This document shows positions 1 through 64,000 of a stretch of DNA of 64,000 bases, in pieces. The stretch's first letter is position 1; each line of letters starts with the position of its first letter. A program made the position numbers and the translations under genes. The notes beneath the pieces are model-generated. The model did not search any database. It was not told the DNA's origin and saw only the letters and a program-made list of their open reading frames with translations. The stretch comes from Ancylobacter crimeensis (GTDB lineage Bacteria > Pseudomonadota > Alphaproteobacteria > Rhizobiales > Xanthobacteraceae): assembly GCF_023016805.1 (NCBI RefSeq), contig NZ_JALKCH010000002.1:186001-250000 (forward strand), in the 5' to 3' direction.

Positions 1-642
1 TACAAGGACTGGAAGGACCTCGACGGACAGGAGATCGCGGTTCATTCACGCGGTTCGGGCACCGAGGCGGTCATGAAGATGATGGCGGACAAGAAGGGTA
101 TCGCCTTCTCCAAAATCAGCTATGTGCCGGGTTCGGAAGTGCGCGCCGGCGCGCTCCTGCAGGGCAATGTGAAGGCCAGCATCGTGGATGCCGCCGGCCG
201 ACGCCTGCTGGAAGCCAAGGCGCCCGGCAAGTTCATCGTGCTGCCGATGGAAGGTGTTTCGGCCACCGACGAAGCGCTGTTCGCCCGCGAGGACTTCTTG
301 AAGGACAATGCCAAGGATGTCGCCACGCTGACCGAGGCGGTGCTGCAGACATGGCGGGATGTGAACGACAATCCGGCCGTGGTCGCGGAATGGCGCGCGA
401 AATACAAGCTGCTGCCCGACCTGCCGGCCGACCAGGCTGCCGAGATCGTCCCCTATTTCACCGAGCAGGTGAAGGCGGGCGCCTATCCCGAGAATGGCGG
501 CGGCGAAGCGGCGGCAAAGGACGACTTCGCTTTCTACACACTGTCCGGCCAGCTTCAGGGTGACGCGGCCAGCCTCAAGGTGGCTGATTTCTGGGAACTC
601 GGGCCGCTGAACACCGCCCTCGGCAAAGTCGGCACCAATTGA
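1..642 (+). CDS. ABC transporter substrate-binding protein, SsuA/NMT1-like (5' end cut by window)
   Basis: Open reading frame entering from the left edge in frame 1; about 213 C-terminal residues are visible. The segment GQEIAVHSRGSGTEAVMKMM followed by a VPGSEVRAGALLQGNVKASI stretch resembles lobe-2 and hinge sequence of periplasmic binding proteins of the SsuA/TauA/NMT1 class, which deliver small organic solutes to importers. The signal peptide lies outside the window. It is followed directly by permease, ATPase and second permease genes on the same strand, so it is the binding component of that importer. The substrate cannot be read from the sequence; the downstream FAH-fold hydrolase suggests a carboxylated or ring-derived compound (inference). 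Confidence 0.8.
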   Translation, partial: YKDWKDLDGQEIAVHSRGSGTEAVMKMMADKKGIAFSKISYVPGSEVRAGALLQGNVKASIVDAAGRRLLEAKAPGKFIVLPMEGVSATDEALFAREDFLKDNAKDVATLTEAVLQTWRDVNDNPAVVAEWRAKYKLLPDLPADQAAEIVPYFTEQVKAGAYPENGGGEAAAKDDFAFYTLSGQLQGDAASLKVADFWELGPLNTALGKVGTN

Positions 643-653
643 GGCCGGCACCG

Positions 654-1487
654 ATGGCGGCACCCCTCGAGGTGAACGGCGCCGTGCGCGTCGCTCCCGA
701 AGCCGGACCCGCGCGGCGACCGCTGCGCGGACTTCTCGGCGCTCATCCTTCGCTCTGGCGGCTCGCCTCGCTCGGTCTGTTCTTCCTTGTCTGGGAGATC
801 GCCGGCCGAATCCCGATCAGCTTCGCCTTTCCCACATTCCTGGAGACGGCACGGGCCTTCCTGCGCCTGACCCTCGATGGTTCCTTCGTGACCGCCTATG
901 CCTCGACCTTGCAGCCGCTGGTCATCGGCATAGGGATTTCCGCGGTGCTCGGCGTCGGGCTCGGTGTGGCGATGGGGTTGTCGCGCACCGCCGAATGGCT
1001 GGCCGCGCCGGTCTTCATCGTATTGCAGGCCGCGCCGATGGCGGCGCTGATCCCGCTCATCACCTTCGTCTACGGCATCGGGCTGCTGTCCAAGACGTTG
1101 GCGGTCATCATGCTGGCGCTGCCGGTGATCGTGCTCAACGGCTACAAGGCCGTGCGCAACGTGAACCCCTCGCTGGTCGACATGTGCCGCTCGTTCCAGG
1201 GGTCGGCCTGGCAGCGTATCGTGAAGATCATCATCCCCGACGCCAGCCCCGTGATCTTCGCCGGACTGCGGCTCGGTCTCGCCGCGGGCTTCATCGGCGT
1301 CATCCTCGCCGAACTCCTCATCACCCCGACCGGCATCGGCGACCTCATCACCTATCACCGCTCGGTGGCGGATTATCCCGAGATGTATGCCGCCGTCGTC
1401 TCCATCATCGTCGTGTCGACCCTGACCCTGGCCGCGCTCGAAGCCTTCGAGCTTCGCGTGCTGCGGCCGGAAAAGCGGAGAGGCTGA
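654..1487 (+). CDS. ABC transporter permease, SsuC/TauC family
   Basis: Integral membrane permease (277 aa) of the BPD_transp_1 class with about six hydrophobic segments. A permease loop similar to the EAA motif is seen around SFQGSAWQRIVKIIIPDASP. The ATG at 654 is chosen because GAGG sits 9 nt upstream. A TTG at 639 would overlap the stop of the preceding gene and has no clear ribosome site. The gene follows the binding protein and precedes the ATPase by one base, so the genes are cotranscribed. It forms one half of the membrane channel; the other half is probably the second permease at 2323. Confidence 0.85.
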   Translation: MAAPLEVNGAVRVAPEAGPARRPLRGLLGAHPSLWRLASLGLFFLVWEIAGRIPISFAFPTFLETARAFLRLTLDGSFVTAYASTLQPLVIGIGISAVLGVGLGVAMGLSRTAEWLAAPVFIVLQAAPMAALIPLITFVYGIGLLSKTLAVIMLALPVIVLNGYKAVRNVNPSLVDMCRSFQGSAWQRIVKIIIPDASPVIFAGLRLGLAAGFIGVILAELLITPTGIGDLITYHRSVADYPEMYAAVVSIIVVSTLTLAALEAFELRVLRPEKRRG

Positions 1488-1488
1488 G

Positions 1489-2313
1489 ATGCGCAACATC
1501 ACTGCGGCGGCGCAGGCCGCCATCGACCACGCCGCCATCGACCGTTCAGCTCCCGGCGAGGACATCGCCGTCGAGGTGCGGGGAATTTCCAAAATCTACG
1601 GCGACGTGGAGGCCTTGCGCGGCATCGACCTCGATTTTCCGCGTGGCCGGCTTACCACCCTGCTCGGTCCCTCGGGCTGCGGAAAGACGACGCTGCTCAA
1701 GATCATCGCCGGGCTCAACGAGCCGAGCGCAGGCGAGATCCGGGTGAACGGGCGCCCCGTCACCGGACCGGGGCCGGAACGGGCCTTCGTGTTCCAGGAC
1801 TTCGCGCTGATGCCGTGGGCCACGGTGATGCGCAACGTCGCCTTCGGGCTCGAACTGCGCGGCATGGGCAAGGATGAGCGGCAGGCGATCGCCCGAAAAT
1901 ATATCGCCGAGGTCGGGCTTGCCGGATTCGAGGACAAATATCCGCATGAACTTTCGGGCGGCATGCGCCAGCGCGTGGGCCTTGCACGGGCCTTCGCGGT
2001 GAACGCCGACGTGCTGCTGCTCGACGAGCCCTTCTCGGCTGTGGACGAGCAGAACCGTCGCAAGTTCCAGGAGGATCTGCTGCGCCTCGTCGCGCTGGAG
2101 AACAAGACCTTTATCTTCGTCACCCATTCGATCGAGGAGGCGGTCTATGTCTCCGACCGCATCGTGATCCTCTCCCGCCGGCCCGGCCGGGTGGCACAAA
2201 TCATCGAACCGGAGATCGACCGCACCGCCTCGCCCGACGCCATACGCCGCGACCAGAGCTATCTCGATACGGTCGAGGCAATCTGGCAGGGCCTGAAGCG
2301 CTATGTTGACTAG
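1489..2313 (+). CDS. ABC transporter ATP-binding protein, SsuB/TauB family
   Basis: Cytoplasmic ATPase (274 aa) energising the importer. It shows Walker A GPSGCGKTTLLKIIAGL, a Q-loop after FVFQDFALMPW, the ABC signature LSGGMRQRVGLARAF, and Walker B VLLLDEPFSAVD with the H-loop in FVTHSIEEAV. A roughly 25-residue alanine-rich N-terminal tail precedes the nucleotide-binding domain. The ATG lies one base after the permease stop and is preceded by GGAGAGG. The nitrate/sulfonate/taurine class assignment rests on overall resemblance and on the neighbouring SsuA/SsuC-like genes. Confidence 0.9.
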   Translation: MRNITAAAQAAIDHAAIDRSAPGEDIAVEVRGISKIYGDVEALRGIDLDFPRGRLTTLLGPSGCGKTTLLKIIAGLNEPSAGEIRVNGRPVTGPGPERAFVFQDFALMPWATVMRNVAFGLELRGMGKDERQAIARKYIAEVGLAGFEDKYPHELSGGMRQRVGLARAFAVNADVLLLDEPFSAVDEQNRRKFQEDLLRLVALENKTFIFVTHSIEEAVYVSDRIVILSRRPGRVAQIIEPEIDRTASPDAIRRDQSYLDTVEAIWQGLKRYVD

Positions 2314-2322
2314 GAGGGACGG

Positions 2323-3075
2323 ATGACCATTTGCGGCTATCGCGTGCCGATGATGGCCTCGCTCCTGTTCTGGTGCGTGGTCTGGGAGATCGTCGGCCAG
2401 TCCGGGGCGATGTTCCTCGTGCCGCCACTCAGTTCCGTGGTGATGGCGGGCATCGACCTCGTGCAGACGGGGAGCTGGCAGGCCGCCGCCGTCACCACGC
2501 TGCGCAGCTTCGCGCTCGGCATGGTCCTTGCCATTGTTGCCGGCACGACGCTCGGGGTGCTGATGGGGCGGGTGAAGGCGATCGACAATCTGCTCGGCAT
2601 CTGGGTCAACATCTTCGTCTCCGCGCCGCTCTCGGCCCTCGTGCCGGTGCTGATGATCCTGTTCGGCATGGGCGAGACCACCGTGGTGGTAACCGTGTTC
2701 CTGTTCGCGGTGTGGATCATCGTGCTGGACACCCGTGCCGGCATCCAGCACGTGCCGGCTTCGCTGGTGGAGATGGCGCGCAGCTACGGCGCCTCGCGGC
2801 CGGCGCTCTACGGCAAGATCATCCTGCTCGCCGCCTTGCCGGAAATCCTCGCGGGCATCCGGCTCGGGCTTGTGCGCGGGGTGAAGGGCGTGGTGATCGG
2901 CCAGCTGCTGGTGTCGATCATCGGCTATGGCGAGCTGTTCGAGCTCTATTCGCGCAATTTCGACATGAACAATTTCTGGGCGCTGACCCTCATCCTCTTC
3001 GCCTTCGCGATGCTGGTCTCGGCCCTGATCGAACGCCTTGAGAAACGAGTGGAATTTTACGCAGGAGTCCGCTGA
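2323..3075 (+). CDS. ABC transporter permease, SsuC/TauC family (second permease)
   Basis: Second integral membrane permease of the same operon (250 aa), with about six hydrophobic helices and an EAA-like loop around MARSYGASRPALYGKIILLAALPE. GGAGGGAC immediately upstream of the ATG at 2323 is a strong ribosome-binding site. Two different permease genes flanking a single ATPase gene suggest a heterodimeric channel on an ATPase homodimer (inference). Its stop codon overlaps the start of the FAH-family gene as ATGA, indicating translational coupling. Confidence 0.85.
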   Translation: MTICGYRVPMMASLLFWCVVWEIVGQSGAMFLVPPLSSVVMAGIDLVQTGSWQAAAVTTLRSFALGMVLAIVAGTTLGVLMGRVKAIDNLLGIWVNIFVSAPLSALVPVLMILFGMGETTVVVTVFLFAVWIIVLDTRAGIQHVPASLVEMARSYGASRPALYGKIILLAALPEILAGIRLGLVRGVKGVVIGQLLVSIIGYGELFELYSRNFDMNNFWALTLILFAFAMLVSALIERLEKRVEFYAGVR

Positions 3076-3779
3076 TGAACGCCCCCACCGACACCACGGC
3101 CTATGTGATCGCACCGCCGGCGATCCCGACCCTTCCGGTCATCGGCAGCGACAAGCTGTTTCCGATCCACCGCATCTATTGCGTGGGCCGGAACTATGCC
3201 GAGCATGCCATCGAAATGGGTCATGATCCCAACAAGGAGCCGCCCTTCTTCTTCCAGAAGAATCCCGACAACGTCATCACCACCGGCAGCTTTCCCTATC
3301 CCGACAAGTCGAAGGACGTGCACTACGAGATCGAGATGCTGGTCGCGCTCGGCAAGGGCGGCGTCAACATCCCCGTGGAGCGCGCGCTCGACCATGTGTG
3401 GGGTTACGGCGTCGGCCTCGACATGACCCGTCGCGACCTGCAGGGCGAGGCCAAGAAGCTCGGCCGGCCGTGGGAGGTGGGCAAGGCGTTCGAGGCTTCC
3501 GCGCCGTGCTCGGGGCTCGTCCCGGCGAGCCGGATCGGCCACCCGGACACCGGCAAGGTGTGGCTGAAGGTGAATGGCGAGCTGCGCCAGCAGGGCGACC
3601 TCAACCAGATGATCTGGAAGGTGCCGGAGATGATCGCCTATCTCTCCGGCCTGTTCGAGCTGAAGCCCGGCGACGTCATCATGTCCGGCACCCCGGCCGG
3701 GGTCGGCGCCATCGTGCGCGGCGACCGGCTGGAGGGTGCAGTGGATGGTGTGACGACGCTCGACGTCACGGTCGTCTGA
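3075..3779 (+). CDS. Fumarylacetoacetate hydrolase (FAH) family protein, fumarylpyruvate hydrolase-like
   Basis: 234-residue single-domain FAH-fold enzyme. The family uses a divalent metal to cleave C-C bonds in, or decarboxylate or hydrate, 2-oxo-dicarboxylic acids such as fumarylpyruvate. Family landmarks visible are YCVGRNYAEHA near residue 35, the acidic metal-binding stretch HYEIEMLVAL, YGVGLDMTRRDLQ and the C-terminal PGDVIMSGTPAGVGAI. Length fits the short FAH subfamily rather than the two-domain fumarylacetoacetases. It is translationally coupled to the upstream permease, so it probably acts on the imported compound or a breakdown product. No pathway partner is visible because the operon is cut at the left edge. 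Confidence 0.85.
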   Translation: MNAPTDTTAYVIAPPAIPTLPVIGSDKLFPIHRIYCVGRNYAEHAIEMGHDPNKEPPFFFQKNPDNVITTGSFPYPDKSKDVHYEIEMLVALGKGGVNIPVERALDHVWGYGVGLDMTRRDLQGEAKKLGRPWEVGKAFEASAPCSGLVPASRIGHPDTGKVWLKVNGELRQQGDLNQMIWKVPEMIAYLSGLFELKPGDVIMSGTPAGVGAIVRGDRLEGAVDGVTTLDVTVV

Positions 3780-3795
3780 GCGTTTCAGCAACATG

Positions 3796-3835
3796 GGCGG
3801 CCCGGTGCCATCGCGCCGGGCCGCCTTGCTTTTTA
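3796..3835 (+). terminator. Rho-independent terminator after the ABC/FAH operon
   Basis: A perfect 10-bp stem (GGCGGCCCGG, 3796-3805, pairing with CCGGGCCGCC, 3816-3825) with a 10-nt loop is followed by TTGCTTTTT. It lies 16 bp after the FAH-family stop and separates that operon from hutC. Confidence 0.85.
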
Positions 3836-3839
3836 TTCC

Positions 3840-3857
3840 ATTATGTCTACGCATAAT
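3840..3857. promoter_or_regulatory. Putative HutC operator upstream of hutC (autoregulation)
   Basis: The inverted repeat ATTATG-N6-CATAAT contains TGTCTACGCA at 3844-3853. This differs at two inner positions from TGTCTATACA, the sequence found between hutI and hutF. It lies 33 bp before the hutC start. The HutC motif in other bacteria is known to be TGTATAKACA or its complement. Autoregulation is inferred. Confidence 0.55.
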
Positions 3858-3889
3858 CGCAGGCGACGACCGGGCGGGGAGCGTAGCGC

Positions 3890-4663
3890 GTGGCGGATGG
3901 GCGGACAGGCGAGACGGACGCGGAAGCCCCCGTGCTGCCGCTGCACCAGCGCATCCGGGCCGACATCGAGGCGAAGATCCTCTCCGGCGAGTGGCCGCCC
4001 GGCCATCGCATCCCCTTCGAGCACGAGCTGACGCGGCAATATGGCTGCGCCCGGATGACGGTGAACAAGGCCATCGCGGCCCTCGCCGGAGCCGGCCTCA
4101 TCGAGCGGCGGCGCCGTGCGGGGTCGTTCGTGGCCCAGCCTCACCTTCAGTCGGCGGTGCTGGAGATTCCCGACATACGCGAGGAGGTTACCCGCCGCGG
4201 CGAGTCCTACGGCTATGAGCTGATCGCGCGCCGCCTTCGCCGGCCCGGGGAGGGCGATCCGGTAGACCTTGCCGGGACCGGCGTGGCGCTTCTCGACCTT
4301 ACCTGCCTGCATCGCGCCAATGGCCGTCCGCTCGCGCTGGAGGAGCGCGTCATCAGCCTCGCCGCCGTTCCGGAGGCCGCCGAGGTCGATTTCGCCGCGA
4401 CGCCGCCCGGCTCATGGCTGCTCGGCCATGTGCCGTGGACCGAGGCCGAGCATCGTATCAGCGCCATCGCCGCAAACGTCCGGATGGCAAGCGCGCTGGA
4501 TCTGCCGAGGGGCGCAGCCTGCCTCGTCCTGGAGCGCCGCACCTGGCGGGGTGCGGACACCATCACCGTCGTGCGGCAGGTGTTCCGCGGCGACCTCTAT
4601 CACCTGGTCGCGCACTTCTCTCCGCAGGGGCCGCATGGTCGGCCGGACAGCCCGGCCGACTGA
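3890..4663 (+). CDS. hutC: HutC histidine utilisation repressor (GntR/HutC family)
   Basis: 257-residue GntR-type repressor. An N-terminal winged helix (about residues 15-80, with PFEHELTRQYGCARMTVNKAIAALAGAGLIERRRRAGSFV) is followed by a UTRA effector domain ending near HLVAHFSP. HutC proteins bind urocanate and release the hut promoters. The start is GTG at 3890, with GGGGA about 9 nt upstream. It is convergent with hutU, 12 bp away, and its own promoter region carries an operator-like inverted repeat. The adjacent complete hut gene set makes the assignment secure. Confidence 0.92.
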   Translation: MADGRTGETDAEAPVLPLHQRIRADIEAKILSGEWPPGHRIPFEHELTRQYGCARMTVNKAIAALAGAGLIERRRRAGSFVAQPHLQSAVLEIPDIREEVTRRGESYGYELIARRLRRPGEGDPVDLAGTGVALLDLTCLHRANGRPLALEERVISLAAVPEAAEVDFAATPPGSWLLGHVPWTEAEHRISAIAANVRMASALDLPRGAACLVLERRTWRGADTITVVRQVFRGDLYHLVAHFSPQGPHGRPDSPAD

Positions 4664-4675
4664 GGCCGCGCACGT

Positions 4676-6349
<1,674 letters not shown>

Positions 6350-6370
6350 CGGGGCGGGTCCTTGATCGGT

Positions 6371-7189
6371 TCAGATGCCGGTGCGGGCAAAGGCGAGGCA
6401 GGCATCGAGGATGCGGGCGAGAACGGCGCGGATCGGCGCGGCCGTGGCGTCGTCGAAGGGGGAGGGCCAGTTGCCTTCGTCCGCCGGGCCGGTGGGTTCG
6501 GCCATGTAGGCGCGGCAGGCGAGCTCCATCTGCACGGCGTGGACACCCTCCTCCGGGCGCCCGTAATGCCGGGTGATCCAGCCGCCCTTGAAGCGGCCAT
6601 TGCTGACGAAGGAGAAGCGGCTTCCCGCCGCGATCGCCTCGATCTCGACCTGCAGTTCCGGGGCGCAGCTCGTGCCCGCATTGGTGCCGATATTGAGACA
6701 GGGCAGCACGCCCTCGAACAGCCGCGGGATCACCGAGCGGATGGAATGGCAGTCATAGAGCACGACGCGGGGGTGCAGCGCCCGCAGCCGCGCGACCTCG
6801 GCTTCCAGAGTCGCGTGATAGGGCACGAACCAGCCCGCCTTGCGCGCCGCGACATCCGGGTCGCGCCCCTTGCGGTAGAGCGGCTCGCCGTCGAAGGTGG
6901 TGGTGGGGCAGAGCTCCGTTGTCGCCTGCCCGGGATAGAGCGAGGAGCCCGAGGGATCGCGGTTCACGTCGATCACCGTGCGAGAGACGCCGGTGCGCAC
7001 CAGCGTGGCGCCCATCCCGGCGGCAAAGGCATAGAGCCGGTCGATCCACCAGTCGCAATCCTTCCGCGCCACCCATGGCGAAGCGAGGTCTGCCATGATT
7101 TCCGGCGGGATGTCGGTGCCGGTGTGGGGCAGCGATAGGATGAGCGGCGCTTCCCCGCGCGTCACCGTGATGAAGGCGGGCGCCGTCAT
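6371..7189 (-). CDS. hutG: N-formylglutamate deformylase
   Basis: 272-residue member of the N-formylglutamate amidohydrolase family, catalysing the last step of the five-step pathway: N-formylglutamate to glutamate plus formate. Conserved features are LSLPHTGTDIPPEI at the N terminus, VIDVNRDPSGSSLYPG, LYDCHSIRSVIPRLFEG and a late HAVQMELACRAYM stretch. The presence of hutF supports this N-formylglutamate route rather than the one-step formiminoglutamase route. The start lies 3 bp beyond the hutH stop, so the two are tightly coupled. Confidence 0.95.
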   Translation of the reverse strand: MTAPAFITVTRGEAPLILSLPHTGTDIPPEIMADLASPWVARKDCDWWIDRLYAFAAGMGATLVRTGVSRTVIDVNRDPSGSSLYPGQATTELCPTTTFDGEPLYRKGRDPDVAARKAGWFVPYHATLEAEVARLRALHPRVVLYDCHSIRSVIPRLFEGVLPCLNIGTNAGTSCAPELQVEIEAIAAGSRFSFVSNGRFKGGWITRHYGRPEEGVHAVQMELACRAYMAEPTGPADEGNWPSPFDDATAAPIRAVLARILDACLAFARTGI

Positions 7190-7192
7190 CGC

Positions 7193-8728
7193 TCAACCCT
7201 CCAGCGCGCCGGGCAGTGCCTCGCCGCCGAGCCCGGCCAGCGCCCCGGACCGCACCAGCGCATTGGCAGCCTCCATGTCCGGCGCGAAATGCCGGTCTTC
7301 ATCCAGATGCGGCACCTGCTCGCGCAGCAGCGTGCGCGCCTGTTCCAGCACTGTGCTCGAGGCCAGCGGAGCGTGGAAGTCGCAGCCCTGCGCGCTGGCG
7401 AGATATTCGATGCCGAGCACCGCGACGGCATTCTCCACCATCGCCAGCAGGCGCCGCGCGCCATGGGCGGCCATGGAGACGTGGTCCTCCTGGTTGGCCG
7501 AGGTCGGGATGGAATCGACACTGGCCGGATAGGCGCGCTGCTTGTTCTCGGAGACCAGCGCCGCGGCGGTGACCTGTGGAATCATGAACCCGGAATTCAG
7601 GCCCGGCTTGGGCGTGAGGAAGGCTGGCATGCCGGACAGTGCCGGATCGACCAGCATGGCGATGCGCCGCTCGGCGAGGGAACCGATCTCGCACACCGCG
7701 AGCGCGATGGTGTCGGCGGCGAAGGCCACCGGCTCAGCGTGGAAATTACCGCCGGAGAGCGCCTCGCCTTCCTCCGGGAAGATCAGCGGATTGTCGGAGA
7801 CGCCGTTCGCCTCGGTCGCCAGCGTGGCGGCGGCTTGCCGCAGAAGATCGAGGCATGCGCCCATCACCTGCGGCTGGCAGCGCAGGCAATAGGGATCCTG
7901 CACGCGGTCATCGCCGATGAGATGCGAGGCGCGGATCGCCGATCCGTCCATCAGCCCCCGCAGCGCGGCGGCGGTCTCGATCTGCCCGCGATGGCGGCGC
8001 AGCGCGTGGATGCGCGGGTCGAACGGCGCGTCCGAGCCGCGGGCGGCATCGGTGGACAGCGCGCCGGTCATGAGCGCCGAGCGGAACAGGTTGTCGGCTT
8101 CGAACAGACCGGCGAGAGCATTGGCCGTCGAGAACTGGGTGCCGTTCAGGAGCGCCAGCCCTTCCTTCGGTCCGAGTTCGGCAGGAATGAGCCCGGCATC
8201 GGCCAGCGCGACGGCTGCGGGCAGCCGGTGACCTTCAACGAAGATGTCGCCGACCCCGATCATCGCGGCGGTCATGTGCGCGAGCGGGGCAAGGTCCCCC
8301 GAGGCGCCGACCGAGCCTTGCGACGGCACCGCCGGCGTCAGTCCTTTCTCCAGCATCGCTTCCAGCAATGTGACGGTCGCGATTGTGACGCCGGATGCCC
8401 CTTGCGCAAGGCTGGCGAGCTTCAGCGCCATCATCAGCCGGGCGATCGGAACCGGCATCGGCTCGCCGACGCCCGCCGCGTGAGAGAGCACGATGTTGCG
8501 CTGGAGGGTGGCGAGGTCGGGGCCCGGGATGCGCACACTGGCAAGTTTGCCGAATCCCGTGTTGACGCCGTAAACCGCTTCGCCTTTCGCGACGATGGCG
8601 GCCACAGTTGCCGCGGCGCGCTCGATCGCAGGATAGGCCGCGCGATCGAGCCGGGCCGGGGCACCTCGGTAGATCGCCTTCCAGTCGGCAAGGCGGACGA
8701 AACCGGGTTTCAGCACGATGGACGTCAT
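7193..8728 (-). CDS. hutH: Histidine ammonia-lyase
   Basis: 511-residue cytosolic enzyme, step 1 of histidine catabolism: histidine to urocanate plus ammonia. The autocatalytic MIO cofactor triad Ala142-Ser143-Gly144 is present in [15 protein letters not shown], exactly where the family places it. [11 protein letters not shown] near residue 53 and the later [17 protein letters not shown] are further signatures. The start is the ATG at 8728, which overlaps the hutI stop as ATGA. The frame extends upstream into hutI but the residues there are unlike the family. Coupled translation with hutI is expected. Confidence 0.97.
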
Positions 8729-9930
8729 GCGCCCCTCCAGATGCGGGCATGAAGCGGGTTGAAGCCCATGCGGTAGACCAGTTCGGCTGGGCGCTCGATG
8801 TCCCAGATCGCGAGGTCGCACCACTTGCCGGGCTCCAGCGTACCCGCCTCATGCAGCAGCCCGAGCGCGCGGGCGGCCTCGCGAGTGACGCCGGCGAGGC
8901 ATTCCTCGACTGTGAGGCGGAACAGGGTCGCGCCCATGTTCATGGTCAGCAGCAGCGAGGTGAGCGGTGAGGTGCCGGGGTTGTTGTCGGTGGCGAGCGC
9001 CAAGTGGGTGCCGTGGCGGCGGAACAGATCGACCGGCGGCACCCTGGTCTCGCGGATGAAGTAGAACGCGCCGGGCAGCAGTACGGCTACGGTGCCGGAG
9101 GCCGCCATGGCGGCAGCGCCTTCCTCATCGGTGTATTCGAGGTGGTCGGCCGAGAGCGCGCAGCAGCTTGCGGCGAGCGCGGCGCCGTGGAGGTTGGAAA
9201 GCTGGTCGGCGTGCAGCTTGACCGGCAGGCCATGGGCGCGCGCGGCCTCGAAGACCCGTGCAACCTGCTCCGGCGAGAAGGCGATACCCTCGCAGAACGC
9301 ATCCACGGCGTCGACCAGTCCTTCGCCGGCGAGCGCGGGCAGCATAACGTCGCAGACCAGATCGACATAGCCGTCGGCATCGCCGCTGAACTCCGGCGGC
9401 AGCGCATGGGCGCCGAGGAAAGTCGCCTTCACCGCTACCGGTCGCTGTTCGCCCAGCGCGCGGGCCGCCTGCAGACTGCGGCGCTCCGCGTCCAGCGCCA
9501 GACCGTAGCCGGACTTCACCTCGACCGTGGTGACGCCTTCCGCGAGCAGGGCGTCGAGCCGGGGCAGGGCGCTTGCGACGAGGGAGTCGACGCTCGCCTC
9601 GCGCGTCGCCTTCATGGTCGAGACTATGCCGCCGCCGGCGCGGGCGATCTCTTCATAGGAGGCGCCGGCGAGGCGCAGTTCGAACTCATGGGCCCGGTTG
9701 CCGCCATGGACGAGGTGGGTGTGGCAGTCGATCAGGCCGGGGGTGATCCAGCGCCCCTCGCAGCGGATGACCTCGCCCGGCCTGAAGGTGGGAGCGTCCT
9801 GCGCCGGGCCGGCATAGAGAATGCGGCCGTCGCGGCTTGCGACAAGTCCATCCTCGACCACGCCCATTGCCTCGCGGCCCGGCGCCAACGTCGCCAGCCG
9901 CGCATCCCGCCAAAGCCGATCGCAGCGCAT
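8725..9930 (-). CDS. hutI: Imidazolonepropionase
   Basis: 401-residue metal-dependent amidohydrolase, step 3: imidazolone-5-propionate to N-formimino-glutamate. The amidohydrolase HxH is seen as [14 protein letters not shown] (His70, His72). Further motifs are [24 protein letters not shown] and [14 protein letters not shown]. The start ATG at 9930 is chosen because GAGGG lies just upstream and the length matches the family. The open frame continues upstream but crosses the HutC operator and hutF. It is the first gene of the minus-strand hut operon. Confidence 0.96.
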
Positions 9931-9974
9931 CTTGCCCTCATGTGAAGATGAGGAAGGGTGACAGGGATGCGGAA

Positions 9975-9992
9975 TAATGTCTATACATATTT
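9975..9992. promoter_or_regulatory. HutC operator between hutI and hutF
   Basis: TGTCTATACA at 9979-9988 is an exact match to the known HutC motif (TGTATAKACA, read on the opposite strand) and sits within the ATGT-CTAT-ACAT dyad. It lies about 50 bp from both divergent start codons, so one bound repressor dimer could shut both the hutI-H-G-U operon and hutF. Confidence 0.8.
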
Positions 9993-10040
9993 GCATCGAC
10001 TCCCGCCGTTCCGAGCCGTTGACCCCGGAGGACGCTCCCG

Positions 10041-11408
10041 ATGACCACACCCGCCGCGCATCTGTGGTTCGAGGCCGCGCTGCTCCCCGAAGGTTGGGCG
10101 CGGCAGGTCGCGGTGGAGGTCGCAGGAGGCCGCATTGCGCGGGTTGATGCCGGGATGGTGCCCCCGGCCGGTGCGGAGCGCCACGCCGTCGGCCTTCCCG
10201 GCCTGCCGAACCTGCACAGTCACGCGTTCCAACGCGCCATGGCTGGGCTTTCGCAGGTGCGCGGGCCCTCCACCGACAGCTTCTGGACCTGGCGCGAGGT
10301 GATGTATGGGGCGCTCGACCGGATGACGCCGGAGGACGTCGAGGCGGTCGCGGCACAGGCCTATGTCGAGATGCTGGAAGCCGGTTTCACCCGCGTCGGG
10401 GAGTTCCACTATCTGCACCACGACCGCGACGGCACGCCTTATGCCGACCTCGGCGAACATGCCGCCCGCATCGCCGCAGCGGCGCAAGCCACCGGGATCG
10501 GCCTTACTTTGCTGCCGGTGTTCTATGCCCATGGCGGCTTCGGTCTGCAGGCGCCCGCGCCCGGCCAGCGACGCTTCATCAACGACGTCGAGCGCTTCTC
10601 GCGGCTCATGGAGGCGAGCGCCCGCGCCATCGCTCCCTTGCCCGACGCCGTGCTCGGGCTCGCCCCGCACAGCCTGCGGGCCGCAACGGCGGAGGAGATC
10701 GCCGCTCTGCTCCCGCTGACGGATGGCCCGATCCATATTCACGTCGCCGAGCAGATGCGCGAGGTGGATGATTGCCTGGCCTGGTCAGGCAGACGTCCGG
10801 TCGATTACCTGCTGGAGCATGCCCCGGTCGATGGGCGCTGGTGCCTGATCCATGCCACTCACATGACGGAGGCCGAAACCGTTCGTCTCGCCGCGAGTGG
10901 AGCGGTGGCGGGGCTGTGCCCGATCACCGAGGCGGATCTGGGCGACGGCATCTTCCCGGCCGAGGCGTTCGTCGCGGCAGGCGGGCGCTACGGCGTGGGC
11001 TCGGATTCCAACGTCTGCATAAACGCCGCCGGCGAGCTGCGGCTGCTGGAATATTCCCAGCGTCTCGGCTGGCGCGCGCGCAATGTGCTGGCCTCGCACA
11101 GCGGCGCATCCACCGGGCGCAGCCTGTTCGACGGCGCGCTGGCCGGCGGGGCGCAGGCGTTGGGGCAGGGGGGGGCCGGGCTGGTCGCGGGAGCGAGCGC
11201 CGATATCGTCAGCCTCGATCTCACCCGCGCTGCCTTTGCCGGGAGGCAGGGCGATGTGCTCCTTGATGCCTGGATCTTCGCCAGCCGCGGCGGCGGGGTT
11301 GATTGCGTGTGGCGGGGCGGCGAGAAGGTGGTGGAGGCGGGCCGCCACCGGGCGCGCGAGAGCATCGAGGCCCGGTTTCGCGCCAGCATGGCGCGGCTGG
11401 GCGGCTGA
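10041..11408 (+). CDS. hutF: Formimidoylglutamate deiminase
   Basis: 455-residue amidohydrolase converting N-formimino-L-glutamate to N-formyl-L-glutamate plus ammonia, step 4 of the five-step pathway; HutG then finishes. The N-terminal metal site [17 protein letters not shown] (His59, His61), followed by the family-typical [21 protein letters not shown] and a late [24 protein letters not shown], identify HutF rather than a generic amidohydrolase. It diverges from hutI across the operator and is convergent with the RutF-like gene, whose stop is one base away. Confidence 0.95.
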
Positions 11409-11409
11409 G

Positions 11410-11997
11410 CTATTCGGCGCCGCCCGCCGTGACGGCATGATAGCGCCGACCGAAATAGATCAGCCCTTCCCGGGCATCGCCGGCCGAAAGACCCACGACC
11501 TCGCAGAAGAGCACGTCATGGGTGCCGACAGGCACCACTCGCGCGATCCGGCAGTCGAAGGATACTGCCGCGCCGACCAGAAGCGGCGCCCCGGTATGCG
11601 CGGTGCGCCATTCGCCGATAGCGAACCGTTCTTCCGGGGGCACCTTGCTGCCGAAGCGGTTCGACAGTTCCTGATGGTCGCCCGCGAGCGTGTTCACGCA
11701 GATGACGGCATTTGCTGTTACGATCGGATAGGCCGAGGAGGCGCGGTTTATGCAGACCAGCAGCGTCGGCGGCTCGTCGGTCACGCTGCAAACCGCCGAG
11801 GCGGTGAAGCCGGTGCGCCCCGCCGGTCCGTCCGTCGTGACGATATTCACCGCGGCGCCGAGCCGGGCCATGGCGTCCCGGAATTCCTGACGCGTCACCG
11901 CGGGCCGGCGATCCGCCTCGATCCTCGTGCCCACGAGCGATGCTTCCACCGGTTCGGCCCCGCGCTGTACGTTCTCCGGGGGCTGGCATTGTCCCAT
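11410..11997 (-). CDS. NADH:FMN reductase, RutF/HpaC-like
   Basis: 195-residue flavin reductase-like (FMN-binding split-barrel) protein. The body from TRQEFRDAMARLGAAVNIVT through TASAVCSVTDEPPTLLVCIN, VNTLAGDHQELSNRFG and VGTHDVLFCEVVGL closely resembles RutF, the reductase that feeds FMNH2 to the pyrimidine monooxygenase RutA. Here no rutA-rutE genes are present, and the gene follows an NtaA-like monooxygenase by 76 bp on the same strand, so it most likely supplies reduced flavin to that enzyme. A GAGGAGG ribosome site supports the start at 11997 despite a roughly 30-residue N-terminal extension. The exact electron donor is inferred. Confidence 0.88.
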   Translation of the reverse strand: MGQCQPPENVQRGAEPVEASLVGTRIEADRRPAVTRQEFRDAMARLGAAVNIVTTDGPAGRTGFTASAVCSVTDEPPTLLVCINRASSAYPIVTANAVICVNTLAGDHQELSNRFGSKVPPEERFAIGEWRTAHTGAPLLVGAAVSFDCRIARVVPVGTHDVLFCEVVGLSAGDAREGLIYFGRRYHAVTAGGAE

Positions 11998-12073
11998 TCC
12001 GACCTCCTCGGCGCCGCCTGCGCGGCGCTTTTGCGATGGAGATGCCGAGCCTTTGAGAGGCCCGGCAAGGCAC

Positions 12074-13387
12074 TCAGAATTCGCGCAGATTGTCTCTCAG
12101 CAACTGGTGCTTGTATTCGGAGCGCACAAGCCCGCGGCGCTGCAGCTCCGGCACCAGCCCGTCGGTGATCTCGGCGATGTAGCGCCGGCCCACGCGCAGC
12201 ACCGGGGTGGTGATGAGGAAGCCGTCACCGCCAACCTCGGCCATTGCCTCGCCCATCTTCTCGGCGACCTGCGCCGGGGTTCCGATCAGTTCCAGCGAAG
12301 AAACGAGGCCGCCGCCGCCATCGGCTGCAAGTTCCCGCAGAGTCTTGCCGGAGCCCCACTGCTGGAACTTGTCGAGCGTGCCGGACTCGCCGTTCGTCAC
12401 CAGCTTCTCGGGCAGGGGCTTGTCGAGGTCGAATTGGGCGAAGTCGATCTCGGTAATGGCGGAGATGGAGATGAGCACGTCGGTGGCAAAATTGTCCGAC
12501 ATCGTCACGCGCCTGTACCGGGCCTGCGCCTCCTCCTCGGTCTCGCCGAGGCTGGGGGTGATGCAGAAGAACACCTTGATCTCGTCCGGATCGCGCCCGA
12601 TCTTCACGGCGCGGGCGCGGATGTCGTCCCGGAATTCCTTCATGCCAGCGACGCCGTTCGCCACTGAAACGATCGCATCCGCATGGCGGGCGGCGAAATC
12701 GCGCCCGCGCGGCGAGGCGCCGGCCTGAAGGTAGCAGGGACGGCCCTGCGGCGAGGGCACGGTGTTGAGCGGCCCGCGGACCTGATAATATGTGCCTTTG
12801 TGGTCGATGCTGTGGACCTTGGAGCCATCGGCATAGATGCCGTTGGCGCGGTCGAGCACCACGGCGTCCGGCTCCCAGCTTTCGAACAGCTTGCCGACCA
12901 CCTCCATATATTCTTCCGCCATGCCGTAGCGGTCCTCACGCGGGGGCAGGCGGTCCATGCCGAAATTCTTCGCCATGAGGTCTTCGGCCGAGGTCACCAC
13001 GTTCCAGCCGAAGCGGCCTTTGGTCAGGCTGTCGATGGTGGAGGAGAGGCGCGCCAGCATGAAGGGCGGATACGCCATGGTGGACATGGTGGCGACCACG
13101 CCGAGATGCTGCGTCGCCATGCCCATGGCGACCGCGAGCGGGGCGGGATCGGCCTTCGGCACCATCATGGCGTGCTTCAGCGAGAGGTCGCGCGAGGCGC
13201 CATAGGTCTCCGGCACCATGAGCTTGTCCTCGATCATGATAAGATCGAAGCAAGCGCGCTCCAGGGCCTGCGCCATCTCGATGTAGAACTGACCGTCCCA
13301 CGGCTTGCCGCCCTGGCCGAAGGGCTCGCGCCACTCGTCGGGGGTGAAGTTCATGAACCACGCGAGATGGAAGCGGTTGTCGGCCAT
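12074..13387 (-). CDS. LLM-class flavin-dependent monooxygenase, NtaA/SnaA/DszA family
   Basis: 437-residue bacterial-luciferase-like two-component monooxygenase. The N terminus FHLAWFMNFTPDEWREPF, then ACFDLIMIEDKLMVPETYG, RFGWNVVTSAEDLMAKNFG, the YYQVRGPLNTVPSPQGRP stretch and QAGASPRGRDFAARHADAI are typical of the nitrilotriacetate/pristinamycin/dibenzothiophene-sulfone monooxygenase branch. These enzymes use FMNH2 from a partner reductase to insert oxygen and often cleave C-N or C-S bonds. The start at 13387 has AAGGA about 8 nt upstream. It lies between the ABC ATPase and the RutF-like reductase, implying oxidation of the imported compound. The substrate is unknown. Confidence 0.9.
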   Translation of the reverse strand: MADNRFHLAWFMNFTPDEWREPFGQGGKPWDGQFYIEMAQALERACFDLIMIEDKLMVPETYGASRDLSLKHAMMVPKADPAPLAVAMGMATQHLGVVATMSTMAYPPFMLARLSSTIDSLTKGRFGWNVVTSAEDLMAKNFGMDRLPPREDRYGMAEEYMEVVGKLFESWEPDAVVLDRANGIYADGSKVHSIDHKGTYYQVRGPLNTVPSPQGRPCYLQAGASPRGRDFAARHADAIVSVANGVAGMKEFRDDIRARAVKIGRDPDEIKVFFCITPSLGETEEEAQARYRRVTMSDNFATDVLISISAITEIDFAQFDLDKPLPEKLVTNGESGTLDKFQQWGSGKTLRELAADGGGGLVSSLELIGTPAQVAEKMGEAMAEVGGDGFLITTPVLRVGRRYIAEITDGLVPELQRRGLVRSEYKHQLLRDNLREF

Positions 13388-13444
13388 GGGGACGGTCCTT
13401 GCAGGATGTGCCGCAGCGCTCTGCACCGCTGCGGCGGGGCACGG

Positions 13445-14236
13445 TCAATGGGCTGAGATGAGCTGGAGGCGCGCGTTTTGGCGTTCCGCCTCGAAGCGGC
13501 GGGACTGCCGAACGATGCGGCTCTTGGCCTCGAAGTCGGAGGAGATGGTGGCGCCGAAACGTTCCGGCGCCTGCGGATCGGTACGCGGCCGGTCCACGGC
13601 GATGACGCGGGTGCCGAGCAGGAACGCCTCGGAGAGATCGTGCGTGACCATCACGATGGTCATCTCGTTCTCTTCCCACAATTCGCGGACCAGCGTGTGC
13701 ATCGAGGCTCGCGTGCCGGGATCGAGCGCGCCGAAGGGTTCGTCGAGCAGCAGCACCTTGGGCTTCATGATGAGGGCCTGCGCCAGTGCGAGCCGCTGCT
13801 GCATCCCGCCGGAGAGCTGCTGGGGATATTTGCTCGCATGTTCCGCGAGCCCGACGCGGGTGAGCAGCGTCATGGCCTGCTCTTCCAGCGCCCGGCGCTT
13901 CGCCCCGAACAGCCGGCCGAGAATGGGCGAGGCCAGCCATTGCGGTCCGCGCATCACGTTGCCCAGCACGGTGAGGTGCGGGAACACCGAATAACGCTGG
14001 AACACAACGCCGCGATCATGCGTCGGCTCTGGCGCGATCGGTTCGCCGTCGATCAGGATGCGGCCGCGGGTCGGTCGTTCCTGGCTGAGAAGCATGCGCA
14101 GCAACGTGGTCTTGCCGACACCGGAGGGGCCGATGATGACGAGAAACTCGTGGTCGTCCAGGGTGAGGTTCACCCGCTCCAGCACGATGCGGTCGTCATA
14201 TTCCTTCCAGACGTCGTCGAGGACGATGGTCGTCAT
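13445..14236 (-). CDS. ABC transporter ATP-binding protein, SsuB/TauB family
   Basis: 263-residue ATPase of the second importer. It shows Walker A GPSGVGKTTLLRML, signature LSGGMQQRLALAQAL, Walker B VLLLDEPFGALDPG and the H-loop in VMVTHDLSEAF. The C-terminal tail after RVIAVDRPRTDPQAPERFGA fits the group found with urea-carboxylase-region transporters (resemblance only). It starts 3 bp after the permease stop. It is the third gene of the minus-strand operon that begins with the binding protein at 16245. Confidence 0.88.
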   Translation of the reverse strand: MTTIVLDDVWKEYDDRIVLERVNLTLDDHEFLVIIGPSGVGKTTLLRMLLSQERPTRGRILIDGEPIAPEPTHDRGVVFQRYSVFPHLTVLGNVMRGPQWLASPILGRLFGAKRRALEEQAMTLLTRVGLAEHASKYPQQLSGGMQQRLALAQALIMKPKVLLLDEPFGALDPGTRASMHTLVRELWEENEMTIVMVTHDLSEAFLLGTRVIAVDRPRTDPQAPERFGATISSDFEAKSRIVRQSRRFEAERQNARLQLISAH

Positions 14237-14239
14237 GGC

Positions 14240-15058
14240 TCAACCCTCCCGGATCCGGTCCCAGGGGAAGCACGCGGCATTCAGCCGGCGCAGGCCCCAG
14301 TCCATGAGGAAGGCGAGAAGGGTGATCCAGGCGACATAAGGCAGGATTACATCCATCGCCAGATAGCGTCGTACCAGGAAGATGCGGTAGCCCAGCCCGC
14401 CCTCGGCGGTGATTGCCTCGGCGGCGATGACATAGAGCCAGGCCGCGCCGAGCGAGAGCCGCACCGAGTCGATCAGGCGCGGGAGCACCTGGGGCAGCAC
14501 CACGCCGGTGATCATCTGCCAGGTGGAGGCGCCCAGCGTCTGCGCCTTGATGATCTGCTCGCGCGGGATCGAGGCGACGCGCAGCATCACGTCGCGGATG
14601 ATGAAGGGCGCGATGCCGAACACGATCAGCACGATCTTCGACAGTTCGCCGAGGCCGAACAGGATGAACAGGATCGGCAGTACGGCGAGCGGCGGGATGA
14701 GCGAGAAGGCCGCCATGAAGGGCTCGAACATCGCGCGCAGATGGGGGATGAAGCCGATCAATATGCCGAGGACCAGGCCGAGCAGCGCCGAGATGCCGAG
14801 CCCCTGCACCAGCCGCCACAGACTGAGCGCGGTGTCCCACCACAGCAGATACTGCTTGGTGGCGATGTCCACCGTCGTCGCGAGGCGGGTAATGGAGGCA
14901 TAGAAGGAGGCGAAGGCCGGCATCAGCTTGTCGGCCGGATCGATGGCGAGCCGCGCATTGGAGCCGGCCAGATAGACCAGCAGCACCACGACGAAGGGCA
15001 ATGCGCCCAGCACGATGCGGGTGCCGTTACCCGGCGCGTAATTGATGATGCGGCGCAT
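14240..15058 (-). CDS. ABC transporter permease, SsuC/TauC family
   Basis: 272-residue permease with about six membrane segments and an EAA-like loop around QIIKAQTLGASTWQMITGVVLPQ. The start at 15058 (MRRIINYAPG) has GGAGG about 9 nt upstream; the open frame continues upstream without a better site. A long periplasm-facing region (about residues 45-85) between the first two helices is a feature of the urea-carboxylase-associated permease group. Only one permease gene is present in this operon, so a homodimeric channel is expected. Confidence 0.88.
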   Translation of the reverse strand: MRRIINYAPGNGTRIVLGALPFVVVLLVYLAGSNARLAIDPADKLMPAFASFYASITRLATTVDIATKQYLLWWDTALSLWRLVQGLGISALLGLVLGILIGFIPHLRAMFEPFMAAFSLIPPLAVLPILFILFGLGELSKIVLIVFGIAPFIIRDVMLRVASIPREQIIKAQTLGASTWQMITGVVLPQVLPRLIDSVRLSLGAAWLYVIAAEAITAEGGLGYRIFLVRRYLAMDVILPYVAWITLLAFLMDWGLRRLNAACFPWDRIREG

Positions 15059-15156
15059 GAAGGGCCTCCGGCTCCCGTTGGTGGGGCAGGTGAGGGCGCT
15101 GGGCTCGGGAAAGTGGCCGCCGCTCCGGGCGGCGGCCATCGATGGCGCTCAGGCGC

Positions 15157-16245
15157 TCACAGCTTGCCGTCGGCGGCGAGCTTGGTGAACGAGGCGTTGA
15201 TACGCATCTTGATGTTGTTCTTGTCGCCGAGCACGGTGCCGTCAGCCGTCTCGATGCCGATCGCATCCACGCTGGAGGCGCCCTGTCCGAACAGGCCCTG
15301 CGCAAAGCAGAAGGTACGGATGCTGTCCCAGATCTTCGCGTTCTCGGCGGCGGTCAGGAAGGCGTAGGCGTCGGCGGGCGTATAGAAGAAGTGGGTGGTG
15401 TCGAGCTGGCTCTGCAGGCCGCCGGCATCGGTGCCCATGGCGCTGGTCATCACCGCGCGCATCTCCTCGGCCTTCGGGCCGCCGGCCTTGAGGATGCCGA
15501 GCGCCTCATACCAGGCGCCGAGGACGGCCTTGGCGAAGTCGGGATTGTCCTTCAGCGTCTCGGTCTTGCCGATGAACACGTCCATGATTTCGCCGGGAAT
15601 GCCCGAGCTGTCGAACAGCTTGGTGGCGCCCTTCACCTTGAGCATGTCCTCGGTGAGCGGCTTCCAGGAGACGGCATGCTTCATCGCGTCCTGTGAGACG
15701 AAGGCGGCGGAGATCTCGCTGTCGGAGATGTTCACCGTCTTGACCCCGGCCGGATCGACGCCCGCCTTCTGGAGCGCGCGGTTCAGTAGATAGTGCGAAA
15801 CGCTGTACTGCAGGAGGTAGACCTCCTGGCCGGACAATTCCTTCACGTCCTTCGCGGTCTTGGAAAGGACGATGTCGTTGCCGTTGGAATAGTCGGTGAT
15901 GAGGAACACGGACGTGTCGACCCCGCCTGCCGCCGGCATGGTGAGGCCGTCCATGGAGGCGACGCCGACCGCGTCGATCTCGCCGGCGATGAACTGGTTG
16001 ACGCTGCCGACATAGTCATTCGCGAGAATGAGGTCGACATCGATGCCATATTTATCCGCCCACTTCTTCATGATGCCGGACGACTTCATGTAGGAGAAGG
16101 GCATGAACCCGATATAGACCGTGTAGGCGAGTTTGAAACTCTTCTTGGCCGCGGCCTCGGCGGTGCCGTGCGCGGCGATGCCGACCGTGGCGAGCGTTGC
16201 AAGGAGAAGGGCGCAGGCGCGGACGGCACGCTTCAAACGCTTCAT
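15157..16245 (-). CDS. ABC transporter substrate-binding protein, urea-carboxylase-region type
   Basis: 362 residues with a clear Sec signal peptide (MKRLKRAVRACALLLATLAT, likely cleavage after the AEAA region near residue 33). The mature part, with SFKLAYTVYIGFMPFSYMK, SGIMKKWADKYGIDVDLILA, NDYVGSVNQFIAGEIDAVGV, DYSNGNDIVLSK and FDSSGIPGEIMDVFI, strongly resembles NMT1-superfamily proteins encoded beside urea/guanidine carboxylase genes. That points to a urea-, guanidine- or amide-like ligand. It is the first gene of the minus-strand operon and starts 50 bp from the TetR-type palindrome. Specificity is inferred from memory of the family, not tested. Confidence 0.85.
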   Translation of the reverse strand: MKRLKRAVRACALLLATLATVGIAAHGTAEAAAKKSFKLAYTVYIGFMPFSYMKSSGIMKKWADKYGIDVDLILANDYVGSVNQFIAGEIDAVGVASMDGLTMPAAGGVDTSVFLITDYSNGNDIVLSKTAKDVKELSGQEVYLLQYSVSHYLLNRALQKAGVDPAGVKTVNISDSEISAAFVSQDAMKHAVSWKPLTEDMLKVKGATKLFDSSGIPGEIMDVFIGKTETLKDNPDFAKAVLGAWYEALGILKAGGPKAEEMRAVMTSAMGTDAGGLQSQLDTTHFFYTPADAYAFLTAAENAKIWDSIRTFCFAQGLFGQGASSVDAIGIETADGTVLGDKNNIKMRINASFTKLAADGKL

Positions 16246-16294
16246 GGTCGGGCGGCTCCTGAAAAGGGGTGCGCGGGGGCAGCGCTGGACATGG

Positions 16295-16316
16295 CTATTA
16301 AGCGATGACTTAATAG
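16295..16316. promoter_or_regulatory. Perfect inverted-repeat operator in the divergent tetR/importer promoter region
   Basis: CTATTAAG at 16295-16302, a 6-bp spacer, then CTTAATAG at 16309-16316: a perfect 8+6+8 dyad 50 bp from the binding-protein start and 64 bp from the tetR start. Its size and position are typical for a TetR-family dimer site controlling both divergent operons. A weaker CTATT...AATAG dyad follows at 16333-16353. Confidence 0.7.
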
Positions 16317-16379
16317 GGTGGAGCAAGCCTAACTATTGGGCAGCACAAAATAGCGGCGGACTGGGGGCGGATTGTTCGT

Positions 16380-17009
16380 ATGCCATTGATTGAAAAGGCG
16401 CCGCGCCGCCGACTCCAGCCCGCTGAACGCCGCACCCTGATCCTCGAAGAGGCGCTGCGCCTTTTTGCTGAGCGGCATTATTCCGGCGTGTCCGTGCGCG
16501 ATATCGCACTCGCCTGCGGCATCAATGTCGGATTGCTCTACCATTATTTCGACAGCAAGGATGCGCTTGTACGCAGCGCGCTGGAATATGCCATCGCCAA
16601 CCTGATGACGGGCTACGCGGAGCGTCGGCAGGCTCTGGACGATGCCCGCGCCGAGATCGAGGCGTGGCTCGACACCCATGTCGTGATGGCCCCGATGCTG
16701 GTGCGGATGGTACAGCTCATGGGTGATTATGCGTCCTCCGGCGTGCGCGCGCCGGAGATCGACGCCCTGATCGCCGGCTTCTACCAAAGCGAGCGCGACC
16801 TGCTGGAATCCGCACTCGCCAAGGGTGTCGCGCGCGGCGACTTTCCTCTCATCGACGTGGCGACGACCGCCCGCCGCATCGGCCTGATGCTGGATGGCAT
16901 CTTCTTCGCATCCCGCAGTCGCGGCGACGACCGGGTGGTTCAGGACATTCGCGACCTTGCCGGTTTTCTCGACGACATCCTGCGCATCTCGCAGCGGAGC
17001 CGGTCATGA
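16380..17009 (+). CDS. TetR family transcriptional regulator
   Basis: 209-residue one-domain regulator. The helix-turn-helix is at about residues 15-60 (ILEEALRLFAERHYSGVSVRDIALACGINVGLLYHYFDSKDAL), followed by a helical ligand-binding domain with the TetR_C-like region MVQLMGDYASSGVRAPEIDALIAGFYQ. It is divergent from the importer/monooxygenase operon and heads the strand carrying the dehydrogenases, creatininase-like and ureohydrolase genes. The perfect dyad in the shared promoter is its likely site. The ligand is probably the catabolic substrate (inference). Confidence 0.9.
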   Translation: MPLIEKAPRRRLQPAERRTLILEEALRLFAERHYSGVSVRDIALACGINVGLLYHYFDSKDALVRSALEYAIANLMTGYAERRQALDDARAEIEAWLDTHVVMAPMLVRMVQLMGDYASSGVRAPEIDALIAGFYQSERDLLESALAKGVARGDFPLIDVATTARRIGLMLDGIFFASRSRGDDRVVQDIRDLAGFLDDILRISQRSRS

Positions 17010-17140
17010 ACGTCGCGGCTGCATCGGACGCCGGCGAAGCAATTATTGCCCAAAGGAGATAGCCAGCCATGGGGCGCCCAGCGAGCCTTTCACCCTGCAC
17101 ACGCTCGTGCGGATCGTCCCTTCGATTCGGTTAGGCCAAG

Positions 17141-17911
17141 ATGTCCCTGCTTCCTTCCGCTCTCGGTCTCGCCGGGCGGCGCGTGCTCATCACCGGCGCC
17201 AGCCGCGGCATCGGTTACGGCATTGCCGAAGCTTTCGCCTCGGCAGGCGCGAAGCTTCACATGCTGGCGGAGGACGTCGGTATAACCGAGGCGGCGGCCC
17301 GGCTCGGCGCCGATCCGTATCGGGTGGACATCACGGATAATGAGGCGGTCACAGCGGTGCTGGGAGCCATCGGCCCGCTCGATGTCGTGGTGAACAATGC
17401 CGGCCTCGAACTCATCACCCCGCTGGACGATGCCAGTGCTGAGAACGAGATGCGGTTCCGCCGAATCCTCGACATCAACATCACCGGTACCTTTCTTGTC
17501 GCGCGCGCCGCGTTGCCGCTGATGGGGACGGGTGGGCGCATCATCAACACCGCCTCGATCTGGGGACGGGTCGGCGAGCCGCTGTTCGGCGCTTATGTCG
17601 CCTCCAAGCATGCGGTGATCGGGCTCACCAAGAGTTGGGCGAAGGAACTAGGGCCGCGCGGTATCACGGTGAATGCAGTGTGCCCGGGCTGGGTGCGCAC
17701 GGTGGCGTCGATGCGCTCGCTCGCTGCCATGGCTGTGCGGACCGGGACGGACGAAGAAGCGCTGCTCGCAGATATCGTCAGCTCGCAGGCGCTTCCGGGC
17801 CTGATGGAGCCCGCCGACATCGCCGGCACCTATCTGTTCCTCGCCTCCGACCTTGCGGCCAATGTCACCGGCCAGTCGCTCGGCGCTGATCGTGGAGACA
17901 CGCCATGGTAG
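17141..17911 (+). CDS. Short-chain dehydrogenase/reductase (SDR) 1
   Basis: 256-residue classical SDR. It has the cofactor motif TGASRGIG (about residues 18-25), NNAG at about residue 84, the catalytic Ser in INTASIWG and the YxxxK pair in YVASKHAVIG. The C terminus (GQSLGADRGDTPW) departs from the usual GGxxxxDGG ending, so substrate-end binding may differ. The start ATG has only a weak ribosome site; a much better one (AAAGGAG at about 17052) serves a 21-codon open frame just upstream. It overlaps the second SDR by 7 bp. A role in oxidising an alcohol intermediate of the neighbouring pathway is inferred. Confidence 0.9.
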   Translation: MSLLPSALGLAGRRVLITGASRGIGYGIAEAFASAGAKLHMLAEDVGITEAAARLGADPYRVDITDNEAVTAVLGAIGPLDVVVNNAGLELITPLDDASAENEMRFRRILDINITGTFLVARAALPLMGTGGRIINTASIWGRVGEPLFGAYVASKHAVIGLTKSWAKELGPRGITVNAVCPGWVRTVASMRSLAAMAVRTGTDEEALLADIVSSQALPGLMEPADIAGTYLFLASDLAANVTGQSLGADRGDTPW

Positions 17912-18624
17912 AATCCTCTGCAATGCTCGCCGGCCGCCGCGCCCTCGTCACCGGGGCGGCAAGCGGCATCGGGCGGGCAATCCTGCTCGCCTTCAAGGCT
18001 GCCGGCGCCCGCACTGTCGGACTGGATCTGAAGGCGCCCGCCGAGCCCGACGCCGACTGGATGCTCGTAGACCTGTCGGATGGCGCTGCTATAGGTCCGG
18101 CGGTGGAGGCGGCGACTGCGCGGCTCGGCGGGCTCGACATCCTCGTCAATTGCGCGGGGTTGCTCGTGGAGGGCGATTTGGCGGACTTCGATCCTGCGGG
18201 CCTCGACCGAATGCTGGCTATCAATGTCCGCGCGCCGTTCGTTGTCGTTCGCGCCGCGCTGCCGGCGATGGGCGAGGGTGGGCGTATCATCAACATCGCT
18301 TCCGAACTCGCCTATCTCGGTCGGGCCGGCGCCTCCGGTTACAGCGCGACGAAGGGGGCCGTGCTTTCGGCGACGCGGGCATGGGCGCGGGAACTGGCGC
18401 CCCGCATCCTCGTCAACGCCATCGCGCCAGGACCGGTCGATACACCGCTGCTCGGCTTTTCCGCGATGAACGAGGCGCAGCGGGCGTTGGAGACGAACAA
18501 TCCGCTCGGGCGCATCGGCCGGCCGGAGGAGATCGCTGCTGCGGCGGTGTTCCTCGCCTCGCCCGGAGCTTCCTTTATTACCGGCCAGTGCCTCAGCGTC
18601 GATGGCGGCGCGGGTATGCATTGA
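17905..18624 (+). CDS. Short-chain dehydrogenase/reductase (SDR) 2
   Basis: 239-residue classical SDR with TGAASGIG at about residues 16-23, NCAG, the catalytic Ser in INIASELAY, YSATKGA (YxxxK) and a normal C-terminal GQCLSVDGGAGM. The N-terminal half is shorter than usual between the second strand and NCAG. It overlaps SDR 1 (shared bases at ATGGTAG), so the two are translated together and may act in sequence or as a heteromer. It is followed 33 bp later by the creatininase-like gene. Confidence 0.9.
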   Translation: MVESSAMLAGRRALVTGAASGIGRAILLAFKAAGARTVGLDLKAPAEPDADWMLVDLSDGAAIGPAVEAATARLGGLDILVNCAGLLVEGDLADFDPAGLDRMLAINVRAPFVVVRAALPAMGEGGRIINIASELAYLGRAGASGYSATKGAVLSATRAWARELAPRILVNAIAPGPVDTPLLGFSAMNEAQRALETNNPLGRIGRPEEIAAAAVFLASPGASFITGQCLSVDGGAGMH

Positions 18625-18657
18625 GCCAGCTCATCATCATTACGGCAGGGTATCCTT

Positions 18658-19434
18658 ATGGTCGACAGCGTCTTCATGGCCGAGCTGAGCTGGCCCGAAT
18701 ATCAGGCGAAGATTAAGGCCGGCGCGCCGGTCTTCCTTTCGCTCGGCGCCACCGAGCAGCACGGACCGCACTCGCCGCTCGGCGTCGACGTATACTTGCC
18801 CACGGCGGTGTGCGAGCGCGTGGCTCGCCAAGTGGGCGGTCTCGTCGCTCCCACTCTGCCTTACGGCGCCAAGTCGAAGCCGCGTTCGGGCGGCGGGGAG
18901 GCCTTCCCTGGCACCACCAGCCTCGACGTCTTGACGCTGATCCTCGTGGTGCGCGATATCGTGCGGGCGCTCGGGCGTGACGGCGTGAAGAAGATCATCG
19001 TGGTGATCGGCCATTTCGAGAACGGCTGGCCGGCTGTGGAGGGCATCGACCTCGCTTTCCGCGACCTCGCGCGCGAGGGATTCGACGACGTGAAGATCAT
19101 GCGGCTGGAATACTGGGACTTCGTCGAGCCGGCGACCCATCACCGGCTCTACCACCCCAAGATGTTCCCCGGCACGGAACTGGAGCACGCGAGCCTCATC
19201 GAGACCTCGCTGATGATGCTGGTGCGCCCGGATCTCGTCGAGATCGACAAGGCTCCCGACGACGGCCCGGCGCAGTTCCCGAGCTATGACATCTGGCCGA
19301 CGCCGGAAGGCTTCGCCCCGCGCTCCGGTGTGCTGGCGGATGCGCGCGGCTCGACCGCAGAGAAGGGCGGATGGCTGATGGACGATCATGTCGCGCTCAT
19401 CACCGCGGCGGTGAAGGCGGAGTTCGGACTGTGA
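18658..19434 (+). CDS. Creatininase family hydrolase
   Basis: 258 residues, the same length as characterised creatininases (creatinine to creatine, binuclear metal). It keeps the metal ligands Glu33, His35 and Asp44 (GATEQHGPHSPLGVDVY) and His119, Glu121 (GHFEN), the SGGGEAFPGTTSLD loop, the catalytic-type Glu176-His177 (ELEH) and the aromatic YWDFV. The Trp found in the GWDIEH loop of creatininase is replaced (PGTELEH), so the substrate may not be creatinine itself. The family also contains lactone/lactam and ketoinositol hydrolases. It is in an operon with SDRs and a ureohydrolase; its stop overlaps the next start. Confidence 0.88.
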   Translation: MVDSVFMAELSWPEYQAKIKAGAPVFLSLGATEQHGPHSPLGVDVYLPTAVCERVARQVGGLVAPTLPYGAKSKPRSGGGEAFPGTTSLDVLTLILVVRDIVRALGRDGVKKIIVVIGHFENGWPAVEGIDLAFRDLAREGFDDVKIMRLEYWDFVEPATHHRLYHPKMFPGTELEHASLIETSLMMLVRPDLVEIDKAPDDGPAQFPSYDIWPTPEGFAPRSGVLADARGSTAEKGGWLMDDHVALITAAVKAEFGL

Positions 19435-20420
19435 ACCCGACGAACGGCAGGACTCTCGCCGATTTTCAGCCGGTCGATTCCGGCACCACGCCCCGCTATG
19501 CGGCGATCCCCACCTTCATGCGACTGCCGATGGCCAGCCCGGAGGAAGTCGATATCGCACTTGTCGGGGTGCCGTTCGACGGCGGCACCACCAACCGCGC
19601 CGGCACTCGCCACGGACCCCGCGAGATCCGCAACCAGTCGAGCCTCACGCGCCGGGTGCACCATGTCTCCGGCATTTCGCCCTATGATCTCGTCAAGGTT
19701 GGCGATTGCGGCGATGCGCCGGTCAATCCCATTGACCTGATGGGTTGCCTCGATGCCATTACCGATTTTTACACCGGCATCCGCAAAGCGGGCGCAACCC
19801 CGCTCACCGCGGGCGGCGACCACCTGATCTCGCTGCCGATCCTACGCGGGCTCGTGAAGGACAATCCGGTGCTCGGCGGGCCGGTGGGGATGATCCACTT
19901 GGATGCCCATTCCGATACCTATGACACCTTCTTCGGCGATCATCGCTACACTCATGGTACGCCGTTTCGCCGCGCCATCGAGGAAGGGCTGCTGGACCCC
20001 AAACGGGTGATCCAGATCGGCCTGCGGGGAGCGATTTCGGACGCCGCGAATTACGATTATGCGCGGTCGGTCGGCATTCGCATCGTGTTCATCGAGGAAT
20101 TGGTGGCGCGCGGCATCGAGGATGTGATGGCCGAGGCGCGCGAACGGGTCGGGGACCGGCCGACCTATGTGTCCTTCGACATCGACATCATCGACCCCTC
20201 GCAGGCGCCGGGCACCGGCACGCCGGAGATCGGCGGCGTCACCACGCGCGAGGCGCAGCAGATGGTGCGGCTGCTGCAGGGCGTGAACATGATCGGGGCG
20301 GATGTGGTCGAGGTGTCGCCGCCCTTCGATCCGTCGGGCCTCACCGCCCTGACGGGGGCGACGATCATGTTCGAGCTGCTCTGCGTGCTGGCGGATTCCC
20401 TCGCCAGCCGCCGTGGCTGA
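19431..20420 (+). CDS. Ureohydrolase family protein (agmatinase/guanidinobutyrase-like)
   Basis: 329-residue arginase-fold enzyme. The metal ligands are all visible: His131 (GGDHLISL), Asp158, His160 and Asp162 (LDAHSD), and Asp250 and Asp252 (SFDIDIIDPSQAPGTGTPE). Such enzymes hydrolyse the guanidino group of a substrate to urea plus an amine. It most resembles guanidinobutyrase/guanidinopropionase types (EIRNQS, VEVSPPFDPSG). The start is GTG at 19431, overlapping the creatininase-like stop; an upstream ATG lies deep in that gene. Context suggests release of urea from a ring-opened guanidino compound. Exact substrate is unknown. Confidence 0.88.
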   Translation: MNPTNGRTLADFQPVDSGTTPRYAAIPTFMRLPMASPEEVDIALVGVPFDGGTTNRAGTRHGPREIRNQSSLTRRVHHVSGISPYDLVKVGDCGDAPVNPIDLMGCLDAITDFYTGIRKAGATPLTAGGDHLISLPILRGLVKDNPVLGGPVGMIHLDAHSDTYDTFFGDHRYTHGTPFRRAIEEGLLDPKRVIQIGLRGAISDAANYDYARSVGIRIVFIEELVARGIEDVMAEARERVGDRPTYVSFDIDIIDPSQAPGTGTPEIGGVTTREAQQMVRLLQGVNMIGADVVEVSPPFDPSGLTALTGATIMFELLCVLADSLASRRG

Positions 20421-20426
20421 AGCCGG

Positions 20427-20448
20427 GCGGCCGGGTTCGCCCGGTCGC
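20427..20448. terminator. GC-rich stem-loop between convergent genes
   Basis: GCGGCCGGG pairs with CCCGGTCGC (one G-T pair) around a TTCG tetraloop, 6 bp after the ureohydrolase stop and before the PEPCK-like stop. No U-tract follows, so termination is uncertain. Confidence 0.35.
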
Positions 20449-20456
20449 GCGATGTC

Positions 20457-22073
20457 CTATTCCGCGGCGATGGCGAGGCGCGGGCAGGCGTCGCGGACTT
20501 CCTCGTCCACCGCCTCCTCGAAGCGCTCGAAATTCTCGACGAAACGCCCGGCGAGGCGGCGCGCGGCGGCCTCATAGGACTTGATGTCCGGCCAGTTGCG
20601 CGCGGGGTTGAGCATCTGCGGCTCGAAACCGGGGAAGGAGGTCGGCACGGAGAAGCCGAAATAGGGGTCGGTCCGGCTGTCGGCCTCGCCGAGAGCGCCG
20701 GAGATCGCTGCCTCCACCAAACGCCGCGTAAGGGCAAGCGGAACCCGTCGCCCGGTGCCGGCCGGGCCTCCGACGAAGCCGGTGTTTACCAGCCAGCACG
20801 TTACCTCGTTGCGCTCGATCAGCGCCCGGAGCTGGTTGGCGTAGACGGAGGGATGGCGGGTCAGGAATGGTGCGCCATAACAGGGGGAGAAGGTCGTCTC
20901 GGGCTGCGCGCCCTGCGGGCCGTCCTTCTCGGCTCCCGGCCAGCGAGCGCTGTAGCCCGAAAGGAAATGATACATCGCGATCACCGGATTCAGCCGGGCG
21001 ATCGGCGGCAGCACGCCCTCGGTGTCGCAGGCAAGCATCAGGAGCGTGCGCGGGGCGGCGGCGCGCCCGCTCAGGCTCGCATGCGGCATGGCCTCCAGCG
21101 GGAAGGTGGCACGGGCGTTCGACATGTGTGCGCCGGCATAGTTCGGCTCGCGGGTTTCGCCGTTCAGCGCGACATTCTCCAGCACGGTGCCGAAGCGGTT
21201 CGCTGCCGTGAAGAGTTCCGGCGTTGCCGCTGCGCTCAGCCGGGCTGCGCTGACATGGCAACCGCCCTCGATGTTGAACAGGCCGGAAGGTCCCCAGCCA
21301 TGCTCGTCGTCACCGATAAGCGTGCGGGCGTCGTCGACGGCGAGCGTGGTCTTGCCGGTGCCGGCCAAGCCCAGATACAGCGCCGCGTCGCCATTCTCGC
21401 CGACCGTGACAGCGCCATGGAGCGGCAGCACGCCGCGAGCGGGCAGGACATGCGTGAGATAGCCGAACACCGCTTTCTTCAGCTCGGCGGCATTGAGAGT
21501 ACCGCACGCCAGAACCTCGCCACGGGCTAGGTCGAGCGCGATCACCGCCTGTGAGCGCACGCCGTGTCGTTCCGGGTCAGCCTTGAATCCGGGTATGCTC
21601 AGGACGGTCAGCGCAGGGATGAAGTCGGCCAGCTCCTCGCGCTCCGGGCGGCGCAGCATGGTGCGCAGGAACAGGCCTTGCCATGCACATTCGCAATAGG
21701 CCCGGACATTGACCCGATAGGCTGGCTCGGCACCGGCGAACAGATCCTGCGCGAAGAGCGAGCGGCCGGCGGCATAAACAAGGAGATCGGCGCGCAGTGT
21801 GTCATAGGCCTCGCGACCGATGGGCTGGTTCGCGCCCCACCACACCTCAGCCTCGCTGACGTCCTCGCGCACGATATAGCGGTCTTGCAGGGAGGTGGCG
21901 GTTGGTCCGGTCTCGACCGTAAGAGTGCCGGCAGCCGAGAGCCGGGTTTCACCACGGGCAATGGAACGCTCGTAGAGCGCAGCCTCGGTGAGGTTCCAGA
22001 ACACGATTCCCGAACCGTCGAGGCCAAAAGCGGCGGCGCCCGATTCGGCATTGCGTGTGCCGGTTTCCTGCAT
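20457..22073 (-). CDS. ATP-type phosphoenolpyruvate carboxykinase-like protein, divergent
   Basis: 538 residues, the usual length of ATP-dependent PEPCK. Kept: the P-loop GLAGTGKT (235-242), IGDDEHGW (253-260), Lys199-Lys200, His219, Arg321 and NTGFVGGPAGTGRR. Altered: the oxaloacetate-binding GRSxKDK is ATSLQDR (about 59-65), so its Arg is gone; the conserved Tyr of YAGEMKK is Asn194; GLSGTGKT is GLAGTGKT; GGCYAK is GGCHVS. Canonical PEPCK converts oxaloacetate plus ATP to PEP plus CO2. With these changes the protein may be a weak or repurposed paralogue. AAGGAG precedes the ATG. It is divergent from the Crp/Fnr gene. It is too intact to call a pseudogene. Confidence 0.8.
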   Translation of the reverse strand: MQETGTRNAESGAAAFGLDGSGIVFWNLTEAALYERSIARGETRLSAAGTLTVETGPTATSLQDRYIVREDVSEAEVWWGANQPIGREAYDTLRADLLVYAAGRSLFAQDLFAGAEPAYRVNVRAYCECAWQGLFLRTMLRRPEREELADFIPALTVLSIPGFKADPERHGVRSQAVIALDLARGEVLACGTLNAAELKKAVFGYLTHVLPARGVLPLHGAVTVGENGDAALYLGLAGTGKTTLAVDDARTLIGDDEHGWGPSGLFNIEGGCHVSAARLSAAATPELFTAANRFGTVLENVALNGETREPNYAGAHMSNARATFPLEAMPHASLSGRAAAPRTLLMLACDTEGVLPPIARLNPVIAMYHFLSGYSARWPGAEKDGPQGAQPETTFSPCYGAPFLTRHPSVYANQLRALIERNEVTCWLVNTGFVGGPAGTGRRVPLALTRRLVEAAISGALGEADSRTDPYFGFSVPTSFPGFEPQMLNPARNWPDIKSYEAAARRLAGRFVENFERFEEAVDEEVRDACPRLAIAAE

Positions 22074-22475
22074 GGCTCTTCTCCTTGGCGACCGGTCGGC
22101 CGCAGCGGGCCGCCGTTTCCTTCCATGAGTTCCCGCCAGGCGGGCACGTGATGGGTCTAGCGGATGTCTTCCTCATCACTTGTGCTGATAATGTGGCGAG
22201 ACCCGCGGCCGCAGGACGCTGCCGCGCAGGTCCAACCCCATGACCTTACGCAGCGAGGCCCTTTGCCGGTGGCTCCGGGCTTCCCTTGCGCTGTTTCAGC
22301 CCCCGCAACGTTTTGCGAAGCACGATCCGTCCATTGTAGGTGGCGTTTCGGAGGTGGCGGTCAATTTTTGTGAACCATGTCCCGCAAATCGTCCTGCAAT
22401 TCGGCGTGTGCGGGCCCCGTGCGTGATGGCGGGTGGCGTGCTACGCAGGGAGCGGATGCATCAGGGCGGAGCGAG
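22074..22475. other. 402-bp intergenic region between PEPCK-like and Crp/Fnr genes
   Basis: This holds the divergent promoters of the two flanking genes. No convincing Fnr box (TTGAT-N4-ATCAA), terminator or RNA gene is visible. An open frame extending the Crp/Fnr gene upstream to 22377 exists but lacks a ribosome site. Confidence 0.4.
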
Positions 22476-23207
22476 ATGCGGGTTCGCTGTTTCGAATGTC
22501 CGCTGAGGCGGCGGCGGGCCTTCAAGCCGAAAACCGAGACAGAAGTCGGCTTTCTCGACGCCTTGAAGCGCGACCATCTTTCCGTGCCGCCGGGCACCGA
22601 GCTCATCCAGCAGGGGCAGGAGGACGCCGACCTCTACACCCTGTTCTCCGGCTGGGCCTTCCGCTTCAAGACATTGCCGGACGGACGCCGCCAGATCCTC
22701 CACTTCCTCCTGCCCGGCGACTTCATCGGCCTGCAGGGCGCGATGTTCGATGCCTCGCTGCACGGGGTCGAGACGCTGACCGATGCTGAGTTCTGTGTCT
22801 TCCCGCGCCGCCGGGTGTGGTCGCTTTTCGAACAGGTGCCGCAGCTCGCCTTCGAGGTGTCCTGGCTCGGCGCCCATGAGGAAAGCATGGTCGACGAGAA
22901 CCTGGTCTCGGTCGGCTTGCGCAATGCCGGGGAGCGGGTCGCGGCCCTTATCCTGATGCTGCACAGGCGCTGCCGGACGCTGGACCTCGTGGCGCCCGAC
23001 AATTCGATCCCCTTTCCGTTGAATCAGGGCCACATCGCCGACGCGCTGGGCCTGTCGCTGGTTCACACGAACAAGACCATCGCACGGCTGAGGCGTCTGG
23101 GCCTGTTTGCGCAGAGCAATGGCCGCCTCACTCTGCTGAACCCGAAGGTGATGGAACGGCTCGCCCAGTACTATGAGGACGAGCCGGCCCCGCGGCCTAT
23201 CATCTGA
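22476..23207 (+). CDS. Crp/Fnr family transcriptional regulator
   Basis: 243-residue regulator with an N-terminal cyclic-nucleotide-binding-like barrel (GTELIQQGQEDADLYTLFSGWAFRFKTLPDGRRQILHFLLPGDFIGLQGAM) and a C-terminal winged helix (about residues 175-235, QGHIADALGLSLVHTNKTIARLRRLGLF). Only two cysteines (Cys5, Cys8 in CFECPLR) are at the N terminus, so the four-cysteine iron-sulfur sensing of true FNR is unlikely. The start at 22476 is preceded by GGAG. It is divergent from the PEPCK-like gene and convergent (9 bp) with the HugZ-like gene. The target genes are unknown. Confidence 0.88.
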   Translation: MRVRCFECPLRRRRAFKPKTETEVGFLDALKRDHLSVPPGTELIQQGQEDADLYTLFSGWAFRFKTLPDGRRQILHFLLPGDFIGLQGAMFDASLHGVETLTDAEFCVFPRRRVWSLFEQVPQLAFEVSWLGAHEESMVDENLVSVGLRNAGERVAALILMLHRRCRTLDLVAPDNSIPFPLNQGHIADALGLSLVHTNKTIARLRRLGLFAQSNGRLTLLNPKVMERLAQYYEDEPAPRPII

Positions 23208-23216
23208 CCGGTGCCT

Positions 23217-23987
23217 TCAGCCCACCGCCGGGCCGGAGCGGGTCTGCCGGGCGAGTTCGACCATGATCTTGTGCAGGTCTTCGCGGCTCTCGATGCGGCG
23301 TGGGAAATCGAGCCGGCGTACCTTGCCGTCTGCCATCAGGCAACATCCCTCCGGGTCGACGTCGATCAGCCGCCAGTCGCCTGCGGGGGCGCCGAGCAAC
23401 ACGGTCGCGTAGCGTATCACGGCATCGCCATGGTCCTCGTTCATGTGCTCCACCGCGCTGCTCTCCGCTGCCAGTGCGCCCTCCGCACCGGGAAGCCGGG
23501 TCAGCAGCTCGTCCGCCGCCAGATCGACGATGCGCCCGAAGCCGGCAACCAGATGTGCGCCCGACGGCTCGATCCGCCAAAAGCCGAAATCGCTGAAGCC
23601 GGCGAACATCGCCGCGTCCGGATGGCGGCGCAGGAAACGGGCATGGGCCGCCTCGTCGGTGGAAGGCGAGGCCTGGCCGGTGAGTGAGAGCCTCGCCTGC
23701 GTGAGCGCTTCGCCCGGCAGGTCACCCGAGACACCACGTTCGTCCAGCAGCAGGGAAACGCGCGAATCAGCAAGGAGATTGCGCGTGTGGCGGGCAAGGC
23801 CGGAAATCAGCAGCATCGGCGCACCATCGGCAAAGCCCGCGACCTGCACCAGCGAGACATATGGCGCGCCATCGGGGTCGAGCGTGCCGAGCGCGCCGGT
23901 GGTGGCCTCTCTCATCAGGCGGCGGGCGGTGCGCGCAGGTTCGAAGGCCTCCGCGGAGGCGACGGCGGGGCTGGTCTGCGTGCTCAT
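23217..23987 (-). CDS. HugZ-like pyridoxamine 5'-phosphate oxidase-fold protein with DUF2470 domain
   Basis: 256 residues. The N-terminal split-barrel (ARTARRLMREATTGALGTLDPDGAPYVSLVQV) resembles pyridoxamine-phosphate-oxidase-like proteins. The C-terminal part with AVEHMNEDHGDAVIRYATVL is the DUF2470/HugZ-type domain that contributes to heme binding in heme-utilisation proteins. The start at 23987 has GAGGA about 7 nt upstream. A role in heme or flavin binding is family-based; no heme uptake gene is adjacent, so function is not established. Confidence 0.82.
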   Translation of the reverse strand: MSTQTSPAVASAEAFEPARTARRLMREATTGALGTLDPDGAPYVSLVQVAGFADGAPMLLISGLARHTRNLLADSRVSLLLDERGVSGDLPGEALTQARLSLTGQASPSTDEAAHARFLRRHPDAAMFAGFSDFGFWRIEPSGAHLVAGFGRIVDLAADELLTRLPGAEGALAAESSAVEHMNEDHGDAVIRYATVLLGAPAGDWRLIDVDPEGCCLMADGKVRRLDFPRRIESREDLHKIMVELARQTRSGPAVG

Positions 23988-24348
23988 GAATGTCCTCGTG
24001 CGGTCGATACAAGCCTTTGGCTGCAAGCAGCCGCTGCGTCATGTGCGCCAGCGTGCGTCGTTCGTCCAGTGCAGGCGCGCAGCGGCCGGACGATCGGCTC
24101 CATATGCCGCGCGCGCAACGGTGCGGTCGTCGAAAGACGCCGTCCGGAAACCGGATCGGGAGCGGACTGAGCCCGTCTGTGCTTCATCCGTCAACATCCT
24201 CTTGTCCGGCCAGCATGGCCACGGCTTGGCCACGTGTTGGAAAACGCGCTATTTTCCGTGCGTCGTCTGTTGCCTGTCACATTCTGGCCACGCCGGCACG
24301 GTTCACCGCGAGCCATGAATTTCGCGGCCGAACAGGAAAGCTCGCTCC
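23988..24348. other. 361-bp divergent promoter region upstream of chvI with three TGGCCACG repeats
   Basis: The region contains three same-orientation copies of TGGCCACG at 24216-24223, 24227-24234 and 24285-24292, the first two spaced 11 bp (one helical turn) apart. They could be a regulator site ahead of the two-component genes. No gene or terminator is recognised here. Confidence 0.4.
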
Positions 24349-25047
24349 ATGCCGACCATCGCCCTCGTCGATGACGACCGCAACATTCTCACTTCCGTTT
24401 CGATTGCTCTCGAATCGGAGGGGTACCGGATCCAGACCTATACCGACGGCGCCACGGCGCTGGACGGCTTCCGGACCAATCCGCCAGACCTCGCCATCTT
24501 CGACATCAAGATGCCGCGCATGGACGGCATGGAACTGCTGCGCCGCCTTCGCCAGAAGAGCGATATGCCGGTGATCTTCCTCACATCCAAAGACGACGAG
24601 ATCGACGAGCTGTTCGGCCTCAAGATGGGTGCCGACGACTTCATCAAGAAGCCGTTCTCCCAGCGCCTGCTGGTGGAGCGGGTCAAGGCCGTGCTGCGCC
24701 GCTTCGCTCCGAAGGACGGCACCGCCCCGCGCGAGGTCGACAGCGCCAAGGTGCTGGAACGCGGCCTGCTGCGCATGGACCCGGAGCGCCACACCTGCAC
24801 CTGGAAGGGCGAGAACGTCACCCTTACCGTCACCGAGTTCCTGATCCTGCAGGCGCTCGCCACCCGCCCCGGCGTGGTGAAGAGCCGCAACGCGCTGATG
24901 GATGCGGCCTATGATGACCAGGTTTATGTCGACGACCGCACCATCGACAGCCACATCAAGCGGTTGCGAAAGAAGTTCAAGGTGGTGGACGACAATTTCG
25001 AAATGATCGAGACGCTTTACGGCGTCGGCTACCGCTTCAAGGAGTAG
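24349..25047 (+). CDS. chvI: ChvI response regulator (OmpR/PhoB type)
   Basis: 232-residue DNA-binding regulator. The receiver domain has Asp8-Asp9, the phosphoacceptor Asp52 ([11 protein letters not shown]), the Thr/Ser of FLTSKDDE and Lys102 (IKKPF). A winged-helix effector follows, ending [15 protein letters not shown]...[11 protein letters not shown]. The receiver sequence and gene order (kinase, hprK, EIIA, HPr, ahcY) identify ChvI, the Rhizobiales regulator of envelope, acid and host responses. In Agrobacterium this system also activates T6SS; whether that holds here is inference. Confidence 0.93.
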
Positions 25048-25054
25048 CGGCTTC

Positions 25055-26962
25055 TTGCTCGATCCGGCTTCCACGCGCACGCCCGGAGACGGGGATTCCG
25101 CGCCGGACGACCGCCCCGCGACGGTGCGCGACCCGTCGGCCCGGCGCGCCCGGCGCCGGCGCGCGGTGCGCCTCGGCCCGCTTGCCGACCTGCTCGCCTT
25201 CGTGCGGCGGGTGCGGCGCTTCGTGGTGTTCAAGAGCTTCTCCAGCCTCACCCGGCGCATCGTCTTCCTGAACCTCACCGGCATGCTGCTGTTAGTGTCG
25301 GGCATTCTCTATCTGTCCGAATTCCGTGCCGGCCTCATCGATGCCCGGGTCCAGAGCCTGCTGGTGCAGGGCGAGATCATCGCCGGTGCCATCGCCGCCT
25401 CGGCGCAGGTCGAGACCAATGCCATCACCATCGACCCTGAGCGGCTGCTGGAGCTGAAGGCCGGCGAGAGCTACGGCCCCGGCGAAGAAGGCTTCGCCCC
25501 GCTCGAATTTCCCATCAATCCCGAGCGCGTCGCCCCGGTGCTCAAGCGCCTCGTCGAGCCGACAGGCACCCGTGCCCGCATCTATGATCGCGACGGCGCG
25601 CTGCTTCTGGATTCGCGCTCGCTCTACTCACGGGGCGAGATCCTGCGCTTCGAATTGCCGGCACCCACCATCCGCAAGCCGAACTGGATGGAGCGCGGCT
25701 GGAATCATATGCAGATGTGGTTCCAGCGCGGCGACCTGCCTCTTTATCAGGAACTCGGCCCCAACAACGGCAAGGGCTACCCCGCGGTTGTGTCTGCGCT
25801 GCTCGGACAAAAGGCGAGCGCAGTGCAGGTGAACGACCGTGGGCAGGTCATCGTCTCGGTGGCGGTGCCGGTGCAGCGCTTCCGTGCCATTCTCGGAGCC
25901 TTGCTGCTCTCCACGCAGGGCGGCGAGATCGACGAGGCGGTGGCGGCGGAGCGCTTCGTGATCGTCCGCGTGTTCCTGGTCGCCATGGCGGTGATGGTGC
26001 TGCTGTCCTTCCTGCTGGCGGGCACGATCGCCGGGCCCGTGCGCAAGCTCGCCGACGCTGCCGAGCGGGTGCGCCGCCGCACCCGGCAGCGCGTCGAAAT
26101 CCCGGATTTCACCCAGCGTTCCGATGAGATCGGCCATCTCTCCGGCGCGCTGCGCGACATGACGGATGCCCTCTATTCGCGCATCGAGGCGATCGAGAGC
26201 TTTGCCGCCGACGTTTCGCACGAACTCAAGAACCCGCTTACGTCGCTGCGCTCTGCGGTGGAAACCCTGCCGCTGGCGAAGTCGGATGCCTCGCGGGGCC
26301 GACTGCTGGAGGTCATCCAGCACGATGTTAAGCGCCTCGACCGCCTCATCACCGACATTTCCGACGCCAGCCGGCTCGATGCCGAATTGCAGCGGCAGGA
26401 GGCCGAGCCGGTCGATCTCAAGCGTCTGCTCGGCACCGTCATCGGCGTGCACAATGACGTGGTCCGCAATGATGGGGTGACGGTCACGCTCGCCTATGAG
26501 AACGCGCCCGGCGTGAACGTACCCTTCGTCGTGCCGGGCCATGATTCGCGGCTCGGCCAGGTCATCAACAACCTCATCGACAATGCACGCTCGTTCTCGC
26601 CCCATGGCGGCACGGTGCGGGTGACCTGCCGGCGGCTGCGCGATCACGTGGACATCATTGTCGACGATGACGGCCCGGGCATCCCGCCGCATGCACTCGG
26701 ACGCATCTTCGAGCGCTTTTATACCGACCGCCCCGAGGAGCAGGGCTTCGGCCAGAATTCCGGGCTGGGGCTCTCCATCTCCCGGCAGATTGTGGAGGCC
26801 CATGGCGGACGCATCTGGGCGGAGAACAGGATCATCGAGCCGTCTTCGTCGAAGGAAACGCCAGCCGGCCGGGGCCGCCCCGCCGATGACGACAGCGAGA
26901 TCGTCCATGTCGCGGAGGACATTGCCGGCGCCCGCTTCATCGTCCGCCTGCCGGCGGTGTGA
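25055..26962 (+). CDS. chvG: ChvG sensor histidine kinase
   Basis: 635-residue membrane kinase. An arginine-rich cytoplasmic N tail leads to TM1 (about residues 70-90, VFLNLTGMLLLVSGILYL), a roughly 210-residue periplasmic sensor, TM2 (about 305-328), HAMP, the HisKA site DVSHELKNPLTSLRS (His389) and an ATPase domain with N-box INNLIDNARSFSP and VDDDGPGIP...GLGLSISRQIVEAHGG. The start is TTG at 25055, 7 bp after the chvI stop; no in-frame ATG suits better. Partner of ChvI. In relatives ExoR restrains the kinase in the periplasm; no exoR gene is visible here. Confidence 0.93.
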   Translation: MLDPASTRTPGDGDSAPDDRPATVRDPSARRARRRRAVRLGPLADLLAFVRRVRRFVVFKSFSSLTRRIVFLNLTGMLLLVSGILYLSEFRAGLIDARVQSLLVQGEIIAGAIAASAQVETNAITIDPERLLELKAGESYGPGEEGFAPLEFPINPERVAPVLKRLVEPTGTRARIYDRDGALLLDSRSLYSRGEILRFELPAPTIRKPNWMERGWNHMQMWFQRGDLPLYQELGPNNGKGYPAVVSALLGQKASAVQVNDRGQVIVSVAVPVQRFRAILGALLLSTQGGEIDEAVAAERFVIVRVFLVAMAVMVLLSFLLAGTIAGPVRKLADAAERVRRRTRQRVEIPDFTQRSDEIGHLSGALRDMTDALYSRIEAIESFAADVSHELKNPLTSLRSAVETLPLAKSDASRGRLLEVIQHDVKRLDRLITDISDASRLDAELQRQEAEPVDLKRLLGTVIGVHNDVVRNDGVTVTLAYENAPGVNVPFVVPGHDSRLGQVINNLIDNARSFSPHGGTVRVTCRRLRDHVDIIVDDDGPGIPPHALGRIFERFYTDRPEEQGFGQNSGLGLSISRQIVEAHGGRIWAENRIIEPSSSKETPAGRGRPADDDSEIVHVAEDIAGARFIVRLPAV

Positions 26963-27417
26963 ACGCCATGGCGGAAGTTCCGAGCATCCATGCGAGTTGC
27001 GTCGCGGTGGGCGAGGCCGGTGTCCTGATTCGCGGACCGTCCGGCGCGGGCAAGTCGCACCTCGCTTTCGCGCTCATTCTCGCCGGGCGGAGTGGCGTGC
27101 TGTTGCCGACCCTGCTGGTCGCCGACGATCGGGTGCTGCTTGACGTCGCGGGGGCGAGGGTCATGGCTCGCCCTGTTCCCTCCCTCGCGGGGCTGATCGA
27201 GGTGCGCGGTGCCGGGGTGCGGCGCATTGACCATCGCGATGCGGTGCGGCTGGAACTCGTGGTCGATCTGGCGGCCGAGGACGCCGAGCGGATGCCGCGT
27301 GCGGATCTCGCCGCGGACCTGTGTGGTCTTCGGCTGCCGCGCCTTGCGCTCGGGCCGGGGATGGACGCGTTTCCCGCGGTGGTTGCGCACCTCACGACCA
27401 TGCCGGGCCCGGTCTGA
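26959..27417 (+). CDS. hprK: HPr kinase/phosphorylase, short alphaproteobacterial form
   Basis: 152 residues, comprising only the C-terminal kinase domain; Firmicute HprK has an additional N-terminal domain. The P-loop GPSGAGKS is at residues 26-33, preceded by SIHASCVAV and followed by a DDRVLLDV segment and LAGLIEVRGAGVRR. It phosphorylates a serine on HPr and thereby tunes the regulatory PTS. The GTG start overlaps the chvG stop (GTGA); ATG at 26968 is an alternative. The chvG-hprK linkage is typical of Rhizobiales. Confidence 0.92.
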   Translation: MNAMAEVPSIHASCVAVGEAGVLIRGPSGAGKSHLAFALILAGRSGVLLPTLLVADDRVLLDVAGARVMARPVPSLAGLIEVRGAGVRRIDHRDAVRLELVVDLAAEDAERMPRADLAADLCGLRLPRLALGPGMDAFPAVVAHLTTMPGPV

Positions 27418-27563
27418 GACCGTCTTGCCCGACCGAAAGATGGGGCGAGATGAAAGATGCAGCAGGCCTTGCCAATCTGGTGCAGTGCAACGATGATATC
27501 GGCCCCTCGACCGAGGGATACGGCCAGACCGGACCCGACCCGCAGCGCGGTCGGCGGAGCAGA

Positions 27564-27965
27564 ATGATCGGACTTGTACTCGTAACCCATGGACATCTGG
27601 CCAGCGAGTTCCGCTCGGCGCTAGAGCACGTCATGGGCCCCCAGTCTCAGATCGAGACCATCACCATCGGCCCCGATGACGACATCGAGCAGCGTCGGCG
27701 CGACATCGTGGCGTCGGTCGAAGCGGTGAACACCGGGGCCGGCGTGGTCATCCTCACCGACATGTTCGGCGGTACGCCGTCGAACCTCGCCATCTCCGTG
27801 ATGAACGCCCCGGACATCGAGGTGGTCGCCGGCATCAACCTGCCGATGCTGGTGAAGCTCGCGACCGTCCGCGGGGAAATCCCGCTGGACGAGGCGGTGG
27901 CCCAGGCGCAGGACGCCGGCCGCAAATACATCAACATCGCCAGCCGCGTGCTCGCCGGAAAGTGA
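27564..27965 (+). CDS. PTS EIIA component, mannose/sorbose type (regulatory PTS)
   Basis: 133-residue EIIA(Man)-fold protein beginning MIGLVLVTHGHLASEF, with His9 as the expected phosphorylation site. GVVILTDMFGGTPSNLAISVM is the family core. No sugar permease component (EIIB/C) is present, so it is regulatory rather than for sugar uptake. The start at 27564 is chosen by homology and a GGCGGAG ribosome site; the frame opens further upstream without similarity. It is 146 bp downstream of hprK and 10 bp upstream of the HPr gene. Confidence 0.92.
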   Translation: MIGLVLVTHGHLASEFRSALEHVMGPQSQIETITIGPDDDIEQRRRDIVASVEAVNTGAGVVILTDMFGGTPSNLAISVMNAPDIEVVAGINLPMLVKLATVRGEIPLDEAVAQAQDAGRKYINIASRVLAGK

Positions 27966-27975
27966 CGGATCGCCG

Positions 27976-28263
27976 ATGACCGACGCCTCCGAAGCCCTCA
28001 CGCGCGACCTGCCGATCGTCAACAAACGCGGCCTGCATGCCCGCGCCTCGGCGAAGTTCGTGCAGACGGTGGAGCGCTTCGACGCCGATGTCCGGGTCAC
28101 GCGCTGCGGCGAGACGGTGGGCGGAACCTCCATTATGGGGCTGATGATGCTGGCTGCGGCGCCGGGCACTACCATCCATGTCGCGGCGAGCGGGCGTGAG
28201 GCGGAAAGTGTGCTCGACGCTCTGGAAAGCCTTGTCTCCACCCGCTTCGGCGAAGACGAATAG
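27976..28263 (+). CDS. HPr phosphocarrier protein (regulatory PTS)
   Basis: 95-residue HPr. The active-site His21 is in NKRGLHARASAKFV, and Ser52 in GGTSIMGLMMLAA is the regulatory site phosphorylated by HprK. It carries phosphate from enzyme I (not in the window) to the adjacent EIIA. Gene order hprK-EIIA-HPr forms a compact regulatory module coupled to chvGI. An approximately 10-residue N-terminal extension is present relative to E. coli HPr. Confidence 0.94.
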   Translation: MTDASEALTRDLPIVNKRGLHARASAKFVQTVERFDADVRVTRCGETVGGTSIMGLMMLAAAPGTTIHVAASGREAESVLDALESLVSTRFGEDE

Positions 28264-28365
28264 TCGATCTTCTCGCAACCAACGGACATTTTTGCGCGGC
28301 GACCGGTCACTGGGGCGCGGGCGTCGCTTTCGTTCGCGGGTTTGGTTTTCGTCTTTTTCCTATTT

Positions 28366-28387
28366 GATATAAAGACATCTTTATATC
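28366..28387. promoter_or_regulatory. 22-bp palindromic operator upstream of ahcY
   Basis: GATATAAAGA, a central CA, then TCTTTATATC: perfect 10-bp arms in an AT-rich island about 68 bp before the ahcY start. It resembles dyads bound by ArsR-type regulators of the methionine cycle (SahR-like); that link is from memory and uncertain. Confidence 0.65.
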
Positions 28388-28455
28388 GTTATTGCCTTGA
28401 GCATGGAGGGCTGTTAAACCCGCAGCCAACCCGTGGACAGCCTGGAAGGACGATC

Positions 28456-29877
<1,422 letters not shown>

Positions 29878-29902
29878 GACGGTACCGGAAACGATGGATC
29901 AA

Positions 29903-29926
29903 GGGGCGCTTTAGCGCCCCTTTTTT
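29903..29926 (+). terminator. Rho-independent terminator after ahcY
   Basis: The 8-bp stem GGGGCGCT / AGCGCCCC with a TT loop, followed by six T, lies 26 bp after the ahcY stop. It may also limit read-through into the convergent acetyltransferase gene. Confidence 0.9.
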
Positions 29927-29932
29927 CTTGCC

Positions 29933-30421
29933 TCACAGTTCTTTCTGCATCAGCACGAGATCGAGGCGCTGCCCGAATTTGATGCCGATGCCTTTCATGT
30001 AGCCCGTCTCCACGAAGCCGAGGCGCTCATGCAGCGCGATGGAGGCGGCGTTGCCGGCGGTGATGCCGCCGATCATCACCTTCTTGTCGAGCGCCCGCGC
30101 CGGCTCGAACAGCGCCTCGACCAAGGCCCGTCCGATCCCGCGCCCCCGCGCCGCCGCGGCGACATAGACCGAGTGCTCGACGCTGACGCGATAGCCTTCG
30201 AAGGGCCGGAAATCACCGAAGCTCGCATAGCCCAACACCGCCCCGTTCGCCTCCGCCACCAGCACAGGGAACGAACGGGCCCGCCGGTCGGCCAGCCAGT
30301 GCGCGCGATTGGCGATGTCCACTGGCGTGTCGTTCCAGATCGCGGTCGAATGCAGGACCGCATCATTATAGATGGAGAGAATTTCGGGAAGATCATCTTC
30401 CCCGGCAGCTCTCAGTTTCAT
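29933..30421 (-). CDS. GNAT family N-acetyltransferase (phosphinothricin/methionine-sulfone type)
   Basis: 162-residue acetyl-CoA-dependent N-acetyltransferase. The N terminus LRAAGEDDLPEILSIYNDAVLHSTAIW, the acetyl-CoA loop AARGRGIGRALVEALFE and NAASIALHERLGFVETG followed by QRLDLVLMQKEL match the subgroup annotated as phosphinothricin acetyltransferase or MddA-like, which often acetylates methionine sulfone/sulfoximine. Encoded alone, convergent with ahcY. The natural substrate is not determinable. Confidence 0.87.
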   Translation of the reverse strand: MKLRAAGEDDLPEILSIYNDAVLHSTAIWNDTPVDIANRAHWLADRRARSFPVLVAEANGAVLGYASFGDFRPFEGYRVSVEHSVYVAAAARGRGIGRALVEALFEPARALDKKVMIGGITAGNAASIALHERLGFVETGYMKGIGIKFGQRLDLVLMQKEL

Positions 30422-30605
30422 GCCATTACCTCAGGACTAGGCGAAACAGGCGGAGTGACAGGAAATAGTCGGGGCGGTGATTTCTGGCGCCCAGGGTGGT
30501 TGCCGCGCGGCTAGCATAGATTCGACATGATTTAGCCACGATTCAGCACTCTTTCTGCCGGCGGACGTGACGGCGACGCTTCGGTACCAACCGGGTGGGG
30601 GGCCC

Positions 30606-31784
30606 ATGGAAACCTGGTCGTCTCAGATCGAAGGATTGCGCGGGCAGGATTTTGGGCGCGCGGGTGCCAAAATTCCTTCACCGGAAGATCCTTCGCTGGC
30701 GGTCGCCATGCCGGTGTTGCGGGTAGGGCTCGAACTCCAGCTTGTCCGGCAGGCAAGTGATATTGGACGCCCGTTTTCGGTCGCCGTCCATCGGCGCGGG
30801 GTCTGTGTCGGCCATCTTCCACGGGCGGATGCGCGGCTGGTGACGCGACTGCTCGACGAGGGGGGACGGGCAAGGGCCTTTGTCCTAGGCCTCACGTATC
30901 GTCGCGCGCTCTTCGGGCCTCCGGTGCTGACGACCATCGCCATCGAGATCGAAACCAGCAATGCCGGCGAGCTGTGGAGCCGGGCCGAACGGGCAGAGAT
31001 GGCGGGGCGCGGAACGGTGGTCGCCGCCCGCACGTTGCGCCGTCCGCGCCTGCCGCTCGGCGGGGTCTTGGCCGGTGTCGCCTGCGCCGGCCTTGTCGCG
31101 GCTGCGGCGATGGCGGCCATGCCGGCTGTCGGCCAGAAGTCGTTTGGCCTCACGCTGGCGGGCCCGCGCGACATGGTGGCGATGATTGGCCCGGCCGACC
31201 CCTCCGCCGGGTTCGAGGGAGAGGGACCTGTCGTTCCGCTCGGCAGCCGGGTTTCGACCGTGGAACTGGCCGGGGACGGCGAGGCTGTGTCCGTGGAGGC
31301 ACGCCTTGCCGATCTGATGATCGCGCCAGCAGCCGAGACTGTGGTGCTTGCTATCGCGGACGAGGCAGCGGCGGTGGAGATCGTGGCTGCGAATCGTCTG
31401 GACACCGTGGCTCCGCTGCCTCCGCGCCGGCCGGTCTACGGATCCGGCTCGGACGCTGAAAGAACGCCGATCGCACCGTTCCTGTCCCCATCGGGGTTCT
31501 CTTTCGCGGGAGAGCTACGCGGTGATCGCTCGCGCGGATGTGTAGCCCCAGGCTGGAATGCCGCCTCACTCTTCCCATATGGAACGTCGAAGCGAATGAT
31601 CGCGACAGGAGGAACACGACCTAGATGGACCCGTCCCACCCTTATCAGAGTGCCCGCTTTACCGTTCGGCGAATCAGCGGATGGCAGATCGCACTCGGCG
31701 TTGCCGTCATGTGCGCAATCGGCATCGCACTGGCCGCGGTGGCCGCGGGCGTTTTTCTGGTGGTTTTCCCCATCGTGTTCCTGA
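30606..31784 (+). CDS. Hypothetical membrane-anchored protein with HIRAN-like N-terminal region
   Basis: Not a recognised named gene. From ATG 30606 (392 aa as read; a GTG at 30567 is also possible) an N-terminal region (ELQLVRQASDIGRPFSVAVH, GVCVGHLPRADARLVTRLLDEG) looks like a HIRAN domain, followed by one transmembrane helix (LPLGGVLAGVACAGLVAAAA) and a proline/alanine-rich tail. The last about 53 codons run through the start of the next gene in another frame, an unusually long overlap. A +1 shift near 31490 would instead give a short tail ending SYAVIARADV at 31545. A frameshift, real or a sequencing error, is therefore suspected. Confidence 0.5.
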   Translation: METWSSQIEGLRGQDFGRAGAKIPSPEDPSLAVAMPVLRVGLELQLVRQASDIGRPFSVAVHRRGVCVGHLPRADARLVTRLLDEGGRARAFVLGLTYRRALFGPPVLTTIAIEIETSNAGELWSRAERAEMAGRGTVVAARTLRRPRLPLGGVLAGVACAGLVAAAAMAAMPAVGQKSFGLTLAGPRDMVAMIGPADPSAGFEGEGPVVPLGSRVSTVELAGDGEAVSVEARLADLMIAPAAETVVLAIADEAAAVEIVAANRLDTVAPLPPRRPVYGSGSDAERTPIAPFLSPSGFSFAGELRGDRSRGCVAPGWNAASLFPYGTSKRMIATGGTRPRWTRPTLIRVPALPFGESADGRSHSALPSCAQSASHWPRWPRAFFWWFSPSCS

Positions 31785-31990
31785 CGGGACTGGCCTATCG
31801 GTTTTTCGGGCCGCGTCGCCCGGTCGCCCGCACGCGCAGCGACCTCACGGTGATCGATGCAGAATACCGGGAGCTGAGCCCTGAAGAAGTCGCCCGCGAT
31901 GCCGCGCGCGCGGACGCCACGGGCACCCGTCCCACTGAGTCCGGCCGCTTCCGCCCGTCGCCCTTTCCGGAACGACCCTACGGTCCGTGA
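31625..31990 (+). CDS. Small membrane protein of unknown function
   Basis: 121 residues. A basic N terminus leads to two closely spaced hydrophobic segments (about residues 22-60, WQIALGVAVMCAIGIALAAV then FLVVFPIVFLTGLAYRFF), then RTRSDLTVIDAEYRELSPEE and a proline-rich tail. The end DAEYRE is common in small alphaproteobacterial membrane proteins. AGGAGG about 17 nt upstream may serve the ATG. A good terminator follows. No function assigned. Confidence 0.7.
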   Translation: MDPSHPYQSARFTVRRISGWQIALGVAVMCAIGIALAAVAAGVFLVVFPIVFLTGLAYRFFGPRRPVARTRSDLTVIDAEYRELSPEEVARDAARADATGTRPTESGRFRPSPFPERPYGP

Positions 31991-32011
31991 ACAGGTTCTG
32001 AAAACGACAAT

Positions 32012-32035
32012 GGCCGGGTTCGCCCCGGCCTTTTT
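32012..32035 (+). terminator. Rho-independent terminator
   Basis: GGCCGGG pairs with CCCGGCC around a short loop, followed by five T, 22 bp after the small membrane protein stop and before the convergent fpr gene. Confidence 0.85.
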
Positions 32036-32055
32036 ATGTCAGCCGTATTCCGGGC

Positions 32056-32829
32056 TCACTTTTCGACGAAGGCCTTCTCGATCACGAAGTCGCCCGGCTC
32101 GGTGGTGGAGCCTTCCTCGTAATTGCGGTCCTTCAGGATGACGCGCATGTCGTCCAGCAGCTGCGGGCTGCCGCAGAGCATCACGCGGTCGTCTTCCTTG
32201 TCGAGCGGGGGCAGTCCGAGATCTTCGAACAGCTTGCCCGAGGTGATGAGGTCTGTGATGCGGCCCTGGTTCCGGAACGGCTCGCGTGTGACGGTCGGAT
32301 AGTAGACCAGCTTCTCGCGCACATACTCACCCAGGAATTCGTCCTCGGGCAGGTCGTTCAGGATCATGTCCTGATAGGCGAGTTCCGCTACCGTGCGGGT
32401 GCCGTGGACCAGGATGACCTTCTCATAGGCTTCATAGGTCTCCGGATCCTTGATCAGGCTGAGGAACGGTGCGAGCCCGGTGCCGGTCGCGAGCAGATAG
32501 AGCCGGCGGCCGGGCACGAGATAGTCGATCAGCAGCGTGCCGGTCGGCTTGCGGCCGACCAGAACCTCGTCGCCCACCTTCAGGTGCTGCAGCCGCGAGG
32601 TCAGGGGGCCGTCCTGAACCTTGATCGAGAAGAATTCGAGCGTCTCCTCGTAATGCGCGCTGGCGATAGAATAGGCGCGCAGGAGCGGGCGGCCGTTCAC
32701 CTCGAGCCCGATCATCACGAACTGTCCGCTCTTGAAGCGCAGCGAGCTGTCGCGCGTGGTCGTAAAGGTGAAGAGGTTGTCGGTCCAGTGGTGAACGCTC
32801 AGGACGCGCTCGTGGTTGAGATTGCTCAT
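32056..32829 (-). CDS. fpr: Ferredoxin-NADP(+) reductase
   Basis: 257-residue FAD enzyme moving electrons between NADPH and ferredoxin/flavodoxin. The FAD motif RPLLRAYSIAS (RxYS), the NADP-binding LLATGTGLAPFLSLI, VILVHGTRTVAELAY, MLCGSPQLLDDM and the C-terminal VIEKAFVEK are characteristic of the bacterial type I enzyme. A short inverted repeat (ATCGACC...GGTCGAT) lies in its promoter. It may serve oxidative-stress or iron-sulfur/nitrogenase-type electron supply; no partner is adjacent. Confidence 0.94.
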   Translation of the reverse strand: MSNLNHERVLSVHHWTDNLFTFTTTRDSSLRFKSGQFVMIGLEVNGRPLLRAYSIASAHYEETLEFFSIKVQDGPLTSRLQHLKVGDEVLVGRKPTGTLLIDYLVPGRRLYLLATGTGLAPFLSLIKDPETYEAYEKVILVHGTRTVAELAYQDMILNDLPEDEFLGEYVREKLVYYPTVTREPFRNQGRITDLITSGKLFEDLGLPPLDKEDDRVMLCGSPQLLDDMRVILKDRNYEEGSTTEPGDFVIEKAFVEK

Positions 32830-32850
32830 TTACAATCCGTCTAAGTGAAA

Positions 32851-32875
32851 ATCGACCGATAAACCGGAGGTCGAT
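32851..32875. promoter_or_regulatory. Inverted repeat upstream of fpr
   Basis: ATCGACC at 32851-32857 and GGTCGAT at 32869-32875 form a 7-bp dyad with an 11-bp spacer, 22 bp upstream of the fpr start. The regulator is unknown. Confidence 0.4.
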
Positions 32876-32974
32876 GTAATTCTCGTCGCCGCGTGTCTAG
32901 CGCCGAAAGCCGGCGCTGTCGACCCTTTGCAGCACCGCCATTCCGTCGGGACGGATCGTTTTCGGTTGTGGCGC

Positions 32975-34528
32975 TCAGAAGTCTTCCTGAGAGGCGTGGA
33001 GCGGAGGATGGCCCGGACGCCGCAGCCGCCCGAGCACCGCCCCGGCAAGCCCGGTGAGAGCGACAAGGGCGGGGAAGGCGTGAACCTCCGCGCTGTCGGA
33101 TCCGGCGAGCAGTGGCAGGTTGACGATGACCAGCAGCAGGCAGGCCAAAAGCCCGGCGCCGGCGATGGCGGGTGCGACCAGCCGCCGGAACAGACCGATG
33201 CCGCGTGCATCGCGTCGGAAAAAGGCAACGATCGCGGCCGTGCACAGGATCTGTACCGCTAGGATGGCGAGGCTCCCAAGCGCACTCATCCACGAGAAAA
33301 CCACGGCGAAGGGATCCTGCCCGGTGAGGGCGAACAGGATGATCATGCCCGCGGCGGCAAGCGCCTGGGCAAGGCCGGCCCGGTGCGGTCCGCCGTGGAG
33401 CGGGTGGGTGACGGCAAGCCAGGGCGTGCCGACTCCGTTTCGCGCCAGCGCATACACATAGCGCGCGATCGCTCCGTGGAGCGACAGGGCGCAGGCGAAC
33501 AGACTGAGGATGAGCAGCAGGTTCACGGCATCGGCGAAGGGGGCGCCGATCAGGGCCCGTGCCGGATCCGTGTAGAGCGCGGTGGGGTTGGCCCGTGCCG
33601 CCTCGCCAACCCCGACGGCGCCATGAAACACGAGAGCGGCATAGGCGGAGACCGCATAGAGTACGGTGATCAGGAGCACCGCCCCATAGGTCGCGCGGGG
33701 AATGTCGCGGCTCGGCGCGCGTGCCTCCTCGCCGAAGATGGCCGTGGCCTCGAAACCCACGAAGCAGGCAATGACGAAGACCATGGTAGCGCCGAGCCCC
33801 GGTGCCACGATCTCGGAAGGCGTGAAGGCCGCCAACGCCATTCCGTCCGGACCGGGATGGCTGAGCAGGGCCGCATCGAGCACCAGCAGCACGACGAGTT
33901 CCAGCGTCAGGCAGATGGCAAGCACACGGCTGGAAAACAGCACGTTGCGTCGCCCGCAAGCGAAGACCACGGCGAGCACGATGAGCGAGAAGGCCCACCA
34001 GGGCGGTGTCGGCACGATGGTGGGCAGCACGTCCGCCATGGCCTCCGCCAGAACCAGGCCGATCAGGCCGATCACGGCGATCTGGATCGCCTGGTAGGCG
34101 AGCAGGGCCAGAAACGCCCCGGCAAGTCCGGCGGCGGGTCCCAGTCCGGCGCCGATATAGGCATAGAATGCTCCGGCATTGGCGATGAAGCGGCCCATGG
34201 CGGTGAGTCCGGCGGCGAAGGCGAGATAGAGCGCGCCCGCCACCACATAGGCCCCCGGGACGCCGGCAGCGTGGCCGAAGGCGAAGGCACCAGGCGCGCC
34301 GCCGAGCACCGCGGTCAATGGCGCGGCGGCCGCCACCACGAAAAACAGGATATGCCCCGCTCCCAGCATTCCGGGCCGGAGCGAGGCGGCGGGCAGGGCG
34401 CTTCGAGAGATGCTCGGCTCGTCGTCGAGCAGGGCGTCCCGGTATGTGGTCTCTGCAGAACGGTTGCCGGACCGGCCAGCACCGGATGGTGTGGCGAGCG
34501 CGTCGGCGTGGGTCCGTTCCTGCTGCAT
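32975..34528 (-). CDS. APC superfamily amino acid permease
   Basis: 517-residue inner-membrane transporter with about 12 helices. A long, charged N-terminal tail (about 45 residues) is followed by the APC helix 1 signature GAGHILFFVVAAAAPLTAVLGG, GVPGAYVVAGALYLAFAAGL and FVGFEATAIFGEEARAPSRDIPRATYGAVLL (the conserved FxGFE-EEA-IP segment). It moves amino acids or amines by proton symport or exchange. AGGAG about 9 nt before the ATG supports the start. No catabolic neighbour indicates its substrate. Confidence 0.9.
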   Translation of the reverse strand: MQQERTHADALATPSGAGRSGNRSAETTYRDALLDDEPSISRSALPAASLRPGMLGAGHILFFVVAAAAPLTAVLGGAPGAFAFGHAAGVPGAYVVAGALYLAFAAGLTAMGRFIANAGAFYAYIGAGLGPAAGLAGAFLALLAYQAIQIAVIGLIGLVLAEAMADVLPTIVPTPPWWAFSLIVLAVVFACGRRNVLFSSRVLAICLTLELVVLLVLDAALLSHPGPDGMALAAFTPSEIVAPGLGATMVFVIACFVGFEATAIFGEEARAPSRDIPRATYGAVLLITVLYAVSAYAALVFHGAVGVGEAARANPTALYTDPARALIGAPFADAVNLLLILSLFACALSLHGAIARYVYALARNGVGTPWLAVTHPLHGGPHRAGLAQALAAAGMIILFALTGQDPFAVVFSWMSALGSLAILAVQILCTAAIVAFFRRDARGIGLFRRLVAPAIAGAGLLACLLLVIVNLPLLAGSDSAEVHAFPALVALTGLAGAVLGRLRRPGHPPLHASQEDF

Positions 34529-34778
34529 GAGATGATCTCCTGCGCGGCGTCTAGCGCCGTTCTCCGGGCACGTCGTCCGCAGGCATCCGGTGGCGGACGC
34601 GGGGTCGACCTTGCCAACCTCCTACCGACTTTTCCGGGGCCTACGCCACGGGCGCCTCGCCGCAGGAGGGCCAGTGCGCGACCATGCCGCGCCTGCATTG
34701 TCGTTTTTGTGGTTTTTTGATACCGCTCCAATGCAGCGGCAGCCATTCCGACCCGGTTTCGGAAGAGAGGGGACGATC

Positions 34779-35228
34779 ATGTTCAGCCACATCATTCTCG
34801 GTGCCCGCGACCTCGGCAGGCTGGGGACGTTCTATGATGCGCTGCTCGCCCCACTCGGCCTTGTCCGGGGGGCCGTAGAGGAGGGCGGCGATGGCGGGCC
34901 GCCCGGCGTGCTGTGGCAGGTGCCCGGCCGTCGCTGGCCGCAATTCTTCATCCAGCTACCCTTCAACGGGTTGCCCGCAACTTGGGGCAATGGCACCCAG
35001 GTGAGCTTCGCGGCTCCTTCGCCGGAAGCGGTGGACGCAGCCCATGCCGCCGGTCTCGCGGCGGGCGGGCTCGACGAGGGCGCCCCGGGACCGCGCCCGC
35101 ATTATGGCGAGCATTATTACGGCGCCTATCTACGCGACCCGGAGGGTAACAAGCTTTGCCTCGTGCACGACCCGGACGTGGTGAGCGACGTATTGGCCGC
35201 GCTGGCGCCGCGTGTCGGCATCATCTGA
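34779..35228 (+). CDS. VOC family (glyoxalase/bleomycin-resistance-like) protein
   Basis: 149-residue single-unit vicinal-oxygen-chelate protein. It begins FSHIILGARDLGRLGTFYDALLAPLGL and ends YYGAYLRDPEGNKLCLVHDP, typical strand-and-ligand positions (His at the N end, Glu in DPEGNKL). The start at 34779 follows AGAGGGGAC. The protein is metal-binding by family; enzymatic role unassigned. Confidence 0.85.
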   Translation: MFSHIILGARDLGRLGTFYDALLAPLGLVRGAVEEGGDGGPPGVLWQVPGRRWPQFFIQLPFNGLPATWGNGTQVSFAAPSPEAVDAAHAAGLAAGGLDEGAPGPRPHYGEHYYGAYLRDPEGNKLCLVHDPDVVSDVLAALAPRVGII

Positions 35229-35286
35229 CGGCATCGTCCGGGACTGAGGGCTGCCCGGCGGGGGCCGCCGGCCAGATCGGGAAACC

Positions 35287-36858
35287 TCAGGCGGGTTGGT
35301 CTCCGTGCGGCGGGAAGACCTCGCGGGCCGGTCCCCCTGCCTGCCGGCGTTTCGCCGCATACATGTCGAGATCGGCGCGCTTGACCACCATTTCCAACCT
35401 TTCGCCGGGCTCGCTGGTCGCGAGCCCCATGGCGAAGCTCAGCCGGGTGGAGGAGTAGAACTGGTTGTTGATCGTGACCAGCTTCTCGATGTTCTCCAGC
35501 ATAGCGAGACCCTGCTCGCGCCCGGTGGCGGGCAGCAGCAGGGCGAATTCGTCGCCGCCAATCCGTGCCGCGCAGTTCGGTGCCTCCACCGCCTCGGCCA
35601 GCACCTCGCCGGCCCGGCGCAGCAGCGCGTCACCGGCGGCATGGCCGAGCTGGTCGTTGACCGGCTTGAGGTTGTTGAGGTCGATGATGATGACGGTCAC
35701 CGGGAAGGGGCCCTTGCGCTCCAGCCGGTTCAGTTCGTCGGCATAGAAGGAGCGGTTGTAGAGCCGGGTCAGCACGTCGTGCTTGCCCAGATATTCGAGA
35801 TAGGCCTCGGCCTTCTTGCGCGCGGTGATGTCGGTGAGCGCGACCTGCACCAGCGACCAGTCCCGCTCATGACCGGGCAACACGGAGAACTGCAGATGCA
35901 GGTGCATCGCATCCCCGTTGAGGGCGTAGTTCACGACTTCCCGCTGCTGGAAAAGCTTGCCGTCCCACAGGTCGATGAGCTGCTCGCGAAAGGGGCGCAC
36001 CATCTCGTCGCGGAAGATGGCGTCGAGATTGCTGAACAGCTCCGCTTTGCCGGCGGCGCCGAACAGTTCGATCGTGTGGCGATTCACGTCGAGCACCCGG
36101 ATCTCGCTCATGCAGCGCTCGATGAACTCGGGATGCACGTCGGTGAAGGTACGGAAATCGCTGATGCCGCGCGCCCGCACATCGTCGAGCAGTGCCTTCA
36201 CGCTCGAGAAGTCCTCCACCCAGAGCGAGACCGGGGAGTTCTCGAACAGGCCGCGGGCATATTGCTCGGCCTGTTCGGCCTGCCGGCGGGCGGTCTCGCG
36301 GGCCGTGACATCTTCGGTCGAGACCAGCACGCGATCCCAGATGCCCTCATGGCCGGGCAGCATTGCCCCCTTGAGCTGCACGTCGATCCGTTTACCGCCG
36401 AGGCTGTAGTTCACGGTCGTGCTGAAGAAGCCGTGATGGCCGTCCCAGAGCTGCACCAGCTCGTTAATGTGGGTGTGCAGCATGTCGTCACGGAACACAC
36501 GATGCAGATTGGCGACGAGATGGTCGACGTCGTTGGCCTCGAAAAGCTCGAGCGTGCGGGTATTGACCTTCAGCACCCGGATGCAGGATGCGCAGGCGGC
36601 CACCCGGGCGGGGTCGGCCAGCAGGAATGGGCGCAGTGCCACGACACCTTCGTCGCGCCAACGGGAGAACAACACCTTGAGAGCGCTGTAATCCTCAAGC
36701 CAGAGCGCCATCGGCGCGAGTTCGAAGGTAGCGTCGGCATCCACCGCGTCGGCGGGCGCAGAATAGGATGCCTTCAGGGGCTGGGAATTCGGCATAGAAC
36801 TGCGGTTTCGGCGGGCGTCGCGGGGCAGAGCAGTGGCCATGCGCGCCCGCATGGTCAA
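35287..36858 (-). CDS. Diguanylate cyclase with two tandem PAS-like sensor repeats
   Basis: 523 residues. Two related sensor repeats of about 145 residues (SPVSLWVEDFSSVKALLDDV-type starts, RVLDVNRHTIELFGA, FRDEMVRPFREQLIDLWDG, LPGHERDWSLVQVALTDITAR) precede a GGDEF domain whose active site GGDEF is at 434-438. The position where an inhibitory RxxD I-site would lie reads EAPN, so product inhibition is probably absent. It synthesises c-di-GMP. No transmembrane helix, so the protein is cytosolic. The start is uncertain: ATG at 36858, 36840 or 36795. Confidence 0.88.
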   Translation of the reverse strand: MTMRARMATALPRDARRNRSSMPNSQPLKASYSAPADAVDADATFELAPMALWLEDYSALKVLFSRWRDEGVVALRPFLLADPARVAACASCIRVLKVNTRTLELFEANDVDHLVANLHRVFRDDMLHTHINELVQLWDGHHGFFSTTVNYSLGGKRIDVQLKGAMLPGHEGIWDRVLVSTEDVTARETARRQAEQAEQYARGLFENSPVSLWVEDFSSVKALLDDVRARGISDFRTFTDVHPEFIERCMSEIRVLDVNRHTIELFGAAGKAELFSNLDAIFRDEMVRPFREQLIDLWDGKLFQQREVVNYALNGDAMHLHLQFSVLPGHERDWSLVQVALTDITARKKAEAYLEYLGKHDVLTRLYNRSFYADELNRLERKGPFPVTVIIIDLNNLKPVNDQLGHAAGDALLRRAGEVLAEAVEAPNCAARIGGDEFALLLPATGREQGLAMLENIEKLVTINNQFYSSTRLSFAMGLATSEPGERLEMVVKRADLDMYAAKRRQAGGPAREVFPPHGDQPA

Positions 36859-37130
36859 GCGGCGGCGGGGGGATCCGGCGCGGAGCCGCCATCATAACGC
36901 GCCCGAGTGCCGGATCGTTGGTGCCGTATTACCAATAATATGGCTGGAATTATGGCCGTGACCTCGATCTCGGCGGGAGAGCTGCTCTCTGTCAGGCGTT
37001 GTGAATCCCAACGCATCCCGGAGACGGTCTGGCTGGCGACACAATCAACACCTATCTGATGACGCTGGGTGAGATCCTTCGCCGGATACGTCACCTGGAA
37101 TCGCCGAGGTGTTTGCAGGATGGAAGGCCG

Positions 37131-37868
37131 ATGCCCGTGACTGCCCGTCGTCTCGACCCGGAGCCGGCTGCCGAACCCGAGCAGACGTCGGGGGAGGCCA
37201 AGGATGAACGCGTCGTGCGTGGTGCGGCGATGGCCGAAATGTGTGAAGCGACGGATCCGTGCGGGCAGGCCAGCCGCCTTTCCGCCATTCTCACCGGAAT
37301 CGCCAATGACGACCGGCGCGAGCGGATCGCGATCGGCGATCTGGTCAACGAGATGCGGGAGCGCGCCTTCGGACCCCTGATCTTCCTCTTTGCCTTGCCG
37401 AACGTGCTGCCCACGCCGCCCGGAACCTCCACCGTGCTCGGAGCGCCGCTGATCTTCCTCACCGCGCAGCTCGCGCTGGGCCGCGATCCCTGGCTGCCAC
37501 GCATGATCGCAGACCGTTCGATCGGGCGCAGCGAGTTCGCTCGCTTCATCAATCGCGCTGCGCCCTGGCTTGCCAAAGCGGAGCGGCTGCTGCGGCCGCG
37601 CTTCGGGATGCTGGCCCGGCCGCCGGGCGAAAACATCGTGGGGCTGATGTGTCTCGTTCTCGCCATCGTGCTGGTGCTACCGATCCCGCTCGGCAACATG
37701 CTGCCGGCGCTTGCAGTCTGTATGCTGGCGCTCGGAATCGTGGCGATGGACGGCGTGTGGATCCTCGCCGGCATGACGGTCGCCGTCGTGTCGCTCGGCG
37801 TCGTTTCCGGTGTGGTGTGGGGAATGGCCGAGGCCGGTCTTTACGTGCTGAAGAACCTGCTGGCCTGA
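37131..37868 (+). CDS. ExoD family exopolysaccharide synthesis protein
   Basis: 245-residue inner-membrane protein. The soluble N half (SAILTGIANDDRRERIAIGDLVNEMRERAFGPLIFLFALPNVLPTPPG) followed by three or four hydrophobic helices matches ExoD, linked in rhizobia to exopolysaccharide and alkaline tolerance. The start at 37131 is chosen for GGAAGG six bases upstream; an upstream ATG at 37059 lacks a ribosome site. Encoded singly, convergent (10 bp) with a small gene. Confidence 0.88.
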   Translation: MPVTARRLDPEPAAEPEQTSGEAKDERVVRGAAMAEMCEATDPCGQASRLSAILTGIANDDRRERIAIGDLVNEMRERAFGPLIFLFALPNVLPTPPGTSTVLGAPLIFLTAQLALGRDPWLPRMIADRSIGRSEFARFINRAAPWLAKAERLLRPRFGMLARPPGENIVGLMCLVLAIVLVLPIPLGNMLPALAVCMLALGIVAMDGVWILAGMTVAVVSLGVVSGVVWGMAEAGLYVLKNLLA

Positions 37869-37878
37869 ACGGACGCCT

Positions 37879-38100
37879 TCAGCCGTGCTGCCGTGCGCCT
37901 TCGAGTGCGCGGCTCAGCATGTCGAGGCAGTCATGGGCCTGGCGACGGCCAGTATCGTCACCCTGCAGGCGCAACATCAGGTCGCGCAGGTCGCGAATGG
38001 CCACGTCCACGGCGGTAACGAGGTCGAGGGACAGATCTTCGTCCAGCTCCTCGATGACAGGCTCGGGGCTGCGGACCGGAAAAAGGATGACGTTACTCAT
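37879..38100 (-). CDS. Small acidic protein of unknown function
   Basis: 73 residues: MSNVILFPVRSPEPVIEELD, then a helical DLVTAVDVAIRDLRDLMLRLQ. The start N-V-I-x-F-P is frequent in short rhizobial proteins of unknown function. Probably a soluble helical protein; no function inferred. ATG at 38100. Confidence 0.6.
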   Translation of the reverse strand: MSNVILFPVRSPEPVIEELDEDLSLDLVTAVDVAIRDLRDLMLRLQGDDTGRRQAHDCLDMLSRALEGARQHG

Positions 38101-38264
38101 GGACCCAACTCATGACGGCGAATCGCCTCGCGGCGCCTGCTCACCATGTCGGTAAATGGTTAACGCAAAGATAGACCGCCCCCACCCCTTACGCCCTCCG
38201 TGCCGCTGCCGGGCGCGACGACATGACAGCCATGCAACAGGCTTCTGCCCTATCATTGTCTGCC

Positions 38265-38293
38265 ATCAATGATATATATTGATTGCAGTCAAT
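38265..38293. promoter_or_regulatory. AT-rich overlapping inverted repeats upstream of the DUF983 gene
   Basis: ATCAAT-N7-ATTGAT (38265-38283) overlaps ATTGA-N6-TCAAT (38278-38293), 33 bp before the start codon. Shared ATTGA/TCAAT half-sites suggest repeated binding of one dimeric regulator; its identity is unknown. Confidence 0.4.
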
Positions 38294-38325
38294 ATTGTCT
38301 CATTATTGGGAAGCGGGAGGGCGGA

Positions 38326-38769
38326 ATGGGCGAGGCACACGCAGAGCGGTATGGTCATGGCCATGACTGGCCGCTGCGCTCTCCGTTCGAAACCGGCATA
38401 CGCGGCCGCTGTCCGCGCTGCGGCGAGGGACACCTGTTCGACGGTTTCCTGAAGCTCGCGCCGCGCTGCGAAGTCTGCGGCCTCGACTTCAGCTTCGCCG
38501 ACCCGGCCGACGGACCGGCCTTCTTCGTTATCTGCTTCGGCTGCGTGCCCGCAGTGGTGTTCGGCCTCTGGATCGAGGTCGCGTTCCAGGCGCCTTACTG
38601 GGTGCATCTGGTCACGACGCTTCCCGCTTTGCTGCTGACCTGCATACCCCCTCTGCGGCCGCTCAAGGGCTGGCTGGTGGCCAGCCAGTATGTTTACAAG
38701 GCGGAGGAGGGGAAGCTGGTGAGGCCCGATGACGCCGCGCCGCCGCCCCTCCCTGCACGGGCCGCCTGA
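38326..38769 (+). CDS. DUF983 family membrane protein
   Basis: 147 residues. A zinc-ribbon-like Cys quartet (Cys29, Cys32, Cys48, Cys51: RCPRCGEG and CEVCGLD) precedes two hydrophobic helices (AFFVICFGCVPAVVFGLW and HLVTTLPALLLTC). The start at 38326 follows GGGAGGGCGG. The family is common in alphaproteobacteria near cytochrome oxidase genes, but none is present here. Function unknown. A strong bidirectional terminator follows. Confidence 0.85.
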   Translation: MGEAHAERYGHGHDWPLRSPFETGIRGRCPRCGEGHLFDGFLKLAPRCEVCGLDFSFADPADGPAFFVICFGCVPAVVFGLWIEVAFQAPYWVHLVTTLPALLLTCIPPLRPLKGWLVASQYVYKAEEGKLVRPDDAAPPPLPARAA

Positions 38770-38785
38770 CGCGGCGCCCGATTCA

Positions 38786-38825
38786 CGAAAAGGCCCGGCA
38801 CGGTGATGCCGGGCCTTTTCGTTTT
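38786..38825. terminator. Bidirectional terminator between convergent genes
   Basis: A perfect 15-bp stem (38786-38800 with 38807-38821) around CGGTGA has A-rich and T-rich flanks (GAAAAGG...CCTTTTCGTTTT), so it can stop transcripts from both the DUF983 and YdjC genes. Confidence 0.9.
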
Positions 38826-38831
38826 GGCGTG

Positions 38832-39701
38832 TCAGCGCACCGTTCCGGTCTCGCGGAACCGCGCGGGGATGACGCCCGCCGCTTCCAGATCCTCTCCGCA
38901 CTGGCCGGAGGCGAGATAGGCGAGCTCCCGCTCGCGCGGATCGAGCAGGGGGTCGAGGCTGCGCAATTCGTCATCCACGATGCCGGGATGGCAATGCACG
39001 AGGATGCGCGCGCCCGGTCCCGCAAGGCTGGCGCGGAACACCTCGCGATAGGGTACGCGTTCGGAGAAGTCGTAGAGCCCGCGAAAACTGTCATTGGTCG
39101 CGATGCCGGCGCGCGCGGCGGTGCGCGCGGTGCCGGCACCGAGCGTGCCGATGATCATGGCTTTGCCGAGTCCCAGCCTGCGGCGGCGGGCCTGGGCAGG
39201 CGGCTCGGTGCAGTTGCGCAGCCACAGCGCATGGCCGGGATAGCGTGCGGAGAGTTCATTCACCACCACATCGCGGATGCCGGGCAAAGCGTGGGCATGC
39301 TGGTGGCCATCGAGGAAATCGGGCGGCGCTCCCCACGCATCCTCGAAGGCGTCGAGCTGGGCGCGCAATTCGTCGCGAATCGCATCGAGGGGAAGAGCAC
39401 GGCCGAGGGCGCGCAGGATGAGCGTGCCGATCTCCGGCAGTTGGCCGTCTTTGGCGAGGCCGCGTGCCTGGGTGAGCGCCTTCTGCCCGGTGAGGGTGAA
39501 GTGCAGGCCGATATCGGCGGGTGTCTGGCGCACGATCTCGCGAAGCCCCGCGGCACGGCGGCGCCAGGCAGGCAGGGCGCTCATCGCACCTGTGGCGGAA
39601 AGGCGACCTTGCCCGATCAAAGCCTCGATCGCATCACAGACACCCTCGCTTAAACCGTAGTCATCTGCGCAGACTACTATTGGTTTAAGAACTTCACGCA
39701 T
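38832..39701 (-). CDS. YdjC/ChbG family carbohydrate deacetylase
   Basis: 289-residue polysaccharide-deacetylase-like hydrolase. Asp13-Asp14 (CADDYGLS), His67 (IGLHFTL) and His133/His135/His137 (LDGHQHAHALP) are the likely metal and catalytic residues of the YdjC fold, which removes N-acetyl groups from amino sugars. It diverges from the GT2 transferase gene 98 bp away, suggesting trimming of a lipid-linked or envelope amino sugar (inference). Hopanoid HpnK-type proteins share the fold, but no hopanoid genes are adjacent. Confidence 0.88.
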   Translation of the reverse strand: MREVLKPIVVCADDYGLSEGVCDAIEALIGQGRLSATGAMSALPAWRRRAAGLREIVRQTPADIGLHFTLTGQKALTQARGLAKDGQLPEIGTLILRALGRALPLDAIRDELRAQLDAFEDAWGAPPDFLDGHQHAHALPGIRDVVVNELSARYPGHALWLRNCTEPPAQARRRRLGLGKAMIIGTLGAGTARTAARAGIATNDSFRGLYDFSERVPYREVFRASLAGPGARILVHCHPGIVDDELRSLDPLLDPRERELAYLASGQCGEDLEAAGVIPARFRETGTVR

Positions 39702-39799
39702 GGGTATTTAAGCCTAACAAATATCGCAATTGGCCTATACATTCTCACATGCTTGAAGAAAGCGCAAATTTACGCAGCATCCTGTAACGGCCAGCCGTC

Positions 39800-40888
39800 A
39801 TGCTTCACGTATCCAATAAAGACATCGAAGATCAGGTGGCGCCGCGCGCCCTAAGGTCAGCCCGGCTCATCTCGGTGGTGGTGCCGGTGTATAACGAGGC
39901 GAAATGTCTCGAAGCCTTGCACGAGCGTCTGTGCCGGGTGCTGGATGCCTATCCCGATCTGGAACGGGAATTCATTTTCGTCGATGACGGCAGCCGCGAC
40001 CACAGCTATGCGACGCTGGCGGTTCTCGGTGCCCGCGATCCCGCGGTGAAGGCGCTGCGATTCGCGCGCAATTTCGGCAAGGAGGCCGCCATGGCCGCCG
40101 GGCTGCGCGCAACCTCCGGCGACATCGTGGTGCTGATGGATTCCGATCTGCAGCATCCCCCGGAGGTGATCCCGGAGCTCATCGAGCGCTGGCGCGCCGG
40201 GGTGCAGATGGTGATCGCGGTGCGTCGTTCCCGCGAGACCGACCCGTTGCCGCGCAGGCTGATGAGCCGCGGCTTCTATCATTTCTTCCGCGCTATGTGC
40301 GAAGTGCACATTCCCGAGGGTGCCGGCGACTTCCGCCTGTTCGACCGCCGGGTGGTGGACGCCATCAACGCGCTGGGCGAGCGCAACCGCTTCATGAAGG
40401 GCATCACCAGCTGGGTCGGCTTCCGTACCGAGGAAGTTGATTTCGAGGTGGCGGAGCGCGCGGCGGGCGTCAGCTCCTTCTCGTTCATCCGGTTGCTGCG
40501 CTACGCGATTGACGGGCTGTCGTCCTTCTCCATGGTTCCGCTGCGCGTCTGGTCGCTGGTCGGCGTCGGCCTCGCCTTCGCCTCCGCGCTCTATGGCGCC
40601 TATCTCATCCTCGAGACGCTGGTTCTCGGCGTGCGCACCCCGGGCTTCGCCTCCATCATGGTCGGCATGCTGTTCCTCTCGGGGGTCCAGCTCATCAGCC
40701 TCGGCGTGATCGGCGAATATATCGGGCGCATCTTCACGGAAGTGAAACAGCGTCCGTTGTATCTGGTCGCCGAGGAGATCGGCTTTTCCCGGTCCGGTTC
40801 CGTTCTCGCGAGCGCGAACCCGGCAGAACCCGTCGCCTTCCCGGCCCAGCCGGTCCCTGCCCCCTTTGCCCCCTCGCTCGTGCCCTGA
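39800..40888 (+). CDS. GT2 polyprenyl-phosphate glycosyltransferase (GtrB/ArnC-like)
   Basis: 362-residue membrane-attached GT2 enzyme that loads a sugar onto undecaprenyl phosphate on the cytoplasmic side. SVVVPVYNEAKCLEALHERL, FVDDGSRDHS and the DxD-type DSDLQHPPEVIPELI give the nucleotide-sugar site; RFMKGITSWVGF is the usual GtrB/DPM segment. Two C-terminal helices (about 235-320) anchor it. The tail after about residue 330 is alanine/proline-rich and variable. It is followed 13 bp later by a GT-C gene and then GtrA, the classic three-component layout. Confidence 0.92.
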   Translation: MLHVSNKDIEDQVAPRALRSARLISVVVPVYNEAKCLEALHERLCRVLDAYPDLEREFIFVDDGSRDHSYATLAVLGARDPAVKALRFARNFGKEAAMAAGLRATSGDIVVLMDSDLQHPPEVIPELIERWRAGVQMVIAVRRSRETDPLPRRLMSRGFYHFFRAMCEVHIPEGAGDFRLFDRRVVDAINALGERNRFMKGITSWVGFRTEEVDFEVAERAAGVSSFSFIRLLRYAIDGLSSFSMVPLRVWSLVGVGLAFASALYGAYLILETLVLGVRTPGFASIMVGMLFLSGVQLISLGVIGEYIGRIFTEVKQRPLYLVAEEIGFSRSGSVLASANPAEPVAFPAQPVPAPFAPSLVP

Positions 40889-40901
40889 TGGGATCGCACA
40901 C

Positions 40902-42695
40902 GTGAGCCTGCGCGTTTCGGAACTCCCCCTGGCGGGTGACGAGCCTGCCTCCTTCATCGCCCGTGCCTGGCGGTCCGCCCGGCTTACCCGCCTCGCCAGC
41001 CTCGGGCTATTCGCGGCGCTCACCGCCTTCGTGCTGCTGACCTTCCGCGATTACGGGATCAGCAATGACGAGCCGGTGCAGCATACCTATGGCCAGCTCC
41101 TGCTGACCTGGTACGCCAGCGGCTTCACCGACGACCGGGCTTTCCACTATATCAACCTCTATCTCTATGGCGGCCTGTTCGACATGATCGCCGCCGGGCT
41201 GGAGCATGTCGTCCCGCTGCCGGTCTATGAATGGCGGCACCTTCTCTCGGCGATGTTCGGCCTGTTCGGCTTCGTCGGAGTGTGGAAGCTGGCGCGGCTG
41301 CTCGGCAGCGAGAAGGCCGGCATTCTCGCCGTCGCGCTGCTCGCGGTCACGGGCATGTATGGCGGGGCGATGTTCACCCACACCAAGGACGTGCCCTTCG
41401 CGGCCTTCATGGTGTGGAGCCTCTACTGCATCACCGCGCTGGTGGTGCGGCTGCCGGAACAGCCCCGCTGGCGTGTCGTCGTCGGCCTCGGCCTTGCGGT
41501 CGGCTGTGCCTTCGGCCAGAGGGTCGGCGGCGTGTTCGCGGTGCTCTATCTGCTGCTCACCGTCGGCATTGCGGCCGTCGTGTTCCGCGACATCCGCCTG
41601 CCGTTGCGCCTGCTGCCTCGCCTCTGCGTCGCCGGGCTGATCGCGTTGGCCATCATCGCCGTCACCTGGCCGTGGTCGATGCTGCCGCCCACCAATTTCT
41701 TCAAGGCGATGGGCGCCTTCAGCAACTTCACCTTCGACCTGTCGACCCTCATCAACGGGCAGGACACCCCGATCAACGAGCTGCCGGGCACCTATATGTC
41801 CGAGTATCTGCTGATCAAGCTGCCGGAAGCGACGCTGCTTGGCCTCGTCGCGGCGCTGGCGGTGGCGATCGTCGCGGCGGCCGGGCTGGTGCGAGCCGGC
41901 GGTACGGGCGCCGCGATCCGCCTTCATCCGCGCCGGGTTCTCGCTTTCCTGCCGCTCGGCCTCGCCATCGCGGTGCCGGTCGCCTTCACCCTGATCGAGC
42001 ATCCCCCGCTTTATAACGGCATCCGTCACTTCCTGTTCGTGATGCCGCCGGTCACCATCCTCGCGGCGCTCGGCTTCCGGGCTGCGTGGCGGCGGATGAA
42101 CGCGAGGGCGCTGCCGCTCGGCCTCGCCTTCGGCGCCGCGGCGCTTGCGGTCTATGCCTACAACCTCGACATCTTCGTGCGAATGCACCCCTATCAGTAC
42201 GTGACCTATAACGAACTGGTCGGTGGCACGGCCGGAGCCTGGGGCCGCTTCGAGGGCGACTACTGGTCCGACAGCCTGCGCGAGGCGGCGATCGACCTGC
42301 GACGCGGCATCGAGCACGAGGTGCAGGCTGCCCCGCACCGCTACAAGGTCGCGGTCTGCGCCGAGGATGTGCAGGCTTCCACCTATCTCGGCCCTAATGT
42401 CGATATGACCGAGAACTGGGACGAAGCCGACTTTCTGTTGACCGCACGCAATATCGGCTGCGACGACGTGGTCTCGGGGATGACCTACAAGACCGTGACC
42501 CGGATGGGCATTCCGCTCGCCATGGCGGTGGACATGCGCGCCCGCCACACCCCGCTCGCCGAGCCGCTGCCGTGGGACGACCGCGACGACGGCACCAGCA
42601 AGGGTGTGGATCCCGATGCGCCGGCCGTCTCGCTGAAGGACAGCGGCGGCACGGCGGTGGCCACCCAGACCAACCCCCTGAGCGCGACCCCTTGA
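40902..42695 (+). CDS. GT-C-type membrane glycosyltransferase (GT39/ArnT-like)
   Basis: 597-residue polytopic protein with about 11 helices. The first periplasmic loop contains FRDYGISNDEPVQHTYGQL, whose Asp-Glu is typical of GT-C catalysis, and THTKDVPFAAFM. It would use the polyprenyl-phosphate sugar made by the upstream GT2 enzyme to decorate a surface glycan on the periplasmic side. The start is taken as GTG 40902, 13 bp after the GT2 stop; it has a poor ribosome site, so coupling is likely. The C-terminal about 70 residues are hydrophilic. Confidence 0.82.
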   Translation: MSLRVSELPLAGDEPASFIARAWRSARLTRLASLGLFAALTAFVLLTFRDYGISNDEPVQHTYGQLLLTWYASGFTDDRAFHYINLYLYGGLFDMIAAGLEHVVPLPVYEWRHLLSAMFGLFGFVGVWKLARLLGSEKAGILAVALLAVTGMYGGAMFTHTKDVPFAAFMVWSLYCITALVVRLPEQPRWRVVVGLGLAVGCAFGQRVGGVFAVLYLLLTVGIAAVVFRDIRLPLRLLPRLCVAGLIALAIIAVTWPWSMLPPTNFFKAMGAFSNFTFDLSTLINGQDTPINELPGTYMSEYLLIKLPEATLLGLVAALAVAIVAAAGLVRAGGTGAAIRLHPRRVLAFLPLGLAIAVPVAFTLIEHPPLYNGIRHFLFVMPPVTILAALGFRAAWRRMNARALPLGLAFGAAALAVYAYNLDIFVRMHPYQYVTYNELVGGTAGAWGRFEGDYWSDSLREAAIDLRRGIEHEVQAAPHRYKVAVCAEDVQASTYLGPNVDMTENWDEADFLLTARNIGCDDVVSGMTYKTVTRMGIPLAMAVDMRARHTPLAEPLPWDDRDDGTSKGVDPDAPAVSLKDSGGTAVATQTNPLSATP

Positions 42696-42698
42696 GCG

Positions 42699-43268
42699 AT
42701 GAGATCGTTGCGGGACGGCCCCGATGCCGCCCCGCAGCCGGTACAGGCAGGATTGAGGACACAGGCGATGACCCCCGGCGAGGCACAGGCCCGATCGGTT
42801 TCGGCAGAAGGTGTGGCGGCAGCCCTGCCGGCCGGCGGCCTGTCGGCGAGGCTGCGCCATATTGCGCTGTTCGCTGCGCTGGGCGCGGTCGGCACGCTCG
42901 CCCATTACACGGTGCTGATCGGACTGGTGCATGGCGCCGGCCTCGGGCCGGTCGCGGCGTCCAGCGCCGGCTTCGTCACCGGCGGTCTGGTGAACTACCA
43001 ACTCAGCCGCCGCATCGCCTTCCGCTCCTCGAAGCCGCATGGCGAGGCCCTCGGAAAGTTCTTCATTGTGGCCGGCATCGGGCTGGTGTTGAACGCGCTG
43101 CTCATGGCGCTGCTCACCGGCCCCTTCAGCCTGCCTTATCTGCCCGCGCAGGTCGGAGTGACCGCCTTTCTTGTGCTTTGGCACTATGGCGGCAACGCGG
43201 TATGGACCTTCCGCGAGGCGCGCCGCGAGCACGCGCCCGGGGCCGGTCCTGTCCTGCCCCCGGCGTGA
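42699..43268 (+). CDS. GtrA family membrane protein (sugar-lipid flippase)
   Basis: 189 residues with four hydrophobic helices in the GtrA/DPMS2 pattern (FAALGAVGTLAHYTVLIGLV, AGFVTGGLVNYQLSRRIAF, FIVAGIGLVLNALLMALL, AFLVLWHYGGNAVWTF). GtrA proteins flip undecaprenyl-phosphate sugars. It completes the GT2/GT-C/GtrA set. An about 45-residue variable N-terminal region precedes the first helix; an internal ATG at 42768 is an alternative start. Confidence 0.88.
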   Translation: MRSLRDGPDAAPQPVQAGLRTQAMTPGEAQARSVSAEGVAAALPAGGLSARLRHIALFAALGAVGTLAHYTVLIGLVHGAGLGPVAASSAGFVTGGLVNYQLSRRIAFRSSKPHGEALGKFFIVAGIGLVLNALLMALLTGPFSLPYLPAQVGVTAFLVLWHYGGNAVWTFREARREHAPGAGPVLPPA

Positions 43269-43366
43269 GCCCTGTCATATCTTTCTTTTTCCGTTGTTCT
43301 TTCGAAAGCCGCACGGTCCGTCACGGACCGCTTGACTCTTGCGCGGCACGGAGTCGTTTTAAGAGA

Positions 43367-43381
43367 GAACAAAACGGAAAC
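43367..43381. promoter_or_regulatory. LexA-like box upstream of imuA
   Basis: GAAC-N7-AAAC at 43367-43381 differs in one base from the alphaproteobacterial LexA motif GAAC-N7-GAAC (GTTC-N7-GTTC). It ends 4 bp before the imuA start, in a position to repress the imuA-imuB-dnaE2 operon. Confidence 0.55.
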
Positions 43382-43385
43382 ATTT

Positions 43386-44237
43386 ATGCGTCCGACTCCC
43401 GACATCACCGCCTTGCGGAAGACGCTGGCGAGCCACGAAGCCCCGCGGCTTTCCGTGGCCGGGCGGCGCTTCTCCTTCGGCGTGGAGGGGCTCGACAGCG
43501 CGTTGGGCGGAGGCCTTCCGGCCGGCGCGTTGCACGAGATCATCGGCGCCGCGGGAGCCGACCTGCCGGAGGGAGAGGCCTTCACCGCCCTGCTCGCGGC
43601 TCGGGCGGCACAGGGGCGGCCGATCCTGTGGATCCGGCAGGATCTGATGGCGAATGAGGGTGGCATGCCGGATGCGCGCGGGCTCGCGGCGCTGGGGCTG
43701 GATCCCGGCGCCTTCCTGCTGGTGCGGGCGCGCAATGGCGAACAGGCCCTACGCGCGGCGTCTGATGGCGCGGCCTGCACCGCCCTCGGCGCGGTGCTGA
43801 TCGAGATCTGGGGCGAGCCGCGCCGACTCGACCTCACCGCCACCCGGCGTCTGGCCCTGCGCGCGGCCGAATCCGGCGTAACGCTGCTAATGCTGCGCCT
43901 CGCCGCCCGTGTCCTTCCGAGCGCCAGTCATTCGCGCTGGCGGGTCGCCCCCCTGCTTTCGGTGCCGCTGGAAGCCCGGGCGCCGGGCCCGCCGGCCTTC
44001 GCCCTCACTTTGCTGCGCCAGCGCGCCGGTCCTTCCGGCGTTGCCGGGGAAGCACCCGGACAGAACTGGAATCTCACCTGGCAGCTGGAGTGGGACCGTG
44101 ACCAGCAGCGTTTCCGCACACCCGATTCCCGGCGCAAGCCCCGCTTCCTCGACGGGCCGGCGCTATCTCGCCCTGTGGCTGCCCTTCCTGCCGGCCGACC
44201 GGCTGGCGCGGGACGCGCGGACCGCAAGGCCGGGTGA
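43386..44237 (+). CDS. imuA: ImuA SOS mutagenesis protein
   Basis: 283-residue RecA/SulA-like protein of the alphaproteobacterial mutasome, with SFGVEGLDSALGGGLPAGALHEIIG, PILWIRQDLMANEGG and ALGLDPGAFLLVRARNGEQAL (RecA-core-like). ImuA is thought to help bring ImuB and DnaE2 to RecA filaments at damaged forks. The start at 43386 lies just after the LexA-like box. It overlaps imuB by 140 bp in another frame; the C-terminal about 45 residues are arginine/alanine-rich. Confidence 0.9.
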   Translation: MRPTPDITALRKTLASHEAPRLSVAGRRFSFGVEGLDSALGGGLPAGALHEIIGAAGADLPEGEAFTALLAARAAQGRPILWIRQDLMANEGGMPDARGLAALGLDPGAFLLVRARNGEQALRAASDGAACTALGAVLIEIWGEPRRLDLTATRRLALRAAESGVTLLMLRLAARVLPSASHSRWRVAPLLSVPLEARAPGPPAFALTLLRQRAGPSGVAGEAPGQNWNLTWQLEWDRDQQRFRTPDSRRKPRFLDGPALSRPVAALPAGRPAGAGRADRKAG

Positions 44238-46089
44238 AGGGCGTGCGGCATCAGAAGGGGCGCCGGAATATGGAGTCTATGCCGCTGCTCCGGTGGAGGG
44301 AAGAAATGCAGGCAGCGGAAACCATGGGGGAGCGGACGGAGCGGTCGGAGGGCATGGCGGGCACCGCCCGGCCGGGAACATGGCATCTTCGGCCAGACCG
44401 GCTCCCACTCCAACCTTTCCCCCCCATGAGGCTGACGGGGCAGGCGCGCAGCCTGCCTCCGCTTCTGCAGGGTGCGAGGAAGCAATGACCGCCCACACAG
44501 GCGGACAGGCGCGCACGGGACAGCATGCAACTCCGCAAAAGCCGGAGCATCAGGAAAAGTCGTGGCATGAGGACGAGCGGCCCAGTGCGTCTCCGCTCGC
44601 CTTCATCGAACGGGTGCGCGGGGCGGTGCGGCTGGTGGCGCTCGATCCTGCGGGGCTCGCCCTCGGTCTCAGACCCGGCCTTACCCTGGCAGATGCCCGC
44701 GCTCGCGTGCCGCATCTTGTGGCGGTGGAAGCCGACCCTGCGGCCGATGTCCGGCTGCTGGAGCGGCTGGCGGATGATTGCGATCGCTGGACCCCCCTGG
44801 TCTGCCTCGACCTCCCCGACGGACTGATCCTCGACATTACCGGCTGCGCCCATCTGTTCGGCGGCGAGACGGCGCTGCGCCAGCGTCTGCTCGCGCGGTT
44901 GGAAAGGCTCGGGTTCAGGGCCCATGCCGTCATAGCCGGCACGCCGGATGCCGCTCGCGCTCTGGCTCGCTTCGGGCGTTCCGGTCTCGTGCCGGAGGGC
45001 GAAGAGGCTCGATACGTCGCCTCCCTGCCGGTGGGTGCGCTCGATCTCGGCGAGGAGGCGACGCTGGCATTGGCCCGTGCCGGGCTCAAGACCATCGGTG
45101 CGCTCGCCGGCCGGCCGAGCCTGCCGCTCTCCGCCCGTTTCGGCGAGGCGGTGCGGGTTCGGCTTGCCCGCGTGACCGGACGAGAGGACATCCGCCTGAC
45201 CCCGCGCCGAGCGCTGCCGGACCTGATCGCCGAGCACCGTTTCGCCGAGCCGATCGGCCGGGCCGAGGATATCGAGGCGACGCTGGAAGGACTGGTGCGC
45301 CAGCTGGCGACGATGCTGGAGGCGCGCGGGCAGGGCGGCCGGCGCTTCGAGGCGAGCTTCTTCCGGGCGGATGGCGCGGTGCGCCGCATCCCGGTCGAGA
45401 CCGGCCGGCCGACCCGCGAGCCCGGTGCGGTGCTACGCCTGCTGCGCGAGCGGCTGGACAGCCTTGCCGATCCCGTCGATCCCGGCTTCGGCTTCGATCT
45501 GGTGCGGCTGGCGGCGAGTCGTGCCGAGCCGCTCGGTGCGCTTCAGGTGAGGCTCGACGGCCGGGTGGTGGAGGATGAGGAGATCGCCGCGCTTCTCGAT
45601 CGCCTGACCGCCCGCTTCGGTCGTGCCCGCGTGCTGCGCTTCATCGCCCGCGACACCCATGATCCCGGGCGTGCCACCGGGCTTGTGCCGGCCCACGATG
45701 CGCCGGCGGGGGCCGGTTCCGCCCTCCCGCACGGCGAGCCGGATGAGGCGCCCACGCGGCCCTTCACCCTGTTCGATCCGCCCCATCCGGTGGAGGTGGT
45801 CGCCGAGGTGCCGGATGGCCCGCCTTTGCGGTTCCGCTGGCGCCGTGTGCTGCATCAGGTGATGCATGCCGAGGGACCGGAGCGCATCGCGCCGGAATGG
45901 TGGCGCTTCCCCCATGGCGGCACGCTGTCGCCCGTGCGCGATTATTACCGGGTGGAGGACCGGGAGGGCCGGCGCTTCTGGCTGTTCCGCGCCGGTCTCT
46001 ATGAAGAGGCCTCGCACCCGGACGTTGGGATGGATACTGCGCCGGCTATGGATATGCCGCGCTGGTTTCTGCACGGGCTTTTCGCATGA
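44098..46089 (+). CDS. imuB: ImuB, catalytically inactive Y-family polymerase-like protein
   Basis: 663 residues from GTG 44098 (GGAG just upstream). RYLALWLPFLPADRLAR replaces the DxDxFF catalytic N terminus of active Y-family polymerases, as known for ImuB. The finger/palm part with VRGAVRLVALDPAGLALGLRPGLTLADARARVPHL and DLPDGLILDITGCAHLFGGE is followed by a C-terminal domain ending in MDMPRWFLHGLF. Residues about 45-165 are a low-complexity Gly/Ala/Pro insertion, absent from usual ImuB proteins. ImuB links the clamp and DnaE2 at lesions. Its stop overlaps the dnaE2 start. Confidence 0.92.
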   Translation: MTSSVSAHPIPGASPASSTGRRYLALWLPFLPADRLARDARTARPGEGRAASEGAPEYGVYAAAPVEGRNAGSGNHGGADGAVGGHGGHRPAGNMASSARPAPTPTFPPHEADGAGAQPASASAGCEEAMTAHTGGQARTGQHATPQKPEHQEKSWHEDERPSASPLAFIERVRGAVRLVALDPAGLALGLRPGLTLADARARVPHLVAVEADPAADVRLLERLADDCDRWTPLVCLDLPDGLILDITGCAHLFGGETALRQRLLARLERLGFRAHAVIAGTPDAARALARFGRSGLVPEGEEARYVASLPVGALDLGEEATLALARAGLKTIGALAGRPSLPLSARFGEAVRVRLARVTGREDIRLTPRRALPDLIAEHRFAEPIGRAEDIEATLEGLVRQLATMLEARGQGGRRFEASFFRADGAVRRIPVETGRPTREPGAVLRLLRERLDSLADPVDPGFGFDLVRLAASRAEPLGALQVRLDGRVVEDEEIAALLDRLTARFGRARVLRFIARDTHDPGRATGLVPAHDAPAGAGSALPHGEPDEAPTRPFTLFDPPHPVEVVAEVPDGPPLRFRWRRVLHQVMHAEGPERIAPEWWRFPHGGTLSPVRDYYRVEDREGRRFWLFRAGLYEEASHPDVGMDTAPAMDMPRWFLHGLFA

Positions 46090-49000
46090 GCGGGGCGGGG
46101 GAGGAGTGCGCGGCGGAGCCGGGCCGGGCAAAGGATGAGGCACCTGCGCAGGGAAAGGGAAACTGCGCGCCGGCAGGGCCGTGGCTCAATGACGAGGCTT
46201 CATCCGTGCTTCGTTTGCCGGGTGTCGAGAGCCGCGCGAGGCGGGCGCGGCACATTCAGGAAGGAGTCTCGGCCGGGCGTGCGGACCGGGCCGGCAAGGC
46301 TGGAAACGAGGGGCCGGCCTTCACCGCGCCGTTCTATGCCGAGCTGTCCACCGCGACCAATTTCTCCTTCCTGCGCGGGGCCTCGCGCGCGGACGAACTG
46401 GTGATGACCGCCCTGCTGCTCGGCCACGCCGCCATCGGCGTCGCCGACCGCAACAGCGTCGCCGGGGTGGTGCGCGCTTATTCGGCGCTGTGCACGGTGA
46501 GCGAGGCCTATCGCGACCTCCGCGCCGAGGAGGAAGCGGCGCGGAAGAAGCCGGCGGAGGCCCCCGCAACGGCCGACCCAGAGCCCCACGCGTCCGTGTC
46601 CCACGCGCCCGTGCCCCAAGCGGCTGCGGCCCAGCAGGCCGGGGCTCAAGAGGCTGCCCTCCAAACCGCGCTGCCCCCCGATTCGTCATTCCGCGACATT
46701 CCCCCCGAAGAGCGCGTGCGCGAGGATCGGCGCCGGCTGGAGGATCCGCTGGCGCGGCTGGGGCGGGATCTGGCGGGGCAAGCGCGCTTTGCGGGATATG
46801 AGGAACTGCCCTTCCGGCTGGTGGTCGGCGCCCGCCTTGTCTTTGCCGATGGCACGCCGGACATCCTTGCCTATCCCGAAAGCCGCGCAGGCTGGGGGAG
46901 GCTGTGCCGCCTGCTCACGGAAGGCAACCTGCGCGCGCGCAAGGGATCGTGTACCCTCCACCTCGACGATCTCCTCGCCGATGCGCGCGGGCTGCTGCTC
47001 ATTCCGGTGCCGCCTGTGGAGCTGGGCCCCGAAACGCTGACGGCGCTGGCCGCCACGCTCGGCCGGCTGAAGGAGGCGGCGCCCGGTGCGCTCTGGCTCG
47101 GCGCCGCCATGCTGCGCCGGGGCGGCGACCGCCGCCGCCTCGCGCGGCTGAAGGAGGTGGGCGAGGCTCTTGGCGTGCCGCTCCTCGCCATCAACGAGGT
47201 GCTTTATGCCGACCCCGCCGCGCGCGACCTTCAGGATGTGATGAGCTGCATCCGCGAGGGGGTGACGCTGGAGAATGCCGGCCGCCGGCTGGAGCCCAAT
47301 GGCGAGCGGCATCTCAAGACCCCCGCAGAGATGGCGCGGCTGTTCGGCGATGCGCCGGAAGCGATCGGCGAGATTGCCGACCTTCTGGCCCGCATCGACT
47401 TTTCGCTGGGTGACCTCACCTATGAATATCCGAGCGAGCCGGTGCCGCCCGGCCGTACCGCGCAGAGCCATCTGGAGGATATCGTCTGGCAGCGCGCGGC
47501 CTTGCGGTACCCGTCGGGGGTGCCGGAAAAGGCAGAGCATCAGCTCGTCAAGGAACTCGCCCTGATCGGCGAGCTGAACTACGCCCCCTATTTCCTCACC
47601 ATTCGCGACATCGTCGCCTTCGCCGAGGAGGAGGGCATTCTCTGCCAGGGGCGCGGTTCGGCAGCCAATTCGGCGGTTTGCTACGTGCTTGGCATCACCG
47701 CGGTGGATCCCAACGAGAACGAGCTGCTGTTCGACCGCTTCATCTCGAAGGACCGCACTGAACCGCCCGACATCGACGTCGATTTCGAGCATGCACGGCG
47801 CGAAACCGTCATCCAGTACATTTATGAGCGTTACGGACGTACGCGTGCGGGCATAGCCGCCACCGTCGTCTCCTATCGCCCGCGCAGCGCGATCCGTGAG
47901 GTCGGCAAGGTGCTGGGCCTCACCGACGACATCACCGCGCGCCTTGCTTCCACCGTGTGGGGAAGTTGGGGCGACGGGCTCCCGGACCCTCAGGTGCGGC
48001 AGGCGGGGCTCGACCCGGACAATCCGCTGATTCGCCGCGCGGTGGCGCTGGCGACGCGGCTCATCGGCTTTCCGCGCCATCTCTCCCAGCATGTCGGCGG
48101 TTTCGTGCTGACTCAGAACCGGCTCGACGAGACCGTGCCCATCGCCCATGCAGCGATGAAAGACCGCACCTTTATCGAATGGGACAAGGACGACATCGAC
48201 GCGTTGAAGCTGCTCAAGGTCGACGTGCTGGCGCTCGGCATGCTGACCTGCATCCGCAAGGCGTTCGAGCTGATCGCCGGCCATGAGCAGGTCGAGTACG
48301 AGCTCGCCACCGTCCCGCCCGAGCAGCCGGATGTCTATGCCATGCTGTGCCGGGGCGATTCCATCGGCGTGTTCCAGGTGGAAAGCCGGGCGCAGATCAA
48401 CATGCTGCCGCGCATGAAGCCGCGGCGGCTCTACGACCTCGTCATCCAGGTGGCGATCGTGCGCCCCGGTCCGATCCAGGGCGACATGGTGCATCCTTAT
48501 CTGCGCCGCCGGGCCGGACTGGAGGCGGTGGATTACCCATCGCCCGCCCCGCCGCACGATCCCGACGAACTGCGGGCCGTGCTGTCGCGCACCAAGGGGG
48601 TGCCGCTGTTCCAGGAACAGGCGATGAAGCTCGCTATGGTGGCGGCGGACTTCACCCCGAAGGAGGCCAACGAATTGCGGCGTGCCATGGCCACCTTCCG
48701 CCACATGGGCACCATCCACCGATTCGAGACGCTGATGGTCGAGCGCATGGTGGCGCGCGGCTATGAGGAGGCGTTCGCCGCACGCTGCTTCAACCAGATC
48801 AAAGGCTTCGGCGAATACGGCTTTCCCGAGAGCCATGCCGCCTCCTTCGCCAAGCTGGTCTATGTCTCGGCCTATCTGAAATGCCGGCACCCGGCGGCGT
48901 TCGCCTGCGCGCTGCTCAATGCGCAGCCCATGGGATTCTATGCCCCCGCGCAGATCGTGCGCGATGCGCGCGAGCACGGGGTCGAGGTGCGCGGAATCGA

Positions 49001-49961
49001 CGTCAATCACAGCACCCATGACAACACGCTGGAGGGCGAGGAGGACGCGCCGGTGCTGCGCCTCGGCTTCCGCCAGATCGACGGGTTCGCGGAAGGCTGG
49101 TCGGACAGGCTGGTGACGGCGCGCGGCGCGGGCTTTGCCGATGTCGAGACGCTGGCGCGTTCGACCGGCCTGCCGGGCGAGGCGCTGCGCAAACTGGCGG
49201 ATGCCGACGCCTTCGGTTCACTCGGCCTCGGTCGGCGGCAGGCGGGGTGGGAAGTGCGGCGCCAGCCGGGCGATGCGCCGCTGCCGCTTTTCGCTGCGGC
49301 GGATGCCCGCGAACTGGGGAGCGAGCCGGATATGGCGCTGCCGGCCATGCCGCTGCCGGAGGAGATCGCCATCGACTACCAGACCACCCGGCTCTCGCTG
49401 AAGGGCCACCCCATGGCGATGCTGCGCCCGCTGTTCCGGGCGGAAGGAGGTGTCTCCCGGGGAATCCGCGCCCGCATCCTGAGCTGCGCCGAGGCGACGG
49501 TGCAGGAGGATGGGGCGCTGGTCCGGGCCGCCGGCATCGTGCTGGTGCGCCAGCGGCCCGGCAAGGGCAACGCCATCTTCATGACGCTGGAGGACGAGAC
49601 CGGCATCCTCAATGTGCTGTTCTGGGCGCGGGTGTTCGAGCGTTTTCGCGGCACCATAATGGGGGCGCGGCTGGTGACGGTGACCGGGCGCATCCAGCGC
49701 AGTTCTGAAGGCGTGATTCACCTCATGGGCGAGCATGCGGAGGACCACACCGCCAGGCTGTCCAAGCTGTTCGAGGGAGAGGTCGAGGAAACGCCGGCAC
49801 CGGCGCTGGCCTTGCCGCTAGATGCCGGGACGGCCCGGAATACCGACGGCGCGCCGCAGCCTGCGGAAGAGAGCCCGCCGCATCCTCCGGGGCGGGGCTC
49901 TCCGCGCCACGGTCATCCCCGCAACGAACGCCTGCTGCCGAAATCCCGTGACTTCCATTGA
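46086..49961 (+). CDS. dnaE2: DnaE2 error-prone DNA polymerase III alpha subunit
   Basis: 1291 residues, about 200 longer than most DnaE2. A non-conserved N-terminal extension (1-79) precedes the PHP domain (AELSTATNFSFLRGASRADEL). A second Ala/Pro-rich insert lies at about 142-240. The C-family polymerase core has QGRGSAANSAVCYVLGI, PPDIDVDFEHARRE and HVGGFVLTQ, then KGFGEYGFPESHAASFAKLVY and an OB-fold. The C-terminal HPRNERLLPKSRDFH is the characteristic DnaE2 ending. It performs translesion synthesis with ImuB under SOS control. ATGA overlap with imuB. Confidence 0.95.
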   Translation: MSGAGEECAAEPGRAKDEAPAQGKGNCAPAGPWLNDEASSVLRLPGVESRARRARHIQEGVSAGRADRAGKAGNEGPAFTAPFYAELSTATNFSFLRGASRADELVMTALLLGHAAIGVADRNSVAGVVRAYSALCTVSEAYRDLRAEEEAARKKPAEAPATADPEPHASVSHAPVPQAAAAQQAGAQEAALQTALPPDSSFRDIPPEERVREDRRRLEDPLARLGRDLAGQARFAGYEELPFRLVVGARLVFADGTPDILAYPESRAGWGRLCRLLTEGNLRARKGSCTLHLDDLLADARGLLLIPVPPVELGPETLTALAATLGRLKEAAPGALWLGAAMLRRGGDRRRLARLKEVGEALGVPLLAINEVLYADPAARDLQDVMSCIREGVTLENAGRRLEPNGERHLKTPAEMARLFGDAPEAIGEIADLLARIDFSLGDLTYEYPSEPVPPGRTAQSHLEDIVWQRAALRYPSGVPEKAEHQLVKELALIGELNYAPYFLTIRDIVAFAEEEGILCQGRGSAANSAVCYVLGITAVDPNENELLFDRFISKDRTEPPDIDVDFEHARRETVIQYIYERYGRTRAGIAATVVSYRPRSAIREVGKVLGLTDDITARLASTVWGSWGDGLPDPQVRQAGLDPDNPLIRRAVALATRLIGFPRHLSQHVGGFVLTQNRLDETVPIAHAAMKDRTFIEWDKDDIDALKLLKVDVLALGMLTCIRKAFELIAGHEQVEYELATVPPEQPDVYAMLCRGDSIGVFQVESRAQINMLPRMKPRRLYDLVIQVAIVRPGPIQGDMVHPYLRRRAGLEAVDYPSPAPPHDPDELRAVLSRTKGVPLFQEQAMKLAMVAADFTPKEANELRRAMATFRHMGTIHRFETLMVERMVARGYEEAFAARCFNQIKGFGEYGFPESHAASFAKLVYVSAYLKCRHPAAFACALLNAQPMGFYAPAQIVRDAREHGVEVRGIDVNHSTHDNTLEGEEDAPVLRLGFRQIDGFAEGWSDRLVTARGAGFADVETLARSTGLPGEALRKLADADAFGSLGLGRRQAGWEVRRQPGDAPLPLFAAADARELGSEPDMALPAMPLPEEIAIDYQTTRLSLKGHPMAMLRPLFRAEGGVSRGIRARILSCAEATVQEDGALVRAAGIVLVRQRPGKGNAIFMTLEDETGILNVLFWARVFERFRGTIMGARLVTVTGRIQRSSEGVIHLMGEHAEDHTARLSKLFEGEVEETPAPALALPLDAGTARNTDGAPQPAEESPPHPPGRGSPRHGHPRNERLLPKSRDFH

Positions 49962-50533
49962 GGCAACGCTGATCAAGCCTGTGGCGTATCGTGGGGAGAT
50001 CCTCCGCCCCTCCCTCCGGATGCCATCCCGTTCCCACCGGCGCGCAACGTAGAGCCGGCATCGGGATGGAGGCGCGCCTCCAGCGCCCATGCCGCATAGG
50101 GCGACCCACGAACCACATCGGCGAGCTAACGGCGCCCGGCTCTCTGGCCGGGATGACGACAGACTCATAACGACGGATCGAAGATGGCAGTGCGGAGGTC
50201 GGTGAGTTGCGGGTTCGAATGTCGACGTCAAAATGACGTTAAGTAATATATATTTTGAATTTTACATTTCGTTTGAATGAAATCCACAGAACCATAACAT
50301 GATACGTCGATTAGCATCGATTGGTCAGAAATGTTCGCCTAATGGTGAATTGGCGAGGGAAGTGGGCGCTTCTATTTCTGTAGAAACTGTCCATGCGTGA
50401 GAACTATTCTTGACGCAGCGGCAGGTGGTCGCGACCTCCAGGCAGCCCGCGCCGGCGGCCGGGCCGCCCTCTGACGCCCGCGCGGAAAGCCCGCGAGCGT
50501 TCCACCAACGCTCATCACAGCCGAGGAAGCGCC
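49962..50533. other. 572-bp intergenic region; palindrome and AT-rich segment
   Basis: The left part is GC-rich with no convincing gene and contains a perfect 16-bp palindrome (TGGAGGCG/CGCCTCCA, 50067-50082). The right part, about 50225-50400, is strikingly AT-rich for this genome with a TCGAT-N4-ATCGA dyad, probably the MFS gene promoter. No terminator with a T-tract was seen after dnaE2. Confidence 0.45.
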
Positions 50534-51817
50534 ATGGCCATCCTGTCCGAACTTCGGGAACTGACCGCGCCGCAGCGCAAGGTCATCGTCGCCAGCTATC
50601 TCGGCTGGACGCTCGATGCGTTCGACTTCTTCATCATGGTCTTCGTGCTCAAGGATATCGCCCAGACCTTCGGCACCGATATCACGTCTGTCACCTTCGC
50701 CATCATGCTGACGCTGGCGATGCGTCCGGTTGGCGCGCTGCTGTTCGGTCTCGCCGCGGACCGCTATGGCCGCCGCCCGGTGCTGATGCTGAACGTTCTG
50801 CTCTATTCGGCGCTGGAATTCGCCTCCGGCTTCGCACCTTCGCTCACCGCGCTCATTCTCCTGCGCGCACTTTACGGCGTCGCGATGGGTGGCGAATGGG
50901 GTGTCGGCGCCTCGCTCACCATGGAAACCATACCGGAGAAGGCGCGCGGACTGGTCTCGGGCATTCTGCAGGCCGGCTACCCGTCGGGCTACCTGCTGGC
51001 CTCCATCGTGTTCTTCGTGCTCTACCCGTTCATCGGCTGGCGCGGCATGTTCATGGTCGGCGCGCTGCCCGCCCTTCTGGTGCTCTATATCCGCCAGCAT
51101 GTCGAGGAATCGCCTGCCTTCGAGCGGCGGCGCGTGCTGGCGGCGCAGGGCGTGCGCATGGTCGGCATCTTCGAGGCGATCCGGGGGAACCTCGGCCTGT
51201 TCCTGTGGGCGGTAGCGCTGATGACCGCCTTCAACTTCTTCAGCCACGGCACGCAGGATCTCTATCCCACCTTCCTGGAGGTGCAGCGTGGCCTCTCCAC
51301 CCATGCGGTCGGCGCCATCGCCATCTTCTACAATATCGGCGCCATCATCGGCGGCCTAACCTTCGGCGTGATCTCGCAGCGCATCGGTCGGCGCCGTGCC
51401 ATCGTCATCGCCTCGCTCATCGCGCTGCCGGTCATCCCGCTCTGGGCCTATGCGCCCAATGCCATTCTGTTGGCGGTGGGCGCCTTCCTGATGCAGTTCG
51501 CGGTTCAGGGCGCTTGGGGCGTGGTGCCCGTTCATCTCAACGAATTGTCGCCCGATGCCGTGCGCGGCACCTTCCCCGGCTTCACCTACCAGCTCGGCAA
51601 TCTCATCGCCTCGGTGAACGCGACCCTGCAGGCCGGCCTCGCCCAGTCCCATGGTGGCGATTATGCTTATGCGCTGGCGGTGGTCATCGGCGTGGTGGCG
51701 CTTGCCGTCGCCTTGCTGGCCGGCTTCGGCTTCGAGGCCAAGGGCGTTCGCTTCGGCCATGTGGAAGGCGAAACGCCGGCCGAGGCGAGCAGGCGCCAAG
51801 CCTCCTCGCTGGGATAG
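50534..51817 (+). CDS. MFS transporter, metabolite:H+ symporter (SHS/lactate-sialate-like)
   Basis: 427-residue 12-helix major facilitator. The N terminus SYLGWTLDAFDFFIMVFVLKDIA, motif A GLAADRYGRRPVLM and the GGEWGVGASLTMETIPEKARGLVSGILQAGYPSGYLLA stretch fit the SHS family of carboxylate (lactate, sialate) proton symporters. No catabolic gene is adjacent, so the substrate is open. GAGGAAGC precedes the ATG. Its stop codon lies within the first copy of a 22-bp tandem repeat. Confidence 0.88.
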   Translation: MAILSELRELTAPQRKVIVASYLGWTLDAFDFFIMVFVLKDIAQTFGTDITSVTFAIMLTLAMRPVGALLFGLAADRYGRRPVLMLNVLLYSALEFASGFAPSLTALILLRALYGVAMGGEWGVGASLTMETIPEKARGLVSGILQAGYPSGYLLASIVFFVLYPFIGWRGMFMVGALPALLVLYIRQHVEESPAFERRRVLAAQGVRMVGIFEAIRGNLGLFLWAVALMTAFNFFSHGTQDLYPTFLEVQRGLSTHAVGAIAIFYNIGAIIGGLTFGVISQRIGRRRAIVIASLIALPVIPLWAYAPNAILLAVGAFLMQFAVQGAWGVVPVHLNELSPDAVRGTFPGFTYQLGNLIASVNATLQAGLAQSHGGDYAYALAVVIGVVALAVALLAGFGFEAKGVRFGHVEGETPAEASRRQASSLG

Positions 51818-51844
51818 CCTCTCCTCCTCGCTGGGATAACCTCT
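51801..51844. repeat. Two tandem 22-bp repeats at the MFS/T6SS boundary
   Basis: 51801-51822 and 51823-51844 match at 21 of 22 positions (CCTCCTCGCTGGGATA is shared, then G/A CCTCT). The first contains the MFS stop; the second ends at the tagF stop codon. A recent local duplication is the simplest reading. Confidence 0.9.
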
Positions 51845-52545
51845 TACGTCTGGGGACGGATCGTCTCAAAGACACCGTTCATCAAGCCGGCGAATTGCTC
51901 GACGGCAGGCAGTTTCAGCCCCACCAGCGCCTGGGCGGGAATATCCTGTCCGCCCAGGGTCCAGAACACGCAGCCTCGACCCCATTGGGCGTGGTCCGCG
52001 CCCTGGTCGAGTCGGGCCAGCACCTTCAGGAGCCCTTCCGCGGGTTCCGTCGCTGTGACCCGCAAAGTCCCATCGGCAAGCAGGTGCAAGCCCTCTGGTG
52101 GTTGCGGCGGCAGGATGGTGGCCGGCTCGGGCAATCCATGCAAATCCGCCAGCACGGATTCAAAGTCGCGCCCTTCCTCGAGGGTAGAGAGCAGCAGATC
52201 CTCGACCGACGCGAACCAATCCTCCCGCGGGTCGGCCTGCGGCGGCGCGAAGGCCTGCCCCGGGGGTGCCGTTGCGACGAGCAGAAGCGGAAAAGGTCGC
52301 CCCACCCCGTCGATGGAAGGCATCAGAGCTCCGAGCACGCTGGCACCGCAATAGCCCGGCGCCAGCCAGAACCGCCAGATCGGTGCAGCGTAATAGATCG
52401 CCTGCCAGCGCGCTCCGAGCGTGATCCGGCTCGCGCTGATGCCGCCCTGCAGCCACGGCTCGAAAACATCGAGGAAGCCGCGCGAAACGGATTCGGCGAT
52501 GAAATCGCGCTTGGCCGTAAGCTTCCCGTAGAGACCGCAAGCCAT
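51844..52545 (-). CDS. tagF: TagF, T6SS-associated regulatory protein
   Basis: 233 residues. GLYGKLTAKRDFIAESVSRGFLDVFEPWLQGG at the N terminus and RWQAIYYAAPIWRFWLAPGYCGASVLGALMPSIDGVGRPFPL are the TagF family core. TagF is a cytoplasmic post-translational repressor of T6SS firing, binding the FHA protein; some relatives are fused to a PppA phosphatase, which is absent here. Starts 3 bp after the tssM stop. Confidence 0.9.
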   Translation of the reverse strand: MACGLYGKLTAKRDFIAESVSRGFLDVFEPWLQGGISASRITLGARWQAIYYAAPIWRFWLAPGYCGASVLGALMPSIDGVGRPFPLLLVATAPPGQAFAPPQADPREDWFASVEDLLLSTLEEGRDFESVLADLHGLPEPATILPPQPPEGLHLLADGTLRVTATEPAEGLLKVLARLDQGADHAQWGRGCVFWTLGGQDIPAQALVGLKLPAVEQFAGLMNGVFETIRPQT

Positions 52546-52548
52546 GTT

Positions 52549-55500
52549 CTATTGCAGCGTCGAAGGGCAGTTGAATTCGCGCAGTGCAGGCATCGTCAGG
52601 GGATTGACCGTCGAGGTCGTGTTGTACTGGTAGCGATAGTCCCGCCCGCTTACGGGGATGGTAAGTATATAGGCGCTGCCCTGGCGCTGCACGCCATATT
52701 GGTCGGCAACGCGGAACAACGCCCAAGTGCCGGGTTTTTCCATCAAGGGAAAAATGTCGCCGGTGCTGTCGGCGACGGCGAACAGCGCGACCCGCTCCCG
52801 GCCGAGCAGCCCCGGCCATTGGACCAGCGTCGGCGTGGCCGGCTGTGGCTTGGCCGCCGGCGGGGGCGGCGGCGCAAACAGGCCGCCGGCGGCCGGTGGC
52901 GGCTCCGCTACCTTTGCGGAGGTCACCTGAACGCCATTGACCTCGAGCTTCACTGTCGTGCCGGGAATGGACGGGGTAAGTGCCAGGAATGAGAGATTGA
53001 GGTTGGGCTGGGTGCCGCCGGCGCCGAAGAAGACATCCTTTATCTGGGATGCGCGCTGGAATTCGCGCACCGAGGCCGGCGCGAGCATCGCGCCGATGCG
53101 GCTGTCCTTGAGGGGGGTCCAGACTTCGCGCGAGGTATCGATATAGCTCTTGAGTTCCTGCGTGTAGAAACGGTCCATCAGGCCGCCGGGAGAGAACACC
53201 CTGGCGAAGTCCCCCAGCGCGACGTCCTTGTCGCTCTTGTCGAACGGGTAGCGCCCGGTGATCGCCTGCCGACAAGCCTGGGTGACGTTCGCGGCAAGGC
53301 TCTTCTGCAGGTCGGCGATGACCGAGGTCGCCACGTTGCCGTCGAGTTCGTCGGCGGCATTGCGGAGCAATCGGTCGAACGGGGCGGGGAAGCGTGCCGA
53401 GCTCGCCCGCAGCGAGCGGATGCTGTCGCGCGTCGCTGCGTTGATCTGTGTCGTCGGACCACTTTCGGTCGCGGTGCCGATGAGGCCCTGGAAGATGTCG
53501 TTGAGAATACCGACGACCTGATCGACCGGTCGGTTGGCGCCGTCACCCTGCAGCATCGCATAGAAGGGGCGGAAATAGGTCTCTATGCTGCGCCCGGCCG
53601 CATTGTCGGAAGAAAACACCACCGGCGGGCGTGCGGGATTGGCCGGCGGGGGGCTGCCGGTGGCCACGTTCGAGGCGGGCTGTCCCGCGGGTGCAGGCTT
53701 GCGCTCGCGCGAGAGATCGGTCTTCTCCTTGATCTGCTCGAAGATCTGCTTCAGCGGCGAGGCCGCCGCGGAAATGGCCGCAAGCGCGAGGTAGCGTGGC
53801 TTGTCGGCCGTCAACGGCTTGATCTGCAGTCGGCCCAGCGCCGCGCTCCAGGCGGCGATGAAGTCCTTCGCATAGAGCTTCAATATGTCGTCGGCCAGCG
53901 TGTCGAACTGGCTGGTGACGATCGACTGCTGGCCGGCATCGCCCAGCACCCACCGGTCACGTTCGAGTTGGCCCGCGATGTCGGGCAGCCCATCGATCAG
54001 TCCGTATTGGAACCCGTCATAGGTGTAGAAGCCGGGCACCTCGATCGCGTCGAGCCCCCCATTGTCCGTGGAGGTGAAGACCGTCGCCATGTCACTGCCG
54101 GAGCGAGCGGGCGACCACGGCTTGATGCGGTCGCTATGGGCGCGGGACCGGAGGATCTGATAGGCACGTTCCGCAACGTTCATACGTACCAGTGATTGCT
54201 GCACCTGCCGCATCAGCGTGTCATTGAGCGGAACCATCGGTTCTGCTCCGGTGTCGAGGTCGAGCATCGCGGTCAGATGCCCTTCCAATGCCTCGCGCAT
54301 GCCGGCGCGCTCGGGACCTGGATAAAGCCGATTGGTCCAATCCTGCCGCATCCAATCAACGATCATGCCCTTCTCGACAGGTCCCCGCCGACCGAGCATC
54401 AGATAGACCTTGAAGGCATCGTAGATGCCGCTGTTGTCGGAGCGCGTGGTGTCGGCATTGGCCTGCTCGATCACCTCTTCCAGTCGAAACAGCATGCGTG
54501 GGCGCAGATAGCGCTCGAGGCCGGAGCGGTAGGCCGACTGGGTGGAGGACGCGAGGCGGGGCCGCTGGGCGAGGCCGAAGCCCTCGCTGAGCGGTACGCC
54601 CTGGTCGCGCTCGGCATAGCCTGTCGGCAGTCGTGCCAGCTCCTCCAGTACGGGAAGGATCTTCTCATATTGCCGGTCGGCAATCTGGGTCTCGGCCAAG
54701 GCCGGCGCCGCTGTGGTCTTGTAGTTCGAGACACCTTCACCCGTGGCGCCGACCAGCCGGTCGTTGCGGGTGTAGCTTGTCGTCCATGCGGCCACGCCAC
54801 CAGCGACCACGGCAAACAGCAGTCCGTAACCGGCGCTCTTCCACAGGACGTTGCGCCGGACCGCCGCCCGGTCAGTGGAAACCCACGCCGCCTCGCCGAT
54901 GATGACCTTCCGGATCAGGTCGTTGAGAAAATAACTCTTGCCCGTGCCCGACAGGAAACCTTCGCCCAGAGCTTCGGCGCCGAACGACTTGGAAAGCGAG
55001 CCGATGATGCGATCGATCGGCGTGCCCTGCTGCGTCCCCGAGGTGAAGTAGAAGCCCCGCAGCGTAGCGTTGGCGTGGTAGCGCGTCGGCTCGAAGATCT
55101 GGTTGACGAAGTCGACAACCGGCTGTTTCAGCGTGGCGACCTGCGCTGGAAAGCCGAAGATGCGCAGGCGCGCGGTTGGGTCGTTCTCCTGCTGCAGCCG
55201 GTCGGGAACGAATTCGGTCAGGCGCTCGACCAGTGCGTCGAATTCCTCGCCCACACGCCCGACCTGGTTATCGTTTTTCTTCTCCGGCCGGAACGTGGTG
55301 CCCCATACCATGCGCCGTTGGAGTTCGTTCAGATTGATGAAGAACTCGGAGAAACCCGCGATGAGGTCGAATTTGGTGAGGATGACATAGATCGGAAAGT
55401 CGATCTTCAGACGCTCGTGAAGTTCCTGCAGGCGGGCCCGGATTGCGCTGGCATGGGCCAGTCGCTCGGCTTCGCTCAGTTCGACGATGTCGGCGATGTT

Positions 55501-56130
55501 GATGGCAACGATCACGCCATTGATCGGCTGTCGTGCGCGGTTCTTCTTCAGCAGGTCCAGAAAGGCGAACCAGCTCTTCTTGTCCGCTTTCTCGTTGGAA
55601 TCCTGCGTGGTGTAGCGCCCGGCCGTGTCGACGAGGACCGCATCCTCGGTGAACCACCAGTCGCAATAGCGCGTGCCGCCGACGCCCGCGATCGCTTGCG
55701 GCGACCGGCCCTTGGCAAGCGGGAAGCTGAGCCCGCAATTCACGAGCGCGGTGGTTTTCCCCGACCCGGGAGGTCCGATGATGAGGTACCACGGCAGATC
55801 ATAGAGAAAGTCGCCGTGGCCTCCGCCCGAGGCCTTCAGCGTTGCAAGCGCATCCTTCATCCGGTCGCGCAGCACATCGCCGTCATCGACCGGCTCGGCG
55901 ACCGCTTCGGCGATATTGCGCGTCGATCGCAGCCGGCTGTGGATCTCATAGCCGATATAGGCAAAGCCACCCAGGCCGATCAGCGCGATGGTGAGAAGAC
56001 GTATCCATTCCTCGTCGAATGGAGCAAAGCCCGCGACGGCGATGAGCGGCGCCACGAACCAGACCACGCCGGCCAGGGCGAGGGCACCGGCGGCGATAGC
56101 CGCCACTGTGAGCCACATGTTCTGACTCAT
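52549..56130 (-). CDS. tssM: TssM (IcmF) T6SS inner-membrane ATPase-like protein
   Basis: 1193 residues. Two N-terminal helices (about 5-37 and 45-63), Walker A GPPGSGKTT (119-127) with a nucleotide domain (ILTKFDLIAGFSEFF), a third helix (about 425-448), and a large periplasmic region with a C-terminal half rich in beta strands. It spans the inner membrane and joins TssL to the outer-membrane side of the secretion channel. A proline-rich linker lies at about residues 1070-1095 (PPPAAGGLFAPPPPPAAKPQ). It is 30 bp downstream of tssL. Confidence 0.96.
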   Translation of the reverse strand: MSQNMWLTVAAIAAGALALAGVVWFVAPLIAVAGFAPFDEEWIRLLTIALIGLGGFAYIGYEIHSRLRSTRNIAEAVAEPVDDGDVLRDRMKDALATLKASGGGHGDFLYDLPWYLIIGPPGSGKTTALVNCGLSFPLAKGRSPQAIAGVGGTRYCDWWFTEDAVLVDTAGRYTTQDSNEKADKKSWFAFLDLLKKNRARQPINGVIVAINIADIVELSEAERLAHASAIRARLQELHERLKIDFPIYVILTKFDLIAGFSEFFINLNELQRRMVWGTTFRPEKKNDNQVGRVGEEFDALVERLTEFVPDRLQQENDPTARLRIFGFPAQVATLKQPVVDFVNQIFEPTRYHANATLRGFYFTSGTQQGTPIDRIIGSLSKSFGAEALGEGFLSGTGKSYFLNDLIRKVIIGEAAWVSTDRAAVRRNVLWKSAGYGLLFAVVAGGVAAWTTSYTRNDRLVGATGEGVSNYKTTAAPALAETQIADRQYEKILPVLEELARLPTGYAERDQGVPLSEGFGLAQRPRLASSTQSAYRSGLERYLRPRMLFRLEEVIEQANADTTRSDNSGIYDAFKVYLMLGRRGPVEKGMIVDWMRQDWTNRLYPGPERAGMREALEGHLTAMLDLDTGAEPMVPLNDTLMRQVQQSLVRMNVAERAYQILRSRAHSDRIKPWSPARSGSDMATVFTSTDNGGLDAIEVPGFYTYDGFQYGLIDGLPDIAGQLERDRWVLGDAGQQSIVTSQFDTLADDILKLYAKDFIAAWSAALGRLQIKPLTADKPRYLALAAISAAASPLKQIFEQIKEKTDLSRERKPAPAGQPASNVATGSPPPANPARPPVVFSSDNAAGRSIETYFRPFYAMLQGDGANRPVDQVVGILNDIFQGLIGTATESGPTTQINAATRDSIRSLRASSARFPAPFDRLLRNAADELDGNVATSVIADLQKSLAANVTQACRQAITGRYPFDKSDKDVALGDFARVFSPGGLMDRFYTQELKSYIDTSREVWTPLKDSRIGAMLAPASVREFQRASQIKDVFFGAGGTQPNLNLSFLALTPSIPGTTVKLEVNGVQVTSAKVAEPPPAAGGLFAPPPPPAAKPQPATPTLVQWPGLLGRERVALFAVADSTGDIFPLMEKPGTWALFRVADQYGVQRQGSAYILTIPVSGRDYRYQYNTTSTVNPLTMPALREFNCPSTLQ

Positions 56131-56160
56131 CGCGACACTCTGCCTGACGTTGCGCGCAAC

Positions 56161-57570
56161 TCAATCCACCTTGTCGATGAGGATTTCGACACGCCGGTTC
56201 TTCGCCTTGTTGGCGGGCGTCGTGTCCGGCACGAGGGGCTCGTCCTGTCCACGTCCCTCCGCGACCAGCCGTGTCGAATCCGACAGTTTCGGTGAGAGGG
56301 CGTCTACCACGGCCTTCGCCCGCGCTACTGAAAGCTCGAAATTCGACTTGAACCTTTTCGTGCGCAACGGTGTGGAATCAGTGTGGCCGATCACCTTGAT
56401 GGGACCGGCCTCGCGGTTCAGCACGCTCGCGAGCTTGCCGGTCATGGCGAGGAATTCCGACTTGACCTCTGCCTTGCCCGCGTCGAAAAGCGCTGCATTG
56501 GCCAGCCTTATCGCGATATGCGTGCCTACGGCTTCGGCACTCGCTTCGCCTGCGGCGATTTCCGACGCCAGCGTGGTGCGGATGCGCTGCAACTGCGTCG
56601 GCACCGCATCAGGCGGCAGATCGGCCGGCGGAGGCGGGGGAGGGGCCGGTACCTTGCGGTACAGGGTGAGATCAACCGGGGGATGCAGCCCGGATGCCTC
56701 GCTCGCGACTGCTTCGGCCTCTCCGGAGAGCAGCGTCCAATAGGTGAGATAAAGGCCGGAAAGAGCGGCCACCGCGACCGCCGCCACCGCCCAGAAGGGC
56801 AATCGCGCGCGGCCATGGCGGGATTTGAGATCCATGCCGACCCATCGAGGCGACAGCTCGGAAGGCGTTGGGGGCTTGACGCCCTTCAGCACTTCATAGG
56901 TGCGGCGCTGCGTGTTCTGCAGCACCGCCTGGCCGTTGGACGCCGTGCGCTGGATGCCCTGGAACCCGAGGGCGAGGCAGGCGTGAAGCAGCTCCAGAAG
57001 ATCCGCATTCGCCACCGGATCGGCGATGGCCTTGTCGAGTTCCTGAAAGAACCGCACGCCGCCGGTGCGCTCGCCGAAGAACCGGCTCAGCATGGAATAT
57101 TGCGTCCAGACGTGGCGGTCCTCGGAGGGAATGTGCTGGACGATGTCGTCCGCTGTCGCGCACAGAACATATTTGGCGGCGGTGGCCTGCGCGGCGGGAA
57201 CGCCGGCCTTGTGCACCTCGACGTCGAACGCTTTTATCGTCTCCGCCGCATGATCCATCAGTTCGGCGAACGAGGCCCGCATGAGTGCGACCCGCAGGCG
57301 CCCCAGCAACAGCAGTAGCGGTCCCGCCGCGCGCATGATCGGGTTTTTCTGGGGCAGCGTCATCAGGCTGCGTTCGAGCAGGGCGGGTCGCGGATAGGCT
57401 TGCGCCGGGGGAGGCTCGCGCTCCTGTGGAGAGCCCCAGTTGTCGCGCGCGACAGGCGCCTGCGGGGCCGCGATGTCTGGTGCAGTCGGTGCCGGGCTCG
57501 GGCGGCGCCCTCCGGGATTGGGCCGGAAGACGGTGCGGCCGTCATTGTCGTCGAATGGATCGCCGCTCAT
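56161..57570 (-). CDS. tssL: TssL (DotU) with C-terminal OmpA/peptidoglycan-binding domain
   Basis: 469 residues. A proline-rich cytoplasmic N tail (1-60), the DotU domain (about 65-270, with YVLCATADDIVQHIPSE), one helix (LPFWAVAAVAVAALSGLYLTYW) and a periplasmic OmpA-like domain (KVIGHTDSTPLRTKRFKSNFELSVARAKAV). The OmpA domain can anchor the complex to peptidoglycan. The start at 57570 overlaps the tssK stop as ATGA. TssL with TssM forms the membrane complex; the extended form fits a system with no TssJ lipoprotein visible. Confidence 0.95.
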   Translation of the reverse strand: MSGDPFDDNDGRTVFRPNPGGRRPSPAPTAPDIAAPQAPVARDNWGSPQEREPPPAQAYPRPALLERSLMTLPQKNPIMRAAGPLLLLLGRLRVALMRASFAELMDHAAETIKAFDVEVHKAGVPAAQATAAKYVLCATADDIVQHIPSEDRHVWTQYSMLSRFFGERTGGVRFFQELDKAIADPVANADLLELLHACLALGFQGIQRTASNGQAVLQNTQRRTYEVLKGVKPPTPSELSPRWVGMDLKSRHGRARLPFWAVAAVAVAALSGLYLTYWTLLSGEAEAVASEASGLHPPVDLTLYRKVPAPPPPPPADLPPDAVPTQLQRIRTTLASEIAAGEASAEAVGTHIAIRLANAALFDAGKAEVKSEFLAMTGKLASVLNREAGPIKVIGHTDSTPLRTKRFKSNFELSVARAKAVVDALSPKLSDSTRLVAEGRGQDEPLVPDTTPANKAKNRRVEILIDKVD

Positions 57571-58904
57571 CGACGGTCCTCCAGGACCGCCCACAGATCA
57601 AGCGTCAGGCCAGGCCATTCGTCGGAGAAGTGCATGCCGATCGAAGATGCCGTGCTGAATTCGGCCCAGAGCGGCGAGGTGCGGTCCAGATAGAAATAGA
57701 CATGGTTGGTGATGGTTCGGATCTGCGGCGGCGGGGTCGGGAGGTGGACCAGCGGAACGCCGGGCAAATGGGCATGCACGATCTCGTTCATCTTGGACGA
57801 GGGGCCTACCTTGAACAGCGGAGGAAACTGCAACTGGATCTCGCTCAGCGGGCGGGATGCACCGACTTCCAGAACGAAGGTGGCATTGCGAAACAGCGAG
57901 CGGTCGCGAATGACCGAAATGAACGCGTTGGGCGCGCGCTCGATGATGTCCAACCGGATGGCGCGACGGCCCAACCGGGCGCTCAGGAAGTCCTGGATGT
58001 CGCGCAGGACGGGTTCGAACACGGCTTCGAGGTCGTCATGGTTGTAGGCCGGGTAGTCGCGGGCGCGTCGTTCCGCGGAAGCAAAGGTGGCGAGTTCGCC
58101 GGCAAGCCGCAGGAACTCCTCATAGAGTCGTTCGGGATGCACATAAGTCGAGCGGCGCAGATGCCGGAACACCGGGATCGCGCGGTTGAGAAGCTGCAGC
58201 ACGAGATAATCGACGCTCTGGAGGCCACCGCCGGCGGAAGGGTCGGCGGCGTAGCGGGCGAGTTCTTCGAGCTTGGTGTCGATCCAGCCGATGACGCGGT
58301 CGATCCAGCCATCAACCACCAGACTTGCCGAGGCAATGAGGATCGGCGGGATATACTTCTCGTCGAGCAAGACGGTGCGGTCGCGGACTTCGAGAATGCG
58401 GGCGATGCCAAGATTGACGTGACCCGGCTTCGGGGTCTTCCGCAGGTCGTAGCTCAGCCGCAACTGGGCAACGTCGATCTCCTCCTCCTGCCGCAGATCG
58501 GCGGTGGAATCGATGAAGATCTCGGGTTTGGGGAAATAGCGAGCCGCACTCTCTCCGTTGCGCTGGTCGATCTCGCGGACATTGACGGAGGCACTCGGCA
58601 GCGTCAGCCAGACAATCTGCTTCGCGGCTCCTGCAGGAACCGGGATGGGCTCGGGCGGAAGACAGTTGGCCGGAACGTCGAACGGCGTTCCGTCGGGCAG
58701 GATTCCGGTGGCGCGGCGAACGCCGAAACGCCCCTGCTGGGCGAGGTCGCGGTCGATCTCAAGGTGAGAAAAGCCCCAGGGATAAGGCGTTACATGGCGC
58801 ACGCGTGCTTCGAGAAGCGCTTCGACGTAGCGGTCGCTTTGCTGGAAATGCTGGGGGCGCATGAACAGCCCCTCTGACCAGACTACCTTGCTATGCCACG
58901 ACAT
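57567..58904 (-). CDS. tssK: TssK T6SS baseplate protein
   Basis: 445 residues. SWHSKVVWSEGLFMRPQHFQQSDRYVE is the TssK N-terminal signature; VDYLVLQLLNRAIPVFRHL and VYFYLDRTSPLWAEF follow further along. It bridges the baseplate to the TssL-TssM membrane complex. The start at 58904 is placed by this motif; the frame continues upstream into tagH without similarity. 16 bp after the tagH stop. Confidence 0.95.
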   Translation of the reverse strand: MSWHSKVVWSEGLFMRPQHFQQSDRYVEALLEARVRHVTPYPWGFSHLEIDRDLAQQGRFGVRRATGILPDGTPFDVPANCLPPEPIPVPAGAAKQIVWLTLPSASVNVREIDQRNGESAARYFPKPEIFIDSTADLRQEEEIDVAQLRLSYDLRKTPKPGHVNLGIARILEVRDRTVLLDEKYIPPILIASASLVVDGWIDRVIGWIDTKLEELARYAADPSAGGGLQSVDYLVLQLLNRAIPVFRHLRRSTYVHPERLYEEFLRLAGELATFASAERRARDYPAYNHDDLEAVFEPVLRDIQDFLSARLGRRAIRLDIIERAPNAFISVIRDRSLFRNATFVLEVGASRPLSEIQLQFPPLFKVGPSSKMNEIVHAHLPGVPLVHLPTPPPQIRTITNHVYFYLDRTSPLWAEFSTASSIGMHFSDEWPGLTLDLWAVLEDRR

Positions 58905-58920
58905 GACCGGGCTCGATCCG

Positions 58921-60573
58921 TTACCGTCCGCCACCGGGAATAGTCGGCCGGCTGGACGGTTCACGGCGTCGCTCGCCCTCCGCACCGTGCTCGCGCTGCA
59001 TCGCACCAAGCCTGTCGTAGCATTCCGCAAAGTACGTCATGAACAAGCCGACCATCCCATCGTCGCTGCGTTCGGTCTTCGCCCGCCAAACAGCGGTATA
59101 TTGATCCCATAGCCGTGCCCGGCGAGAACCGCCGAGCAGCGCGCCCATCCCGCGATCGGAGGCGACGGAAACATCTATCGCCGCGGGATCGAGGTCCTCG
59201 ACCACCATCGCAAGTGCCTGTTGCATGGCGGAGAAGACCCGGAGCTGGTGGTTCGCGAGGTCCTCGAAACCTTGGGCGAACGCAGCGCTGCCGGTCAGGT
59301 AGCTGCGCGTGGGCGGGCCGAACAGCACGCGCAATGCTTCATCGGGCGTCGGCTGGAACTTCATCGGATTGTTGTCCAGCGGGCCGATCATGGTGTGTTC
59401 GGCACTGCGCATCGAGCGCTTGGCGCCCGCCCTGGCTGCGAGAAGCTGCATCATGCTCTGCACGACGACGTGCAGCGTGCGGCCGATCTCCTCCATCAAT
59501 TCCTCGCCCCCGCGCCGGGTGAAGGTATCGACAGACACGCCGGCGCCCCGCGCCAGTGCGGCAAGTGCTGCTTCCGTCGCCGAGGGGTGCGCAGTGTTGT
59601 CGTTCGGCGAGGCGGGAGGCGTGACGGGGTGGGGCGGCGCGACCGGGGAGGCAGCCGGTGTTGGCTCTGGAATCGACTCGGCGGACGCGGTTTCCTGACC
59701 AGCCGGTGGCTGGAATGTCGCCGGTGGAAGCTTCCTCGACGGAAATGCCGCATCCTGCGCCGGCTGGGGACGCAACCAGTCCGACTCCGCAAGATTCGGG
59801 GAGACCAGATCCCGCGAACCAGGATTGGATGACGCAAGATCAGACGCGATCACGTTCGACGATGCCTCGTCCGATGCAGCGGGTGCCTCGCGCGGCGGTT
59901 CGGGCAATGGGCTGGCCGGCGTGTTATCCGGCGGGTTAGGCCGCACCGGACGTGGCGTGCTCAGCGCCCATGCACCCGTCGGAGTCGAAGAGTCGACCCA
60001 GAAGGACCGTGACGGTGCCTCGGCCGGCTGGCCGGCGCCGCCCCGTGGCGCCCCGAAGCTGCTGTCGCCGGGGACAAAACCGCCGCCTGCAGGCGGAACG
60101 TCGACCGCCCAATCGAGAAAATCGGGCTCGGCCGACCGCTTCGCCACGCGCGCCGCAACCTCATCACGCTCCACCGGCGGCGCGGCTCCTTCGCCACCCC
60201 AGATGTCCTGTGACGGTGGCCGCGGCCACGCCGGCATCTGGGCCGCGGAGGCCGGGGCATCGACCGTTGCGAGAATGATGTAGTTGCCGATCAGGACGCG
60301 ATCGCCGTCCCTCAGCGTATGGGGACCCTGCATCCGCCGGTCACTGCCATTCACGAAAGTGCCGTTGGTGGAGACGTCGTAGAGAACATAGTCGCCGTTC
60401 TGGAAGCGCACTTCGCAATGTTTGCCGGAGATGTATCGGGAGGAGTCCGGCAAGGTCCAGTCGAGGTGCGGATCGCGGCCGATGTCGATTCCCCGCCGTC
60501 CGCTGACACGAATGCTGAGAGGCCCGCCATCAGGCAGGCTGGTTTCGTTGTCGATGCGCAGCGTCAGCGCCAT
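58921..60573 (-). CDS. tagH: TagH (Fha) FHA-domain T6SS protein
   Basis: 550 residues. An N-terminal FHA domain (about 1-98; IDIGRDPHLDW, YISGKHCEVRF, DVSTNGTFVNG) binds phosphothreonine. A long Pro/Ser/Ala-rich linker (about 110-350) leads to the C-terminal VI-FHA region (about 370-550; GEELMEEIGRTLHVVVQSMM, GRRARLWDQYTAVW-like ending). It relays PpkA/PppA-type or TagF control of assembly. GGAGG lies 8 nt before the ATG at 60573. No ppkA gene is visible. Confidence 0.92.
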   Translation of the reverse strand: MALTLRIDNETSLPDGGPLSIRVSGRRGIDIGRDPHLDWTLPDSSRYISGKHCEVRFQNGDYVLYDVSTNGTFVNGSDRRMQGPHTLRDGDRVLIGNYIILATVDAPASAAQMPAWPRPPSQDIWGGEGAAPPVERDEVAARVAKRSAEPDFLDWAVDVPPAGGGFVPGDSSFGAPRGGAGQPAEAPSRSFWVDSSTPTGAWALSTPRPVRPNPPDNTPASPLPEPPREAPAASDEASSNVIASDLASSNPGSRDLVSPNLAESDWLRPQPAQDAAFPSRKLPPATFQPPAGQETASAESIPEPTPAASPVAPPHPVTPPASPNDNTAHPSATEAALAALARGAGVSVDTFTRRGGEELMEEIGRTLHVVVQSMMQLLAARAGAKRSMRSAEHTMIGPLDNNPMKFQPTPDEALRVLFGPPTRSYLTGSAAFAQGFEDLANHQLRVFSAMQQALAMVVEDLDPAAIDVSVASDRGMGALLGGSRRARLWDQYTAVWRAKTERSDDGMVGLFMTYFAECYDRLGAMQREHGAEGERRREPSSRPTIPGGGR

Positions 60574-60726
60574 CCGGCACGACCTCCGGCCGACATCTTC
60601 GGCGGCATGCCGGCAAGATCGCTCATCGGCCCCGCACGCCATCCCATGTTCGATCCCCTTCGCTGCCGGATCAACACGCCGGGCACGTGCCCCTCGTGTC
60701 CTTCAAGTATTTGTTGCATGACATCT

Positions 60727-61284
60727 TCAGAAAGTCAGGGCACCTCCTGCGGCAAATCGTGCGCCGGCATCGACACAACATCGTGCCGAAGCCGCCCATT
60801 TCAATGGATCGGTCATGCCGAGGCCGACCATGAGCGCCGCGTTGATCGCTTTCGGGGTGAGGTGGGGCTGGGCCGCCATTGGACGGTCCTCGATCAGCGA
60901 AACGTTCCCGCCCGACCACCCGGCCGCCTGGGCACACCATACGCCGGGTTGTCGCTTGTCGCCTTCCACGGCAATCCGCAGTGCCGCACGCTGGCGGGCA
61001 TCGCTGGGCTCCTTCACCCAGTCTTCCGCAGCGGCAATGCGGGCCTCTTCTGCCGGCACCGGTTCGGGCAGCAGATGGCGCACGCAGCGGCACGCCCACC
61101 AGACGGCCTCGCGCCGCGGCAGCAGATAGGCGAGGAAGGCGATCGCCTGTTCCGGGTGGCCTGCGGCGAGCCGGGTGACGAAATCGAGCGGTGGAATCTC
61201 CTCCGCCGGCGCACGGATGTCCTGCTCCGCTGTATCGAAGGCAGCATAGACATCCGAAGCATGCGCGAAACGGATGCGGGACAT
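60727..61284 (-). CDS. Small T6SS-cluster protein of unknown function (DUF6931-like)
   Basis: 185 residues, no signal peptide or membrane segment. SDVYAAFDTAEQDIRAPAEEIPPLDFVTRL, HPEQAIAFLAYLLPRREAVWWACRCVR, then AAEDWVKEPSDARQRAALRIA suggest an all-helical repeat-like fold; the end SARCCVDAGARFAAGG is Cys-containing. It resembles, from memory, small T6SS-locus proteins labelled DUF6931. Position between vgrG and the FHA gene suggests a chaperone/adaptor or accessory role, not demonstrated. The start at 61284 is inferred; the open frame reaches further upstream into non-similar sequence. Confidence 0.65.
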   Translation of the reverse strand: MSRIRFAHASDVYAAFDTAEQDIRAPAEEIPPLDFVTRLAAGHPEQAIAFLAYLLPRREAVWWACRCVRHLLPEPVPAEEARIAAAEDWVKEPSDARQRAALRIAVEGDKRQPGVWCAQAAGWSGGNVSLIEDRPMAAQPHLTPKAINAALMVGLGMTDPLKWAASARCCVDAGARFAAGGALTF

Positions 61285-61364
61285 GGCGGGCGAGGCTCCA
61301 GCTCTCGATCGGGCGAGGGGCACGCCATGCGCCGCCGTGACCGGGCGGGCAGGGCCTGTGTCGT

Positions 61365-63359
61365 CTAGGTGAGTGTCACGTTCATTCCGGGATAGGGGAT
61401 CATACCCGCACCCGCACCCTGCAGAAGGATCGACGGTGCGAGCACCGTCACATTGGCCGAGCCCAGCACCTGTACCATCGGCGCGACGATCGTGAGGCCC
61501 GCGGGGCTCAGCGTCAGCGACGTCGGGCCGCAAGACAGGGTAATTGACATCGGCGCAATCACCGTGACCGACATGCCGGCTGTCAACGAATCCGACATGC
61601 CGATGCTGGTGGAGCGGTTCATCCCGACCGTCGTGGTGTCGTTGACAGAGACATTCGTCGTCCGGTTCAGCCCAATCGTCAGATTTTGTTCCTGGGCAAT
61701 GGTGATGTTCTGATCGCCGGTCGAGATGTCGAGCTGGTCGTCGCCTTTTTCGATCGTCGTCTTGCGCGACGGACTTCCCTTCGGGGTTTCGAAGGTCTCA
61801 CCGATCTTCGTCGTTTCGGCGTGGCGGATCGTGACCTCATGGTCCTTCTCCGCATGCATCCGTATTTTTTCCGAACCCTTCTTGTCGTCGAAGACGAACT
61901 CGTTGTACCCGCCGCCGCCTATGCTGGAATTCGATTTCCAGCCGGTGATCGTCTTGTTGTCGGGCAGCGCATAAGGGGGCGTATTCTCCCCGTTGTAGAC
62001 GACGCCGGTGACGAGAGGCCGGTCGGGATCGCCCTCCAGGAAGCTGACCACGACCTCCTGCCCATGGCGCGGATGGAATACGCCGCCCCATCCCTTGCTC
62101 GCCCATAGCTCCGCAACGCGGATCCAGCAGGATTGCGTGGCCTTGCGATCCCAGTGGAACTGCACCTTGATCCGACCATGCTCGTCGACGGTGATCTCCT
62201 CGCCGGAGTCGCCGACGACCTTTGCGGTCTGGATGCCGTGGACGACCGGCTTCGGCGTCACCATCGGAGCGCGATAGGGACGCGAGGCCGGCACCAGGAC
62301 GTAATTGCCCTGATACGGCGTGTCGACGCCCCGACCACCTCCAGACGAGCGATAGGACTGCTCGGCAACCACATGCGACGCGCGCACGGCGAGATACTTG
62401 ACGTTCTCCGACTCCGGCTGCAGGCCCGTCACGGAAAGCGTGCCGCCGGCATAGACGTTTGGCGCCTCTCCCGCGGTCACGCGGCGGTGGTCGAGCGCCT
62501 GCTCGGCCTCGAGGCGGAACTTGGCCAGTTGTTCGCCCCAGCTCCGGTCGATGTAGCGTCCCGGATAGTCGTAGACTTCCAGCTTTGAGCGCTCGTAGGG
62601 TTCATTACCCTCGCCTTCGGCCTCGATCTTGGCATTGGGTTTCTTGAAATCATAATCATTGACCACGAAGCGACCGGAGCGGAAACGGCGTTCGCTGTTC
62701 CATTGCTGGAGGTGCTCCTCATTCCGCGCGTAGCTGCCGCTCAGCGGAATATAGGCCAGCGTCCCCGGCGCGATCGCCTCATGTGCACTCATCGCATCGG
62801 CAAGCATCAACATGTGGGTGTCGTCGCTGTGAACGAAGTAATAATAGATGCCGTGCTCTTCCATGAGCCGTGAGACGAAGGTGAAATCGCTTTCACGGTA
62901 TTGGACGCAATACTCCAGCAAGGGGTAGGATCCGCTCAATCTCATGCGGTAGTCATCAAAGCCGGCATCGCTGAAAACCTTGCGAATGATATCCGGTGCC
63001 GTCATGTTCTGGAAAAATCGGCAGTCGCCTCGGTGCGACAGCAGCCATAGCCAGGGTCGCAGCAGAAGCCGATACGTGTAGAGGCCGGCCCGTGTGCCGG
63101 TCCAGCGCGCCTCGACCAATATGCCGTTGAAATAGCGGGTCCGACCCTCATAAGTATCAATTTCTACGGTGCAGGATCGGCCTATCGCCTCGTTGAAATC
63201 AATGTCTTCTTCTTCGCTGACGGCATCGACGGAAAACTCGAAAACCTCGCTGAGAGCTTCTTGCCCATCGAAGCGCGCGAGCGCCAGGCGGTTCTGTCCG
63301 AGCGGCGTCCTCAGTCGCGCCATGCGGGTTTTCTGATCAAGACTCACAGCGATCGCCAC
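61365..63359 (-). CDS. vgrG: VgrG (TssI) T6SS spike protein
   Basis: 664 residues. A gp27-like N half (LARFDGQEALSEVFEFSVD, YTYRLLLRPWLWLLSHRGDCRFFQN) is followed by the gp5 OB-fold (HGRIKVQFHWDRKATQSCWIRVAELWASKGWGG) and a C-terminal needle made of short repeats (about 480-640; TIEKGDDQLDISTGDQNITI, NLTIGLNRTTNVSVNDTTTV). It ends shortly after the helix with MNVTLT, so no fused effector domain is present. A trimer caps the tube. It heads the minus-strand T6SS genes, divergent from tssA. Confidence 0.96.
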   Translation of the reverse strand: MAIAVSLDQKTRMARLRTPLGQNRLALARFDGQEALSEVFEFSVDAVSEEEDIDFNEAIGRSCTVEIDTYEGRTRYFNGILVEARWTGTRAGLYTYRLLLRPWLWLLSHRGDCRFFQNMTAPDIIRKVFSDAGFDDYRMRLSGSYPLLEYCVQYRESDFTFVSRLMEEHGIYYYFVHSDDTHMLMLADAMSAHEAIAPGTLAYIPLSGSYARNEEHLQQWNSERRFRSGRFVVNDYDFKKPNAKIEAEGEGNEPYERSKLEVYDYPGRYIDRSWGEQLAKFRLEAEQALDHRRVTAGEAPNVYAGGTLSVTGLQPESENVKYLAVRASHVVAEQSYRSSGGGRGVDTPYQGNYVLVPASRPYRAPMVTPKPVVHGIQTAKVVGDSGEEITVDEHGRIKVQFHWDRKATQSCWIRVAELWASKGWGGVFHPRHGQEVVVSFLEGDPDRPLVTGVVYNGENTPPYALPDNKTITGWKSNSSIGGGGYNEFVFDDKKGSEKIRMHAEKDHEVTIRHAETTKIGETFETPKGSPSRKTTIEKGDDQLDISTGDQNITIAQEQNLTIGLNRTTNVSVNDTTTVGMNRSTSIGMSDSLTAGMSVTVIAPMSITLSCGPTSLTLSPAGLTIVAPMVQVLGSANVTVLAPSILLQGAGAGMIPYPGMNVTLT

Positions 63360-63631
63360 CCCTTAGCGGACAAGCCTTCGACAGACGCGCCTCCGACCCG
63401 GGTCGACCGTGCTCCATGCCTGGAGCCGCATGTACCTTCGAGCCCCACAATAACGGAGGAACCGGGCACAGCTGACATCGCTGCCCGCGCCGTTCATCTG
63501 CCGGCCCACCGCCCACAACTGGCACGACCAAACGTTCCGCAGCGTTCCGATCATGCTCGATTGGCAGAAGTATTGACCTCTCGAGGAGGTAGCGCAAGCC
63601 TTGTTGCCTCTCTAGGGATCGCGAGGAGCCC
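63360..63631. other. 272-bp divergent promoter region between vgrG and tssA
   Basis: No convincing sigma-54 promoter, gene or clear operator. A TTGACC hexamer at about 63573 could be a -35 element, but no paired -10 is evident. Confidence 0.3.
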
Positions 63632-64000
63632 ATGGCCAACATCGACGTCGCCTCTCTTCTGCGTCCCGTGACGGAGGCTGCTCCCTGCGGCCCGGACCTG
63701 GATCTGGACGGTGACATGGAGTTCCTCAACTTCCTGGCGCGGGCAGAGGGGGTACTTCCGACGAGCTTTCTGTCCTTCAGGCGCGAGAGCGTCGACTTCG
63801 CCGCCGAACTCGCGACCATCGGCGACTTTTCCCAACAGACGCGGGATCTCCGGCTTCTGGTCCTGCACGCCAAACTGTCGATCCTCAATCGGGATCTCGA
63901 TGGTTTCGCCAATGCGCTGGATGCCGTCGTGGCGCTGCTCGCCGAGCGCTGGGACGAGGTCCATCCTCGCGGCGAAGATGGAGATTTCGGTCTGCGCGTG
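63632..64000 (+). CDS. tssA: TssA T6SS protein, N-terminal part (3' end cut by window)
   Basis: The first 123 residues: MANIDVASLLRPVTEAAPCG and then DLDLDGDMEFLNFLARAEGVLP form the ImpA_N domain, ending near ALLAERWDEVHPRGEDGDF, with the usual W-E-HP motif. TssA seeds or caps sheath assembly at the baseplate. GAGGAG precedes the ATG at 63632. The rest of the gene, and presumably the sheath, baseplate and ClpV genes, lie past the right edge. Confidence 0.92.
   Translation, partial: MANIDVASLLRPVTEAAPCGPDLDLDGDMEFLNFLARAEGVLPTSFLSFRRESVDFAAELATIGDFSQQTRDLRLLVLHAKLSILNRDLDGFANALDAVVALLAERWDEVHPRGEDGDFGLRV

Follow-up and report, generated by a model that had tools for sequence, protein, structure and literature searches.

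The window, a stretch of 64,000 nt from the soil bacterium Ancylobacter crimeensis (assembly GCF_023016805.1, contig NZ_JALKCH010000002.1, positions 186,001–250,000 of the forward strand), carries two divergent operons separated by a palindrome (Table 1). All ten genes described here in an earlier sequence-only reading correspond to open reading frames, in the same order, and profile searches bear out their families: an importer, a monooxygenase, a flavin reductase, a TetR regulator, two short-chain dehydrogenases (SDR1 and SDR2) and two hydrolases. The open reading frame of the permease starts at 15139, and the inner ATG at 15058 was chosen as the start instead.

Table 1 Features of the two divergent operons, in window coordinates
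Feature	Position	Strand	Support
Flavin reductase, RutF-like, probable FMNH2 supplier	11410..11997 (putative start)	-	PF01613 134 bits; TIGR03615 249.5
FMN-dependent monooxygenase, NtaA/DmoA family (LLM)	12074..13387	-	TIGR03860 420 bits
ABC transporter ATPase	13445..14236	-	PF00005
ABC transporter permease	14240..15058	-	PF00528; best NCBIfam model TauC 125 bits, under cut-off
Substrate-binding protein, "urea ABC" type, NMT1 fold family	15157..16245	-	TIGR03427 405.9 bits
Palindrome, probable TetR operator	16295..16316	.	Exact, single in genome
TetR-family regulator	16380..17009	+	PF00440
Short-chain dehydrogenase SDR1	17141..17911	+	PF13561/PF00106; TGxxxGIG, S-Y-K motifs
Short-chain dehydrogenase SDR2	17905..18624	+	PF13561/PF00106; TGxxxGIG, S-Y-K motifs
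Creatininase-like metallohydrolase, Thr replaces Trp174	18658..19434	+	TIGR04448 326.5 bits
Arginase-fold ureohydrolase, nearest 3-guanidinopropionase	19431..20420	+	PF00491 304 bits; 3nip 433.6 bits

The minus-strand monooxygenase scores well above the cut-off of the NtaA/DmoA family model (279.7), and its best PDB match is dimethyl-sulfide monooxygenase (6ak1, 267 bits). It stays far below the RutA cut-off (68.5 versus 498.3), the reductase narrowly misses the RutF cut-off of 254.75, and the set does not classify as a Rut pathway. A class-level survey of 380 genomes found the monooxygenase in five at E 1e-180; copies outside the host did not exceed 66%. The operon resembles those of the two-component NtaA/DmoA monooxygenases and the SsuEADCB-like sulfonate operons, in which a monooxygenase, a flavin reductase and a TauT-type transporter are also joined; it differs from them by its urea/guanidine-type binding protein and TetR control, and a related cluster in Salipiger, described below, differs further by including a creatininase-like gene. 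The binding protein exceeds the cut-off (333.9) of TIGR03427, annotated as "putative urea ABC transporter". Its relatives in two other genomes, G233 (49%) and G285 (47%), are each clustered with a pair of DUF1989 genes and with genes for a urea/guanidine carboxylase and an allophanate hydrolase, in keeping with the earlier assignment of the importer to the urea/guanidine-carboxylase kind. The likeness to the guanidine/urea carboxylase pathway is confined to the importer family, whereas the carboxylase, the DUF1989 pair and the allophanate hydrolase are absent from the window operons. A free-guanidine pathway was rejected, as the host genome contains no urea/guanidine carboxylase match (TIGR02712) over the cut-off. 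No Rfam match was found between positions 10000 and 22500 of the window, nor did any of 14 related loci yield one that reached the gathering score.

The palindrome, CTATTAAG-N6-CTTAATAG, separates the binding-protein gene from that of TetR. With up to two mismatches allowed, the window contains no second match (none in 100 shuffles), and CTATTAAG-N4-8-CTTAATAG occurs exactly at this single site genome-wide. A similarly spaced palindrome is present in 8 of 12 segments of other loci, and we regard the window copy as the probable TetR operator.

The creatininase-like protein belongs to its family by score (TIGR04448 cut-off, 235). The metal ligands Glu34, His36, Asp45, His120 and Glu122, together with Glu177/His178, all with the functions that we take them to have in creatininase, are present in the window protein and in all 36 other copies compared. 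Residue 174 of the window protein is Thr; indeed, Trp174 is replaced in all 21 SDR-linked copies and retained in all 11 creatinase-linked copies. The creatininase of P. putida clusters with the creatinase-linked clade (support 100/99), separate from the window protein, and a polyamine-type ABC binding protein is encoded near 10 of the 11 creatinase-linked loci but near no SDR-linked locus among the 21. Both the residue and the clade make creatinine itself, which the earlier reading had listed for growth tests, an unlikely substrate of this enzyme. The absence of creatinase claimed in that reading holds genome-wide: the four M24 proteins of the host are a Xaa-Pro aminopeptidase-1-like protein (410 bits), a type I methionyl aminopeptidase (286.5 bits, cut-off 171.35), the ectoine hydrolase DoeA (826.4, cut-off 613) and a dipeptidase-like protein (PepE 111 bits versus creatinase 40 bits).

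The plus-strand genes share with the classical creatininase–creatinase pathway a predicted ring opening by a creatininase-family enzyme followed by urea release, and differ from it by the missing creatinase, a clade of their own without Trp174, the two SDRs and the arginase-fold ureohydrolase. Judged by these sequence features, the module is not the classical creatinine pathway. A variant in which the ureohydrolase would replace creatinase, with creatinine converted to creatine and then to sarcosine and urea, would suit the family score, the retained metal ligands and the lack of creatinase; it would, however, leave the two SDRs without a role, and the distribution of the polyamine-type binding protein also speaks against it. 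Residue 174 and the clade led us to set this variant aside as very improbable.

The ureohydrolase is closest to the 3-guanidinopropionase GpuA of Pseudomonas aeruginosa (PDB 3nip), with which it shares 63% identity, the five metal ligands and an Arg at the position of GbuA Arg72, which in guanidinobutyrase caps the end of the substrate. The site that aligns with Met161 of GbuA, presumably one of specificity, is occupied by Phe in the window branch, in place of the Tyr of GpuA, and by Tyr in the copies of loci L048–L054; the enzyme differs from GpuA also by its neighbours, the SDRs and the creatininase-like gene. The host genome contains six arginase-family genes, one of which might be a nickel guanidinase, and a urease alpha gene is present.

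Where the creatininase-like protein reaches 55% identity or more (18 loci), SDR2 lies nearby in 17 and the ureohydrolase in 16. SDR1, SDR2, the creatininase-like enzyme and the ureohydrolase form a conserved module common to relatives, and the pairing of creatininase-like and arginase-fold enzymes without creatinase, remarked on in the earlier reading, extends to them. Each of 22 SDR-pair loci has one adjoining hydrolase, creatininase-like in 19 and deacetylase-type in three, never both; all ten of the SDR1-found plasmid loci examined also have one hydrolase kind (creatininase-like in two, deacetylase-type in eight). Since the host itself carries an unlinked second ureohydrolase paired with a deacetylase-type protein, the creatininase-like and deacetylase-type hydrolases may serve separate steps rather than replace each other. 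SDR1 is absent from two loci (L068 and L069) and is therefore not needed in every case.

The view that the two operons make up one system stands only in part. Ten relatives with a monooxygenase of at least 76% were compared, proximity being defined as a creatininase-like operon within 10 kb, and only one of them has the two sets so placed; six carry both sets in the same genome and four lack a creatininase-like copy of at least 55%. TetR adjoins the monooxygenase set in nine of the ten, and the minus-strand TetR/transporter/monooxygenase/reductase set is a separate module. These distributions, and the LysR and transporter genes that other plus-strand operons have of their own, would suit a reading that takes the two operons for unrelated neighbours: the minus-strand genes would have their own function, such as sulfur or alkyl release, and the plus-strand set alone would handle guanidino compounds. 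We consider this unlikely, for in Salipiger one cluster reads TetR / binding protein–permease–ATPase–LLM–creatininase-like–SDR1–SDR2 (monooxygenase 82%), with no ureohydrolase found within the 25 kb examined. Moreover, the window-type transporter adjoins an SDR2–SDR1–DUF1989–creatininase-like set in one locus (L080) and the plus-strand set in another (L067), both sets lie within reach of each other in a third (G111), and the LysR-side transporter is absent from the plus-strand operons of the window and of the two other SDR-bearing Ancylobacter loci. With most of these genes united in a single Salipiger cluster, a joint role of the two operons is plausible.

We tentatively propose, with a probability of about 0.42, that the plus-strand genes serve to scavenge nitrogen from a small guanidino compound by way of a cyclic amide, the importer and monooxygenase probably acting ahead of them. 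The reactions, their order, the substrate and the joint action of the operons that we infer are the following. SDR1 and SDR2 would oxidise an alcohol or aldehyde on the carbon chain of the guanidino compound; a short guanidino aldehyde would cyclise through its guanidine group, giving a cyclic carbinolamine that SDR2 would convert to a lactam resembling creatinine, a cyclic acylguanidine. Ring opening by the creatininase-like metalloenzyme would yield a guanidino acid, from which the guanidinopropionase-like enzyme would form urea and an amino acid, and urease would release ammonia from the urea. Uptake of a precursor and its oxidation as far as the aldehyde would, in this host, probably fall to the TauT/NMT1-type importer and the two-component FMN monooxygenase, with TetR as their regulator. 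Candidate substrates are 2-guanidinoethanol derivatives such as lombricine, 3-guanidinopropanol, taurocyamine or a cyclic guanidine. The constancy of SDR2 and the ureohydrolase around the creatininase-like gene, the loss of Trp174 with the metal ligands retained, the closeness of the ureohydrolase to 3-guanidinopropionase with its conserved Arg, the single hydrolase kind beside every SDR pair, the gene content of the Salipiger cluster and the urease alpha gene argue for this route. Against it count the nine of ten relatives in which the monooxygenase set lies apart, the Salipiger cluster with its missing ureohydrolase, the unlinked hydrolase pair of the host and the loci without SDR1; in addition, no SDR adjoins the pair of A. 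lacus, and the acidic residue typical of NAD-dependent enzymes is missing in some SDR copies.

Alternatively, the imported substrate could already be a cyclic guanidine heterocycle, for example one derived from a pyrimidine or purine, such as dihydroisocytosine or a guanidinohydantoin, which the monooxygenase and SDRs would modify before ring opening and urea release. A cytosine permease adjoins the SDR pair in Gemmobacter and a BMP-family ABC transporter does so in Roseateles, yet polar-amino-acid or TauT-type transporters are found at other loci. The deacetylase-type opener is distantly related to the allantoinase PuuE (83.5 bits, cut-off 424.6; 3cl6, 65 bits), and a urate-pathway gene borders the monooxygenase set in one relative (G077), but in only this one of the 11 neighbourhoods compared. 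Ring opening of such a compound needs no oxidation, yet no part of the module is as constant as the SDR pair, and we find this explanation rather unlikely. A streptidine or guanidino-inositol route with C–C ring opening is disfavoured because the alternative opener belongs to the polysaccharide-deacetylase/allantoinase superfamily; the IolN model gives 58.9 bits versus 245.

The lactam route proposed above might, somewhat more doubtfully, be one form of a general bacterial route for guanidino alcohols and aldehydes, which the monooxygenase would extend to taurocyamine-like or alkylguanidine precursors. The lactam would be opened by the creatininase subfamily that lacks Trp174 or, elsewhere among bacteria, by the deacetylase-type hydrolase, and the ureohydrolase would free urea; in relatives lacking the ureohydrolase, its place is occupied by a Rieske oxygenase, which may free guanidine. 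According to the main text of PMC12508155, where the words "short-chain" and "Rieske" do not occur, methylguanidine is demethylated by a 2-oxoglutarate dioxygenase and a lyase; that pathway is alike in that an oxygenase step feeds the use of guanidino nitrogen, and differs in its dioxygenase type and its other genes. The gene combination, presented earlier as a candidate for an undescribed system, was not found in the literature searched, whose coverage leaves out most subscription journals.

If the proposed route is correct, the labels "creatininase" and "agmatinase" would be wrong for these proteins in Ancylobacter, Methylopila, Hansschlegelia, Skermanella, Azospirillum and others; in the loci examined, the two creatininase groups are told apart by an adjoining SDR and the residue at position 174. 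The module would then represent a missing step of guanidino-nitrogen use in soil.

All ten genes named in the sequence-only reading are present in the window, and their family matches agree with the assignments made there. The SDR1 and SDR2 genes overlap by 7 bases, SDR2 is separated from the creatininase-like gene by 33 bases and the latter overlaps the ureohydrolase gene by 4 bases, an arrangement in which these four genes probably share a single transcript; SDR1 begins 131 bases after the end of the TetR gene. The palindrome reported between the two operons is exact and unique in the host genome. A palindrome of like spacing, mostly TATTAAAC-N4-GTTTAATA, occurs in 8 of the 12 TetR-side segments of other loci and is absent from four (L092, L094, L120, and L127); the window copy is probably the TetR operator.

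Features of the window in positional order
Feature	Position	Strand	Assignment
Histidine-use genes	7193-11408		adjoining the cluster
Flavin reductase	11410-11997	minus	flavin reductase
LLM	12074-13387	minus	NtaA/DmoA-type monooxygenase
ATPase	13445-14236	minus	ABC transporter
Permease	14240-15058	minus	ABC transporter
Binding protein	15157-16245	minus	TIGR03427
Palindrome	16295-16316
TetR	16380-17009	plus	TetR regulator
SDR1	17141-17911	plus	SDR
SDR2	17905-18624	plus	SDR
Creatininase-like	18658-19434	plus	creatininase family
Ureohydrolase	19431-20420	plus	arginase family
PEP carboxykinase	20457-22073		PF01293

The histidine-use genes include a histidine ammonia-lyase (677 bits, cut-off 539), the formimidoylglutamate deiminase HutF (648 bits, cut-off 413), and between them an amidohydrolase that resembles imidazolonepropionase. 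The host genome is Ancylobacter-like, and the closest named creatininase-like copies are from A. lacus (82%) and A. defluvii (69%). A PEP carboxykinase gene lies 3' of the ureohydrolase gene both here and in A. lacus (L003, 11824-13440, 65%), so the chromosomal place is common to the two, though the A. lacus locus lacks the SDRs.

The creatininase-like protein has a match at E 1e-40 in 28 of 297 genomes of the order, of which 14, the host counted, carry a copy of at least 55% identity. SDR2 is near this gene in all 14, and SDR1 and the ureohydrolase in 13 each, both missing from G233. A sample of 385 genomes from the class adds two that reach 55%: G641, with all four module genes, and G338, with SDR2 and without SDR1 and the ureohydrolase. 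With A. defluvii (all four) and A. lacus (creatininase-like and ureohydrolase genes only), SDR2 is present at 17 of 18 loci and the ureohydrolase at 16. A frequent order has LysR next to binding protein-permease-ATPase-SDR1-SDR2-creatininase-like-(Rieske)-ureohydrolase-(second ureohydrolase); the LysR-side transporter is missing in the window, A. defluvii, and G077. In Rhizobium sp. CIAT894 (L121), the creatininase-like and ureohydrolase genes diverge from the SDR pair, which adjoins genes for an HpaI-like aldolase and a class V aminotransferase-like protein, possibly later steps.

The SDR-linked creatininase-like proteins are, by sequence, a separate CREATININASE subfamily. The metal ligands and Glu177/His178 are conserved in the window protein and 36 other copies, and residue 174 (P. 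putida creatininase numbering), Trp in that enzyme and mutated to Phe by the crystallographers in 3a6e, is Thr in the window. We sorted 48 copies with identities above 40% by their neighbors within 3.5 kb, with SDR-linked meaning an adjoining SDR of 45% or more and the M24 marker being creatinase (7yto, 907 bits; 1chm, 593 bits). Trp174 is found in none of 21 SDR-linked versus 11 of 11 creatinase-linked copies (Fisher p 8e-9, kinship ignored). The A. lacus copy, with the ureohydrolase as sole marker neighbor, has Thr; 14 copies without any marker neighbor have Trp (12) or Leu (2). The exception is L051, with Trp174 and adjoining ureohydrolase and deacetylase-type genes without an SDR. Creatinase-linked copies and P. 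putida creatininase form one clade (support 100/99). For the SDR-linked copies the tree implies two changes: the Salipiger copy, whose long branch is unsurely placed, lies apart from the main SDR-linked group, and that group has a weakly supported base (77/85).

SDR1 and SDR2 lie within 1.5 kb of each other at 22 loci, 19 of which carry a ureohydrolase of one or both of two types. The pair is accompanied by the creatininase-like gene at 19, a count biased by the picking of most loci via that gene or the ureohydrolase, by a polysaccharide-deacetylase-type gene at 3, and by both at none. A less biased sample comprises 16 plasmid records found by SDR1, of which ten were covered and six from Ensifer adhaerens left out: SDR2 adjoins SDR1 in 8 of the ten, and the hydrolase is creatininase-like in 2, deacetylase-type (only distantly PuuE-like) in 8, and never both. 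This either-or suggests a cyclic amide step. The host also carries, unlinked and paired, a second-type ureohydrolase (80%) and a deacetylase-type protein (65%) (L149, 8352-10412); this speaks against a simple swap, since the openers may then belong to different steps. A Rieske oxygenase gene, closest in the PDB to carnitine monooxygenase (6y9c, 125 bits), lies between the creatininase-like and ureohydrolase genes at L042, L045, and L047, and 3' of the former, without a ureohydrolase, at L068 and L069. It may release guanidine oxidatively rather than urea, which would fit G233 (L069): at E 1e-60 that genome matches no ureohydrolase and its urease hit is weak (27 bits), but it has a complete DUF1989-carboxylase-allophanate hydrolase cluster.

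The top PDB match of the ureohydrolase is 3-guanidinopropionase (3nip, 433.6 bits, 63% identity), followed by guanidinobutyrase (3nio, 306.4 bits, 50%) and proclavaminate amidinohydrolase (1gq6, 254.5 bits, 44%). The window protein conserves the Arg at the position of guanidinobutyrase Arg72, which could contact the substrate carboxylate (PMC9772407). The position of guanidinobutyrase Met161 is Tyr in 3-guanidinopropionase and in L048-L054, and Phe in the window branch. On these grounds the substrate is likely a guanidino acid, though 3-guanidinopropionate itself is not certain. Six arginase-family genes are present in the host, and a search for the urease alpha subunit only found one gene (E 1.6e-57); no urea carboxylase scored above the cut-off in its genome.

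The best supported route, judged from family chemistry, would import the substrate and oxidize it to the aldehyde level, by LLM in the host and by SDR1 elsewhere; SDR2 would oxidize the self-closed carbinolamine, a closure we infer by chemical reasoning, to a cyclic acylguanidine, whose ring would be opened and urea released. The TGxxxGIG and S-Y-K motifs are present in SDR1 and SDR2. At the end of strand 2, most SDR copies, though not all, carry the acidic residue typical of NAD-dependent enzymes. Our confidence in this route is slightly reduced because the host also has the deacetylase-type opener. Full-text searches found no paper on this gene set; of the four microbial routes for creatinine given in the excerpted text of a review (PMC11764249), none is of this type, and that of another paper places creatininase-like genes near amidohydrolases in ammonia-oxidizing archaea (PMC12625717). 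The observation behind the proposed undescribed guanidino-compound system is confirmed, and its interpretation partly supported.

That the two operons form one system is only partly supported. Within the order set, LLM reaches at least 76% in ten relatives, and the neighborhoods of all ten were covered: TetR and the reductase lie beside it in nine each and the transporter in six. By coordinates, only G111 has the creatininase-like operon no more than 10 kb away; it lies elsewhere in five genomes (G077, G269, G142, G215, and G252), and four have no creatininase-like copy at 55% or more. The operons are therefore usually separate, and TetR belongs with the LLM set. Directly 3' of the reductase, two relatives have an amidase gene (L093, 4262-5644; L099, 11802-13202). 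The G077 set is flanked by a fused OHCU decarboxylase-hydroxyisourate hydrolase gene (L092, 4646-5533) and molybdenum hydroxylase genes, and G111 has a second binding protein-permease-ATPase-monooxygenase set (L103, 52-61%). Most genes of the two operons are nevertheless joined on a plasmid of Salipiger sp. CCB-MM3, where TetR stands next to binding protein-permease-ATPase-LLM (82%)-creatininase-like-SDR1-SDR2, with no ureohydrolase within the 25 kb covered. The window-type transporter also adjoins SDR2-SDR1-DUF1989-creatininase-like at L080 and the plus-strand set at L067. Its assignment to the urea/guanidine-carboxylase type agrees with binding-protein relatives in the carboxylase clusters of G233 (49%) and G285 (47%). 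From this usual separation, these unions, and the carboxylase-cluster relatives, we read the operons as two modules that would serve one substrate class and are joined from time to time.
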